Positions 1 through 43,295 of a stretch of DNA of 43,295 bases are shown here, one piece after another (within the stretch, counting starts at the first letter, position 1; every line of letters begins with the position of its first letter). The translations under genes were made by a program, and so were the position numbers. The stretch spans positions 1-43,295 of the IMG/VR virus record IMGVR_UViG_3300031999_004042; one strand, written 5' to 3'. This DNA is from a virus. The notes beneath the pieces are model-generated. The model was given only the letters and a program-made list of their open reading frames with translations, ran no database searches and had not been told where the DNA came from.

Positions 1-83
1 GCTAAACTTGGTGCTTTTTCTTGTACACAATCTGCCCGCACATACCTAACCTCATCAATCATCAAACTATCCGGTTTACTCAT
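1..83 (-). CDS. Hypothetical small phage protein, 3' part missing
   Basis: Only the first 27 codons are inside the window; the gene runs leftward off the edge. The ATG is preceded by a strong SD (AGGAGGG, 6 to 7 bases upstream). The visible N-terminus contains the motif MIDEVRYVRAD, which resembles the start of short phage proteins of unknown function with an 'I-D-x-V-x-Y-V-R' opening. No function can be assigned. It is the last visible member of the leftward operon that includes the nuclease gene just upstream. Confidence 0.6.
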   Translation of the reverse strand, partial: MSKPDSLMIDEVRYVRADCVQEKAPSL

Positions 84-131
84 CTGACCCTCCTTTGTTT
101 TATCGCCTGTTAGAACATCTTTCACGCCACG

Positions 132-560
132 TCATCGGTTGACCTCTATTTTAATTCTATCCATTAGCAACTTAACGTATGGAATTATGCAATCTATCTG
201 GCTTGGCGTGAAACGCAAGACGCGCCAGCCTTGCAGGACGGCTTGGTTATACTTTTCGCAGTCCTTGGTAAAACCTGTACCGGTAGTATGGCGTCCGCCT
301 GAATACACGCCCCCTTCGCACTCGCCTGCTATCAATCTATCAGTCCATGCAAAGTCAAACCGCCAGCGTCTTGGCGGCGCAAAGACATATTCTCGCACCG
401 GCTCAATGCCAGCCGCTATCAACCGCCTAAAAACCAGCTCCTCAAACTCGCTGACGCGCTTTTTGGGTTTAGGCTTATCTACTATCCTGCCATTGGCCCA
501 ACGATCAGGCCGCTGTTGACGCTTTAAAAGTTCTGTGTACTCTTCCCTGGATATCCCCAT
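132..560 (-). CDS. Probable PD-(D/E)XK nuclease-like phage protein
   Basis: This 142-residue protein has a conserved core reading D69 (RFDFAW), then E80-x-E82-GG, then a GGRH motif and a terminal 'GWRVLRFT' strand. That arrangement matches the small Vsr/DUF559/VRR-like branch of PD-(D/E)XK endonucleases, where the D and the ExE pair bind the metal. The N-terminal 40 residues are basic and probably contact DNA. The ATG has SD GGAGG. In phages such proteins are usually found near recombination or methylation genes, as here. The fold is recognised by motif only; the substrate (mismatch, junction or foreign DNA) is unknown. Confidence 0.65.
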   Translation of the reverse strand: MGISREEYTELLKRQQRPDRWANGRIVDKPKPKKRVSEFEELVFRRLIAAGIEPVREYVFAPPRRWRFDFAWTDRLIAGECEGGVYSGGRHTTGTGFTKDCEKYNQAVLQGWRVLRFTPSQIDCIIPYVKLLMDRIKIEVNR

Positions 561-583
561 TACTTAACCTCCAACATTGGACC

Positions 584-1714
584 TTAAGAAACAACCTTCG
601 GGAATAACTCTTTTATCCCTTGTTCTTTAATATTCACTATCTGCTCTCGTTCTACCAACGACAATATCCATGCTCTTGCTTGTAACGCTGTAACGCACTC
701 CGGCGGCACGGATTTCATGTAAAATACTCCAGGAATAGAAGCATGCTCAAAATGTAAATACCGCCTATCAATGTTATTCCCGATTTTCAATTTACGCAGT
801 TCATATTTATTTCCACCGCCGGTATGCTGGTCTGTAAACGTATCAAGCAAGTCGGTTTTAGATATCAACCGTTCAACGCCTATCTTCCTGATTATTTCTC
901 TTTGCACATCGGCATTGGTCTCATCAAAAACTTTTTGAGTATCTATTTTTTCGGCAGGAGTTTCAATTAACCATTTAGGTACTCGTATACCATTTAACCC
1001 ATATACCGCAAAACCGTCAGGATAGGCTATCGCCGGTCCGGTTTCACAATGTATGCGCCCATTTTTTAGATTGCAAATATCATGCCTTTCGCTTATCCAG
1101 CAAATATTTTTATGCGATAAATACCAACCGGCATTTTGAGCGATAATCCATAAACCTTTTAACTTTTCTGTTTGTTTTTCTAATTTTAAAACATTATTAA
1201 AATAATCATAAAATCCAAGCCAAGCGGCGTCATTTTGCCCGTAACAACTGTCCCCCACGCTGTCCCTCACGCTGGCCCTCACGCTGGCCTCCACGCTGGC
1301 CCACACGCTGTCCCCCACGCTGGCCCTCACGCTGGCCTCCACGCTGGCCCTCACGCTGGCCCACACGCTGTCCCCCACGCTGGCCCTCACGCTGGCCCTC
1401 ACGCTGGCCCCCACGCTGTCCCCCACGCTGTCCCTCACGCTGTCCCTCACGCTGGCCCACACGCTGTCCTTTTTTAATTTTCCGATTTCAATTATTTTCA
1501 AAACGCAATACCGTGTTAATCCTAAAGTTAATGGAGATAAACACCAGACTATTTTAGGATTTTCCAATCCAGCGATCTGGTATGCCTTTTTAACTCCTTC
1601 TTCGGCTTCATTGCGATTAGCCGGTTTAGTTGATAAACCTATCGCTAACCATTTATCTCGATAAACTGAAAATTGAGCTTTTTGTTCTTCAGTTAATATT
1701 TCTATTTTTGGCAT
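584..1714 (-). CDS. DUF6745-like protein with internal tetrapeptide repeat
   Basis: This 376-residue protein opens with a segment resembling DUF6745 proteins (EEQ...YRDKWLAIGLST..., then IVWCLSPLT) and ends with a conserved region including 'CETGPAIAYPDG'. Between them, about residues 83-155, lie some 18 copies of a four-residue unit [D/A]-S-V-[W/R/E/G], encoded by a 12-bp tandem repeat. DUF6745 proteins are widespread but uncharacterised, and repeats of this type occur in relatives. The gene starts two bases after the stop of the upstream gene, so it is probably translationally coupled. The function is unknown. Confidence 0.6.
   Translation of the reverse strand: MPKIEILTEEQKAQFSVYRDKWLAIGLSTKPANRNEAEEGVKKAYQIAGLENPKIVWCLSPLTLGLTRYCVLKIIEIGKLKKDSVWASVRDSVRDSVGDSVGASVRASVRASVGDSVWASVRASVEASVRASVGDSVWASVEASVRASVRDSVGDSCYGQNDAAWLGFYDYFNNVLKLEKQTEKLKGLWIIAQNAGWYLSHKNICWISERHDICNLKNGRIHCETGPAIAYPDGFAVYGLNGIRVPKWLIETPAEKIDTQKVFDETNADVQREIIRKIGVERLISKTDLLDTFTDQHTGGGNKYELRKLKIGNNIDRRYLHFEHASIPGVFYMKSVPPECVTALQARAWILSLVEREQIVNIKEQGIKELFPKVVS
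1249..1468. repeat. 12-bp tandem repeat, about 18 copies
   Basis: The unit is close to TCACGCTGGCCC on the + strand. Variation is confined to the codon for the fourth residue (TGG, AGG, GGG, GAG) and the first residue (GAC or GCC); AGC GTG is invariant. Because the period is a multiple of three and free of stops, several frames stay open across it on both strands. The near-identity suggests recent expansion by slippage. Confidence 0.95.
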
Positions 1715-1716
1715 AA

Positions 1717-2031
1717 TTAGTCTTGGGTTTTTCTGCTCTCCATATCTTCATAATTCCATTCTCTTTCCAGGATTTTCTTGACTATCCCCGGCTGTATCGT
1801 CTGTATCTTGTGTTCTTCATGGTCTATCTTAGCTGGGCTGTTGACCTTTAGATACATCGTTTCACCGTCCATATACACGTCAACATCACCCTCAACAAGA
1901 GTGTGAAGATGGACGCCCTCGCCTTTTTCTACAACAAAACCTTTCGTTGCTTTACACAAAAACTTAGCTGTAACAGGCAACTTCGACTGCTTAAGTAAAA
2001 TATCCCCATGCTGATAAACTATTTTTTCCAT
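1717..2031 (-). CDS. Conserved hypothetical protein, partner of the DUF6745-like gene
   Basis: This 104-residue protein carries the signature 'GEGVHLHTLV', followed by 'YLKV', 'HEEHK' and 'I-Q-P-G'. I have seen this pattern in small proteins encoded next to DUF6745 genes. The His-rich, beta-strand-rich pattern suggests a small cupin-like or beta-barrel fold, but this is inference. It has a good SD (GGAGGGTAGT before ATG) and sits immediately upstream of the DUF6745-like gene in the same operon. The function is unknown. Confidence 0.6.
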   Translation of the reverse strand: MEKIVYQHGDILLKQSKLPVTAKFLCKATKGFVVEKGEGVHLHTLVEGDVDVYMDGETMYLKVNSPAKIDHEEHKIQTIQPGIVKKILEREWNYEDMESRKTQD

Positions 2032-2043
2032 ACTACCCTCCTT

Positions 2044-3096
2044 TTACTTGACCTCCAAAAATTTCCCATTTTCTAGTCTGTAAAACACATCTTCCTTGAT
2101 TTTTTCGCCGTCAATCTGTACAGTTTTTACGCAGACAGGCGTCCATTCAGCGTTGATATTTTTCCATTCGGCCAATACTATCCAGCAACCTTTTTTAGCT
2201 TTAGCGGTATTGTTAAATCCAATCCCCGCGGCAATACTATTTTTACCATTTGCTTCAAGCTGGGCGCAGTCGCCGCTGGCCGCGAGCTTGGCGTAGTGGC
2301 CGCTGGCCGCGAGCTGGGCGTAGTCGCCGCTGGCCGCGAGCTGGGCGCAGTGGCCGCTGGCCGCGAGCTTGGCGGAGTGGCCGCTGGCCGCGAGCTTGGC
2401 GTAGTGGCCGCTGGCCGCGAGCTGGGCGTAGTCGCCGCTGGCCGCGAGCTTGGCGGAGCGGCCGCTGGCCGCGAGCTTGGCGCAGTGGCCGCTGGCCGCG
2501 AGCTTGGCGGAGTGGCCGCTGGCCGCAAGCTGGGTGGAGTCGCCGCTGGTCGCGAGCTTGGCGGAGTCGCCGCTGGCCGCGAGCTGGGCGCAGTAGCCGC
2601 TGGCCGCGAGCTGGGCGCAGTGGCCGCTGGCCGCGAGCTGGGCGGAGTGGCCGCTGGTCGCGAGCTGGGCGCAGTAGCCGCTGGCCGCGAGCTGGGCGCA
2701 GTGGCCGCTGGCCGCGAGCTGGGCGGAGTGGCCGCTGGCCGCGAGCTGGGCGGAATTACCTTTTTTTGGTTTAGCGGTCTTTAACAAAAAATCTACCGAG
2801 GCAATTACGAAGTCTCTTAGTGATAGCTTCGCCCCGATTTTTATTTTGGTAGTGGCTATTTTCGTATCTTTATCGCGTTTATCTATCTTACCTAACGCCT
2901 CGGCGGTAGAAAAAATACAGCTCGTTAGGTCAGAATAATTAAGCACGTCCAAAGGGTTGACGCATAAATGAAAACCTTTCTCGCAAACCTTGGCCTCGGC
3001 GCACTCGTATTCTTTACCCTCCTCGAACTTAAATCCCTTACAGGTCATGTCTAGGTTATATGCTTTAAACCCTTTAATAACTTTTTGCTTTTTCAT
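2044..3096 (-). CDS. DUF7666-like protein with 9-residue tandem repeats
   Basis: This 350-residue protein has an N-terminal domain (KGFKAYNLDMTCKGFKFEEG, then CEKGFHLCVNPLDVL) typical of phage proteins annotated DUF7666. A central array follows, about residues 115-285, of 19 copies of the unit S/C/Y-A-Q/K-L-A-A-S-G-H/Y/D/R, and then a C-terminal 'AGIGFNNTAKAKKG' domain. Such arrays form repetitive beta structures in other phage proteins. Residues 1 and 9 of the unit vary and the rest is fixed, as expected for a solenoid with one exposed variable face. The role is unknown. The gene has a good SD (GGAGAGGT). Confidence 0.6.
   Translation of the reverse strand: MKKQKVIKGFKAYNLDMTCKGFKFEEGKEYECAEAKVCEKGFHLCVNPLDVLNYSDLTSCIFSTAEALGKIDKRDKDTKIATTKIKIGAKLSLRDFVIASVDFLLKTAKPKKGNSAQLAASGHSAQLAASGHCAQLAASGYCAQLATSGHSAQLAASGHCAQLAASGYCAQLAASGDSAKLATSGDSTQLAASGHSAKLAASGHCAKLAASGRSAKLAASGDYAQLAASGHYAKLAASGHSAKLAASGHCAQLAASGDYAQLAASGHYAKLAASGDCAQLEANGKNSIAAGIGFNNTAKAKKGCWIVLAEWKNINAEWTPVCVKTVQIDGEKIKEDVFYRLENGKFLEVK
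2242..2754. repeat. 27-bp tandem repeat, 19 copies
   Basis: The unit on the coding (minus) strand is about TNC GCC [C/A]AG CTC GCG GCC AGC GGC NAC. Substitutions cluster in the first codon (TCC, TGC or TAC), the third codon (CAG or AAG) and the last codon (CAC, TAC, GAC or CGC). The last unit (CAQLEANGK) is degenerate, which is typical at an array edge. Confidence 0.95.
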
Positions 3097-3117
3097 ACCT
3101 CTCCTGTTTTACGCCTT

Positions 3118-3729
3118 TCATCTATTGACTTCAAAAAATGCTTTAGCGAAACCTGGGTAACACATAGACCTATCGCGCATTCGTTGTTCCCATCTTTCTT
3201 TGAAAGTTCCTTTATATTTAACGATACTCATTTTGTCGTTTATACTATTGCCTTTTTCCATTATCGGAAATTGCATAAACGGTTTTTTGGGTGGATTAAA
3301 AATACCAAATAGCGCCGTCCGTTTGGTAAAATCCGCGCCAAATTCTTCGGGACTATATACATAAGCTGGTTTGCCCAAAAAATCCTTCAACATGCCTGTC
3401 GCCGGATTTTCTATTACCCAAAACTTTAAACAACCGGTTTTTTTGTTTAATGGAGTTTGGTATTGACATTCCCAAATAATCCTTAAACAATGTTGAACAC
3501 AAACCATACCCTCTCTTAAATCCCTCGGTGTTTTAGCACGACAAGTCCGTGCGATAGAAAACATCGTGCAAGGTGGATTCGCAATAATGCCATAAACATT
3601 TTCGGGTGGATGATAGTTTTCAACACCGATGTCCTTGCCGATACAAATGACCTCATAGCCATTGTCACGATAGGGTTGGCTATCGCTACCCATGTCCGCG
3701 CAAAGATGTAAAATTTTTTTTCCGTTCAT
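3118..3729 (-). CDS. C5-cytosine methyltransferase-like phage protein
   Basis: The 203-residue protein shows a Rossmann-like start (KKILHLCADMGSDSQPY), a PPC catalytic loop (NPPCTMFSIAR, residues 51-61), an ENP motif (107-109) matching motif VI of C5 methyltransferases, and 'FTKRTALFGIF' resembling motif VIII. It is much shorter than bacterial C5 enzymes (over 300 residues) and has no obvious target-recognition domain. It therefore belongs to the short phage DNA-methylase-like group and may be a protective or inactive relative. The ATG at 3729 is chosen. An in-frame TTG at 3789 would add 20 residues across a run of eight C bases (3763-3770). Confidence 0.65.
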   Translation of the reverse strand: MNGKKILHLCADMGSDSQPYRDNGYEVICIGKDIGVENYHPPENVYGIIANPPCTMFSIARTCRAKTPRDLREGMVCVQHCLRIIWECQYQTPLNKKTGCLKFWVIENPATGMLKDFLGKPAYVYSPEEFGADFTKRTALFGIFNPPKKPFMQFPIMEKGNSINDKMSIVKYKGTFKERWEQRMRDRSMCYPGFAKAFFEVNR

Positions 3730-3791
3730 CACAACCCGCCCTTCATTTTTAAGCCTTTTTAGCCCCCCCCTGTACTTTGGATGGTTCAAGA

Positions 3792-3868
3792 GGGTTTAGA
3801 CCCTAAATCAATGGGCGAAAACGCCAAAAAACCACATCTCCAGGGCTTCCACGAAGCTCTCTAAACCC
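3792..3868. repeat. Inverted repeat GGGTTTAGA / TCTAAACCC
   Basis: Two perfect 9-bp arms (3792-3800 and 3860-3868) enclose two smaller hairpins: GGGCTTC/GAAGCTC-like at about 3842-3859, and GGCG-AAAA-CGCC at 3814-3825. The element spans the gap between two leftward genes and overlaps the stop codon of the upstream one. No T-tract follows it on the minus strand, so it is not a clear terminator. An mRNA-stability or boundary structure is possible. Confidence 0.5.
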
Positions 3869-4472
3869 ACTTTTCCGGGTTTCCGCCCTTTGGCGTCATC
3901 CAAGCGCCCTGGGGTAAAACATATCCGTCGCGTTTATTGAACCTGTCGGTCATGCCGCGGGTATTCCTGATGTCGTGCATATCGGTCTGTAAAACGGTGA
4001 ATTGCCGGGAATCCCGGTCATACTGGATGATCGCGTAACTGAACTCGCCCTGCTCGCGGCCAAAGCCGTATGCCGCGTGGACCGGCTTGCTGCCTTTTAA
4101 CTCATAGATATTTTCTTGCAGGTTCGTAATAGTAAGTTTGCTGTCTCCCTGCAGATTAAAGTCAAGCCCGCCGGTGAACTCGACGCGGGTATGGTCCGTA
4201 AAAGTTTGAGTTTCCCATTGTCCTTTGACGTTCTCGACCGGCTTGAAATCAAGATGTCCGTATTCGGTGGCAGCCCAACGGCAGAGCAAGTCCCGTAGAT
4301 CCGACTTCGGAACGTAGTCAGCCTTATCACGATTAGACCAGTAATCGGAACGCACTTTCTCTTGGTACTGGAAACCTTGGGTTTCATAGAGCGTTGACCT
4401 CCTGTCGTTATAATCCTGGCTACCCCAGCCGCAAAGGATCAAAAGCGCCGGCAACCACAATAAATGTCTCAT
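3861..4472 (-). CDS. Predicted secreted protein or lipoprotein, unknown function
   Basis: The 203-residue product starts with MRHLLWLPALLILCGWGSQ, a short positively charged then hydrophobic segment ending in a cysteine, which fits a signal peptide and perhaps a weak lipobox. The mature part is mixed beta-rich and without motifs I recognise. The ATG at 4472 is supported by an SD (GGTGGAGG, 7 bases upstream) and by an ATGA overlap with the upstream membrane-protein gene. The frame stays open further upstream, but that extension overlaps the other gene and is rejected. Lysis, superinfection exclusion or cell-surface roles are possible but unsupported. Confidence 0.6.
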   Translation of the reverse strand: MRHLLWLPALLILCGWGSQDYNDRRSTLYETQGFQYQEKVRSDYWSNRDKADYVPKSDLRDLLCRWAATEYGHLDFKPVENVKGQWETQTFTDHTRVEFTGGLDFNLQGDSKLTITNLQENIYELKGSKPVHAAYGFGREQGEFSYAIIQYDRDSRQFTVLQTDMHDIRNTRGMTDRFNKRDGYVLPQGAWMTPKGGNPEKWV

Positions 4473-4861
4473 GCTTTTTCCTCCACCCGGCTGCCAACGT
4501 AATAGATAGAACTGATAGCGATCGTGCCGCTGATCAAACTCATCAACGCAAAATGGTCCGCCAGAATAATAAACCCGTAAAATACCGCGGCTGTACTTTT
4601 CCAAAGGGTAAGTTGACGGTCTTTGACCATACTCCATACCCCGACTAACCGGGCAAGGCATAGTGCCCGGCCGAAGAATATCTCCATCCCGCCGCGCCCG
4701 GACCAACCCCAGTAAAGGTTGCTCAACACGATAACGCCCACGATGTCCGCGGCCAGGGCGATAAAAAACGCTCCCTTTGGGAACGTCCGCGAAACGATCG
4801 CCGCCACGATGAACAAAGCTAAAAATAACCACCACCAAACACTAAACCCTAACATATCCAT
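4469..4861 (-). CDS. Small integral membrane protein
   Basis: The 130-residue protein has about four hydrophobic segments: WWWLFLALFIVAAIV near residue 10, IALAADIVGVIVLSNLYW near 33, AAVFYGFIILADHFALM near 92, and a last one near 108. It ends in a charged tail. Its stop overlaps the start of the predicted secreted protein by ATGA, so the two are co-translated and may act together at the envelope. A holin or an exclusion protein would fit the size, but no family is recognised. Confidence 0.6.
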   Translation of the reverse strand: MDMLGFSVWWWLFLALFIVAAIVSRTFPKGAFFIALAADIVGVIVLSNLYWGWSGRGGMEIFFGRALCLARLVGVWSMVKDRQLTLWKSTAAVFYGFIILADHFALMSLISGTIAISSIYYVGSRVEEKA

Positions 4862-4870
4862 ACCGCCTCC

Positions 4871-5104
4871 TTAGTTCGCCTGCCGCCGTTTTTTAGCCTG
4901 CCGCCATCTCTTCTGTTGTTCGTACTTGACCACCTTATCTACCCAGGAAGCCTTCTGCAACCGTTCCTCTTCCCGGCTTATTCTGCACCGATCGCACCGC
5001 GGCCCGGGGTTACCGGTCCTTAAAAAACAATTACAATCCGGGCAGCGGCGACCCGCACCGTATTCCCTGCGCGATTGGCCGGCGAAAGTCTTTACTTTTA
5101 ACAT
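4871..5104 (-). CDS. Small zinc-ribbon-like basic protein
   Basis: The 77-residue protein carries a cysteine cluster CPDCNC...CDRC (residues 21-40) that fits one treble-clef or zinc-ribbon site, with an intervening 'GNPGPR' turn. A highly basic, probably helical tail follows (KRWRQAKKRRQ). Such proteins usually bind nucleic acid. It lies in the early leftward operon downstream of the DUF559-like nuclease. The exact target is unknown. Confidence 0.6.
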   Translation of the reverse strand: MLKVKTFAGQSRREYGAGRRCPDCNCFLRTGNPGPRCDRCRISREEERLQKASWVDKVVKYEQQKRWRQAKKRRQAN

Positions 5105-5407
5105 TTTAACTTTGAGTTTTTGCCGTTATCCCTTGCCACTCCTGGCGTTCGGCCACTATCCACGCCTCCGAAAGTGCCGCCTGCAAAACCTTAAACTCAA
5201 ACCTGCTTAGATGTATGGTTTATTTATAGATATAACACCACCACCATCTCTGGGCAAACCCTGTATCTTCAATATATTCTATGCAATATATTCTAAGATA
5301 AGGGAAAATAGGCATTCGCTTTATCAGACACATCACTATCGTAGATGTTCACGCTCTGGGATAGGGTTAGAACCTATAATCTTTTGCCCGTAATCCTAAG
5401 ATTACTC
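5105..5407. other. Gap without a confident gene
   Basis: A leftward frame ends at 5106 (TAA). Its last codons read LQAALSEAWIVAERQEWQGI, but the only in-frame start is a poor TTG, so it may be a small gene or a remnant. Two palindromes lie here: a perfect hairpin CCTAAGA-TTAC-TCTTAGG (5397-5414, overlapping the end of the nuclease gene) and ATAGG...CCTAT around 5361-5377. Neither has a T-tract. I see no tRNA that folds. Confidence 0.4.
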
Positions 5408-5896
5408 TTAGGATAGTCTGTTTATTCTGCTCGCTGGCAGAGGCGCGGTGGAGGACGCCGGGAACACCTGTTTTTCATTTATATTATGACGCTCATCTTC
5501 CAAGACCAGCGTCAGAGAACCCAATGTGTATTTACCTTTTTGTTGAAATTTTAAAGCATGAATAATTTTATATAATTTTTCGTGAGTTATTTTTATAGCT
5601 TCTTGGTTGGTTAATCTTAAAAGCCTGAATCCTCTTTTATTAATAAGCCAATTCTCCCTTTGGATTTCATAATCGGAAGTTTTTGGTTTTCCGTCAATTT
5701 CAATTACCATTTTGCGTGGAATAAAAAAGTCAACCACAATACAAAATGTTTCTCCGAAAAATCCTCTTTGGAAAAAATTTCTTATTTTAGCTTGGTTTAG
5801 TTTATCTTTAAAGATAAGTTCAGACATAGTAGCCTTTTCTCTAAGCTGTTCTTTTCTTATTCTTACATGACGCTGGTATTCTTTTTTACCTTTCAT
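5408..5896 (-). CDS. DUF559/Vsr-like endonuclease
   Basis: The 162-residue protein matches the DUF559 branch of PD-(D/E)XK nucleases: an early 'SELIFKDKLNQAKI' helix, D56 in 'VVDFFIP', the catalytic pair E66-x-D68 in 'VIEIDGKP', and the closing strand 'GFRLLRLTNQEAI'. DUF559 proteins are related to Vsr mismatch endonucleases and often behave as free-standing mobile or homing-type genes in phages. It is the first gene of the leftward transcript from the promoter near 6080. Its SD (AAGGAGCG) is buried in a predicted hairpin, so expression is probably controlled. The last 40 residues (after residue 115) are low in recognisable motifs. Confidence 0.75.
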   Translation of the reverse strand: MKGKKEYQRHVRIRKEQLREKATMSELIFKDKLNQAKIRNFFQRGFFGETFCIVVDFFIPRKMVIEIDGKPKTSDYEIQRENWLINKRGFRLLRLTNQEAIKITHEKLYKIIHALKFQQKGKYTLGSLTLVLEDERHNINEKQVFPASSTAPLPASRINRLS

Positions 5897-5903
5897 AAAA
5901 TAA

Positions 5904-5931
5904 CGCTCCTTGAAAGTGTTAAAGGGGAGCG
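5904..5931 (-). promoter_or_regulatory. Hairpin sequestering the SD of the DUF559-like gene
   Basis: On the minus strand CGCTCC (5931-5926) can pair with GGAGCG (5909-5904). The latter contains the SD (AAGGAG) of the gene starting at 5896, so ribosome access would need the hairpin to be open. This is seen directly in the sequence; the regulatory effect is inference. Confidence 0.55.
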
Positions 5932-5945
5932 CATATCCTTAAAAT

Positions 5946-6051
5946 AAAAAATGGCGTGCCGGTAGCACCGATGGTCAGACCGATACAATGGTGGGGTTTA
6001 TTCCGCCGACCGGACACGCCAAATTGTAAGTTATCTTTTATTCTGACCATC
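5946..6051 (-). promoter_or_regulatory. Structured leader A (pseudoknot-type stem plus T-tract)
   Basis: On the RNA (minus strand), GAUGGUCAG (6051-6043) lies at the expected 5' end. An A/U-rich spacer follows, then a 12-bp stem with one bulge (6021-6009 with 5963-5952) and a U6 tract (5951-5946). The loop of that stem contains CUGACCAUC (5978-5970), a perfect 9-base complement of the 5' end. The order arm 1, stem 5', arm 1', stem 3' defines an H-type pseudoknot. Stem plus U-tract looks like an intrinsic terminator, so this is a candidate attenuator. Confidence 0.6.
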
Positions 6052-6052
6052 G

Positions 6053-6085
6053 AGTTTAGCATAAACCTATTTTGGTTTTTGTCAA
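6053..6085 (-). promoter_or_regulatory. Leftward sigma70-like promoter of leader A
   Basis: TTGACA (6085-6080) is a perfect -35. The -10 is either TATGCT (6063-6058, spacing 16) or TAAACT (6058-6053, spacing 21). The block TTGACAAAAAC...TAAACT...GATGGT is shared with the promoter near 7840, which argues that both are phage promoters of the same class. Confidence 0.6.
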
Positions 6086-6183
6086 GATATATTTGTATTA
6101 ACTTTCTTTTTCCTTAAAACAAAAATGCCCCTTGGTTGGTCGTCGCCGGTAAGCAAACAGAGAAACCCATCAATCTTTTTTTC

Positions 6184-6621
6184 TTAAAACGGTTCATCCG
6201 GGCTGTCGGCTTGCGCTTCGTCGCCCAGGATATATTGCGTAACGATGGCTTTAACGAACCTATGATACGAGTTCGCCGGTTCGTGCGTGACCTTGATTTT
6301 CACGGTCTTGTTGATCCAGCGTTCGCTGTTCCACTCGATCTCGCCTTCGTGCGGTTCGCCGATACAGTGAAGGAAATGCTTGGTCCGGCCCATGATCTTC
6401 ATCGCCGGCGACCCTTCATTCGGAATAAGGATATTGTCCCAGACCCAAAGACCTTCGCTGGGGCCGCCCAGTATCCTTAACTTGATCGAAGTCATCGGGT
6501 CTTTGTTTTCTTTAGAATACTGGTCCCGGATCTCCTGGATCATGGCTTGGTGCTCGCCCTCACCGACCAACTCGAAGGTTCCTTGCTCTCTTACGTCTTT
6601 CATGTTTACCCTTCCCTTCAT
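6184..6621 (-). CDS. DUF669-like single-strand DNA binding or recombination accessory protein
   Basis: This 145-residue protein has the pattern of DUF669-type phage proteins: a 'GEGEHQAMI' opening strand, 'TSIKLRILGGPSEGLWVWDNILI', a central 'KIMGRTKHFLHCIG', and 'NKTVKIKV'. It ends with an acidic tail (DEAQADSPDEPF) like the C-termini of single-strand DNA binding proteins. Its start overlaps the stop of the Sak4-like ATPase gene by ATGA, and DUF669 and Sak4-type genes are commonly paired in phage recombination modules. The SD is AAAGGAG. SSB-like function is inferred from neighbourhood and the acidic tail. Confidence 0.7.
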   Translation of the reverse strand: MKGRVNMKDVREQGTFELVGEGEHQAMIQEIRDQYSKENKDPMTSIKLRILGGPSEGLWVWDNILIPNEGSPAMKIMGRTKHFLHCIGEPHEGEIEWNSERWINKTVKIKVTHEPANSYHRFVKAIVTQYILGDEAQADSPDEPF

Positions 6622-7553
6622 TTTGCTCCTTTAGTTTTTACTGCCGGCGCCTTGTCGACGATGGGTTCTCCCTGAACAACGGTTATCTTCTTTACCATAA
6701 AGTCAATGACCTTCTGGACAGTCTCGCCGGTCATCTCGCTCCAATCGTCGCAATCAGCCTTGACTAACCATTTATTGATGGTTTCTTCGTCCACCTTGAC
6801 GACCTCGATGAGCTCCTTGACGCGCTGGACTTGGGCGAGCGTCGCCATAATGACCGGGGTGCTTTCTTTCTCGATGATCTCTTTACCGTAATATTTGCAG
6901 AAGTTATCGTAAGACCAGACGAACTCGGCCGGGAACTTCGCCTGGCCGATCTCGGCGCGTTCCTTTACTGTGATAGCGATACGGTCCTCGCCGCGTTTTT
7001 CGATACGGAAAATAAGGTCGAAGAAATAATCGTCGCCGCGCATACTATCGAACGTCACGCCGGTTTTGGAGAAACCCGGGCCGTAAATGTCTTTCTGGTG
7101 AGCAGTAACGATGACGTTCATATCCAGGGCTAACAATAAACGCTGCAGCCCCTTAAAGTCACCTTTGACTTTACCCCAATAACGCATACCGAAATCCTGC
7201 ACCTCGGCGTCTTTCTCGGACTTAGAATACTTCTCAAACACTTTCGTCCATTTCTCTTGGGTAGCGTTATAGACCTGGGTGATAGGGTCCACGACGAGGG
7301 TGCGGTAGTCGTGTTTGGTGGTGAGCAGCTCGCGGACTTCCTCTTTGATCTCGTCGGGATTGTTCGACTGGAACACCACGGAGCCAGCTTTCGAAATCGC
7401 GTTACTGTAGAAATCGCTGCCCCGTTCGGTATCGATCAAATACGCTTTAGGAAACATACAGACCGCGGTGGTCTTGCCGATACCTGCTTCACCGAAAACG
7501 AAAACCTTTAACCTTTTCTCTTTTTTCTCCGGTGTTTTACCTTTCAACGCCAT
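6618..7553 (-). CDS. Sak4-like RecA-fold ATPase (phage single-strand annealing/recombination)
   Basis: The 311-residue protein has a Walker A motif GEAGIGKT (residues 21-28), a Walker B strand TLVVD (85-89) and a downstream 'VIVTAHQ' (148-153), typical of the AAA_24 group that includes Sak4. These ATPases act in phage recombination and replication, often with an SSB or DUF669 partner, which here follows immediately with an ATGA overlap. The C-terminal 80 residues form an extra domain with a predicted helical 'AQVQRVKELIEVVKVDEETINKWL' part; similar tails occur in relatives. The SD is AGGAGG. Confidence 0.8.
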   Translation of the reverse strand: MALKGKTPEKKEKRLKVFVFGEAGIGKTTAVCMFPKAYLIDTERGSDFYSNAISKAGSVVFQSNNPDEIKEEVRELLTTKHDYRTLVVDPITQVYNATQEKWTKVFEKYSKSEKDAEVQDFGMRYWGKVKGDFKGLQRLLLALDMNVIVTAHQKDIYGPGFSKTGVTFDSMRGDDYFFDLIFRIEKRGEDRIAITVKERAEIGQAKFPAEFVWSYDNFCKYYGKEIIEKESTPVIMATLAQVQRVKELIEVVKVDEETINKWLVKADCDDWSEMTGETVQKVIDFMVKKITVVQGEPIVDKAPAVKTKGAK

Positions 7554-7675
7554 TTTGCCTCCTGTTTTTCTTCTGCCTCTTCTTCTAAAAACTCAACACC
7601 AGACTGCGTTTTTGGGTTATCCCAATCTTCCCATTGTTGCGAGAGCCAACTGTCGTAACCGGAAATTAGTTCCAT
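7544..7675 (-). CDS. Small acidic protein at the head of the recombination operon
   Basis: The 43-residue acidic product (MELISGYDSWLSQQWEDW..., ending EEKQEAKWR) begins with ATG directly after the T7 tract of leader B and overlaps the start of the Sak4-like gene by 10 bases. Short acidic proteins with a 'Y-x-x-W-L' start are common next to such ATPases. No SD lies at the usual distance. The nearest purine-rich stretch (GGG in ACCCGGGC) is part of the leader stem, so translation may depend on leader structure. Confidence 0.55.
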   Translation of the reverse strand: MELISGYDSWLSQQWEDWDNPKTQSGVEFLEEEAEEKQEAKWR

Positions 7676-7804
7676 AAAAAAATGCCCGGGTGCCTGCCGA
7701 CGTGAAGTCGCATTGGTTGAGTGGCAAACAAGAAAGGCCGAACGGCCAATGCAGGCAGAGCCGGGCGTTTTGTCGAATTGATTTTATTATGGTTCCACTC
7801 AACC
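7676..7804 (-). promoter_or_regulatory. Structured leader B (pseudoknot-type, multi-stem, T7 tract)
   Basis: On the RNA, GGUUGAGUGG (7804-7795) sits at the 5' end. A long stem follows: GCCCGG and GCCUGC (7766-7761, 7756-7751) pair with GCAGGC and CCGGGC (7697-7692, 7689-7684), ending in U7. Inside are GCAUUGG/CCAAUGC (7752-7746 with 7716-7710), a GGCC-GUUC-GGCC hairpin (7747-7736) and CGAC/GUCG (7710-7698). CCACUCAACC (7724-7715), in the interior, is a perfect 10-base complement of the 5' end and overlaps CCAAUGC, so the two pairings exclude each other. This has switch-like architecture. Confidence 0.65.
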
Positions 7805-7815
7805 ATCATGGGGAA

Positions 7816-7844
7816 AGTTTACTATGAAAAATTGTTTTTGTCAA
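7816..7844 (-). promoter_or_regulatory. Leftward sigma70-like promoter of the recombination operon
   Basis: The -35 TTGACA (7844-7839) is perfect and is followed by a 17-base spacer and the -10 TAAACT (7821-7816). The expected start, about 7809, places the GGTTGAGTGG arm of leader B at the extreme 5' end of the RNA. Confidence 0.7.
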
Positions 7845-7851
7845 GGTCAAT

Positions 7852-7880
7852 TTGCAAATACTTTGGAGATATGGTAAACT
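7852..7880 (+). promoter_or_regulatory. Rightward promoter candidate for the lone + strand gene
   Basis: TTGCAA (7852-7857), a 17-base spacer and TAAACT (7875-7880) lie just before the gene starting at 7900. It is back to back with the leftward promoter and uses the same -10 hexamer. Confidence 0.5.
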
Positions 7881-7899
7881 ATAGCCGAAGGTGGCAGAC

Positions 7900-8283
7900 A
7901 TGAAGTTTATAAAACCCTCGTTCAAGATTATCGGTGTGATCGCCTTAACGCTTTTATTCGCTTTTGCGCGGGACGTTTATTTTGCCTTAAAGGATGAAAG
8001 GGTCAACCGGGAATATTACGAATGGCTGCCGATCCGTTATGCGACCGGACCTTGCGGCAAAGCCGACAATACCGGCATGATAAAGATCGCCGGCAAGCCC
8101 GCGATTTACATTCATGAACCCGATTATCCTATTTATAAAGGTGGGAAGAACCCCAACGGAGAGTATATCTTTCGTAATGACAACGTAATTGCTGATTATA
8201 CTGCTTGGCAAAATATCCAGTTGGCGGAAATGTCGCAGCGCGGTAACAATACCCAATCCGCGTTCGCCGGCCAGAGACGATAA
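7900..8283 (+). CDS. Membrane-anchored protein of unknown function
   Basis: The 127-residue protein has one N-terminal hydrophobic segment (IIGVIALTLLFAFA, residues 11-24) after a basic start (MKFIKPSFK), then a soluble domain without recognised motifs (IYIHEPDYPIYKGGK). It is probably anchored with the bulk outside the cytoplasm. ATG 7900 is preferred over GTG 7891 because of an SD (GAAGGTGG). It is the only rightward gene between 1 and 39883 and has its own promoter, a moron-like arrangement. It converges tail to tail with the polyvalent protein gene. Confidence 0.6.
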   Translation: MKFIKPSFKIIGVIALTLLFAFARDVYFALKDERVNREYYEWLPIRYATGPCGKADNTGMIKIAGKPAIYIHEPDYPIYKGGKNPNGEYIFRNDNVIADYTAWQNIQLAEMSQRGNNTQSAFAGQRR

Positions 8284-8289
8284 CTCCTT

Positions 8290-11200
8290 TCAATCAAACC
8301 CATAACGATGGAGCTCTCTTCGTATAGATTCACTTAATTGTTCAGATTGTTTTGCGTTGTTTTTTGCGTGCGCTCTGACCAAGTTTTTACGGTATAGGGT
8401 CAACTTTTCATATAACTCGCTAAGATGTTTGCGCCGCTTTTCTTCTTTCCAGGCCAGGGTTTTAGCCGCATACTTTTCGCTTAATTTATCCCACTCATCG
8501 TAGAAATCGCCTATTTGTTTGGCGGGCTTTTCCGGTTGATTGACGAATAATCCCCGCATAAACACAGGGTCTTTCTGGTTCACCCGGTTGAATAACCCGC
8601 CGGAATAAGAGTTGATAAGGTAATCGATCTGCACCGGCGAAAGCGCAAGGCCTAAATGGTTCACTGCCGCTGAAATGACCTTGGCTGCGTCCGTGGTAGT
8701 TTCTCTTACTCTGCTTTGTACCGGCAGCCGGGATAATCCTTCCGCCTCGACGGGGCGGCCCAAATAATCTTTGTTTATGGCGGCTGAAAGTGCCGGTTGC
8801 ACTACCGTGGGTATGAAGCTAGGGAAAAACTGCAAGAAATTATGCTTTAACGCCTCGATCGCCTTGGGATCATCTTCCGAATCAAGCAACGCCTCGATGG
8901 TAGAACCAAAGATCGTTCCCCACAGGAATGGTTTTGGCAGCCTTATTATTCCGTCGGGAATTTCGATGAACCAGTTGGCGTATTTATATTCCCGCGGCAG
9001 GTTTTTATACCACTGTTTATCTTTGTTCTGATACCATAGATACGCCGCTAATAATCCGATGGTCGTAAGCCCCCGGACTGTCGTCCGATAAGGGTGTTCA
9101 CGAAAGTTCTTGACGATCATCCCTAACTCAAGCATATTGGGATTAAAAAAAGCCGCTAACCGGTTTATCTTTTTGCCTGTCTTACCGCCGCCGGAAAAAT
9201 TAAGCGTAACATTTTGAGCGTTATTAAAGGCTTTAACAAACGCGTCATCGTCCGACCAGCCGGGGTGCTCTTTTTTTAGTTGACCATAGGTGCGTTCCAA
9301 TTCTACTATGCGGTACGGTTGTTCAAAAATACTGACGACATCTTGGAAAAATTCCAACGGGTGTTTAACGACGTTAAGGGCCTTTCCCAACGGTAGCTGC
9401 TTAGTCAGGAATTTATCGTAAGTGTCAATACTGCCGGCTCTATCCGACCCGACCCAACCGGACATTTTACCGCCCAGATTAAGATAGCGGTTGACTACGG
9501 AGCCCGGCCGGTTCCACTGGGTTTTTTCGCGCAATAAACCGATCAGCATATCAATACCGGGAAGCGGGAATTTTTGCTGCGATTGTATAGCGTATGTAAA
9601 TGTGTCTCGAGCCGGGTTGCGGGCGAACATAAACTCCGGGCTGAAAGTGATGGCTCCAAGTTTCAAGGTTTGAGTAGCGAACGACAAGGCGTCTAATCCC
9701 AAGGGTAACTGCCAGGTGTCTAATTCCGACAGCGATTGATAAAGTTCTTTGTTGACTTCATAAAATTTACGTTTCCCGTTTTTCCATAGAGGAACGATAT
9801 TATCTTTACCGGTATAATTGTATTGCGGCAGAGCTATATTCACTATCGCGTCTAAGTCCTGCTCGGACAACGCCTCGGCCACGTCTTGGGGTAGATTATC
9901 CAATATCTCCTTGACTTCCGGTAGTTTCTTTAAATCAACGGTTGTTTTCGCCATGCGTATGGGGGCCGGGACTTCCTCGATTATCCGGCCTACCCCCGGA
10001 TTATTTGCCAACTGCGCGAGCCGGTTGACAATGACCATTTTTTGCGCCCGGGTGATCATGTCTCTGGTAGCCGATACGCTGGCTTCGTATGGATTGAGTA
10101 AGGGACGCTGCGAGCCTTTAAACCCCTTGACCATCTTCCCTTGTTTGCTTAAAACATTACCGCCGCCGACCGCCAATTCATCATCGCTGAATATCCGTTT
10201 AAACGCGATGTAAAGCGGATCGACTTTATGGAACAATTCTACCGCCTTCGCGTCTAATCCGCCGGAATCAACCGCCCATTTTAAAAGGTTATTAAAATAT
10301 TCCGTGCCTTCCTGGGCAAATTTTCTGAAAAGCGGATTGTCTAATTTCTCCAAAACATAGGCCGTGTCTTTAGCGTCAAACCCGGTTTGCTGACCCTTTG
10401 TCTGCCTCGTACGAGCGCGGCTTAAAACATAATAAAGGGCGGCGTCCCGGTGTTGCTCTTGGGGTATTTGTCCCCAAACCGCATTGAGAGATTTCCCGGT
10501 CGGACGCCCAACCATATCAATAGTGTTTTTCTCAACAAAGGTATTCGCTATCGCGCCGGCCTTGCCGCGGTAAAATACTGCCAACTCAAAAGGATCTTCC
10601 GAAGGCTTGAGTTTCTTGCCGGATAATCTCTCGACTTCCTCTACAGCCTTGCGCAACCCGTTTAACTCTTCAAACCATTGTTTTTCCGTGACTTCGGCGA
10701 TGTCTTGTATCCTTTCTGCCGCAGTGGGCTGGACGTGATGTTCTTTCTTCCATTCTATTTGAGAAGCGGCGCGGGCCTGGGCGCCCTGGTTTTCCCAAAC
10801 ATAGTACATATCCCGCAATTTATTGAGATTGCTAAATGCTTTGGGATTGTTCTTGGCGAAATAATCAAGAAAGAATTTATTGAAATTAGGCGCTATGGTT
10901 TCGTTATCTCCCACGGTGACATAATGACGAATAAATTCGGCGAACCCTTCGGAGGACCGTCTTTTCTCTTGGTCATAATCGAGATTGCATAGTTCCTTAA
11001 CGGCGACTGACCGCGTTGCTTTAGGGATTTCCTTGGAACGCCAATATTGAGACAGGTCTTTACGCATTAAATGGTCAATGCGGTGCGCGATTTCGTGAGT
11101 GCCGACCTCAACCTCGCCCCAATTCTTCTGGCGAACAAGATCGGTTCTCCGGTTGTAAGTACCAAGGGTCTCCCGATAACGATGAGTAGCTTGGCCGCGG

Positions 11201-13086
11201 ATAGGCACATCAAAAGCCTTTTCCATGAAATCCCGAATTTGCGTTTTGTTTATCCGTTCACCGGTGGCGGACTCCATCGGCATTTCCTTTACCGGTGTTT
11301 GAACCGCCTCTCCTTTCGCCGGTTGTGCGCGGTACTCTGGCACTTCGAGTTCAGGCAAGGCTTGGTCGGGTTGGGCGGGGGTGGGCGCTTCGGGAGCCTG
11401 CCCTCCGGCAATATCCGTCATCCGTTGTTTCATCTGGTCTATGCCTTGGCGTTTAGTAAGGGCCATAGAACCGGTATTGGTCGCCGTTTCTACCGCTTCT
11501 CTTAAAAATTGGCCTTGCCATCCCAAATCCAAGGCTTCTTGGGTATCTTCTAACTGGTTCATCTTATTGTTTACTTCGGCAATCTTAGCCGTAACAGCTT
11601 TTATCTGCGCCGGGTTATCGGCGATAGATTGGCCGTATTCTTGCGCGGCGTTTGTCATCGAAACTTTACTGGTCTGCGCGTCAAAAGTAGGAATATCCGA
11701 AACGGTCCCGGTATCAGGCAAAACCTTGATGGCCGCTACGGTTTCAGGATCCAGTGTCCTAAAGGCGGCACTGGGCTGGGTGGGCGCGACCTGTTCCGGG
11801 GAAGGTAATTCACCCGCAGGAGTTATCTCGCCGGTAGGTTGTCCGGCCTGTGAAGTCCTGGTTTCAACCGCCGGTTTCATGCCAAACGCTTTTCTGAATT
11901 TGCTCCAAATAGGCTTATCAACCAAGGTAACGACTTTTTCTGCCGGTATCTCTATATCTACGCCGTTTTGAATAGCCTGGCGCAGTTTGCTGGGTTGTAA
12001 TCTTAGGGCGCCGAATAAAGACTTCTGCGCGGGTGTCGTCAACTCGCCGGTTTGAAAAATGTCTTTGACTTGTCGCGGCGATAACTTAATGGTCTTCGGA
12101 AGTTTATATTCCGTACTTACGTCTTTAAATATCTTTTCAGTGATCGTATGCCCAAAATGGTTAGCGTAAGGCGCGATCTTCTGCGCGCCTTTAACCGCGC
12201 CCCACCCGGTAGCCAGTAATTCGCCCATATCCAAAAGGTCTTTAGCTAATTGCGGCGCGTGTTCGGGAAGAAAGTCACCGGCGCTATCCACCGGATACTT
12301 ACGTTTTATATCCAACGCTTTCGCCGCTACCTGTTCAGTCAAGGAAATAGCTGTCTTTGCGATAGCGAATAACGCCAATCCCGCGGCCGTAGGAACCGGA
12401 GCCGCGATCAAACCAGCGGCAATACCGCCAGCCATTCCGCCGGCAACCGGTCCGGCCAAATCTTCTCTCAAATGTTCCGGGTAATCATGCCATATAAATT
12501 TTAAAACACTGTCTTTGACTTTTTCTAAGGGTTGGGGCAAGGGTTTCCATGTCTTGAGTTCCCCGGTCGGGGCTAACGGTTTTTTCTCTTCTTTCGGCGG
12601 TTTCCCCATCGCCACGTCAATTTGGGCTTTCTTTTTCTCGAGCAACATCTTCATTCCGGCCTCTGCCTCGATAGACCGCGGAGGGTTAGCCTTAAAGTGT
12701 TCTTGGGTTTCCTTTAGTGTCCAGCGGGTAGGGTCTTGGAGCCGCACTTGTTCATCCATCGCGGCCTGTTGCTGGGCGGCCTGCTGTTGCTGGGCGGCCT
12801 GCTGTTCTTGCTGGATTTTAAAGGCGGCCATCGCCTGTTGAGTTTGGAAATCGCTTTGGAGTTTTTCTTCAAAGGGGTTTTCCGCGGTTTCCGCAACATT
12901 GGGTATGTTGATTTGCGGCCGACCCTGGATTTTTAGTATTCCGCTGCCCGAAGGGGACGGAAGTGTAGCGGTTGCCCCCGGCCGGCCACCCGATAGTTGC
13001 GCGTATGCTTCTTCTATGTCATCTTGGGTCGGCTGCTGGTCGAACTCAATAACCTTACCGTTGTCAAATTCTACTTTATAAGCCAT
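8290..13086 (-). CDS. Giant polyvalent internal virion protein with zincin (HExxH) domain
   Basis: The 1598-residue product resembles phage 'polyvalent proteins' thought to be injected with the DNA. Residues 80-115 are Q/A-rich coiled coil. A Gly/Ala-rich hydrophobic stretch lies near 210-250. A zincin motif HEIAHRIDH starts at residue 664, with a downstream glutamate cluster EGFAEF at 713-718 that could supply the third zinc ligand. The C-terminal half has 'SPEFMFARNPARDTFTYAI' and an 'LSPVQIDYLINSYSGG' segment, typical of large polyvalent protein-associated domain 38. It is the last gene of the late operon, where podoviruses keep ejection proteins. Peptidase activity is predicted from the motif only. 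Confidence 0.75.
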   Translation of the reverse strand: MAYKVEFDNGKVIEFDQQPTQDDIEEAYAQLSGGRPGATATLPSPSGSGILKIQGRPQINIPNVAETAENPFEEKLQSDFQTQQAMAAFKIQQEQQAAQQQQAAQQQAAMDEQVRLQDPTRWTLKETQEHFKANPPRSIEAEAGMKMLLEKKKAQIDVAMGKPPKEEKKPLAPTGELKTWKPLPQPLEKVKDSVLKFIWHDYPEHLREDLAGPVAGGMAGGIAAGLIAAPVPTAAGLALFAIAKTAISLTEQVAAKALDIKRKYPVDSAGDFLPEHAPQLAKDLLDMGELLATGWGAVKGAQKIAPYANHFGHTITEKIFKDVSTEYKLPKTIKLSPRQVKDIFQTGELTTPAQKSLFGALRLQPSKLRQAIQNGVDIEIPAEKVVTLVDKPIWSKFRKAFGMKPAVETRTSQAGQPTGEITPAGELPSPEQVAPTQPSAAFRTLDPETVAAIKVLPDTGTVSDIPTFDAQTSKVSMTNAAQEYGQSIADNPAQIKAVTAKIAEVNNKMNQLEDTQEALDLGWQGQFLREAVETATNTGSMALTKRQGIDQMKQRMTDIAGGQAPEAPTPAQPDQALPELEVPEYRAQPAKGEAVQTPVKEMPMESATGERINKTQIRDFMEKAFDVPIRGQATHRYRETLGTYNRRTDLVRQKNWGEVEVGTHEIAHRIDHLMRKDLSQYWRSKEIPKATRSVAVKELCNLDYDQEKRRSSEGFAEFIRHYVTVGDNETIAPNFNKFFLDYFAKNNPKAFSNLNKLRDMYYVWENQGAQARAASQIEWKKEHHVQPTAAERIQDIAEVTEKQWFEELNGLRKAVEEVERLSGKKLKPSEDPFELAVFYRGKAGAIANTFVEKNTIDMVGRPTGKSLNAVWGQIPQEQHRDAALYYVLSRARTRQTKGQQTGFDAKDTAYVLEKLDNPLFRKFAQEGTEYFNNLLKWAVDSGGLDAKAVELFHKVDPLYIAFKRIFSDDELAVGGGNVLSKQGKMVKGFKGSQRPLLNPYEASVSATRDMITRAQKMVIVNRLAQLANNPGVGRIIEEVPAPIRMAKTTVDLKKLPEVKEILDNLPQDVAEALSEQDLDAIVNIALPQYNYTGKDNIVPLWKNGKRKFYEVNKELYQSLSELDTWQLPLGLDALSFATQTLKLGAITFSPEFMFARNPARDTFTYAIQSQQKFPLPGIDMLIGLLREKTQWNRPGSVVNRYLNLGGKMSGWVGSDRAGSIDTYDKFLTKQLPLGKALNVVKHPLEFFQDVVSIFEQPYRIVELERTYGQLKKEHPGWSDDDAFVKAFNNAQNVTLNFSGGGKTGKKINRLAAFFNPNMLELGMIVKNFREHPYRTTVRGLTTIGLLAAYLWYQNKDKQWYKNLPREYKYANWFIEIPDGIIRLPKPFLWGTIFGSTIEALLDSEDDPKAIEALKHNFLQFFPSFIPTVVQPALSAAINKDYLGRPVEAEGLSRLPVQSRVRETTTDAAKVISAAVNHLGLALSPVQIDYLINSYSGGLFNRVNQKDPVFMRGLFVNQPEKPAKQIGDFYDEWDKLSEKYAAKTLAWKEEKRRKHLSELYEKLTLYRKNLVRAHAKNNAKQSEQLSESIRRELHRYGFD

Positions 13087-13093
13087 AAGGCTC

Positions 13094-14014
13094 CTATGAT
13101 TTAGTAACCTTATACGTTGCTCCAGAGGACACCTTGCCTGTAAAGTCGGCAGGTTGGTTATTACCCATAGCCGGCGATGTTATATCCTGGACAGCGTTAC
13201 CGCCCCAATCCAAGATACTTTCCCACCACGGTTTACCCTTAGATTTGGGAGTTTTTTTGGCAAGGGTTATCGCCTCGGCTTCCGCCAACGCCATCTGAAT
13301 ATCCGGGTCACTACGGTCAGGCGGTGACTTTAATCCCTTGGTCGCCGCGGTCCAAATATCTTCCGCGTCTTTATCCTTGCCCGCGGGACTGGTCCCAATG
13401 GATTTGATTGAGGCGATCACGTTGTCCTTAATGATTTGCTCTTGCATTTTCTTGTATTCGTCTTTGGCTGTCTGTGTTTCTTTAGCCGTATTCAGTTTCT
13501 CTTCGGCCAGTTTTTGTCTCGCTTGGGCTATCTCTGTCATCTCGCTGCCCTTGCCTATATTCGCCTGGGCCACCTGTTCCGCGACGGTGTAACCGGGGAC
13601 TTCAAGGCCGGTGCCTTTGAGCGTCGCGTCATAAGCCTTTTGCGGAGTATAACCGGCGCTTCGCAGTTCCTTATACATGGAAAGTTTGTCTTTTAAAGTC
13701 TGCTGGGATAACCCGCCCGCACCCGTTAATGCCGACATATCAGACGCCGACAATCCAGCTCCGGTGGTCGTTTTGGGCGATACATATTGAGATGAAGTTT
13801 TATAACGGTTAGCCGCCTCATCCATTCGCGCCTGATGTTCCTCTTGAAGCCGTTTTTCTTCGGCGCGTTGGCGTCTAAGTTCTTCCTGTTTGGAAAAAAA
13901 AGTTAAAGCCGTCTGGACAGGCGACCACACGGCATTACCATAGGGATCTATGGATCTCGGGCTTGCCCCGGCTGGAACTGCTCCCATTTCTAATAACTGG
14001 TCATACCAAGCCAT
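13094..14014 (-). CDS. Coiled-coil virion or ejection protein candidate
   Basis: The 306-residue protein has a long charged coiled-coil stretch (residues 41-70, EELRRQRAEEKRLQEEH) and a second one about 165-195, separated by Gly/Ser/Thr-rich linkers. The C-terminal part contains 'PWWESILDWGGNAVQDI', an amphipathic helix that might contact membrane. It lies between the giant polyvalent gene and another low-complexity structural gene with 7-9 base spacers and strong SDs. An internal virion or ejection role is inferred from position and composition, not homology. Confidence 0.55.
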   Translation of the reverse strand: MAWYDQLLEMGAVPAGASPRSIDPYGNAVWSPVQTALTFFSKQEELRRQRAEEKRLQEEHQARMDEAANRYKTSSQYVSPKTTTGAGLSASDMSALTGAGGLSQQTLKDKLSMYKELRSAGYTPQKAYDATLKGTGLEVPGYTVAEQVAQANIGKGSEMTEIAQARQKLAEEKLNTAKETQTAKDEYKKMQEQIIKDNVIASIKSIGTSPAGKDKDAEDIWTAATKGLKSPPDRSDPDIQMALAEAEAITLAKKTPKSKGKPWWESILDWGGNAVQDITSPAMGNNQPADFTGKVSSGATYKVTKS

Positions 14015-14023
14015 AGGGCCTCC

Positions 14024-15589
14024 TTATTTCGTTGTTGCCGGTTGTTTCTGGAACCCGGACTTTTCCGCGGCATACATAGCTTGTAACTGACGATATTGCG
14101 CCAAAGCGTTCACGGCGATTATCCCCTTCTCTGTTCGACCCGCAGGACTATTCGGGTCTATACCGTAATTCCCGCCATTGACCATATAAATTCCCCAGAG
14201 TTTGTCTAATTGCTCCTGCCAACGAGCGTCTTGTGCCGCGGTCATGCCAGTTCCGGTTTTCTCGCCGGTTGTACCTTCGGTTGTTTCCCCGCCAGTGTCT
14301 GTAGGCCCTTCGGGGAACATCGGCCCTGTGCCAGCGAACTTTGTCCCTGCCCCGAAATCACCGCCCCCGGCTGGCCCGGTGCCTGCGGTACCCATGTTTC
14401 TTTCTTTATTCGCGGCCATCCAAGCGTCATAATCGGCTTGAGAACCGAAAAGACTATCTACCCTACCACTCGTATTTCCAGCGGTTGCGCCCCCGCCGGT
14501 GCCGGTTGGATATATTCCCATGCCCGGGGTATAACTACCCATCTTGGCCGTGCCGCCTGTACTTCTGAAAGAAATAGTCCCGCCGCCGGTAGTCCCGCCG
14601 CCGGTAGTCCCGCCGCCGGTAGTCCCGCCGCCCGAAAACATCTGCGCTATTTGTTGAGGCGTGATCTGCGACATATCCAGGGTATTCGGCATAGTGATTG
14701 ACTTGAGGCCGTAAGTCGGCGCGTTCTGCGAGGCTTGCAACGCTTGGCTTGTTGTTCCGGTCAACTCGTTACGACCGCGGAGCCAATCCTGGTATTGCGC
14801 TTCCAAGTCGGCAGTTTTGAGGTTGTTCATGTAAGCGTCATAATTCTGCGCTTGCGGCACCATCGAAGTCATCCGGTCGCGTTCTTTATTGATAAAATCT
14901 GCGACTTGTACGCCAAGATCTTGTAACGAGTTTTGACGCAGAGTACCTTCTTGTTCCATAGCTTTAGTGCCGTAAAATGATCCACGAGCGCCCGCGCCTA
15001 AACGAGATTGGTCTATCGAGGTTTGCAAATTACGATTCGCCACGTCGGTGATCGATTGGATATAAGGTGAAGCGTTAGGGTCAGTATATTGCCCTGAAAG
15101 TATCTTACTTATCTCATCAGCGCCTAACCCGTAAAGACTGCCCGGAGCGCCAGCTGTCCGCTGGCCGGTATAAAGTTGACCGGGGGTATAGGCCGTCGCG
15201 TTCTGACTGTAAAAGTTGCCTAACTGCTGTCCTAACGCTGTTTGCCAGTCTTCCTGCATAGGGACAGCGTTTATCGTCGCGCCGGGTGTGTAAGGCAAAG
15301 CCCCAGAAGCAATATTGCCGCCAGCAGCGTCGCCACCCGTAGTAGGCGCGGTAGGTGTGGTGGGCAGGCCAGAGATAGAGGGGCTCGACGTGGCAGAGGC
15401 CGCCATCAAAGGCAACGCGGGTGCGGGTGCTGGTGCGGGCGCGGGCGCTGGCGCAGGCGCGGGCGGGATTGGCGTTGAAGTATTGGCCCAACCCTGCTGT
15501 TGTATCATTTGGCCTGGTGTTTGCGTCCCTATCGTGCTTAAATATTGCGCTATCTGTGCCGCAGTCGGTGTCTGATAAGAAACACCCAT
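14024..15589 (-). CDS. Low-complexity virion protein with Pro-Ala and Gly-Thr repeats
   Basis: The 521-residue protein has an N-terminal 'TPTAAQIAQYL' segment, an Ala-Pro dipeptide run (residues 43-59), a central alpha-helical region with 'ARGSFYGTKAMEQEGTLRQ', and a Gly-Gly-Gly-Thr-Thr repeat (about 318-338) encoded by a 15-bp tandem repeat at 14580-14635. The central part resembles phage head or tail proteins encoded beside large ejection proteins. The linkers would give a flexible, extended molecule. The family cannot be named with confidence. Confidence 0.5.
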   Translation of the reverse strand: MGVSYQTPTAAQIAQYLSTIGTQTPGQMIQQQGWANTSTPIPPAPAPAPAPAPAPAPALPLMAASATSSPSISGLPTTPTAPTTGGDAAGGNIASGALPYTPGATINAVPMQEDWQTALGQQLGNFYSQNATAYTPGQLYTGQRTAGAPGSLYGLGADEISKILSGQYTDPNASPYIQSITDVANRNLQTSIDQSRLGAGARGSFYGTKAMEQEGTLRQNSLQDLGVQVADFINKERDRMTSMVPQAQNYDAYMNNLKTADLEAQYQDWLRGRNELTGTTSQALQASQNAPTYGLKSITMPNTLDMSQITPQQIAQMFSGGGTTGGGTTGGGTTGGGTISFRSTGGTAKMGSYTPGMGIYPTGTGGGATAGNTSGRVDSLFGSQADYDAWMAANKERNMGTAGTGPAGGGDFGAGTKFAGTGPMFPEGPTDTGGETTEGTTGEKTGTGMTAAQDARWQEQLDKLWGIYMVNGGNYGIDPNSPAGRTEKGIIAVNALAQYRQLQAMYAAEKSGFQKQPATTK

Positions 15590-15598
15590 AAATCCTCC

Positions 15599-15949
15599 TT
15601 ATAGAATTATCACCGTAATATTGGCGTTGGCGATACTGCAACGCAGATATATGTTTGTCGTCGTCCAGGTCGTCGCACCATCGTACACGGCCCCTGTCGT
15701 TGAATTTTTAATTACCAAATATCCAGTAGGCACTCTTTTCAAAGTATGCGCCACGGCAAACTCCGTATTGGCCGCGCCGGTATCCGCAACCGCATGGCTT
15801 TCGCAGTTAAAGTTTTCCGTAAACTTGAGACCACCGTTCAAAAGTTCACTCAAAGAAAACGAGTAATTTAACAATTCCTTAGCCAACCCGCCTTCAAACG
15901 GTTTGTTGAAATTGACTTCCGGTAGTCTTATCTTAATGGGTATTCTCAA
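15599..15949 (-). CDS. Small phage structural protein
   Basis: The 116-residue protein contains 'VAHTLKRVPTGYLVIKNS', 'VYDGATTWTTTNIYLRCSI' and a final beta strand. This pattern recurs in small tail or fibre-associated phage proteins. The start is TTG at 15949, chosen because it overlaps the upstream stop (TTGA) and has GGGAG 7 bases upstream; no ATG fits the conserved N-terminus. The precise role is unknown. Confidence 0.55.
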   Translation of the reverse strand: MRIPIKIRLPEVNFNKPFEGGLAKELLNYSFSLSELLNGGLKFTENFNCESHAVADTGAANTEFAVAHTLKRVPTGYLVIKNSTTGAVYDGATTWTTTNIYLRCSIANANITVIIL

Positions 15950-16317
15950 AACTGTCTCCCGATTTCACCGCCGATAAACCAATCGTTGTCGTTATGGTTA
16001 TTGCGGTTAAGCGTAAAGCCGGCGTACCATTTTTTCTGTTTCGATTGGACTATATCCGCAATCTTAACATAATCCACGTTGACCGGCTGGCTATAAGTCA
16101 CCTGGCCTACGGAGCCGGTGAATACGCCGGCCTGGGTTTGGGTTTGGATATTGGCTTTAGGGGGAAACAGCCACGCCTTCACTTTGCTGCCCAGCCAGAT
16201 CATCGCCAACACCGCGGCCACGATGACTATGACCCTAACTCCGATCGCTAAGGCTTTGAACCAACCTACGGTATTGCCAAAACCGGCAAAGAACTTTTTC
16301 CAGCTAAAAGGTTCCAT
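15946..16317 (-). CDS. Single-span membrane protein in the late operon
   Basis: The 123-residue protein has one transmembrane helix (about residues 26-48, IGVRVIVIVAAVLAMIWL) followed by a polar domain with 'TQTQAGVFTGSVGQVTYSQPVNV' and a C-terminal 'WYAGFTL' beta region. It is paired with the next small membrane protein and overlaps the following gene by TTGA. Position between tail genes fits a lysis accessory (spanin-like) or tail-associated membrane protein; neither is proven. Confidence 0.55.
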   Translation of the reverse strand: MEPFSWKKFFAGFGNTVGWFKALAIGVRVIVIVAAVLAMIWLGSKVKAWLFPPKANIQTQTQAGVFTGSVGQVTYSQPVNVDYVKIADIVQSKQKKWYAGFTLNRNNHNDNDWFIGGEIGRQF

Positions 16318-16325
16318 AAAACCCC

Positions 16326-16562
16326 CTACTTGTTTCGTTCGATAATAGTATCGAGTTTTTTATCAATACCGTCTAATCGTTTTTCGATGTTTGCTAAACA
16401 CTCGCCGTGGCGTACCCCGACGATCGTGGCCGCCTGCGCCTCGCTCCTCGCTAAAATAGCCTCTTGCCGGGTGTTGGTAAAAAACGCCATCAATAAACCG
16501 GCAATAACGACAATGCTCACACCGACCGCGATTTTGCTTCCCACGTCGCTCCTCCTGTCCAT
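16326..16562 (-). CDS. Holin-like or membrane coiled-coil protein
   Basis: The 78-residue protein has one N-terminal transmembrane segment (residues 11-28, IAVGVSIVVIAGLLMAFF) and a C-terminal heptad-like helix (ANIEKRLDGIDKKLDTIIE). This resembles small phage membrane proteins called holin-like, or hemolysin XhlA-like in reverse orientation. It starts one base after the upstream stop. Lysis function is a guess from size, topology and neighbour. Confidence 0.5.
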   Translation of the reverse strand: MDRRSDVGSKIAVGVSIVVIAGLLMAFFTNTRQEAILARSEAQAATIVGVRHGECLANIEKRLDGIDKKLDTIIERNK

Positions 16563-16563
16563 A

Positions 16564-18090
16564 TTAAGCCCTCACTTCTTCCCTGGCACGATAATATGGC
16601 CTGAAACCCCTCATGTAAAACAAGTGAGATGAACCGTCGCAGGTAAACTTAAACCGTATTTTCTCGGACACTACGTCGCAATAAAACTCGTACTTAGTGT
16701 AAGCCTCGGAAAGCGTAACGTAGGCTGTGGTAGAATTGTACGGAATATTTACCCAGGCATTCCCTTCATCGATCGAATAATAAGCATAGACGTTTCCGAT
16801 ACCTTTCATTTCTACGTCAAGTTGCAGCCAACGCTTATAGAACTCGTCAGCGTCCAACGTAAAATCTTTGCTGACAAACTCCGCGGCTACCGCAACGTCG
16901 TCGTCGTTGACGGAGTTATAATTCATCCGCAGGGTATGACCGTCGCTGCGGCCGGTGATGATTTCCTCGTAATCCGCGACTGCCGCGCCCTCGTCCCACA
17001 CGTCCATCGCCTCGTCCCAAGTGCCACTTTCATCGTTCCATGTTTCGCTATCTACGCGGTACCAGCGGGTCGAAGCCGTTATATTATTACAAGTATCGTA
17101 ATACCAAAAACCTTTCCTATAGTTGTACTTCCAGATCTCGGTGGGATAACTGTTGCCGGCGGTAATGATGTACCACCAGACTTCGCTTAATTCCGCGACG
17201 TGTAAGGCGTGGCACTGTTCGGCGCTGATCCGGGAAACTCGGCGAAAAACGTCATCCCTGACCTTCTCGCCGATAGGTTCTTTCTGCGATCCGTTCCAGC
17301 GGTAGAAGTCGCTTTTACCCATAAAGTAATGGATACCGTTTACGTCCGCCACGGTCCGGGAAGCGAAAAGCCCGTCGCCGGAGAACACGCAATCAAACTG
17401 CCAAACATCGGAAACCGAGACCTTGCGGCCGAGCCATAAACTGTCCCGTTTGTAAATAGCCGCGTACTCGTTCATCTTGATTACGTTTTTAATCGGCGAA
17501 GGGTCGTCCGACAACATCTGGCTGCCGGAGTTACCGGTTGTCCAATTCGTCGGCGCGTCGGTATCGCACCACTTGATCTCGAAAGGATACCCGCCCGCCC
17601 CCGTAGTATGCGCGGCTAAAAGGTAGGGTTGGACCCAGCAAAGGTATTTACACTTGGGGGCGTTAAGCAAAACGCTGTTATTGCCAGAACCCGTCCATTT
17701 ACGCGGTAAGTCAACACCGTTGGTAAACGCGATATAACCCTGTTCGGGCATATTGGCAAACGAAAAGAAATCGCTGCTCGTCCCGGCAAAAGGGGCTACA
17801 TTTATATCCACCCAGGCCGAAGTCCCTATATCATAATATTCGATGTTAAGTGTCGAACAGCGGAGCAAATATTTAGTGCCGCTGGGCAACTCCAAAACAC
17901 CTAAACCCATGATGGGCGCGCCGGCAACCGCCACGGAACCGTACTTGCTGGTTCCCTCGCGTTTACGCAGCTCGTTGCGGTAGATACGCAGATTCTTGGG
18001 AAACCCGTCGACTTCGCCGATATATTTAGCAGGTTTGGAAAAGTCCATGCCCTCGATCGGCATTAAAACTGGTTTTCTATTCGCTCGCAT
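16564..18090 (-). CDS. Beta-rich tail or head-completion protein
   Basis: The 508-residue protein is rich in Trp/Tyr/Asp turns (for example 'NWTTGNSGSQM', 'DSLWLGRKVS', 'WNDESGTWDEAMDVWDEG') and starts with 'DFSKPAKYIGEVDGFPKNLRIYRNELRKREG'. This pattern is common in podovirus-like genomes just after the adaptor gene, where the product is a propeller-like tail or DNA-stabilisation protein (P22 gp10 position). It follows the small fibre-like gene and has SD AAGGAG. Assignment rests on gene order and composition. Confidence 0.6.
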   Translation of the reverse strand: MRANRKPVLMPIEGMDFSKPAKYIGEVDGFPKNLRIYRNELRKREGTSKYGSVAVAGAPIMGLGVLELPSGTKYLLRCSTLNIEYYDIGTSAWVDINVAPFAGTSSDFFSFANMPEQGYIAFTNGVDLPRKWTGSGNNSVLLNAPKCKYLCWVQPYLLAAHTTGAGGYPFEIKWCDTDAPTNWTTGNSGSQMLSDDPSPIKNVIKMNEYAAIYKRDSLWLGRKVSVSDVWQFDCVFSGDGLFASRTVADVNGIHYFMGKSDFYRWNGSQKEPIGEKVRDDVFRRVSRISAEQCHALHVAELSEVWWYIITAGNSYPTEIWKYNYRKGFWYYDTCNNITASTRWYRVDSETWNDESGTWDEAMDVWDEGAAVADYEEIITGRSDGHTLRMNYNSVNDDDVAVAAEFVSKDFTLDADEFYKRWLQLDVEMKGIGNVYAYYSIDEGNAWVNIPYNSTTAYVTLSEAYTKYEFYCDVVSEKIRFKFTCDGSSHLFYMRGFRPYYRAREEVRA

Positions 18091-18099
18091 AAACGCTCC

Positions 18100-18417
18100 T
18101 TATAAGAGACTACCCGCCGAAGTGATCTGAATAACATGACCGTCTTCGTCCCTGAAATGGAGTTCAGCTTTACCGGCCACATCTTTACAAAATAAGATAC
18201 CTGTACCAGCCACGGCGGCAGGGTTGGTGGTCGTCTTTAAAGTCACCTTTTTGTGGTATCCGATCGTAGCGTCACCTGTTTCGTCCTGGACGAATTGGTG
18301 ATCCACGGCCAAGCGTTCACGGAAATCTCTTTTAATATCGCGCATATCGTCATCACCCAAAGAACGAGCCCTTGACCCCGCCGGTTTCGTCTCATCCCAC
18401 GTTCCCGTAAAACTCAT
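18100..18417 (-). CDS. Small conserved phage virion-associated protein
   Basis: The 105-residue protein has a signature I recognise from environmental phages: 'TWDETKPAGSRARSLGDDDMR', then 'FRERLAVDH', 'HKKVTLK', 'GILFCKDVAGKAELHFRDEDG' and 'IQITSAG'. The repeated short beta strands suggest a fibre- or baseplate-associated domain. It sits between the adaptor and the propeller-like protein genes. The function is not established. Confidence 0.6.
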   Translation of the reverse strand: MSFTGTWDETKPAGSRARSLGDDDMRDIKRDFRERLAVDHQFVQDETGDATIGYHKKVTLKTTTNPAAVAGTGILFCKDVAGKAELHFRDEDGHVIQITSAGSLL

Positions 18418-18429
18418 AAATCCTCCTGT

Positions 18430-19086
18430 TTATAAATCGTGAAACTCTACTTTAATGATATTCGCCCGGCGCTGATCGCGGTTCCTTGCCAATATCTTCG
18501 GTACGCCTTTATTCGGGTCTTCATAAAGCCGCTCAAACACTTGCGCGTCCTCATAAAGCCCAAGACCATTATACAGCCGCATAAGCGTTCCGTACTTAAT
18601 AATCTCGTCCCACTGTCCGGCTAACAGATTATGAGTGTCGTTGTCGTTAGAAACTGTAGTCGTGGCGCGGCCCCAATTTATCTCGAGCAAAAGAGCCGTG
18701 CTGTCCGGTATGGGACTTACTAAAATAGAATTGCTGTAAACCGTATAACGGGTCGGGTGCGCCTTGGTCGGACTGGCACGATTAGGGTTAGGTTCCAGTT
18801 CGTCGTATCTTTCTTTATCCACGAAAATCAAGTTATACCCGTCGTCGTTAGCCGCGTTGGTGATAAGCCGCACCGGGTGGTGAAGGTATAACAGATTAAC
18901 CGGCAACGGGTAATCTTCCTGGCCGACCACGCAGGGTATCCAGGATTGGAAAGCGTAACCTTCCAGCGGCTCACCGCGGGAGCAGATGTCGCGTAAGGTA
19001 TCGTTGTAAGCGTTATAGATCTCGGTGTCTTTATCGGTACGCTTGAAATCTCTTTTGATGTATGTTAAAAACTCACCTCTAGTCAT
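18430..19086 (-). CDS. Neck adaptor (head-tail connector) protein candidate
   Basis: The 218-residue protein has an alpha-helical N-terminus (GEFLTYIKRDFKRTD, then IYNAYNDTLRDICSRG), a 'YPLPVNLLYLHHPVRL' strand and a C-terminal 'YGTLMRLYNGLGLYEDAQVFERLYED' helix. This is the layout of phage adaptor proteins that dock under the portal. Adaptors lie upstream of tail-tube genes, as here. However, a polyserine gene and the sugar cassette separate it from the capsid genes, so the cassette looks inserted into a standard late operon. Confidence 0.65.
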   Translation of the reverse strand: MTRGEFLTYIKRDFKRTDKDTEIYNAYNDTLRDICSRGEPLEGYAFQSWIPCVVGQEDYPLPVNLLYLHHPVRLITNAANDDGYNLIFVDKERYDELEPNPNRASPTKAHPTRYTVYSNSILVSPIPDSTALLLEINWGRATTTVSNDNDTHNLLAGQWDEIIKYGTLMRLYNGLGLYEDAQVFERLYEDPNKGVPKILARNRDQRRANIIKVEFHDL

Positions 19087-19095
19087 AAGTCCTCC

Positions 19096-21558
19096 TTACA
19101 CTCCATAAGCTTCAAATTCATAAATTTCCCAGTGGTTATAAGTATAATTTAACTCCGAAAACCCTATTCTAATGGCAGTGCAGGTCACAGCGGTAAAGGT
19201 CATAGAACACCAATTCGCCCCAGTTACGCTATCATGGTTCCAATTCGCTACGTCGTGGCCATTGCTTATGGTGCCAGCTTCCAGCAATTCAGTGCCACCA
19301 TCCCCGCTGGTCAAACCGGCGACGTCGGTAAAACTGCCAGTCGAAATATTCGGAGTATCATCGTTGGTATATTGAAAAAACACATTCATCAACTTGTTCG
19401 CATAGTTTCGTACGTATAGCCTGACCTTACTGACAGAAGCCCGAGCAAATTTAACCATAACATAGGCTGGCTTGGTCATCGTTTCCGATGGGGTCGTATA
19501 AGTCATGGTCCCAACGCTACCATCCGCGCCATTGGCTATCTCGCTTCTTTGTGGATTAGAGGTGATACCGGTAATCGTCAATTTTGAAAGTGCCGCGGCA
19601 CTCGACGAAGATGAGCTACTCGACGATGAACTGGATGAGCTGGAAGAACTTGAACTACTCGACGACGAGAAGCTACTAGACGATGACGACGATGAACTAC
19701 TTGACAAACTGGATGAACTCGAAGAACTTGAGCTCGAGGAACTGCTGGACAGCGAACTGGATGAACTGCTACTGCTCGACGATGAACTGCTAGAACTCGA
19801 GAATGAACTACTGGAACTTGATGAACTCGACGAGGAACTTACGGAAGATGAACTACTACTTGACAACGACGAAGAACTGCTCGATGAAGAAGATATACTG
19901 CTCGAGCTTGAACTGGACGAACTGCTCGACGATGAAGAAGATATACTGCTTGAACTGGACGAACTACTGGATGATATTGAGCTTGAACTGCTCGATGACG
20001 AGGATGACGAACTGGAACTACTCGACGACGAGGACGAGGAACTCGATGAAAGGCTCGACGATGAACTACTGCTCGACGAGGAGCTTGAAGAACTCGATGA
20101 CGACGAATAAAGCGCCATTAACGTATCAAACACATATCCCGGCAAATGGTACATATCGTCATGTTCTATCCAGCCGCCCTGCAATCCGGTCAAGCGATTG
20201 TGCTGGCCGATGTCGGAGCTGGAACTGGACGAAGACGACGAAGACGACGAACTGGAAGATGAAGAGCTTGAAGACGAGGAACTGGATGACGAAGAACTGC
20301 TGCGAGAGCTGGATGAACTCGAAGAAGAACTGCTTCCTGAATAAGACGAACTGGATGATGAGCTGCTGCTGGATGATGACGAGCTGGATGACGAGCTGCT
20401 GGACGACGAAGACCGGGAACTGCTGGACGAAGAACTCGACCGGCTGCTCGACGATGACGAACTGCTGGAAGACGAAGAACTGGATGATGAACTACTCGAG
20501 GATGATGACGAACTCGACCGGCTGCTCGACGATGACGAGCTGGACGATGAAGACGATGAACTGGAAGAAGATGATGAGCTTACAGAACTCGCGCTGCGAG
20601 ACGACGAGCTGGACGAAGAGGATGAACTGGATACGTCAGCCCGGCTCCTGTCTGTAAAAGTACCGCTGTTTTCGCCCCGGTCAGTCCAGGCCCCGGCCTG
20701 TTCGTTCCTGTCCGTCCACGCTCCGCCGGCCTCTTCCCTGCGGTTCCAATAGGCGCTTTCGCTGGAACTGGAAGAAGAACTGCTCGAAGACGATGACGAA
20801 CTACTGGAACTGCTTGAGGAACTTGATGACGAACTCGACGACGAAGAGGAACTGGACGCTGACGACCAACTTGAGGAACTGTTGGAGCTGGAAGATGACG
20901 AAGATGAACTCGATGAGGAACTTGACGACGAGGATGACCGGCTACTCGACGACGAGGAACTGGACGACGAGGAACTGGACGACGAGAAACTGGATGACGA
21001 AGATAAAGAACTGGAACTGGAACTACTTGATGAAGAACTTGATGAACTGGCCGTTGTACTAGATGAACTACTTGAGGAACTAGACGACGTTGGTGCTCCC
21101 CATCCAACCGTATTGGTATTTAGGTTAGAACCCCCAAAAAGTCCGTTGGTCAACATCGTCCCTCCCGTATCGGGGTATGCAGGGTCTGGGGATGGGCTAA
21201 CGGTATATGTTTTCCCGGAACTTAAAAGGCTATCACCTGGGCCATAAACTTGAAGTTCTGCTAGGAACATCCAGTAATTTCCAACACCGCCTATTAGTTC
21301 AAACTTTACATAGCGATAGCTATCATCGGTACAGGCAACAGTTTCCCATGTTATTCCACCGGGGTCTGCGACATCGGACCAATTACTCTCTGAACCTATC
21401 AATGTCCAATTAACATTATCGGTTGACCCATAAATATTACAATAATCTGGGGCAAAGACACCCCAATTTCCACTCCAATAATTTACCCTAACATAATCAA
21501 CGGTTTGAGCCGTAGTTATGTCTATGACAACCGTAATTTTTGACGCATAAGAAGCCAT
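19096..21558 (-). CDS. Giant polyserine virion protein with terminal discoidin-like domains
   Basis: The 820-residue protein has a beta-rich N-terminal domain (residues 1-110; 'VDYVRVNYWSGNWG', 'NVNWTLIGSESNW', 'YRYVKFELIG') and a similar C-terminal domain (654-820). Both have the sequence rhythm of F5/8 type C (discoidin) carbohydrate-binding domains. Between them, residues 158-653 are almost pure serine with rare Arg, Ile, Leu or Phe. The tract is broken by a linker with three 'W/F-T-D-R' units (266-310) and by a 'GLQGGWIEHDD' segment (446-484). Serine is encoded by all six codons. It is probably an extended fibre or surface protein and a likely O-glycosylation target. Confidence 0.75.
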   Translation of the reverse strand: MASYASKITVVIDITTAQTVDYVRVNYWSGNWGVFAPDYCNIYGSTDNVNWTLIGSESNWSDVADPGGITWETVACTDDSYRYVKFELIGGVGNYWMFLAELQVYGPGDSLLSSGKTYTVSPSPDPAYPDTGGTMLTNGLFGGSNLNTNTVGWGAPTSSSSSSSSSSTTASSSSSSSSSSSSSSLSSSSSFSSSSSSSSSSSSSSSRSSSSSSSSSSSSSSSSSSNSSSSWSSASSSSSSSSSSSSSSSSSSSSSSSSSSSSSSSSESAYWNRREEAGGAWTDRNEQAGAWTDRGENSGTFTDRSRADVSSSSSSSSSSSRSASSVSSSSSSSSSSSSSSSSSSSSRSSSSSSSSSSSSSSSSSSSSSSSSSRSSSSSSSSRSSSSSSSSSSSSSSSSSSSSSSSYSGSSSSSSSSSSRSSSSSSSSSSSSSSSSSSSSSSSSSSSSSDIGQHNRLTGLQGGWIEHDDMYHLPGYVFDTLMALYSSSSSSSSSSSSSSSSSSLSSSSSSSSSSSSSSSSSSSSSSSSISSSSSSSSSSISSSSSSSSSSSSSSSISSSSSSSSSLSSSSSSSVSSSSSSSSSSSSFSSSSSSSSSSSSSSSSLSSSSSSSSSSSSSSLSSSSSSSSSSSFSSSSSSSSSSSSSSSSSSSSSSSAAALSKLTITGITSNPQRSEIANGADGSVGTMTYTTPSETMTKPAYVMVKFARASVSKVRLYVRNYANKLMNVFFQYTNDDTPNISTGSFTDVAGLTSGDGGTELLEAGTISNGHDVANWNHDSVTGANWCSMTFTAVTCTAIRIGFSELNYTYNHWEIYEFEAYGV

Positions 21559-21629
21559 TTATCCCCTCATACGATTTGTTCTCGCCATTGTGCGAGCAAA
21601 TTTTACTATCCCCTCATCAAATCTGGGCT

Positions 21630-22619
21630 TCACCATAAATCTCCATATTCTTCTTTGTAATCCTGCTCCGTGTGCCGGTAGTTAAACGGCGCAATCTTTA
21701 TTGTACCGTGAAACATTTTCTTAAATCGTTCATAAAGTAAGTTCATTGACCCCGCGGCGATGTTGTCAGAAGCCAATAAACTTTCCCCGCTGGCCTTTAG
21801 ATACCCCTGGGCGCAATGGTGCCGATTATCCAACTGGATTTTTCTCCACTTGGTATGTCCGTAATGACCGTGATAGCAAAACATGGGAATACCGCTTTCG
21901 GTTTTTACCTTGCCTCTGTCATCCACCGCCCTAAAGTACGGTTTAAGATTTTGTTCGTTTGTACCCAACCATTGGATATTAGGCAAGGCGACAGTCCTTG
22001 TGGCCGACCCGTATTTCAAAAGCATAATATTCATGCTCGCCATGTCGGGCCCCTTAAAATTTCCATCAGGATAAGCGTCCACGAATACCCGGTAACTTTC
22101 ACTTAACGCCTCGCCCCATATTTTAGTATCAACGAATAATGGACAATTACACAAATCGCTTTCAGGGCAAGTCCCTTCGGGGATTATCCATTCGCCCTTA
22201 AACTGATGATGAGGGTCGTTGTACTTTTCATTCTGTTCTTTACTGACACCCAAGACCAATCCGGTCTTAGCCGCAATCTCAAAAAAGTTTATAGGGTCTC
22301 TTACGAAGATAAGGTCGGCGTCCAAAACACAAATCGCCGAGTAATCCTGGCCAACTTCTGCGGCATACAAATAACGCTTGCGACAGGTAATCTCCGAAAT
22401 GCCATGGCTGGCGTCAACTTCGGCTTGGGGAATATCACGGTAAATAACCCGATAAGACAATGAGCTGAACTGGTCGGTAAATTCTTTCGGTAAATTTATC
22501 CCGGCGAGGAAAACATCTTGTTTGTTCCCTACGAAATCTAAGGAATTAAGCAGGGCGCAAAGTTCGACTACATACTTGCTATCACCACTAACGATATAAC
22601 AGTAAGGACTTAATTCCAT
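21630..22619 (-). CDS. GT-A type glycosyltransferase (GT8-like)
   Basis: The 329-residue protein has the GT-A hallmark DxD in 'ICVLDADLIFVRDP' (D100, D102), preceded by a sugar-nucleotide fold start (YCYIVSGDSKYVVELCALLNSL). Later His and Trp residues ('CYHGHYGHTKWRKIQ') could complete metal and acceptor binding, as in GT8 enzymes. It probably transfers a sugar from UDP- or GDP-sugar in the cytoplasm. It is the last cassette gene before the polyserine protein, behind a terminator, with SD AGGAGG. The acceptor is unknown. Confidence 0.7.
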   Translation of the reverse strand: MELSPYCYIVSGDSKYVVELCALLNSLDFVGNKQDVFLAGINLPKEFTDQFSSLSYRVIYRDIPQAEVDASHGISEITCRKRYLYAAEVGQDYSAICVLDADLIFVRDPINFFEIAAKTGLVLGVSKEQNEKYNDPHHQFKGEWIIPEGTCPESDLCNCPLFVDTKIWGEALSESYRVFVDAYPDGNFKGPDMASMNIMLLKYGSATRTVALPNIQWLGTNEQNLKPYFRAVDDRGKVKTESGIPMFCYHGHYGHTKWRKIQLDNRHHCAQGYLKASGESLLASDNIAAGSMNLLYERFKKMFHGTIKIAPFNYRHTEQDYKEEYGDLW

Positions 22620-22628
22620 AAACCTCCT

Positions 22629-22692
22629 AAAAAAACACCCCCGCCACCGGCAGGCGTACTATCCCCGAGGCACAGGGACTTAGTGACGGGGG
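22629..22692 (-). terminator. Intrinsic terminator before the last cassette glycosyltransferase
   Basis: CCCCCGTCAC (22692-22683) pairs with GTGGCGGGGG (22647-22638), one G-U pair included, and is followed by T7 (22635-22629). The loop is long (about 35 bases). The T-tract runs straight into the SD of the next gene. Confidence 0.7.
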
Positions 22693-23496
22693 TTATATAG
22701 TTTGCAATAACCACTCTTTCACACTCCCTTTAACGTAATCCTTAACATCAATCCCCTTCACCGCCTCTTTAGTAAAGTGGCCTACCTTCAAATCTTTCTC
22801 CAATAACGCGACCCGCTTAGGGCCCAGGATAGATACGGCCAGGTGCCAATTCCCAGACACCACGGCGATCACTCTATCGCACGCGCCCAGCACAGCCATC
22901 AACGTATCTAATCTGGCCGGCCAGTCTCTTATATGATTAACCACGAATGGGAAACGCACATTCACGGGGTTATGAAAAGGATGGGTCATCAAAGTTTCAA
23001 TAGGGATATACCCAGCTTCGATGACCTCATCCCATATCAATCGGGCGATTTCTTCACTCGGATTAGCAACCCAGGGTATAGAAGTCATTTGAAAATGAAC
23101 CCCGACTAATCGAGCAGGTTTTATCGCTCGATGACCAGACACAGGAGGAATACCGAACTCTTCACGGCAAGACACTTCGGCTTTAGTTTCGTTGGGATTG
23201 TTTATATCTTCTAACGGGAAATTCCAAACAAACACGATGTCGTAATTATAAAGGTGCGCGTGTTCACGCCAATTACCGTCCAATAACACCGCGCCGGGAA
23301 TAATCTTTTCCTGGTCAAGGCCTTTACATAAACCCACATCAAAAGTTATTTGTGGATATAATTCTCTTAACTTTTCCAAAATAGCCAAAAGTAAACAGCA
23401 ATCTCCTGCCCCATGAAATCCGACAATCAATACTTTCTTGGTTTCCGCGGTAATAACCTCTGAAAGTTTTTGTGTTTTGTCAATTACTAATGCCAC
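22693..23496 (-). CDS. GT9-like (heptosyltransferase-type) glycosyltransferase
   Basis: The 267-residue protein opens with 'KVLIVGFHGAGDCCLLLAILEKLRELYP' split over residues 21-48, the usual GT9 start, and contains 'CDRVIAVVSGNWHLAVSILG', which matches the donor-binding 'D-T-G-x-x-H-x-A' region of GT-B heptosyltransferases. It is shorter than cellular GT9 (about 350), so the N-terminal domain is reduced. GTG is the start and overlaps the upstream TAG. It shares the GDC motif with the GT9 half of the fusion gene at 29279, suggesting common ancestry. Confidence 0.65.
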   Translation of the reverse strand: MALVIDKTQKLSEVITAETKKVLIVGFHGAGDCCLLLAILEKLRELYPQITFDVGLCKGLDQEKIIPGAVLLDGNWREHAHLYNYDIVFVWNFPLEDINNPNETKAEVSCREEFGIPPVSGHRAIKPARLVGVHFQMTSIPWVANPSEEIARLIWDEVIEAGYIPIETLMTHPFHNPVNVRFPFVVNHIRDWPARLDTLMAVLGACDRVIAVVSGNWHLAVSILGPKRVALLEKDLKVGHFTKEAVKGIDVKDYVKGSVKEWLLQTI

Positions 23497-23627
23497 TATC
23501 TCTCCTTGACATTCGCGTAAAGCGCTCTCATGTAAGCCTTCGTGGAACCTTTCGTAGTCCCGACCTTCTTGAGTTTACCGTTAGGTAATTTCTTATAAAC
23601 CGTTTGGCCCTTAGCAACGTAAGGCAC
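23496..23627 (-). CDS. Small basic phage protein (ALYANV-type)
   Basis: The 43-residue basic product (MPYVAKGQTVYKKL... ending AYMRALYANVKER) matches a recurrent type of tiny phage protein with a 'MRALYANV' C-terminus. The start is GTG 23627 with SD GGAGG 7 bases upstream; its stop overlaps the next GTG (TAGTG). It sits between two glycosyltransferase genes. The function is unknown. Confidence 0.65.
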   Translation of the reverse strand: MPYVAKGQTVYKKLPNGKLKKVGTTKGSTKAYMRALYANVKER

Positions 23628-23629
23628 GA

Positions 23630-24631
23630 TCACACCTCCCCGTTTTCCCACCGCGGCCGGCGGATCACTCCGTGCAAATATTCGTCCGACCTGACCTCCG
23701 GCGTCATATCGTTAAAACGCAGCATAAAATCCCTGACCAGATTGTAATTGTGTTCCTGGATAACAAATCCATTCAAGAGGTCTTTATCCCCTATCTTTTT
23801 AGCTTCAATCAGTCTGGCTTTATTGTTCAGCCACTCGCCTTCGGTGCGCCCCTTCTGCCACCAACGACAATGCCATCCTTTAAGCGGAAGACCTAAATCA
23901 TTGTATACCTTATCTTTCTCAAGGTTTGTTTTTAATCTAGCGTCATTCCAAATAGCGTCGCAAACCCAGAGTCGCCTATCTAACCCTAATATTTTATTTC
24001 TATTCCCATGCTTACAAACTGCGCGATTCAAAGCGACTACGGAATGGTTCGCTTCTCTTCTGAAAGAATCTTCTTCTTGGTAATGGACAATGTCCATCGG
24101 CAGTTCGGTATATTGTTGACCAATGAAATTTATCGAATCAAAGATAGCGCATTGCGACCTGTCCCAGATTGCTCTATCATCACCAAATTCCAAGTCTTCC
24201 GCATTTTTGTAAGTGAAAGAATGTTCCGCACAAACCAAAAATCCGGCCTCGGCTATCTTAAAATAAACGTCTAGATTGACGAAGTAAAATGCGTCAGCCT
24301 GGATAACGCACACGGCTTTGTATTTCTTTTCCTTTAAGAGTTTGTAAGCCAAGAGCCAGTAAGCCAACCAGTATTTTTCAAGAGCTTGCTTTTGGTCCGT
24401 CCGCTTATCAACCACGGCAGTCATTAACTCGCTGATAGACGTCCAGTTGACGTTAAAAGGAAAAGCGGCGCTTATCTTCTCCCTATCCATGTCCGTGAAA
24501 TGCTCATAAGCCACTTCCCAATCGGCGTTAGTTTTGAAATAGTTTTGGGCGTTCATGCAGGAGATCATCCCAAACCCATACGCGGGATTACAGCTCAAGA
24601 CTATCGCGTAATCAGACTTTGGTTTTGCCAT
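23630..24631 (-). CDS. GT-A-like glycosyltransferase with DUF-type pattern
   Basis: The 333-residue protein has a 'AIVLSCNPAYGFGM' start, a tryptophan-rich helix (LEKYWLAYWLLAYKLL) and the strand 'AVCVIQADAFYFVN' (residues 107-119), where Q-A-D-A-F occupies the DxD place of GT-A enzymes with one Asp replaced. The C-terminal half has 'WVCDAIWNDARL' and 'GWHCRWWQKG'. Transfer of a sugar is likely but metal use is uncertain. It overlaps the methyltransferase gene upstream and ends two bases before the next gene's start. Confidence 0.55.
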   Translation of the reverse strand: MAKPKSDYAIVLSCNPAYGFGMISCMNAQNYFKTNADWEVAYEHFTDMDREKISAAFPFNVNWTSISELMTAVVDKRTDQKQALEKYWLAYWLLAYKLLKEKKYKAVCVIQADAFYFVNLDVYFKIAEAGFLVCAEHSFTYKNAEDLEFGDDRAIWDRSQCAIFDSINFIGQQYTELPMDIVHYQEEDSFRREANHSVVALNRAVCKHGNRNKILGLDRRLWVCDAIWNDARLKTNLEKDKVYNDLGLPLKGWHCRWWQKGRTEGEWLNNKARLIEAKKIGDKDLLNGFVIQEHNYNLVRDFMLRFNDMTPEVRSDEYLHGVIRRPRWENGEV

Positions 24632-25310
24632 TAAAATAATCCTCTCCCGGCCTGATGTCTTCCTGGGGACCGTTGGGCCAGGATTTCTTAGGGTCTTCGA
24701 CGTAGTTATCCATTTTCCGAAGAAGCGTTAAACCGTAGTTGTCCACGAACCGGATATATTCCCACTTGTATCTGGGGTCTTTCAAAACCTCTTGCATTGG
24801 TTCTATGCACCACCCATGCGTATCATGTATCGCTAAATACCCACGGCCGTTATCCAGCAGCAAAGGATAGATCAGTTCGACTTCTTTCAAGAGGTGCTGT
24901 CTCGAATGCCAACCGTCTATGAAAGCCAAGCCCAGTTGGTTACCGCCGAATAATTGCGGAGTAATATCCCAGGAATCCATCTGGAGCATTGTGACCGGCA
25001 GTCCCTTCTCTCTCATCTCTTTTTCAAACCCGGGGATTTCTCCCGATATATCCACGCCCCAATACTGGCCGGACGAATTGGCCTGCCGGGTCATATTGTC
25101 TTTAACGCCGGAGGCCAAAAAATAAGACGTATAAGCCTTACAGACGCCTATCTCAAGCACGAACTTGGCCGAACAGCACCGGACTACCCAGTAAAGCAAG
25201 GGGCCATAGTATGGTGTTGAGTGGTTGATCGGTGTATCAATATGGTCCTTACACGACGCCTCGAAGATCGGTTGCGGAAACTTTGCGAAATACCCGTCAT
25301 CTCTTATCAT
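24612..25310 (-). CDS. Class I SAM methyltransferase (Methyltransf_24 type), copy 1
   Basis: The 232-residue protein has the glycine-rich motif VLEIGVCKAYTS (51-62) and a later acidic pair in 'LAFIDGWHSRQHLLKEVE', matching the Methyltransf_24 family that often modifies sugars or small molecules. It resembles the genes at 27958 and 28605 in layout, including the final 'YGLTLLRKMDNY' motif (compare 'YGLAIMRKMDGW' at 27958). ATG 25310 with SD AAAGGAGG is chosen; it overlaps the epimerase stop by ATGA. Confidence 0.7.
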   Translation of the reverse strand: MIRDDGYFAKFPQPIFEASCKDHIDTPINHSTPYYGPLLYWVVRCCSAKFVLEIGVCKAYTSYFLASGVKDNMTRQANSSGQYWGVDISGEIPGFEKEMREKGLPVTMLQMDSWDITPQLFGGNQLGLAFIDGWHSRQHLLKEVELIYPLLLDNGRGYLAIHDTHGWCIEPMQEVLKDPRYKWEYIRFVDNYGLTLLRKMDNYVEDPKKSWPNGPQEDIRPGEDYFNGKTKV

Positions 25311-25921
25311 TTTGCCTCCTTTAAGCATTCTTTAATCCCGGATACCAAATCCCGTATCGAATAGGCGACCTGCCCTTCGCCCTTTAAAACACTGACCTCA
25401 CTCTCAATCATCGCAACGACATCTTTGACATAAATAAAAAAGAATTTAGCGTCCGTCTCTATGACTGGTTCTTGGCCGGCCTTGACCTTCTCGATGATCT
25501 TAGCGACTATTTTTTCTTTTCCCTGGCCCGCGCCATAAACGATCGGCAGCCGCACAATCCTTACGTTCGTTCCCTTCTGTTTATAAATTAAACAAATGTG
25601 TTCTGCCATCAACTTCGATAACCCGTAAAGGTGCGGTTCTTTGACTTGATAAGTGCTGATGAATAACACCCATATTTTCATGTTCAAAGCCGTTTCCAGA
25701 ATATTACAAAGACCGGTCAGGTTCGTGCTAATACACCCCCGCGGGTCGTTTTCGCAAGTCTGCTTATCGCTCTTGGCAGCCAAGTGCACGATCCCGCAAA
25801 CATCACGGGACTGCTCACGCACACTGGCTAAATCATTAAGCCGGCCCGTAAATATCTTCCCGCCGGCGATATGTTTGCCGATAAACCCCGAAGACCCGGT
25901 GATTAAAACGTCATCGGTCAT
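25307..25921 (-). CDS. Short NAD-dependent epimerase/dehydratase (extended SDR)
   Basis: The 204-residue protein has the cofactor motif TGSSGFIG (residues 8-15) and the catalytic pair Y99-x-x-x-K103 in 'YGLSK', preceded by 'STYQVKEP'. It is about 100 residues shorter than usual sugar epimerases (300+), so the substrate-binding C-terminal part is truncated. Sugar-nucleotide dehydratase, reductase or epimerase activity is likely, giving a donor for the neighbouring glycosyltransferases. It overlaps both neighbours by ATGA or a few bases, so it is part of a tight cassette. Confidence 0.7.
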   Translation of the reverse strand: MTDDVLITGSSGFIGKHIAGGKIFTGRLNDLASVREQSRDVCGIVHLAAKSDKQTCENDPRGCISTNLTGLCNILETALNMKIWVLFISTYQVKEPHLYGLSKLMAEHICLIYKQKGTNVRIVRLPIVYGAGQGKEKIVAKIIEKVKAGQEPVIETDAKFFFIYVKDVVAMIESEVSVLKGEGQVAYSIRDLVSGIKECLKEAK

Positions 25922-26826
25922 AAAAATTCCACCTGCTTGGCCTTCTTGGCCGCGAATAACAAACGGTTGATTTCATTACACTTACACGCACACTGGCAAT
26001 CATCGGAAACTTTGACCATGGCCGGCACCCTACTCCAGATCGAAGGGAACGTCTCGATATTTATATCGCCCCAAACATACTTGGGATCACCGGAAAGATA
26101 AAGACACGGCAAAACTTTACCGTGCCAATCTATCGAAGGGCTGAAATGATACCCATAACATTCATCGTAATCCCGGGGTTTTACCGCTTCGATATATTTA
26201 TATTCAGTCAGGTAAACTTTAAAATCCGGAGTCTCGTATTTTTTCAAGAAAACAGGGATTGACATCGCCGGCTGTTTTTTATAATTGCTTTCCAACGCCG
26301 GCCTTATCTGAAAATACGCCGCGCCGAAATCCCTGGTTTGCTCACAAAACATAACCAGCCCGGTATCGGTGTATTTAGAGGTCTGGTTCAAACATATCCC
26401 GAAAGGAACCTGGGGTTTCTTAATGGCCTTAAAGCCTTTTGGGGTCAACGAAATCCTTATCCACTCAAACATATCCTGGAAGGGTATCTCGTTATAACCG
26501 TTGGTAAATAAACCCTGCTTTAGACCTAACGTCTTGGTGTAAGAAACTAACTTATGAAAATCCGGGTGCAAGGCCGGCTCCCCGCCGCCGGTCCAGTTTA
26601 CCGCCTTCAATCCCGAGTTGGCCAACTCCACTAATGTCCTAAGCAATTTATCGGTATCTATGATCTCCCGGGACAATTTGCCTTTAAAGAAACACCAAGG
26701 ACAATCGGCATTACAATATCCGGTCGGCGCTATTTCGATAAGGACCGGCCAAGCCTTGTCGCCTTCCAGCCAATGTTTCACCCTGTCGCCATGCCACAAA
26801 AGTTTCGCTTGCGGATTTAACACCAC
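25918..26826 (-). CDS. Radical SAM enzyme with SPASM-like cysteine tail
   Basis: The 302-residue protein has the 4Fe-4S motif C38-x3-C42-x2-C45 ('CNADCPWC'), the GGEP motif (residues 81-84) and C-terminal cysteines ('DCQCACKC', residues 276-283, plus C in 'VLPCLYLSG'), which fit an auxiliary cluster of the SPASM type. Such enzymes modify peptides or sugars by radical chemistry. It sits between the epimerase and LicD-like genes, so it may act on a sugar donor or a virion protein. GTG is the start, with SD GGGAGGGAA. Confidence 0.7.
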   Translation of the reverse strand: MVLNPQAKLLWHGDRVKHWLEGDKAWPVLIEIAPTGYCNADCPWCFFKGKLSREIIDTDKLLRTLVELANSGLKAVNWTGGGEPALHPDFHKLVSYTKTLGLKQGLFTNGYNEIPFQDMFEWIRISLTPKGFKAIKKPQVPFGICLNQTSKYTDTGLVMFCEQTRDFGAAYFQIRPALESNYKKQPAMSIPVFLKKYETPDFKVYLTEYKYIEAVKPRDYDECYGYHFSPSIDWHGKVLPCLYLSGDPKYVWGDINIETFPSIWSRVPAMVKVSDDCQCACKCNEINRLLFAAKKAKQVEFL

Positions 26827-27425
26827 TTCCCTCCCGGTATCTCCTCAAATTCCTGTTTACCGTATTGACCGTTACCGGCTATCCACCAAGTACCCCACAT
26901 ATATTTTAAGAATTCCTCCGCGGGCGCGGGAGTAAGATAATCTGTCCCCTTAAACTTAATCGGGGCCAGCTTCGAGAAGTATTTAGCCGGATATTTGATA
27001 CCCCACACGCCCCCTGTAGCCCGTTTTAATACATAATACTCATCGTCTTTTTTGCGAAACGCATAAGCGTCAACCTTACAGGGATACCCGGGCTTTTGAA
27101 TATAAAAACAGTTATAAACGCCGTCCACCACCCCGCCCTCGTAAAATCCGTACCCTTTCTTCTCGATTTCAACTCGGTACTTTTCCGCTTTATCTACGGT
27201 CATATCTTTCTCAAATATCCCGATGTCCACGTCATCGTCGCCCTCGATAAAATCCTCATCCCTGACCGCGCCCAACAAAGTGCCAAACATCAAAAAAAAC
27301 CTGACGCCCGCGTTGTCCAACACTTCCTTCAAATCCAATAAGTATTGATTGGCCCGGTCGAAATCCATACGGCGCGGCCCAACACTATGCACTATCTCTT
27401 GACCTTCTAACGTATGCGTTCGCAT
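26817..27425 (-). CDS. LicD-type transferase (nucleotidyltransferase fold)
   Basis: The 202-residue protein has the LicD/fukutin motifs 'FFLMFGTLLGAVRDEDFI' (residues 43-60) and 'GDDDVDIGIF' (62-71), the metal-binding core. LicD enzymes transfer phosphocholine or related phosphodiester groups onto sugars. Here they could decorate a glycan on the virion or host. The SD GGGAGG lies 6-7 bases before the ATG. Genes overlap on both sides (19 bases upstream, 10 bases downstream), as expected for a polycistronic cassette. Confidence 0.75.
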   Translation of the reverse strand: MRTHTLEGQEIVHSVGPRRMDFDRANQYLLDLKEVLDNAGVRFFLMFGTLLGAVRDEDFIEGDDDVDIGIFEKDMTVDKAEKYRVEIEKKGYGFYEGGVVDGVYNCFYIQKPGYPCKVDAYAFRKKDDEYYVLKRATGGVWGIKYPAKYFSKLAPIKFKGTDYLTPAPAEEFLKYMWGTWWIAGNGQYGKQEFEEIPGGKWC

Positions 27426-27961
27426 ATTATCCTCCCTACTAATGGATCTTCTTTTCTATACTTAGCCCGCCCGCGACCAACGCTAAAATGGTATATTGTA
27501 AATCCTTCTTTTATCACTATTTCCTTAAACTGTCCCGAATCCAGCAGATACCGTTCATGATCTGGGTTTACCCAATTATCAGGGCAGTCTTCCTTATCTC
27601 GCCACTCGGCCATAAAAATTCTCTTTGTCCATCGGAGCAGTTTTAATCGTTCCACCAACGATACTAAATGTAAGAAGAATCGAGCATAAACCGCGTCGTA
27701 AACGCATGGGGTCTGCACCAATTCTTTTAAGGAGATTCTCTTAAAAGATACACCCGGAGCGTTAATGACTGGAGTGATTGCATAATCCACCCCCGTCGTT
27801 GATTTACAATATTTAGATAAAAAAACCGTGTCTCGCCCCATCCCGCAACCAATATCTACCAGTGTCTGAATAGAATTAAATATCTTATCCTCGGCACAAA
27901 ATTCAGCAAAGGCAGTAGGCTTGAGCAATTTCCAGAAATCTTTCCAATATTGTTTACTCAT
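27407..27961 (-). CDS. Class I SAM methyltransferase
   Basis: The 184-residue protein has the SAM-binding motif LVDIGCGMG (residues 34-42), a following acidic 'TTGVDYA', and a downstream 'YDAVYARFFLHLV' segment, typical of Methyltransf_11 or 25 enzymes. It is short for the family. ATG 27961 overlaps the upstream stop by ATGA; a TTG three codons upstream is less likely. It probably methylates a sugar or small metabolite together with its neighbours. The substrate is unknown. Confidence 0.65.
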   Translation of the reverse strand: MSKQYWKDFWKLLKPTAFAEFCAEDKIFNSIQTLVDIGCGMGRDTVFLSKYCKSTTGVDYAITPVINAPGVSFKRISLKELVQTPCVYDAVYARFFLHLVSLVERLKLLRWTKRIFMAEWRDKEDCPDNWVNPDHERYLLDSGQFKEIVIKEGFTIYHFSVGRGRAKYRKEDPLVGRIICERIR

Positions 27962-28614
27962 GGCGTCCAATGTCTTTTGTTTTCATCCCAACCGTCCATC
28001 TTACGCATGATCGCCAGACCGTAAGGAGTATATAAACGCACATATTCAAACTTATAAACCCCGGCCTCGATGAGTTTCTTGATCTCCCGGCCGCCCTCTT
28101 CCCCGGGACCGTACACGTCGTGCATGAGAAAATAGCCCTTACCCTCTCCTTTCAATTTGGGATACAGGGTCTTCATCTCATACAAAATATGTTCCGTATC
28201 GTGGCAACCGTCTTGAAAAATAAGGTCAAACTTTTCTTCGCCGAAACTGTCTTCCTTCATGGTCATGCTGTCCATGTTGATACACGTCGCGGGCAAGCCG
28301 GCGCTTTTTAACATATCGCCGGTTTTCTCCGTTTGAACAATATCAATGCCGATATAATGGTTGCCCTTCATACCGAACCGAACGCCGTTATCCTTCACGG
28401 CATGAGCCATGTAAAACGCGGTGTAGCCCTCCGCATGGCCGATTTCTAAAACCCGTTCACACCCTAATTCGCGGATAAGAAAGTAAAGCATTACCCCAAA
28501 AAAAGGTATCGTGGAATTTATATTGACCTTATGCGCCGAGTGGATAAGTTCCATCAACGGAGCCGCGTATTCGTCGAAATACTCAATGTCTTTAGGGTGT
28601 GTAACTAAACGCAT
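27958..28614 (-). CDS. Class I SAM methyltransferase (Methyltransf_24 type), copy 2
   Basis: The 218-residue protein has VLEIGHAEGYTAF (residues 55-67), 'YIGIDIVQTEKTG' and 'LIFQDGCHDTEHILYEMK', the Methyltransf_24 pattern, and ends with 'YGLAIMRKMDGW'. The C-terminal motif and the overall layout match the copy at 24612, so the two look like paralogues. It overlaps the neighbours at both ends. A sugar O- or N-methyltransferase role is inferred from family and cassette. Confidence 0.7.
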   Translation of the reverse strand: MRLVTHPKDIEYFDEYAAPLMELIHSAHKVNINSTIPFFGVMLYFLIRELGCERVLEIGHAEGYTAFYMAHAVKDNGVRFGMKGNHYIGIDIVQTEKTGDMLKSAGLPATCINMDSMTMKEDSFGEEKFDLIFQDGCHDTEHILYEMKTLYPKLKGEGKGYFLMHDVYGPGEEGGREIKKLIEAGVYKFEYVRLYTPYGLAIMRKMDGWDENKRHWTP

Positions 28615-29282
28615 ATGCCTACCCCCACGCCTTTGCCTTCATAACTTTCCCAAAAAAGAAACTCGTTATGGTCAGATTTAAACGCCTGCCAAACATGGTC
28701 GAGATTGCACCCGTCAACCGCCAGATCGTCTGCTACAAGAAAACCTCCCGGTTCTACCAAACTGGCGCAGTTTTCTAAATCCCTGCGGGCGCCTTCGACG
28801 CTATGATCGCCGTCCACAAGGATAAACGAAAACTGTTTCCCCGGGTTCTTATTCTTAAAATCCGGTACAGTTTCGGCACTGTCCCCGATATAAAAATCAG
28901 GGTTGATCGGTATCGCCATCGCCGCCAAATTCATCTCTACGATTTTCGGGCTGATAAACCCGTCATTGAACACGTCAAAGAGAGCCACATAAGGATATTC
29001 CCCATGAACTATCGGGGAAAGTAACTGGCAAAGGCTTATCCCGGTGCGGCACCCGATTTCCATAACGGAACTTAGTTTAAACTGCGTTCCGATAAGCCAG
29101 GCCAAAGTGTAGGTATCCACAAACCCGTCACCCCGCTTATTGTAATGCCACATATAATTTTCCAGATAAGTATCACCCGGATTGCGGCGTTTAAGTATGC
29201 GCAGGTTATGGAAAGCCGCCCGGACTGCTACCGGAGATTGATAATTCTGCTGGAGCCAGTTTAATTTTTCTTGTGCCGTCAT
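28605..29282 (-). CDS. Class I SAM methyltransferase (Methyltransf_24 type), copy 3
   Basis: The 225-residue protein has VMEIGCRTGISL (73-84) and 'SFILVDGDHSVEGARRDLENC', the DGDHS motif of Methyltransf_24 and related macrocin or sugar O-methyltransferases. Unlike copies 1 and 2 it lacks the final 'RKMD' motif, so it is a more distant relative. It overlaps the fusion gene by four bases and the next gene by ten. The substrate is unknown. Confidence 0.7.
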   Translation of the reverse strand: MTAQEKLNWLQQNYQSPVAVRAAFHNLRILKRRNPGDTYLENYMWHYNKRGDGFVDTYTLAWLIGTQFKLSSVMEIGCRTGISLCQLLSPIVHGEYPYVALFDVFNDGFISPKIVEMNLAAMAIPINPDFYIGDSAETVPDFKNKNPGKQFSFILVDGDHSVEGARRDLENCASLVEPGGFLVADDLAVDGCNLDHVWQAFKSDHNEFLFWESYEGKGVGVGICV

Positions 29283-31027
29283 ACCAACACCGCCTCGGAG
29301 ATTATGCGCCCGCCGATATAATACCTGTCAATGGCCCGGATAACGTCTGCCGGCGTCATCAGCCAGAAACATAAAGGGATACCGTCTTTCTTGTTTTTAC
29401 ACGCCTCTTGGGAAGACTTCCAACATGATTGGAGACCGCAAGGCAGGCACCCATTAGCATATAAATATTGCGTAGTCGCGTAGCATTCCCAGCGCATACC
29501 TTCCCGCGCCCCCGCTATACAAACCGCGGGCTTATTAAACGCCGCGGCGACATGGTAAGGCAAACTTACGCAGGTCAGAACCCCCTCGGCGTGATAAATC
29601 ACCCGGAACAATTCGCGCAAAGAAGTCTTGCCGCGCATATCCACCGCGCCTTCAAGGGTACTATGATTATGCCCGGCCGCGCCGATCTGCACGAAAGTGA
29701 TTCTGTCCTTAAGGCTGGTCACGATTTCCTGGTACCAATCAAAGGGATATTGCTTGAGAGTGAAATCGCCCTTAGAACCGGCATTGATGACCCAGTACCG
29801 GCCGTCGTACCCGCCTTTAGTGATAACCGGAGACACCCAGTCTTTTTCGGTTTGAGAAAGGAATATCTCCGGCCGCATATCTGTCCGGGGAATTTTAAGA
29901 TTTAAGATCTCTTCTAAAAACTCACGGTGCCCTTCGCTGAAATGCGCGCCGGTCGCGTCGCTTCGGTGAATAAGCGGGTACTGCATATCTATGACTTTGG
30001 CGCCTCCGGAGATTTCCCTGACGTGGCTTTTCGGGTCAAGATCCGCTTGAGTAAGTTTATGAAATTCACCCAACACCGTCTGATAATCGCTTTCAGCATA
30101 AGCAAACCTTGTAACATACGGGTTATTTTCATATACCTCCTGGCATGGCGTTCGTACGTCCGTAAGATATTTCCCGGGATAAGCCTTATGCAGATCGCGC
30201 AGAGCCGCGGTCATTACTAAGCAATCTCCGGGAGCTAAACGATTGACTAAAATCAACTTGCCATCCGTTACCGGCAACTTTTCCACAGATTCCACAGGTT
30301 GTTCACAAAGTTTATCGTGAAAAACGGTGCAATAATCATCAACTATCTGCCGCGGTATAAAAACACTGGCCGGGTGCGCCAAACCGCCGCCTTCGCCTTG
30401 CACCATCGTACGAAGTACCGGATTATTCGCAAAATCGACAACGGTAAAGAGGTTGTGTTTTAATTCAAAAAGCCGTTCTATCTCATGGCGAATATCCACA
30501 CCCAGGAACCGGTCGTCGCAAAAGCCCTGGCCGTCAAACCGGATAGCCATGCGGTAATCGGACGAACAAAAAACGAAAGGTGCGTTGCTATGAAGTGATA
30601 AATGTATCCGTTCAATAATGCCGCGCAACTCTACCGCTGGAACGTGTTGGAGGACGTACACACAATAAGCTAAATCCATTTTAGGAAGTTTTAAGAACTC
30701 ATGCGGAAGGACAGGGATGAACCGATCACTGTTGCAATTTTGTTTAGCGAGTTCCAACATTTCCGGGGAAGCGTCCACGCCGTAAACTTTGATCTGGGAA
30801 TTACGTTTTAAAAGCTCCTTGGCGAGCCGGCCAACACCGCAGCCATAATCTAAAATATTTACTGCTCCGTTAACGTCTGCGGGCAAAGTAGTACCAAGTA
30901 TCGCTCGGGCGAATAACGGAGTTTCCAGGCGATACCGCTCATCCATAGTCAAACCATTACAGTCACCAACGACCTGATTTCTGCCGTCCTCAAAGTTTTG
31001 CGCTTTGAAAAGATTATGGTCTTTCAT
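29279..31027 (-). CDS. Methyltransferase-GT9 glycosyltransferase fusion
   Basis: The 582-residue protein joins two enzymes. The N-terminal part has the SAM motif ILDYGCGVG (58-66) with 'VYGVDASPEM' and 'YCVYVLQHVP', a Methyltransf_11-like domain. From about residue 257 a GT9-like domain starts ('LILVNRLAPGDCLVMTAALRDL'), with 'VINAGSKGDF' and 'SLPYHVAAAFNKPAVCIAG' as the donor-binding region. A bifunctional sugar transferase and methylase is suggested. It is the first gene of the cassette, immediately after a terminator, with SD GGCGGGTG. Confidence 0.7.
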   Translation of the reverse strand: MKDHNLFKAQNFEDGRNQVVGDCNGLTMDERYRLETPLFARAILGTTLPADVNGAVNILDYGCGVGRLAKELLKRNSQIKVYGVDASPEMLELAKQNCNSDRFIPVLPHEFLKLPKMDLAYCVYVLQHVPAVELRGIIERIHLSLHSNAPFVFCSSDYRMAIRFDGQGFCDDRFLGVDIRHEIERLFELKHNLFTVVDFANNPVLRTMVQGEGGGLAHPASVFIPRQIVDDYCTVFHDKLCEQPVESVEKLPVTDGKLILVNRLAPGDCLVMTAALRDLHKAYPGKYLTDVRTPCQEVYENNPYVTRFAYAESDYQTVLGEFHKLTQADLDPKSHVREISGGAKVIDMQYPLIHRSDATGAHFSEGHREFLEEILNLKIPRTDMRPEIFLSQTEKDWVSPVITKGGYDGRYWVINAGSKGDFTLKQYPFDWYQEIVTSLKDRITFVQIGAAGHNHSTLEGAVDMRGKTSLRELFRVIYHAEGVLTCVSLPYHVAAAFNKPAVCIAGAREGMRWECYATTQYLYANGCLPCGLQSCWKSSQEACKNKKDGIPLCFWLMTPADVIRAIDRYYIGGRIISEAVLV

Positions 31028-31060
31028 TTATCACCCGCCTCTTCTGCCTCGCCTGCCGTT

Positions 31061-31092
31061 AAAAATGGGGGATGAGAACCCTCTCATCCCCC
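31061..31092 (-). terminator. Intrinsic terminator at the entrance of the sugar cassette
   Basis: A perfect 11-bp stem, GGGGGATGAGA (31092-31082 on the minus strand) with TCTCATCCCCC (31077-31067), has a 4-base loop and is followed by T5. It directly follows the stop of the small gene at 31099. Confidence 0.85.
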
Positions 31093-31098
31093 GAAAAC

Positions 31099-31401
31099 TT
31101 ACCGATACTGAACCTCTGTCCAAATGTTCCCGCCCGCCGGCAATATGCTCTGGTTCCAATAAATGCCGGTAGAAAACTCCTTGCCCTCGGACCACTCCTT
31201 CGTGATGGTCCCATTGGCCGTCGGGAAAACGAAAGCCACCAGGCTTGTGCCTCCCGCGGCAACCGCGTTCTGTAACGTGCACCGGTCGCCCGCCGCGCAA
31301 CCCTTCCATGCGATAGTAACGGAGTAAACGTACCCTGGAAACGCCTTCACTACTCCATCGGCGGTAAGTAACGCGCTGTTCGCTAAATTCGTTGTCCTCA
31401 T
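31099..31401 (-). CDS. Small beta-rich structural protein candidate
   Basis: The 100-residue protein has 'YVYSVTIAWKGCAAGDRCTLQNAV' followed by 'GTSLVAFVFPTANGTI', a repeated strand-turn-strand layout like phage decoration or fibre-tip proteins. It lies between the second polyserine protein and the sugar cassette, and it is closed by a strong terminator. SD GGGAGGTAAGT. A structural role is inferred from the neighbours; no family is recognised with certainty. Confidence 0.55.
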   Translation of the reverse strand: MRTTNLANSALLTADGVVKAFPGYVYSVTIAWKGCAAGDRCTLQNAVAAGGTSLVAFVFPTANGTITKEWSEGKEFSTGIYWNQSILPAGGNIWTEVQYR

Positions 31402-31412
31402 ACTTACCTCCC

Positions 31413-32534
31413 TTAACCTACGCTCTCGGAAGAGCTGCTACTGGACGAACTGGAACTCGATGAACTAGAACTTGAACTTGAGGAACTCCTTGAACTTGAA
31501 GAGCTCGAACTTGAACTGGACGAACTAGAACTGGAACTCGAACTGCTTGAACTTGAACTTGAACTTGAGGAACTCGATATGGAACTCGAAGAGCTGGAGC
31601 TGGACGAACTTATCGAGCTGGAGCTGGACGATGAACTGCTGGAACTTGAGCTCGATGAAGATGAACTGCTCGAACTAATCGAACTGGAACTTGAGCTGGA
31701 GCTCGATGAGCTTATCGAACTGGAACTTGAGCTGGAGCTCGACCTCGATGAACTTGAACTCGATGAACTGATTGAGCTTGAACTGGAACTCGACGAAGAA
31801 CTCGCGCTGTAACTATGCGAGTAAGAACTTATCGAGCTGGAACTCGAAGAATGGGAACTGGAACTAGACGAGGAGCTGGACGACTTCGAGGAAGAACTCG
31901 AAGACGAACTTCTACTCGAACTTGAGCTACTTGAACTCCTGGACGAACTGCTGGAACTGCTGGACGAAGAGCTGGACGAGGACGAACTCGAAGACGAGCT
32001 CGAACTCGACAGCATGACCACATCGCCGGTAGAATAAGTCGAGAGATAATCTTCACCCGCGACGCCGCTGTCATTATCCAACGCGCTTAAAAGCCGGTTC
32101 CACTGGTCAATGTACTTGTCAAGAAAATCAACTAAATCCCCATCATGCCATCCACCCTGTTTAATGCCGGCATTGGAGACATCAACTAAATTACTCGTCG
32201 CCCCGAACTTCTCCGTAGTAAACACGGTCGTCCCGTTTACTGTACCGTCCGCGGCCAGCTTATCCGCCAAAAGATTAAAGTTCGCCCTTAAACTTTTTAA
32301 GAGCGTAACCACGTCTTTAGCGTAAATGCCGGTTGACTTCAAGTTTTTCTCGTAAGTCGCGCCAACGGTGGGAGTAGTTATTCCGAGGGTAGAGGAATAA
32401 TTGACGTCAGCCACGCCGCCGTCAAGGTCGAGCTTTTTCAGGACTAAGTTGAAATTATTGACAAGCGCGTTGAGCAGGTCGTAAAGACCCTTCTGCCAGT
32501 ACCCGCGTTTGTCAATCATTTCAGACCAACCCAT
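31413..32534 (-). CDS. Second polyserine virion protein
   Basis: The 373-residue protein has an N-terminal helical domain (residues 1-173), in which a unit of the kind '[DV]-L-x-x-L-x-x-N-F/W-N-x-L' (for example 'LYDLLNALVNNFNLVLKKL', 'VVTLLKSLRANFNLLADKL', 'LVDFLDKYIDQWNRLLSAL') occurs three times. A polyserine tract follows to residue 369, with rare Arg, Ile, His, Tyr and Lys, ending 'SESVG'. Serine codons are mixed. The order suggests a virion-anchored domain with a long unstructured tail. It lies on the other side of the sugar cassette from the giant polyserine protein. Confidence 0.7.
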   Translation of the reverse strand: MGWSEMIDKRGYWQKGLYDLLNALVNNFNLVLKKLDLDGGVADVNYSSTLGITTPTVGATYEKNLKSTGIYAKDVVTLLKSLRANFNLLADKLAADGTVNGTTVFTTEKFGATSNLVDVSNAGIKQGGWHDGDLVDFLDKYIDQWNRLLSALDNDSGVAGEDYLSTYSTGDVVMLSSSSSSSSSSSSSSSSSSSSSSSRSSSSSSSSRSSSSSSSSKSSSSSSSSSSHSSSSSSISSYSHSYSASSSSSSSSSSISSSSSSSSRSSSSSSSSSISSSSSSSSSSSISSSSSSSSSSSSSSSSSSSSSISSSSSSSSSSISSSSSSSSSSSSSSSSSSSSSSSSSSSSSRSSSSSSSSSSSSSSSSSSSSESVG

Positions 32535-32557
32535 ATTAACTCCTTTAGTGACCGATT

Positions 32558-32589
32558 AAAAATGGAGCCGGGCCACCCGGCCCAGCTCC
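32558..32589 (-). terminator. Intrinsic terminator before the second polyserine gene
   Basis: GGAGCTGGGCC (32589-32579 on the minus strand) pairs with GGCCCGGCTCC (32574-32564), with one mismatch and a 4-base loop, followed by an A and T5. Confidence 0.85.
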
Positions 32590-32596
32590 CAAAGTC

Positions 32597-32899
32597 CTAG
32601 TCAACCAAAAGAGCTAACTCGATGGTCGTTCCGGTGAACTCGTCCGCCGCGCCGCCGTCGGCCTGTTTAGCCACGATGGTAATGGTCAGGGTGGAAAAGG
32701 TCGCCTGCAAAGTCTGGAAATCGGCGTCCATGCCGCCGGTGATCCTCGCGCCAAGGATAGCGTGGATAGTCCTGACACCGTGAGAGGCCGCGGTAAGTAC
32801 GATCTGGTCAGAAGCCGAACCCATAGTCGCGGTGATTATCGCGATACGCTTGGCCGCCAACGGAGTTGAAATGCTTAAAGTCCCGGTAATCGTTGACAT
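32597..32899 (-). CDS. Small capsid-associated protein candidate
   Basis: The 100-residue protein is Thr/Ala-rich with several predicted strands ('IAIITATMGSASDQIVLTAAS', 'ATFSTLTITIVAKQ'). It lies between two terminators immediately downstream of the major capsid gene and one further small gene, the usual place for head decoration proteins. SD AAGGAGAACAAT. No family is recognised; a decoration role is inferred from position. Confidence 0.5.
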   Translation of the reverse strand: MSTITGTLSISTPLAAKRIAIITATMGSASDQIVLTAASHGVRTIHAILGARITGGMDADFQTLQATFSTLTITIVAKQADGGAADEFTGTTIELALLVD

Positions 32900-32925
32900 A
32901 TTGTTCTCCTTAGAATTTACGTTTT

Positions 32926-32959
32926 AAAAATCCGGGGACAGGAACCCTCCGGTCCCCGG
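32926..32959 (-). terminator. Intrinsic terminator after the capsid gene block
   Basis: CCGGGGAC (32959-32952 on the minus strand) pairs with GTCCCCGG (32939-32932), giving an 8-bp stem with a 12-base loop, followed by an A and T5. Confidence 0.8.
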
Positions 32960-32975
32960 GTATTAACTTTTCAGG

Positions 32976-33296
32976 CTAAGCAGTAGCCAACGTGGTCGCC
33001 GCAGTGTAAATACCCACTACGCCGTAATCCACGGTATTGAACACGGTCTTCTGAACGCCGAAGATCGCTCCGCAAGAGATACCCCACTGGTTGCCGTCTT
33101 TAATGTTCACTAAGGTTCGCGACACCTTAGCCGCTTTTTCAGCCGCCCATACTTTCATATGGGAACAGACTATATCATCACCCGTTCTGGGTGCAAGGCG
33201 CTTCGAGCCGCTTGGCTCTACGTCGTTTCCGACTAGTCGTTGAGCTTTGCTGTTGATTTTATTACCATAAATAGAAATCATGGTATTTGTCCTCAT
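32976..33296 (-). CDS. Small head-associated protein candidate
   Basis: The 106-residue protein has a basic N-terminal part ('YGNKINSKAQRLVGNDVEPSGSKR') and a Gly/Thr-rich C-terminus ('VDYGVVGIYTAATTLATA'). It immediately follows the major capsid gene. ATG 33296 has a TAAGG SD, 6 bases upstream; ATG 33281 is an alternative that would shorten it by five residues. Capsid accessory function is likely from position only. Confidence 0.5.
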   Translation of the reverse strand: MRTNTMISIYGNKINSKAQRLVGNDVEPSGSKRLAPRTGDDIVCSHMKVWAAEKAAKVSRTLVNIKDGNQWGISCGAIFGVQKTVFNTVDYGVVGIYTAATTLATA

Positions 33297-33304
33297 CAAC
33301 AACC

Positions 33305-34279
33305 TTAGTTCAGGATTGCCGTCGGCGCTACCGTTACGGTTTTCCCTGAATTCACCTTGTTATTCAATATGTCTTCCGACATAAGGGACCTACGATTTAA
33401 GTCAAATTCCTCTTCAACCCAAGTGGAGTTCTTGCCCCAGGCGATAACGCCGGCTTGCTGACCGCAAAGAACAGCTACCGCGCAGGCTTGCGAGGGCGTA
33501 TAGGTGTAAACGTACTCATGTTCGTGGATGATCAGGCCGTCCCACACGCCGGCCGCGCCGGAGAACAGGGGATTGTCTTCACCACGAGTATTGGCGTCTC
33601 TTTGCGCCTGGGCCCACACAGGGTCCAGTTTCAAGTCAGCCAACTGGTACGGGTGCATGATCACGACGTAATGCGGCTTACCGTTGATTTTCAACGGACG
33701 GATCTTCGGGGAGGCCAACATCGCCATTTGTTTGGCGCGATAGAGCACCTTGGTGTCCATCTTCATCGCGGCCGTTAAATCCGTGTCAGCGGCTACGCCG
33801 CCGGCAAAGACTTTACGGGTAGAAGCGTGAACCGCGGGAGTGTTGGAAAACGTGCTGGAAGCCTTACCGCAAAGTTTGTCCAACAATTCCTGGTCAAGCC
33901 GTTCCGCCCACCAGTCGCCGAGACGTTCTTTAGCGGAAGTCCTCATCTTGTACGCGCTCTGCTTCTCGTCCATACGTCCTTTCAGGCGCACGGCGTGGCG
34001 AAGCTGGTCGATCTCGACCGTCTCTTGGTAATCGGTCATGCTCTCTTCGTTGCCTTCAAGTTCGCTGTCCCCGGTAGTACCCGCGCCGGACAGTTTCATC
34101 CCTAGGCCGAAGGTGACCTTGGAACCCGGGTTGGCCGACAAATCGGTCAATTCGTGTATCATGGAACTTTCGCCGGAACCGATAAATTTCTGCATAAACA
34201 GGTTATCGCGCACATCGGCGAATAAAGTCTTTCTCCATAGTTCGTTCCTTAACGCGCTGTTCGTAACTGTCAAAGCCAT
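33305..34279 (-). CDS. Major capsid protein, N4-gp56 type
   Basis: The 324-residue protein matches the N4-gp56 or DUF4043 (PF13252-like) capsid family by its start ('RNELWRKTLFADVRDNLFMQKFIG'), the central 'VEIDQLRHAVRLKGRMDEKQS', 'LGDWWAERLDQELLDKLCG', 'HYVVIMHPYQLADLKLD' and 'FDLNRRSLMSEDIL'. It follows a scaffold-like gene and a P22-type portal, the canonical head order. It should be the most strongly expressed gene, and terminators follow two genes later. Confidence 0.85.
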   Translation of the reverse strand: MALTVTNSALRNELWRKTLFADVRDNLFMQKFIGSGESSMIHELTDLSANPGSKVTFGLGMKLSGAGTTGDSELEGNEESMTDYQETVEIDQLRHAVRLKGRMDEKQSAYKMRTSAKERLGDWWAERLDQELLDKLCGKASSTFSNTPAVHASTRKVFAGGVAADTDLTAAMKMDTKVLYRAKQMAMLASPKIRPLKINGKPHYVVIMHPYQLADLKLDPVWAQAQRDANTRGEDNPLFSGAAGVWDGLIIHEHEYVYTYTPSQACAVAVLCGQQAGVIAWGKNSTWVEEEFDLNRRSLMSEDILNNKVNSGKTVTVAPTAILN

Positions 34280-34294
34280 ATTTTCCTCTTAGGT

Positions 34295-35407
34295 TCAGGC
34301 CCCAAAGCGTTTCAAGAATTTGTCCCGCTTGGCCTTCGGCAATCTGGAAAATTCGCGCTCTTCCATTTTGGCGATGTCTTTAAGTTCCATCTCGTCGTCG
34401 GAAAGAGGCGCGTCCGTGCCGCCCCCGCCTGACCCCGTAGTTTTTGGACGGTTTTTGTTTTCTTCGATCCTTTGCTCTTCCGCGGACGGCGCGGGAGCAG
34501 TAGAGGCGGCAGGCTTTTTGCCTAACCGCACTCGCGTTTTATTTATCACCTTGTCGAAACGCGGGTCGCTCTTGAGGATATGATACATCTTGACGGCCGG
34601 GTTCTCGCCGTTTTGGTAGGCTTTACCGACTTCGTTCAAGTAGTCAGGATTGTTTTGAAAATCCAACTCTTGAGCGGAAGCAAGAACTTCATCGGCGTCG
34701 TCATAAAGAAGCTGACACTCGCGCCCGCAGGCTTTTAAATAGCGCTCTTCCTGCGACCGGGCTTGGTGAACCGCGGTCTGTTGCTGCGATTTCTTAACGT
34801 CCAATTCCCGCTGTTTAGCGAGAGCTTTATTGAAATCGGCAACCGTGATGAACTCATCCGGTTCTTTGCCGGCGAAGGGACCGTCGTCCGTGGACGGCGC
34901 GGCTGGTTCCACTTTGGCCGCCCGTTCCTGGGCCAGCTTAAACCGCGCTCCGTCGCGTTCCACTTCCGCGGCCTGGGCGCGCCGGCGCTGGCGTTTGGCT
35001 TCCCAGTAAAGCGCCTGCTCGTTTTTGTTGAACTTGCGCAAATCTACGTCCTGTTCCGGTTTCTCTAACTCATCTTTTACGCCTTGCGACAAAGTATTCT
35101 CGTCGAGAGGCGCTGCCGGTACTACCGGAGCGGGCGCCGCGGGTGCCGCCGAAACTGCCGGTTTCGGGGTTTCTTTTTTGACTTCATCAGTCTTGACCCC
35201 CGCCGCGGGCTTTTCCTTGGCCGCGGGCGCTTCCGGCGGTTCATCGTCGGCCGGCGGTTCGTTTTCGCCCGGCACTTCGATCTCCACCCGTTCCTCGTTC
35301 GGCACGCTCATTATCTCTTTTTCTTCTTCGGGCGTGAACTGTTCGCCCTTCTCTAACTTGATCTGTAGATCCTCCAACCCTTTTCCATCCAAAACTATCT
35401 TAGCCAT
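34295..35407 (-). CDS. Scaffolding protein candidate
   Basis: The 370-residue protein is highly charged and low complexity: an acidic N-terminal stretch, a Pro/Ala linker (residues 50-105), then a long helical region (110-210, 'KFNKNEQALYWEAKRQRRRAQAAEVERDG'). The C-terminus is basic and helical ('EFSRLPKAKRDKFLKRFGA'). This is the usual composition of P22-like scaffolds, whose C-terminal helix-turn-helix contacts the capsid. It lies between portal and capsid genes. The family is inferred from order and composition. Confidence 0.7.
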   Translation of the reverse strand: MAKIVLDGKGLEDLQIKLEKGEQFTPEEEKEIMSVPNEERVEIEVPGENEPPADDEPPEAPAAKEKPAAGVKTDEVKKETPKPAVSAAPAAPAPVVPAAPLDENTLSQGVKDELEKPEQDVDLRKFNKNEQALYWEAKRQRRRAQAAEVERDGARFKLAQERAAKVEPAAPSTDDGPFAGKEPDEFITVADFNKALAKQRELDVKKSQQQTAVHQARSQEERYLKACGRECQLLYDDADEVLASAQELDFQNNPDYLNEVGKAYQNGENPAVKMYHILKSDPRFDKVINKTRVRLGKKPAASTAPAPSAEEQRIEENKNRPKTTGSGGGGTDAPLSDDEMELKDIAKMEEREFSRLPKAKRDKFLKRFGA

Positions 35408-35419
35408 TTTGCCTCCACC

Positions 35420-37414
35420 TTACCGCCCCGGGAGTTGCGGTATCGCCGGTTGTGGTGTTTGCGCCGGAGCTCCCGAGTGCCCGGCCACGACGGTCTTCGC
35501 CGCCAATTCCGCCTGTTGCGCGGCTATCGCCGCCTGGCGCGTCTGCGCTATCGCGTCTTTGACTTCTTTAGAGTTCTCGATCTCCATGTAATCCACCAAC
35601 AACTCGGGCGGTAAGTACTGGCCCGCCGGGGTCTTGGCTAACTCGATAAGCTGCCCGAAGATCTCGGACCGGATACTGGACGTGTTGTCAGCCTCGGCTA
35701 CGACCAGATCGTATTTCGCGTCTTTGATCATCTGCAAGTATGCCGCCAACTTGCCTTCATCCAACTGGTTGATCCGCATATACTGCGTGCCGATGACTTT
35801 GCCGAGCTTACGTGCCGAGAACAAAAGCGGCATTATGCCGACCAGGAATTTGCCCATCACTTCTTTGGTGTAGCGGTAATTGTGAAATATCCGCACCAGG
35901 GCCGTGACCGCTTGGCGTATCCGCAGCCCGATAGCCTTACCGGAAGTGGTCTTGTCGGCGATACCCAAAAGGTCGGGGTTGATGTTAGAGATCTGTTTGA
36001 ACTCTTCGTCAGCCGACTGCTCGCGCAGTAAGTGACCCTGCGCCGGCATGACCGGTTGTATCTGTTCCAGTTTGGTCCCCGGCGTTTGTCGCAGGACCAC
36101 GCCCGGCGAAGACCCCAGTTTTTTAAGTTCCTGCCAGCCGGGTTCCGAAAGCGCGTTCTCGTCGCCTTTCCAGCCGCTATGCGCGCTGGTGTTGAGGATA
36201 TGCAGATACTGCGACTTGGCTTTGTTCTTCTCGCGCTGCGGGTCTTTTAACGGCCGGGTCACGCCCATAGCCTTTAACTCTTCCGTCTCGGCGCTGGGCG
36301 ACCAGTCGGCGATAAACCGGAAGAACGGGTACATCGTGGTGTAAGGCTCAAACGGCGATTTAGCGTCCAGGAGGATATGGCCGCAGACCCGGATAGCTAC
36401 CCACATTTCCGGCACCTTACGGTCAAAGACTTTCGGCGCTTTCCAGTTCCGGTCGGGTATTTGCAGGACCGGCGGCATACCGGGCAGCTGCGGCGCCCCG
36501 GACGACTTCGGCTGCAGGGACGCCGCGTACCGTTCGGCTTCTTCCCTGGTCTCGAACTTTATCGCCTCGCCGTCCTGAACGATAAAATATTTCACGACCA
36601 TCTTTTTGCGCCAGTATTCTTTGACGGTCAACGGCATATCCATGTCGAACTCGGGCTCGGCGATCCGGGTGCCTTCGACGCTGCGTCCGCCCGGCCGGTT
36701 GCCGTAATCGTCTTCCTCGCCCAAAACGCTTACGTTATCAACGGCCGTGTCGTTATCCACCGTGAAACCTTTTATCGCCTTTTCTTTCTTGGGAAAAAGC
36801 TCGATGAGTTTAGCCTTGGTGTAAGTGCAGACCTTAAAGACATAGCCGGCGTCTTCGTTGATGTCGTATTCCACAGAGTCCGGGTCGACGTAAATTTGCC
36901 AGGGTTTCAGGTGCAGCCAGCGTATCTCGCCGAATATCGGGTCGCGGTCATAGCCCAACACCGCTTCCAGCCAACCTTTACCGCAGGCGCACCCGTCGTC
37001 GAACTGGTACCCCTGTTTGTAAGTGAACTTGCCGACCTTATCGCAAAACAGGAAAGCCCGGTCGAACACTTCGGTAAATATTTTGTCTTCCTGGCCTTCG
37101 GGCGACACTTTCAGGCGGGACGAGTTCTCGCGGTGATAGCCGGCCACCACGTTTATCAGCGGCCGTATGCGGTTAAACACCAACGCCGGGCGCTTCTGGT
37201 CCTCCAGCGCCGCCTTCTCGTCCTCGCTCCACTGTTCGCCCAGGGTAAAGGCGTAGTCTTCCTTGGCGGTCTCTACCCAGTCTTTATGGTATTTGTAAGC
37301 GTAATTAAAGCGCTGGCTGATCTCGCGGTTAAGCGTTCCGTCGCCGGTATCGGGAGCGTCGTCCGGAAACCGCGCCGCCGGGTCCAGGTCCATATCAGTT
37401 TTAAGTTCGGCCAT
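35420..37414 (-). CDS. Portal protein, P22-like
   Basis: The 664-residue protein matches P22-type portals in length and in segments such as 'RPALVFNRIRPLINVVAGYHRENSSRLK', 'DPIFGEIRWLHLKPWQIYVDPDS', 'YTKEVMGKFLVGIMPLLFSARK' and 'RMNQLDEGKL'-like helices. The C-terminus is a long Ala/Gln-rich helix (AIAAQQAELAAKT) resembling portal barrel helices. It sits directly after the large terminase gene, the canonical order. SD GAGGAGTT. Confidence 0.8.
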   Translation of the reverse strand: MAELKTDMDLDPAARFPDDAPDTGDGTLNREISQRFNYAYKYHKDWVETAKEDYAFTLGEQWSEDEKAALEDQKRPALVFNRIRPLINVVAGYHRENSSRLKVSPEGQEDKIFTEVFDRAFLFCDKVGKFTYKQGYQFDDGCACGKGWLEAVLGYDRDPIFGEIRWLHLKPWQIYVDPDSVEYDINEDAGYVFKVCTYTKAKLIELFPKKEKAIKGFTVDNDTAVDNVSVLGEEDDYGNRPGGRSVEGTRIAEPEFDMDMPLTVKEYWRKKMVVKYFIVQDGEAIKFETREEAERYAASLQPKSSGAPQLPGMPPVLQIPDRNWKAPKVFDRKVPEMWVAIRVCGHILLDAKSPFEPYTTMYPFFRFIADWSPSAETEELKAMGVTRPLKDPQREKNKAKSQYLHILNTSAHSGWKGDENALSEPGWQELKKLGSSPGVVLRQTPGTKLEQIQPVMPAQGHLLREQSADEEFKQISNINPDLLGIADKTTSGKAIGLRIRQAVTALVRIFHNYRYTKEVMGKFLVGIMPLLFSARKLGKVIGTQYMRINQLDEGKLAAYLQMIKDAKYDLVVAEADNTSSIRSEIFGQLIELAKTPAGQYLPPELLVDYMEIENSKEVKDAIAQTRQAAIAAQQAELAAKTVVAGHSGAPAQTPQPAIPQLPGR

Positions 37415-37426
37415 ATTTAACTCCTC

Positions 37427-38845
37427 TCACGCGCACATCGCGCTTTCGACCATCGTCTCGACCGTTTCGTTGCGGTTAAAACTGCGGTCCCACCGGCTCT
37501 TGGCCTTTAAAGGCCGGGCGTCTTTAAGCGCCCACAAACCGTACACCCAGGCGTCCGCCCGGTCAGGCGAACGGCTGATATTATCTTTCGTCTTGTTCTT
37601 GGGTTCCAGTATTATCCAACCCTCGGCGCTGGGCGGCTTGAACTTCACCGCGGTGATCTGCCGGCGCAGTTCCTCGTCCTCCGGGTAGGCCACGTTCTTC
37701 TCCTGCACCTGCTCCAGCGCGTACCACCACAACTCGGTGCGTTTGTTGCCGAACTTCTCCGTTCCGGCTTTCTCGGCGCTGGAAATGGACTTGATCTCGG
37801 CTTTCGGCAGCAGCCGCCGCAGCGCGTAAATGATCTCGCCGCCTATCCCCACGCTGTCAATGCCGATAACGTCCGTCTGCCACTTGATCATCACCGACGC
37901 TATCCGGGCCGCGGCCTTATCAGTGTCGCGCTCGCCCACCATGATCACCTGGTCCACTATCCGCCCGTTCTCGAGAATGTACGTCACGCACTCGTCCCCG
38001 CCAAGGCTCGGGTCGCACCCGGCCGCCCGCCTGGTTTCGGGAATGTGCCGCTTGATGTCTCTAAGCGCCGAAAGCATGTTGCCGGTAATCAGGATATAAT
38101 TCCCCTGCACGCCCGACCAGTCGCCGTCCAGGTAAGCCGCCAGAAGTTGAGGCGAGTATTTAAAAGCGTCCCGCAACCGGGCAACGTACCCGGCCGGTAA
38201 GTGTTCGTTATCCGTAGGCAACGCCGGCACGTAATGGTACCCCGACCGGGGGCTCTCGATAAAATCCTGTTTCAGCCAGCAGTCCGCCGGGTTAGCCGTG
38301 TACAGTTCTTTGTAGGGCGGCGTGATACCGCGGCAAGTCAATCGCAGCGCTGCCTGCAAAACGTCTATATCCGACCTGACCGTTTCCTCCGCCTGGTCCA
38401 CCCCGATAAACGCCAGTTCCATCGAGTTGAACTTGTTGATGTTCTCCCGGTCGTCCAACCCGCCGTAAAACAGTTTCGACGCCCCGCCAAACAGTATTAT
38501 CTCTTTCGCCTGCTCCCTGATCGTGTAGTACTGGTACGGTATCAACTTCTTCCACGTCTCTAACGTAGTCTTAACGAAATCCACGCCCTGCTTCCTGCCG
38601 ATAAACCCCAGCGGTAACGGGTTAGGCGCCGGGAACAACCCGAACAGTTCAGTCAGATACTTGCTCCACTCCAACACCCACCAGCAGAAGAGAAAACTCT
38701 TGCCCCCTCCCTTCGCCCCGCCGTACATCACCTTCAACTCCTTGTCCTTGTCCATCAACAGACCCCAAGCCTGGCTCTGCCTGGACGTCAGACTTACTAC
38801 CACGTCGCCCGGTTTTACTCCTGCTTTCTTCTTCCCCTGCGCCAC
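37427..38845 (-). CDS. terL: Terminase large subunit
   Basis: The 472-residue protein has Walker A GGAKGGGKS (42-50), Walker B LAFIGVDQAEE (144-154) and a C-terminal nuclease domain with acidic residues D278 ('CDPSLGGDE'), D330 ('GIDSVGIGG') and D431 ('DRADAW'). This is the complete DNA-packaging motor with headful nuclease. GTG 38845 is preferred because of GGAGG 6 bases upstream; GTG 38857 would add four residues. It overlaps the upstream small gene by 31 bases. Confidence 0.85.
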   Translation of the reverse strand: MAQGKKKAGVKPGDVVVSLTSRQSQAWGLLMDKDKELKVMYGGAKGGGKSFLFCWWVLEWSKYLTELFGLFPAPNPLPLGFIGRKQGVDFVKTTLETWKKLIPYQYYTIREQAKEIILFGGASKLFYGGLDDRENINKFNSMELAFIGVDQAEETVRSDIDVLQAALRLTCRGITPPYKELYTANPADCWLKQDFIESPRSGYHYVPALPTDNEHLPAGYVARLRDAFKYSPQLLAAYLDGDWSGVQGNYILITGNMLSALRDIKRHIPETRRAAGCDPSLGGDECVTYILENGRIVDQVIMVGERDTDKAAARIASVMIKWQTDVIGIDSVGIGGEIIYALRRLLPKAEIKSISSAEKAGTEKFGNKRTELWWYALEQVQEKNVAYPEDEELRRQITAVKFKPPSAEGWIILEPKNKTKDNISRSPDRADAWVYGLWALKDARPLKAKSRWDRSFNRNETVETMVESAMCA

Positions 38846-38976
38846 AATACCCTCCACGCCATCCCGATACGTTCCCCAGCCCCCATGCTCTCCACAAATC
38901 CCCAGAAACCGTTTATCATGTCTATCTCCGCCCGCCGCTGCGCCTTCCGTATCTTCTTTTCTAACCGCTCGCTCAT
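38815..38976 (-). CDS. Small basic protein between terminase subunits
   Basis: The 53-residue protein is basic and helical ('ERLEKKIRKAQRRAE') with a conserved-looking 'NGFWGFVESMGAGERIGMAWRVLWRR'. Similar tiny proteins with 'F-W-x-F-V-x-x-M-x-x-G-E-R-I-x-x-A-W' occur beside terminase genes of environmental phages. It has SD AGAGGGG. It begins at the base after the upstream stop (TAGATG) and overlaps the terminase start in another frame. The function is unknown. Confidence 0.65.
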   Translation of the reverse strand: MSERLEKKIRKAQRRAEIDMINGFWGFVESMGAGERIGMAWRVLWRRGRRKQE

Positions 38977-39132
38977 CTATACCCCTCTGTTTCGCATTAA
39001 GCCTATGCCCCTTAACGGAGAAGACCGGCCGGTAATGCCAGGATACGCCCCTTTCAACCTGCCCCCCTTTCCGTTCGATTTAGAGGCATTGGAGACTTTG
39101 GGATTTTTGGGACGTTTCATCTTTTTCGCCAC
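38977..39132 (-). CDS. Small basic protein upstream of the terminase
   Basis: The 51-residue protein is very basic (MAKKMKRPKNPKVSN..., 'RLKGAYPGITGR'). GTG 39132 has a G-rich SD (AGTGGGGGG); ATG 39120 is an alternative. Its stop is adjacent to the next gene's ATG, so the two are coupled. A DNA-binding or packaging-site role is possible from charge and position, but unproven. Confidence 0.5.
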   Translation of the reverse strand: MAKKMKRPKNPKVSNASKSNGKGGRLKGAYPGITGRSSPLRGIGLMRNRGV

Positions 39133-39289
39133 AGACCCCCCACTTGTAGAAAGGGGAGAATTGTGAGAGGGGACCTGAATTAAAGTACTTGTTCCACCCC
39201 CCTGCCTCTTAGTCCGGGTGCCATGGGGGGTACCCTCCCCTCATCATCTCCAATAGTTAACATAATGTACATTAACGGAAGCTGAACGC

Positions 39290-39883
39290 TTAACCCTTTG
39301 CGTCTGTTATGCTTACATCAATAGCCTTATCCTTATCAGTTTCATGTATCTTACTTATAGTATTGTTTGTATCTGTTTGTTTACCGTTGTTTACTTGGAT
39401 AACTATGCTGGGCATGGATGATTGACGATCTGTCTCCGGGCTGTTGTCCGTCCAACCCCATTGTGATTTAGCTATAAAAACTGACCAAGGCGCAAAAAAG
39501 TAACCGCGTAATGTCTGTTTGCTGATATAGTCCTTTAAATATTCTATAACTAGATTATGAGCAATTCTAAATCTAATGTGATTATCTATCCAACAACGAT
39601 ATAATTCCAACGAATTCAATTTTTCATCAATAATCCAATCCGTTATCGTCGGGAGCGTAGGTTTGATGGATTTAGTCAACTCACTAGCGATGACACCTTT
39701 AACAAATCGTAATAGACTAGCAGGGTGATACTCATCTTTATAATCAACTGTATTGAACTTAGACCAGGTATTTAATTGTTTTAGAGACACTGGTAAAGAG
39801 TACGCGGGTATAGCAGGTATAGTTTGACTAGACCGTAGGGACTTCCTCTTAGTTTCTAATTCAACTAGGGATACACTCATCAT
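39290..39883 (-). CDS. terS: Terminase small subunit candidate
   Basis: The 197-residue protein has a helix-rich N-terminal region ('PTLPTITDWIIDEKLNSLELYRCWI', resembling the DNA-binding part of small terminases) and a later 'FFAPWSVFIAKSQWGWTDN', close to the 'FxLKxxxGWxD' motif shared by many small terminases. It lies two small genes upstream of the large subunit. The last 50 residues are acidic or low complexity. Assignment is moderately strong; no deep match was computed. Confidence 0.65.
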   Translation of the reverse strand: MMSVSLVELETKRKSLRSSQTIPAIPAYSLPVSLKQLNTWSKFNTVDYKDEYHPASLLRFVKGVIASELTKSIKPTLPTITDWIIDEKLNSLELYRCWIDNHIRFRIAHNLVIEYLKDYISKQTLRGYFFAPWSVFIAKSQWGWTDNSPETDRQSSMPSIVIQVNNGKQTDTNNTISKIHETDKDKAIDVSITDAKG

Positions 39884-39887
39884 CTTA

Positions 39888-39917
39888 CTTATAGCACTAT
39901 ATTCTTATGTATGTCAA
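39888..39917 (-). promoter_or_regulatory. Late promoter immediately before the small terminase gene
   Basis: TTGACA (39917-39912), an 18-base spacer and TATAAG (39893-39888) end four bases before the ATG (39883). The expected start falls at or inside the start codon pair ATGATG, so the mRNA would be leaderless or nearly so. Confidence 0.55.
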
Positions 39918-39963
39918 CATTTATTACAACTATCTTACTCGAGATATATATAACGTGATGTTT

Positions 39964-39999
39964 AGTATAACGAGTATAACGAGTATAACGAGTATAACG
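39964..39999. repeat. Four exact 9-bp iterons AGTATAACG
   Basis: Four head-to-tail copies of AGTATAACG are followed at 40026-40032 by an inverted CGTTATA match. The array lies between the leftward late operon and rightward genes. Iterons with this spacing (about one helical turn) fit a replication origin or a regulator operator. Confidence 0.8.
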
Positions 40000-40194
40000 A
40001 TGATACTGTTCGTAGTAATTGGCTATCGTTATATCTTATACGAGTAATTAGGTTAAAGAGAAATAGATATATAGGGCAAAGAGAAGAGAGAAGAGGGGAA
40101 CCGGGCCAAAGCGGAACCGGGGCATAACAAAGCATGGGTCCGGATCCTATCGTCGCGCCTGGGGCTTCCTTGCCGCGTGTTTCTGGCCGCGGGG

Positions 40195-40224
40195 CCTGCC
40201 TGCCGGAGCTTTAGCGTAGGCAGG
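40195..40224. repeat. GC-rich palindrome CCTGCCT...AGGCAGG
   Basis: Perfect 7-bp arms (40195-40201 and 40218-40224) surround GCCGGAGCTTTAGCGT. It resembles small intergenic palindromic repeats I know from genomes of uncultured bacteria; this could be a host-derived trace. No T-tract follows. Confidence 0.4.
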
Positions 40225-40241
40225 GGTGAGAAATGGCTCTA

Positions 40242-40269
40242 TTGACAAGACAAGGGCTATAAATATATC
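40242..40269 (+). promoter_or_regulatory. Possible upstream rightward promoter
   Basis: TTGACA (40242-40247), a 16-base spacer and TATATC (40264-40269). It is weaker than the site downstream and may be an alternative start for the same transcript. Confidence 0.35.
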
Positions 40270-40311
40270 CTTCTCTGGTACTGCCTTATCTAACTATTTC
40301 ATCCCGAGCCC

Positions 40312-40346
40312 TTGACAGTAGCCTTCCTTATATGTTATAAAGGAAG
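40312..40346 (+). promoter_or_regulatory. Rightward promoter with an overlapping inverted repeat
   Basis: TTGACA (40312-40317), an 18-base spacer and TATAAA (40336-40341). CTTCCTT (40323-40329) and AAGGAAG (40340-40346) form an inverted repeat that overlaps the -10, so a repressor (for example the HTH protein encoded at 41442) could bind here. Confidence 0.6.
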
Positions 40347-40393
40347 AGAAGGGTGGCAGACAATATCAACCAAACAAAACCAAGGGGGGCAAG

Positions 40394-40870
40394 ATGAAAG
40401 TAAAAATGGATTATAACAGCGCAGCGAACCAAAACATTAAGGGCAAGTTTGTCGAGCGTGAAGTTTATTGCTGTTTTAGTTATGAAATGGAAAGCATTTT
40501 ACGCGCCGCAATGAATAACCCGTCCGACAAGGAATATCCGTTACCCAGCTATGACGATATAGAAAATCTATACCAATATACTTGCCCGGATTGCGGAGAA
40601 GGCTACAAGGAAGAGAGCGAAGCGAAAAGCTGTTGTAAAAGCGAGCAAGAGCCAGAGAGCGAACCGCAAGAGATTTACGAGTGGTGGATTGTATCAGAAT
40701 ATTTATATCGCAAGTTAAGAGAGCAAAACGAACCTGTTTTAGAGTGGGGCAATAATCACTATTGGGGCCGGTGCTGTACCGGGCAAGCCATCATACTTGA
40801 TGACGTAATAAGCCGTATATGCGCGGATATGGAAATATTACAAGGGCAGGTAAACGATTGGAGCAAATAA
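40394..40870 (+). CDS. Conserved phage/plasmid protein of unknown function
   Basis: The 158-residue protein has a pattern I recognise from phage and plasmid genomes: 'KFVEREVYCCFSYEMESIL', a CPDC...CC cluster (a likely zinc site), 'EIYEWWIVSEYLYRKLREQNEPVLEW' and 'YWGRCCTGQAIILDDVISRICADMEIL'. Strong SD (AAGGGGGGC). It is the first rightward gene behind the promoter. No biochemical role is known to me; early regulation or anti-host function is possible. Confidence 0.65.
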   Translation: MKVKMDYNSAANQNIKGKFVEREVYCCFSYEMESILRAAMNNPSDKEYPLPSYDDIENLYQYTCPDCGEGYKEESEAKSCCKSEQEPESEPQEIYEWWIVSEYLYRKLREQNEPVLEWGNNHYWGRCCTGQAIILDDVISRICADMEILQGQVNDWSK

Positions 40871-40872
40871 CT

Positions 40873-40888
40873 CCCGGCCAATGCCGGG
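40873..40888 (+). terminator. Short GC hairpin after the first rightward gene
   Basis: CCCGGC-CAAT-GCCGGG follows the stop codon by two bases. No T-tract follows, and the next SD (GGGAGG) lies right behind, so it is more likely a translational spacer or mRNA-stability element than a true terminator. Confidence 0.4.
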
Positions 40889-40900
40889 AAGGGAGGCTTC

Positions 40901-41032
40901 ATGACTTACTGGCAGACAGTTTTAACGATCGGCAGTATCTTCGCGCCATTCGTTTTCTGGCTATGGAACAAGCAGGCTGACGACATGGACGAACTAAAGA
41001 GGCGCAGAGATGAGGACAAGAGGCGCCTATAA
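40901..41032 (+). CDS. Tiny membrane protein with charged tail
   Basis: The 43-residue protein has one hydrophobic segment (VLTIGSIFAPFVFWLW) and a highly charged C-terminal helix ('DDMDELKRRRDEDKRR'). SD GGGAGG. Such tiny anchored proteins are common in phage early regions; lysis regulation or membrane interaction is possible. The function is unknown. Confidence 0.6.
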   Translation: MTYWQTVLTIGSIFAPFVFWLWNKQADDMDELKRRRDEDKRRL

Positions 41033-41041
41033 AGGCATAAT

Positions 41042-41194
41042 ATGAAAAAGATCGTCGTTACCTTAACCGTTACCTTAACCCCGGCGGAATATGAGTGCGT
41101 GAAGGACTTTGAGATCAAAGCCCTGGACGCGGCCGGGCATGAGATTGCCGGGTACTGGGTTTTGAAGGATGACGTTGACAAGGAGGCGGTATGA
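41042..41194 (+). CDS. Small hypothetical protein
   Basis: The 50-residue protein alternates strands ('KIVVTLTVTLTPAEYECV' and 'HEIAGYWVL'). Its stop overlaps the next ATG (ATGA), so the two genes are coupled. No motif is recognised and there is only a weak SD, so translation may continue from the upstream gene. Confidence 0.55.
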   Translation: MKKIVVTLTVTLTPAEYECVKDFEIKALDAAGHEIAGYWVLKDDVDKEAV

Positions 41195-41430
41195 ACGTAC
41201 TTTTTAAGATCGCGCTGATCGTCTTCGGTATGATTATCTTCACGACTTTATCGCAGCGGCACAAACCTGAACCTTTGCGCGGGACCTGGGTATCGTGCCG
41301 GGGCGATATTTGCGAAGGAACCGATCCGTACACCGGCAAGCACATAGTCCAGCGTTACGACCAGCTCAACGGAAAGTTTTACGATAAAGCTACCGGGAAA
41401 TATAGAGGCTTTAAAGACACGCCGAAATAA
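41191..41430 (+). CDS. Small exported or membrane-anchored protein
   Basis: The 79-residue protein has an N-terminal hydrophobic segment (FKIALIVFGMIIFTTL, residues 5-20), which is a signal anchor or signal peptide, then a polar tail with a C-x5-C-like pair and 'GKFYDKATGKYRGF'. SD AAGGAGG lies inside the upstream gene. Export or anchoring to the inner membrane is likely; the function is unknown. Confidence 0.55.
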   Translation: MNVLFKIALIVFGMIIFTTLSQRHKPEPLRGTWVSCRGDICEGTDPYTGKHIVQRYDQLNGKFYDKATGKYRGFKDTPK

Positions 41431-41441
41431 AGGGAGCAGGC

Positions 41442-41627
41442 ATGACCGGACAAGAGGCATTGTCTATCATCAAATTGTACATGATCAAGCACAGCCTGAC
41501 CCAGCGGGCCATGGCTTACATCGTCGGCACGGACGAAACTACACTTTCCCGGTGGGTGCGCTGGGGCAAGGTGGGCAGGCGCTGGATGGTCCGTCTTGAA
41601 GAGCAGGGTTTTTTTCTTGATCGTTGA
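41442..41627 (+). CDS. Small HTH regulator (Cro/XRE-like)
   Basis: The 61-residue protein has an XRE-like helix-turn-helix: 'LSIIKLYMIKHSLTQRAMAYIVGTDETTLSRWVRWG', with 'LTQRAMAYIVGT' as helix 2 and turn and 'ETTLSRWVRW' as the recognition helix. SD AGGGAGCAGG. It may bind the inverted repeat at the rightward promoter or the iterons. Its 3' end overlaps, tail to tail, the leftward gene ending at 41539. Confidence 0.7.
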   Translation: MTGQEALSIIKLYMIKHSLTQRAMAYIVGTDETTLSRWVRWGKVGRRWMVRLEEQGFFLDR

Positions 41628-41859
41628 CCGCCTTTAACCGTTTGATCTCGTCGGTTAATCCGTCAATCACTACGCAAACTTTTTGCAGCCGGACAGTTAA
41701 ACCGATCAATAGCGGCAAAGCCCAGAATATCTGCGGCGTTCCTTTGGGAATATCTATGCCGATAAACTTCGCCAACCGTTCGACCTCCGCGGCACAATCC
41801 TCTTCCGGGATGACTTGGGCCTGCCCGACGATCGGTATTTTCTTATTTAAAATATTCAT
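41539..41859 (-). CDS. Small protein with a hydrophobic segment, convergent overlap
   Basis: The 106-residue protein has a mixed N-terminus ('KIPIVGQAQVIPEEDCAAEVERLAKFIG'), a hydrophobic stretch ('FWALPLLIGLTVRLQKVCVVI', residues 45-65), then a coiled-coil-like 'GLTDEIKRLKAVNDQ' and a low-complexity end. The ATG is coupled to the tiny upstream gene. The last 30 codons overlap the HTH gene on the other strand by 89 bases; the C-terminus may be a read-out extension. The function is unknown. Confidence 0.5.
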   Translation of the reverse strand: MNILNKKIPIVGQAQVIPEEDCAAEVERLAKFIGIDIPKGTPQIFWALPLLIGLTVRLQKVCVVIDGLTDEIKRLKAVNDQEKNPALQDGPSSACPPCPSAPTGKV

Positions 41860-41927
41860 CTATCCTCCCCGACAATGACCCACAAAAACACCGCTAACAA
41901 TGTCAGACTAATCACTACCCAGACCAT
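41856..41927 (-). CDS. Tiny transmembrane peptide
   Basis: The 23-residue product (MVWVVISLTLLAVFLWVIVGEDR) is one transmembrane helix. The ATG is preceded by GGGGGG 4 bases upstream, it overlaps the upstream gene by 20 bases and its stop overlaps the next ATG (ATGA). It is below normal gene-calling limits, but the coupling on both sides supports it. Confidence 0.5.
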   Translation of the reverse strand: MVWVVISLTLLAVFLWVIVGEDR

Positions 41928-42126
41928 ACAACCCCCCATATACGCGCCGGTTGACCACTTCCCAGGGCTCTAGTGGAGTATTGTACTGGATATAAAACTC
42001 CGGGAGCCCCCACCATTTGCCATGCCGGTATATCGCGCCGTAGTTCAGCCGTTTAGACCAGTAAAACGGCTCATCCTGATAAAAGTACCGCTTAAAGCCG
42101 TTGGCCTGCAGCCAGGCGATCGGCAT
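41908..42126 (-). CDS. Small Tyr/Trp-rich hypothetical protein
   Basis: The 72-residue protein is aromatic-rich ('FKRYFYQDEPFYWSKRLNYG', 'HGKWWGLPEFYIQY'), with no family recognised. ATG 42126 is chosen because it lies just after the upstream stop at 42138; in-frame ATGs at 42192 and 42234 would extend into the upstream gene, and neither has a clear SD. Confidence 0.5.
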   Translation of the reverse strand: MPIAWLQANGFKRYFYQDEPFYWSKRLNYGAIYRHGKWWGLPEFYIQYNTPLEPWEVVNRRVYGGLYGLGSD

Positions 42127-42137
42127 GGCCGCGGGCT

Positions 42138-42341
42138 TTACAGGCTTTCCATTTCCCTGACCGCTATTTCCCGCAGATGTTTCGCCGCCCATGGTAGATC
42201 CGCCTTGCTCCAATGTTTCGTCACAAAATCCCAAGTCAAGCGCCCCTTATGATTATAACATACGAACACGCAAAACCCGTCGGCTTTCCCCATTTTTTCC
42301 AGCAATTTGTCCGGTTCGATCATCGGTTTGTCGCCTTCCAT
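42138..42341 (-). CDS. Small hypothetical protein
   Basis: The 67-residue protein contains 'ADGFCVFVCYNHKGRLTWDFVTKHWSKADLPWAAKHL', perhaps a short alpha/beta fold. ATG 42341 has GGAGG 4 bases upstream and lies inside the end of the upstream gene; ATG 42323 overlaps its stop (ATGA) and is an alternative. The function is unknown. Confidence 0.55.
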   Translation of the reverse strand: MEGDKPMIEPDKLLEKMGKADGFCVFVCYNHKGRLTWDFVTKHWSKADLPWAAKHLREIAVREMESL

Positions 42342-42652
42342 ACCACCTCCAAAAGTTCGTCTGCCTTCACCCAATCCCTGATGTTTCTGGGATGGCGCAG
42401 CGCGCCGACCCATTTATCTATCGCCGCTTTAAGGTTTTCCCGAAGCGCACTATCGCCGAGCAGATGTTTATCGTATTCCTTCTTGGTAATAACGACATAA
42501 TTCTGCTTGTCGAGCAGCTCCACCATCGCCCGGGCCCCGTCAAGAAACTTCTTTTTATCGCCCGGCGATAACTCTTCCCACTTCCCGCCTTTGACCTGCG
42601 TGTAATACGTCATCTGCGCTACTTCCAGTACTATTTTGTCCGAATTAACCAT
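42320..42652 (-). CDS. Hypothetical alpha-helical protein
   Basis: The 110-residue protein is mainly helical and charged ('SPGDKKKFLDGARAMVELLDKQ', 'YDKHLLGDSALRENLKAAIDKWV'). ATG 42652 has SD AGGGAGG at the correct spacing, better than the upstream GTG at 42685. The gene is overlapped by the small Cys-rich gene in front of it. No motif is recognised. Confidence 0.55.
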   Translation of the reverse strand: MVNSDKIVLEVAQMTYYTQVKGGKWEELSPGDKKKFLDGARAMVELLDKQNYVVITKKEYDKHLLGDSALRENLKAAIDKWVGALRHPRNIRDWVKADELLEVVWKATNR

Positions 42653-42789
42653 GGCCTTGCCTCCCTTTTCGCTTTCTTCTTCCACCCCTTACACCTAATC
42701 CCTGAAACACGTCTATCTTCTACGCCAAAGATAGAGCAAACATACATGAGAACGGTTTTGCTATATTTACAGCCTTTGCAGGTTTTCAC
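42631..42789 (-). CDS. Small Cys-rich zinc-binding protein
   Basis: The 52-residue protein has C4-x2-C7, then C18 and C33 ('RCKGWKK'), a likely single zinc site, and a basic C-terminal tail. GTG 42789 follows GGAGG and overlaps the upstream stop (GTGA). It overlaps the next gene by 22 bases. Similar phage proteins start 'MKTCKxCKY'. The function is unknown; nucleic-acid binding is likely. Confidence 0.6.
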   Translation of the reverse strand: MKTCKGCKYSKTVLMYVCSIFGVEDRRVSGIRCKGWKKKAKREARPWLIRTK

Positions 42790-42968
42790 CCCTTCACCTC
42801 CGCTTTAGATTTATCTGCGTCAAACAATGCGTTGCATACTTTTAGCATATCTGTAAACCAACACAATGCTTTAGGCGACATAGGCATTTCGTTATGGCTA
42901 CCAGAATGTTTAGAAAAATAATAATCAAAAATGAATTTTTCGTCTTTAATTTCTATGGCTATTTTCAT
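42786..42968 (-). CDS. Small hypothetical protein
   Basis: The 60-residue protein has 'EKFIFDYYFSKHSGSHNEMPMSPKAL' and 'FTDMLKVCNALFD'. SD GGAGGTGAGGGG precedes the ATG. Its stop overlaps the next start. No family is recognised. The dense packing of five such genes suggests one early operon. Confidence 0.5.
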   Translation of the reverse strand: MKIAIEIKDEKFIFDYYFSKHSGSHNEMPMSPKALCWFTDMLKVCNALFDADKSKAEVKG

Positions 42969-42996
42969 CCCCTCACCTCCGCTTTACTCGCTTTCA

Positions 42997-43295
42997 TCAA
43001 TAGTGTTTAAATAGTAATCTTTTAATTTTTTCTTGCCATGTTTCATGCCTTAACCTGAATAGTCTATTTTTCTTGATACGTTCTCTATTTTTGCTATACC
43101 ATTCGTCTGAACCTTTATTTTCATAATTAAATTTCTCGTTGTTCAACCTTTCGTTAATCTCATCCTGTGATAATATTTTTCCCGATACCGCGTCTATATA
43201 TACTGATTCGTAGTTAGAAAATAATCTAACCTGCAAAACCCCATAATATAATCCATCCTGTCCAGCCAACCACGGCAACCCGCAATGATTCTTTT
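42997..43295 (-). CDS. Hypothetical protein, 5' part missing
   Basis: The reading frame enters from beyond the right edge. The visible 99 residues contain 'CGLPWLAGQDGLYYGVLQVRLF', 'YIDAVSGKILSQDEINERLN' and a basic C-terminus ('RERIKKNRLFRLRHETWQEKIKRLLFKHY'). The first visible start in the frame is a TTG without SD, so the true start is outside. The function is unknown. Confidence 0.55.
   Translation of the reverse strand, partial: KNHCGLPWLAGQDGLYYGVLQVRLFSNYESVYIDAVSGKILSQDEINERLNNEKFNYENKGSDEWYSKNRERIKKNRLFRLRHETWQEKIKRLLFKHY

Follow-up and report, generated by a model that had tools for sequence, protein, structure and literature searches.

The window, i.e. the whole stretch of DNA that was analysed, is a linear virus record of 43.3 kb. 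Nearly all of its genes are encoded on the minus strand, and genes for terminase, portal and Phage_capsid_3 proteins were identified. In minus-strand order, leader B precedes an ORF of 43 aa and the gene for a Sak4-like ATPase; next comes an SSB-like gene, and after it leader A with a gene for a DUF559 nuclease (Table 1). The 43-aa ORF gave no match to PHROG or Pfam. A divergent gene (7891-8283, plus strand) with a signal-peptide-like start is oriented away from leader B and has a possible promoter of its own (TTGCAA-17-TAAACT). Short degenerate repeats form two blocks (ACGCTGGCCC..., GCTGGCCGCGAGCTGGGCG...), at 1230-1480 and 2260-2760, within minus-strand ORFs, which would code for repeat proteins.

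Table 1. Leaders A and B and adjacent genes in the window. X and X' as well as S and S' denote pairing segments.
Feature	Position	Strand	Basis or remark
DUF559 (PDDEXK/Vsr-like nuclease) gene, downstream of A	5408-5896	-	Pfam PF04480, E 2.6e-8
Hairpin masking the RBS AAGGAG of the DUF559 gene	5904-5932	-	Fold, -13.2 kcal/mol for a 61-nt piece
A: leader ORF, 43 aa, start codon within X, open across the entire leader	5919-6050	-	Translation inferred
A: U-tract TTTTTTATTTT	5941-5951	-	Read directly
A: S' ACCGGCACGCC	5953-5963	-	
A: X' TCTGACCATCG, within the stem loop	5969-5979	-	
A: S GGCGTGTCCGGT, 5' arm of the terminator stem (predicted)	6009-6020	-	
A: X CGATGGTCAGA, 5' segment at the predicted transcription start	6042-6052	-	Perfect complement to 5969-5979
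A: promoter (predicted) TTGACA-16-TATGCT	6058-6085	-	10/12 consensus matches
Sak4-like recombination ATPase gene, downstream of B	6618-7553	-	phrog_124, E 6.7e-23; AAA_24
43-aa ORF, starts at the end of the B U-tract, overlaps the ATPase start	7544-7675	-	Read from sequence
B: leader ORF, 47 aa, stop overlaps the next ORF start (ATGGAACTAA)	7666-7809	-	Translation inferred
B: U-tract TTTTTTT	7676-7682	-	Read directly
B: S' GCAGGCACCCGGGC, then A	7684-7697	-	Sequence and fold
B: additional hairpin CGACTTCACGTCG, between X' and S'	7698-7710	-	Fold
B: X' CCACTCAACCA	7714-7724	-	
B: S, two parts, GCCCGG-ctc-TGCCTGC	7751-7766	-	
B: X TGGTTGAGTGG	7795-7805	-	
B: promoter (predicted) TTGACA-17-TAAACT	7816-7844	-	10/12 matches

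In leader A (6085-5941, minus strand), a sigma70-like promoter is followed by the segment X and then by a GC stem, S:S', which has the complement X' in its loop and a U-tract behind it. The order on the minus strand of 5946-6085 is TTGACAAAAAC...TATGCTAAACTCGATGGTCAGA...GGCGTGTCCGGT...TCTGACCATCG...ACCGGCACGCC-A-TTTTTTATTTT, with an A/U-rich linker of ~20 nt between X and S. Its leader ORF stops directly 3' of the 5' arm of the RBS-masking hairpin, 25 nt before the DUF559 start codon and so not at the start codon itself. Two alternative folds of leader A have nearly equal computed energies, -33.6 kcal/mol with X:X' nested and -32.2 kcal/mol with S forced. In the model this would fit a switch without proving one, and the two pairings may form a simultaneous pseudoknot or exclude each other. 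Leader B (7844-7676, minus strand) has its parts in the same order, and its loop carries a GGCCGTTCGGCC hairpin between S and X'. The 47-aa frame of leader B stops 7 nt into the 43-aa ORF, which in turn overlaps the ATPase start.

The leader at 5946-6085, initially described by a sequence-only reading, is confirmed as a real feature. As that reading had claimed, A and B have the same architecture, with a pseudoknot-type topology directly after the promoter, and this is more than dinucleotide composition provides: the promoter-anchored pseudoknot score of the real leader was equalled by none of 2000 dinucleotide shuffles for A and by 7 of 2000 for B. Among all arrangements of the type X..S..X'..S'-TTTT in the window, A and B have the longest X. 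The perfect 9-base complement reported for A (GATGGTCAG/CTGACCATC) exists, although it is longer, namely 11 nt (CGATGGTCAGA/TCTGACCATCG), and 11 nt is also the length in B (TGGTTGAGTGG/CCACTCAACCA). The TAAACT block, described as common to both promoters, is the -10 element in B only; in A it lies 21 nt from TTGACA and therefore cannot be the -10 element, which is TATGCT. The block TTGACAAAAAC carries no weight by itself, as 16 of 100 shuffles give as many near matches.

The sequences of the two leaders differ, as had been noted, with unrelated X and S. Sequence similarity is confined to the promoter/upstream block (77% over 31 nt) and GATGGT, and when the leaders were aligned as RNAs, as proposed, MAFFT placed A and B out of register. 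The idea of a paired sequence family, or of a paralogous pair, is not supported, since no homologue of either leader was found and the syntenic site in the relatives retrieved is devoid of it. In detail, a blastn search of A and B against 50,697 phages returned short chance matches but no homologue, and the promoter-block pattern had no match among viral contigs. No relative of the DUF559 protein was found, the ATPase protein was not found in GTDB genomes, and in none of the 14 retrieved relatives does the leader precede the ATPase gene at the syntenic site. For A and B as a homologous RNA family, neither alignability nor a conserved position in relatives was observed. What the comparison supports is an architecture that A and B appear to share as a design, common descent not being demonstrated.

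Rfam had no match up to an E-value of 1 for 5850-7900 of the window, nor, at the gathering threshold, for 13 loci that carry a leader. Elsewhere in the window, the only Rfam match was a group I intron (RF00028, 71 bits) at 33146-33409 on the minus strand, at the end of the capsid gene. Several known elements that look similar were rejected. An HDV-like ribozyme has a comparable P1/P2 order, but its core loops are lacking here, X coincides with the predicted start of transcription, and Rfam gives no match. Lambda tR' proved to be a plain terminator, and a match in Pan5 is at chance level. A type III toxin-antitoxin RNA (ToxI-like) was dismissed as a repeat search of 5300-8400 revealed no tandem array at the leaders, and the downstream genes code for DUF559 and Sak4 ATPase proteins, not for a ToxN/AbiQ-like toxin.

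The search for copies outside the window, as proposed, yielded ~18 further leaders of the same architecture in other phages. The order X-S-X'-S' directly after a promoter also occurs in the related virus records L034+2686, L038-7657 (where X has ~14 bp with one G-U) and L041-10245, and L049 has two copies (-7502, -7094), as does the window. Weaker members are L006+6746, L046+14844 and L015+2190, which have no U-tract at S'. With the exception of the second L049 copy (~50 nt), X starts 4-11 nt after the -10 element in the leaders from related phages; the linker has ~11-28 nt, the second loop ~20-25 nt, and X' is close to S'. When intergenic promoter-like sites (at least 10/12 consensus matches) from the window and the related records were evaluated, the topology was found at p<=0.02 in 10 of 46 cases, with ~1 expected and 2 of 46 among coding-region controls, in a first genome sample which is small and consists of capsid and ATPase relatives. 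Because they overlap coding sequence, L005 and the lysis-gene copy in L002 do not enter the statistics.

Further loci were retrieved with the replication-initiator-like protein that is encoded after L034+2686. The element ends 2-22 nt before a rep-type start codon in L075, L095, L105, L080, L108 and L123. Scores of <= -43 were reached by 7 of 80 rep upstream regions; shuffled sequences gave three matches, none of them below -36. Other genes follow the element in L109, L131, L067, L056/L058, L102 and L090, some of which are HNH-like or nuclease-like as judged from translations inspected only by eye. In L080, L090, L102, L105 and L109, the promoters, as read by eye, have the form TAnnTTTG, a type known from Bacteroidetes. 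A genome-wide scan yielded 5 real and no shuffled matches with scores <= -50; at <= -36 there were 31 real versus 16 shuffled matches, so that weak matches barely exceed the background. The absence of compensatory changes, named at the outset as a refuting condition, is addressed only by a substitute, namely ~20 leaders that each have two long helices with different sequences.

The element occurs sporadically, and numerous homologous rep genes are without a leader, among them close homologue groups. A leader is found between the genes in L095, whereas the genes are side by side in the homologous rep neighbourhood of L089, an arrangement suggestive of a removable cassette. Upstream of position 1501 in L311, at a rep gene from a Chitinophagaceae MAG, we observed a terminator-like leader with a weak 5' clamp and a 32-aa leader ORF, the TAA of which overlaps the rep start.

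A reading of the leader as a purely non-coding regulatory RNA is not supported, because in most leaders, including A and B, a small ORF is open through the structure. In 16 of 20 leaders, an ATG frame near X is open through the whole element, whereas shuffles lead one to expect 2.0 +/- 1.3; the antisense strand, which has the same stems and serves as a control matched for structure, has such a frame in 3 of 20. A stop codon within 12 nt of the next start codon was found for 9 of 20 leaders in a scripted test, or 10 of 20 when the 43-aa ORF of B is counted (shuffle expectation 0.5 +/- 0.7). In the nine leaders the stop is positioned at -7 to +11 nt relative to the next start codon; examples are TAATG in L080 and ATGA in L123 and L006. 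Both the structure and the leader ORFs are statistically supported. It should be kept in mind that a single set of 20 leaders served both to recognise and to test the ORF pattern, that this set had been chosen for structure, and many of its members for their U-tract, but not for ORFs, and that shuffle controls leave out selection on overlapping features. Four leaders (C, E, L075 and L102) are without a through-running ATG frame, and thus the leader ORF is common but not defining. Leader E lacks this ORF and yet is among the strongest folds, so translation cannot explain everything. The leader peptides are unrelated and, by inspection, have no codon runs in common.

We consider the chances to be about even that A and B exemplify a type of attenuator which recurs in phages and in which RNA folding and translation would engage in a race. 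On each nascent transcript, a ribosome that starts on the leader ORF would compete with formation of the clamp X:X' and then of the terminator S:S'. X' would be made ~70-90 nt later, and a ribosome starting before this would cover X and S, so that neither clamp nor terminator could form and RNA polymerase would continue. In this read-through state, stop-start coupling would hand translation over to the downstream gene. If no ribosome arrives early, X:X' would close the 5' end together with the leader start site, and S:S' would stop transcription at the U-tract, which would leave an RNA of ~110-130 nt. The outcome would be low and self-limited expression of replication initiators, homing-type nucleases and a recombination ATPase, which are proteins that a phage presumably should not overproduce.

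A more general proposal is that the leaders represent an RNA class which is defined by topology only, with a clamp at the 5' end, a terminator, and an overlapping, coupled leader ORF, and which occurs in unrelated phages behind promoters of differing types, where the race between folding and translation would keep replication initiators and nucleases low. This is tentative, and we rate its chances as slightly below even. Such a class has no conserved sequence and would therefore escape homology searches; if it exists, phages share a compact attenuator in which only the geometry is kept. It would then explain how replication initiators and mobile nucleases are metered in uncharacterised phages, provide a rule for genome-wide searches (promoter, X, S, X'S', U-tract, coupled ORF) and represent a clean test case for competition between ribosome and RNA folding during transcription. 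No description of this combined design was found in the open-access papers searched.

Several known systems have some of these properties. In ribosome-mediated attenuators of the trp/his type, the leader ORF overlaps the terminator. The phage leaders resemble them in this overlap (16 of 20 leaders) and in the predicted competition between translation and termination, but show no runs of control codons on inspection and have a 5'-end clamp in place of the antiterminator hairpin. In plasmids of the IncI-alpha, IncB and IncL/M groups and in R1, a pseudoknot activates translation and an antisense RNA controls it. The phage leaders differ in that their stem has a U-tract and their clamp is predicted to repress. 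An ORF which stops at the next start codon, as is typical for the IncFII, IncI and IncL/M systems, was found in 9-10 of the 20 leaders when all downstream genes are taken together. The plasmid rep leaders are also alike in coupling an ORF to the replication initiator, in having a pseudoknot and in their sequence-variable specificity (titles cited in PMC10724649).

In isrK-orf45-anrP of Gifsy-1, a prophage promoter drives a leader RNA that extends to an intrinsic terminator with partial read-through, long-range pairing silences translation, and an upstream ORF mediates expression of the next gene (PMC4825925). Promoter, terminated leader, long-range pairing and upstream ORF have counterparts in the phage leaders, where they are predicted. 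However, the isrK ORF is located beyond the terminator and the short RNA is a trans-acting activator (PMC4825925), while in the phage leaders the ORF overlaps the terminator, X is at the 5' end of the transcript, and no trans partner was found. For homing endonucleases of T4-like phages (I-TevI, mobE), RBS hairpins keep nuclease expression low (PMC3014915). Leader A has in common with these that the RBS of a downstream nuclease gene is hidden, but the I-TevI and mobE hairpins are local and come without leader terminator and leader ORF. RydC resembles the leaders in combining a pseudoknot with a terminator-type 3' end (PMC4337610); its 5' end is free as a seed, whereas that of the phage leaders is predicted to be paired. 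Judged by analogy, the logic of the leaders would lie between ribosome-mediated attenuation, the leader-peptide-coupled rep control of plasmids, and isrK-orf45-anrP.

Among the alternatives, the one that survives best is a copy-control or immunity RNA, although we regard it as unlikely. Either the terminated leader would target, in trans, nascent leaders of the same kind, or X would be attacked by an antisense RNA, following the models of P4 CI / P1 c4 immunity, IncI-type rep control or Gifsy-1 IsrK, and the differing X sequences would represent specificity groups. This agrees with a constant architecture in which X and S differ among all leaders, with the replication initiators downstream of many of them, and with the precedent of IsrK, a terminated prophage leader that acts in trans on the read-through mRNA via an upstream ORF (PMC4825925). 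However, perfect pairing of X, in A as in B, is restricted in the window genome to its own X'; a single site with 1 mismatch exists for X of B, at 26461. In addition, A and B have different X in the same genome, P4 does not have such an architecture above background, and no strong antisense promoter was found: the best candidate (9/12; 5910-5939, antisense to A) has a score that is common by chance.

An improbable reading is that the leader is a stable sRNA, locked at its 5' and 3' ends, in which the pseudoknot protects a trans-acting or decoy RNA from decay while the downstream gene is coincidental. A precedent is provided by RydC, which ends with a terminator and requires its pseudoknot for stability (PMC4337610). 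A stand-alone sRNA would need neither S' at its usual position 2-22 nt ahead of a start codon nor leader ORFs that stop there, and no conserved seed sequence is present.

That the leaders are ordinary leaky terminators with chance complementarity, A and B being alike in promoter sequence only, was already disfavoured, and we consider it very improbable. Terminators and chance complements of 8 nt are common, and weaker matches occur in shuffles as well, but the shuffle tests of A and B, the promoter enrichment, the exact placement before rep genes and the ORF coupling all speak against it. HK022 put consists of two stem-loops and is not a pseudoknot. A cis-acting antitermination RNA of this kind, in which a nascent pseudoknot modifies RNA polymerase, would fit the location right after early-type promoters and the absence of a U-tract in L046+14844 and L015+2190, but is the least probable of the alternatives, given that most members themselves end in a U-tract, no sequence is shared, and the topology is different.

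Besides the attenuator design preferred here for A and B, other leaders were observed. Homologous leaders in L023 (896-1083) and L051 (18820-19002) have a conserved loop, AATGTAAAAGT..CATCTACCGGGCC, and a 5' clamp that co-varies (GGGGAC/GTCCCC versus GGGGAAC/GTTCCCC). They were not counted, being only two and of different geometry, and a pattern scan of viral contigs gave no others. Two capsid relatives (L023 + 4765, L029 + 3707) carry a conserved leader, GCTCTTACTGAG.TCCAGAAGAGCGG...CGCTCTT, with mutually exclusive AAGAGC pairings, which may represent an attenuator-like switch. Finally, the leaders at L032 (minus strand, 9726) and L015 + 2190 have TGTTCTTTGA / AGTTCTTTGA right after the promoter, a motif which we take to resemble rRNA boxA, and the L032 leader additionally has a classical antiterminator/terminator pair.
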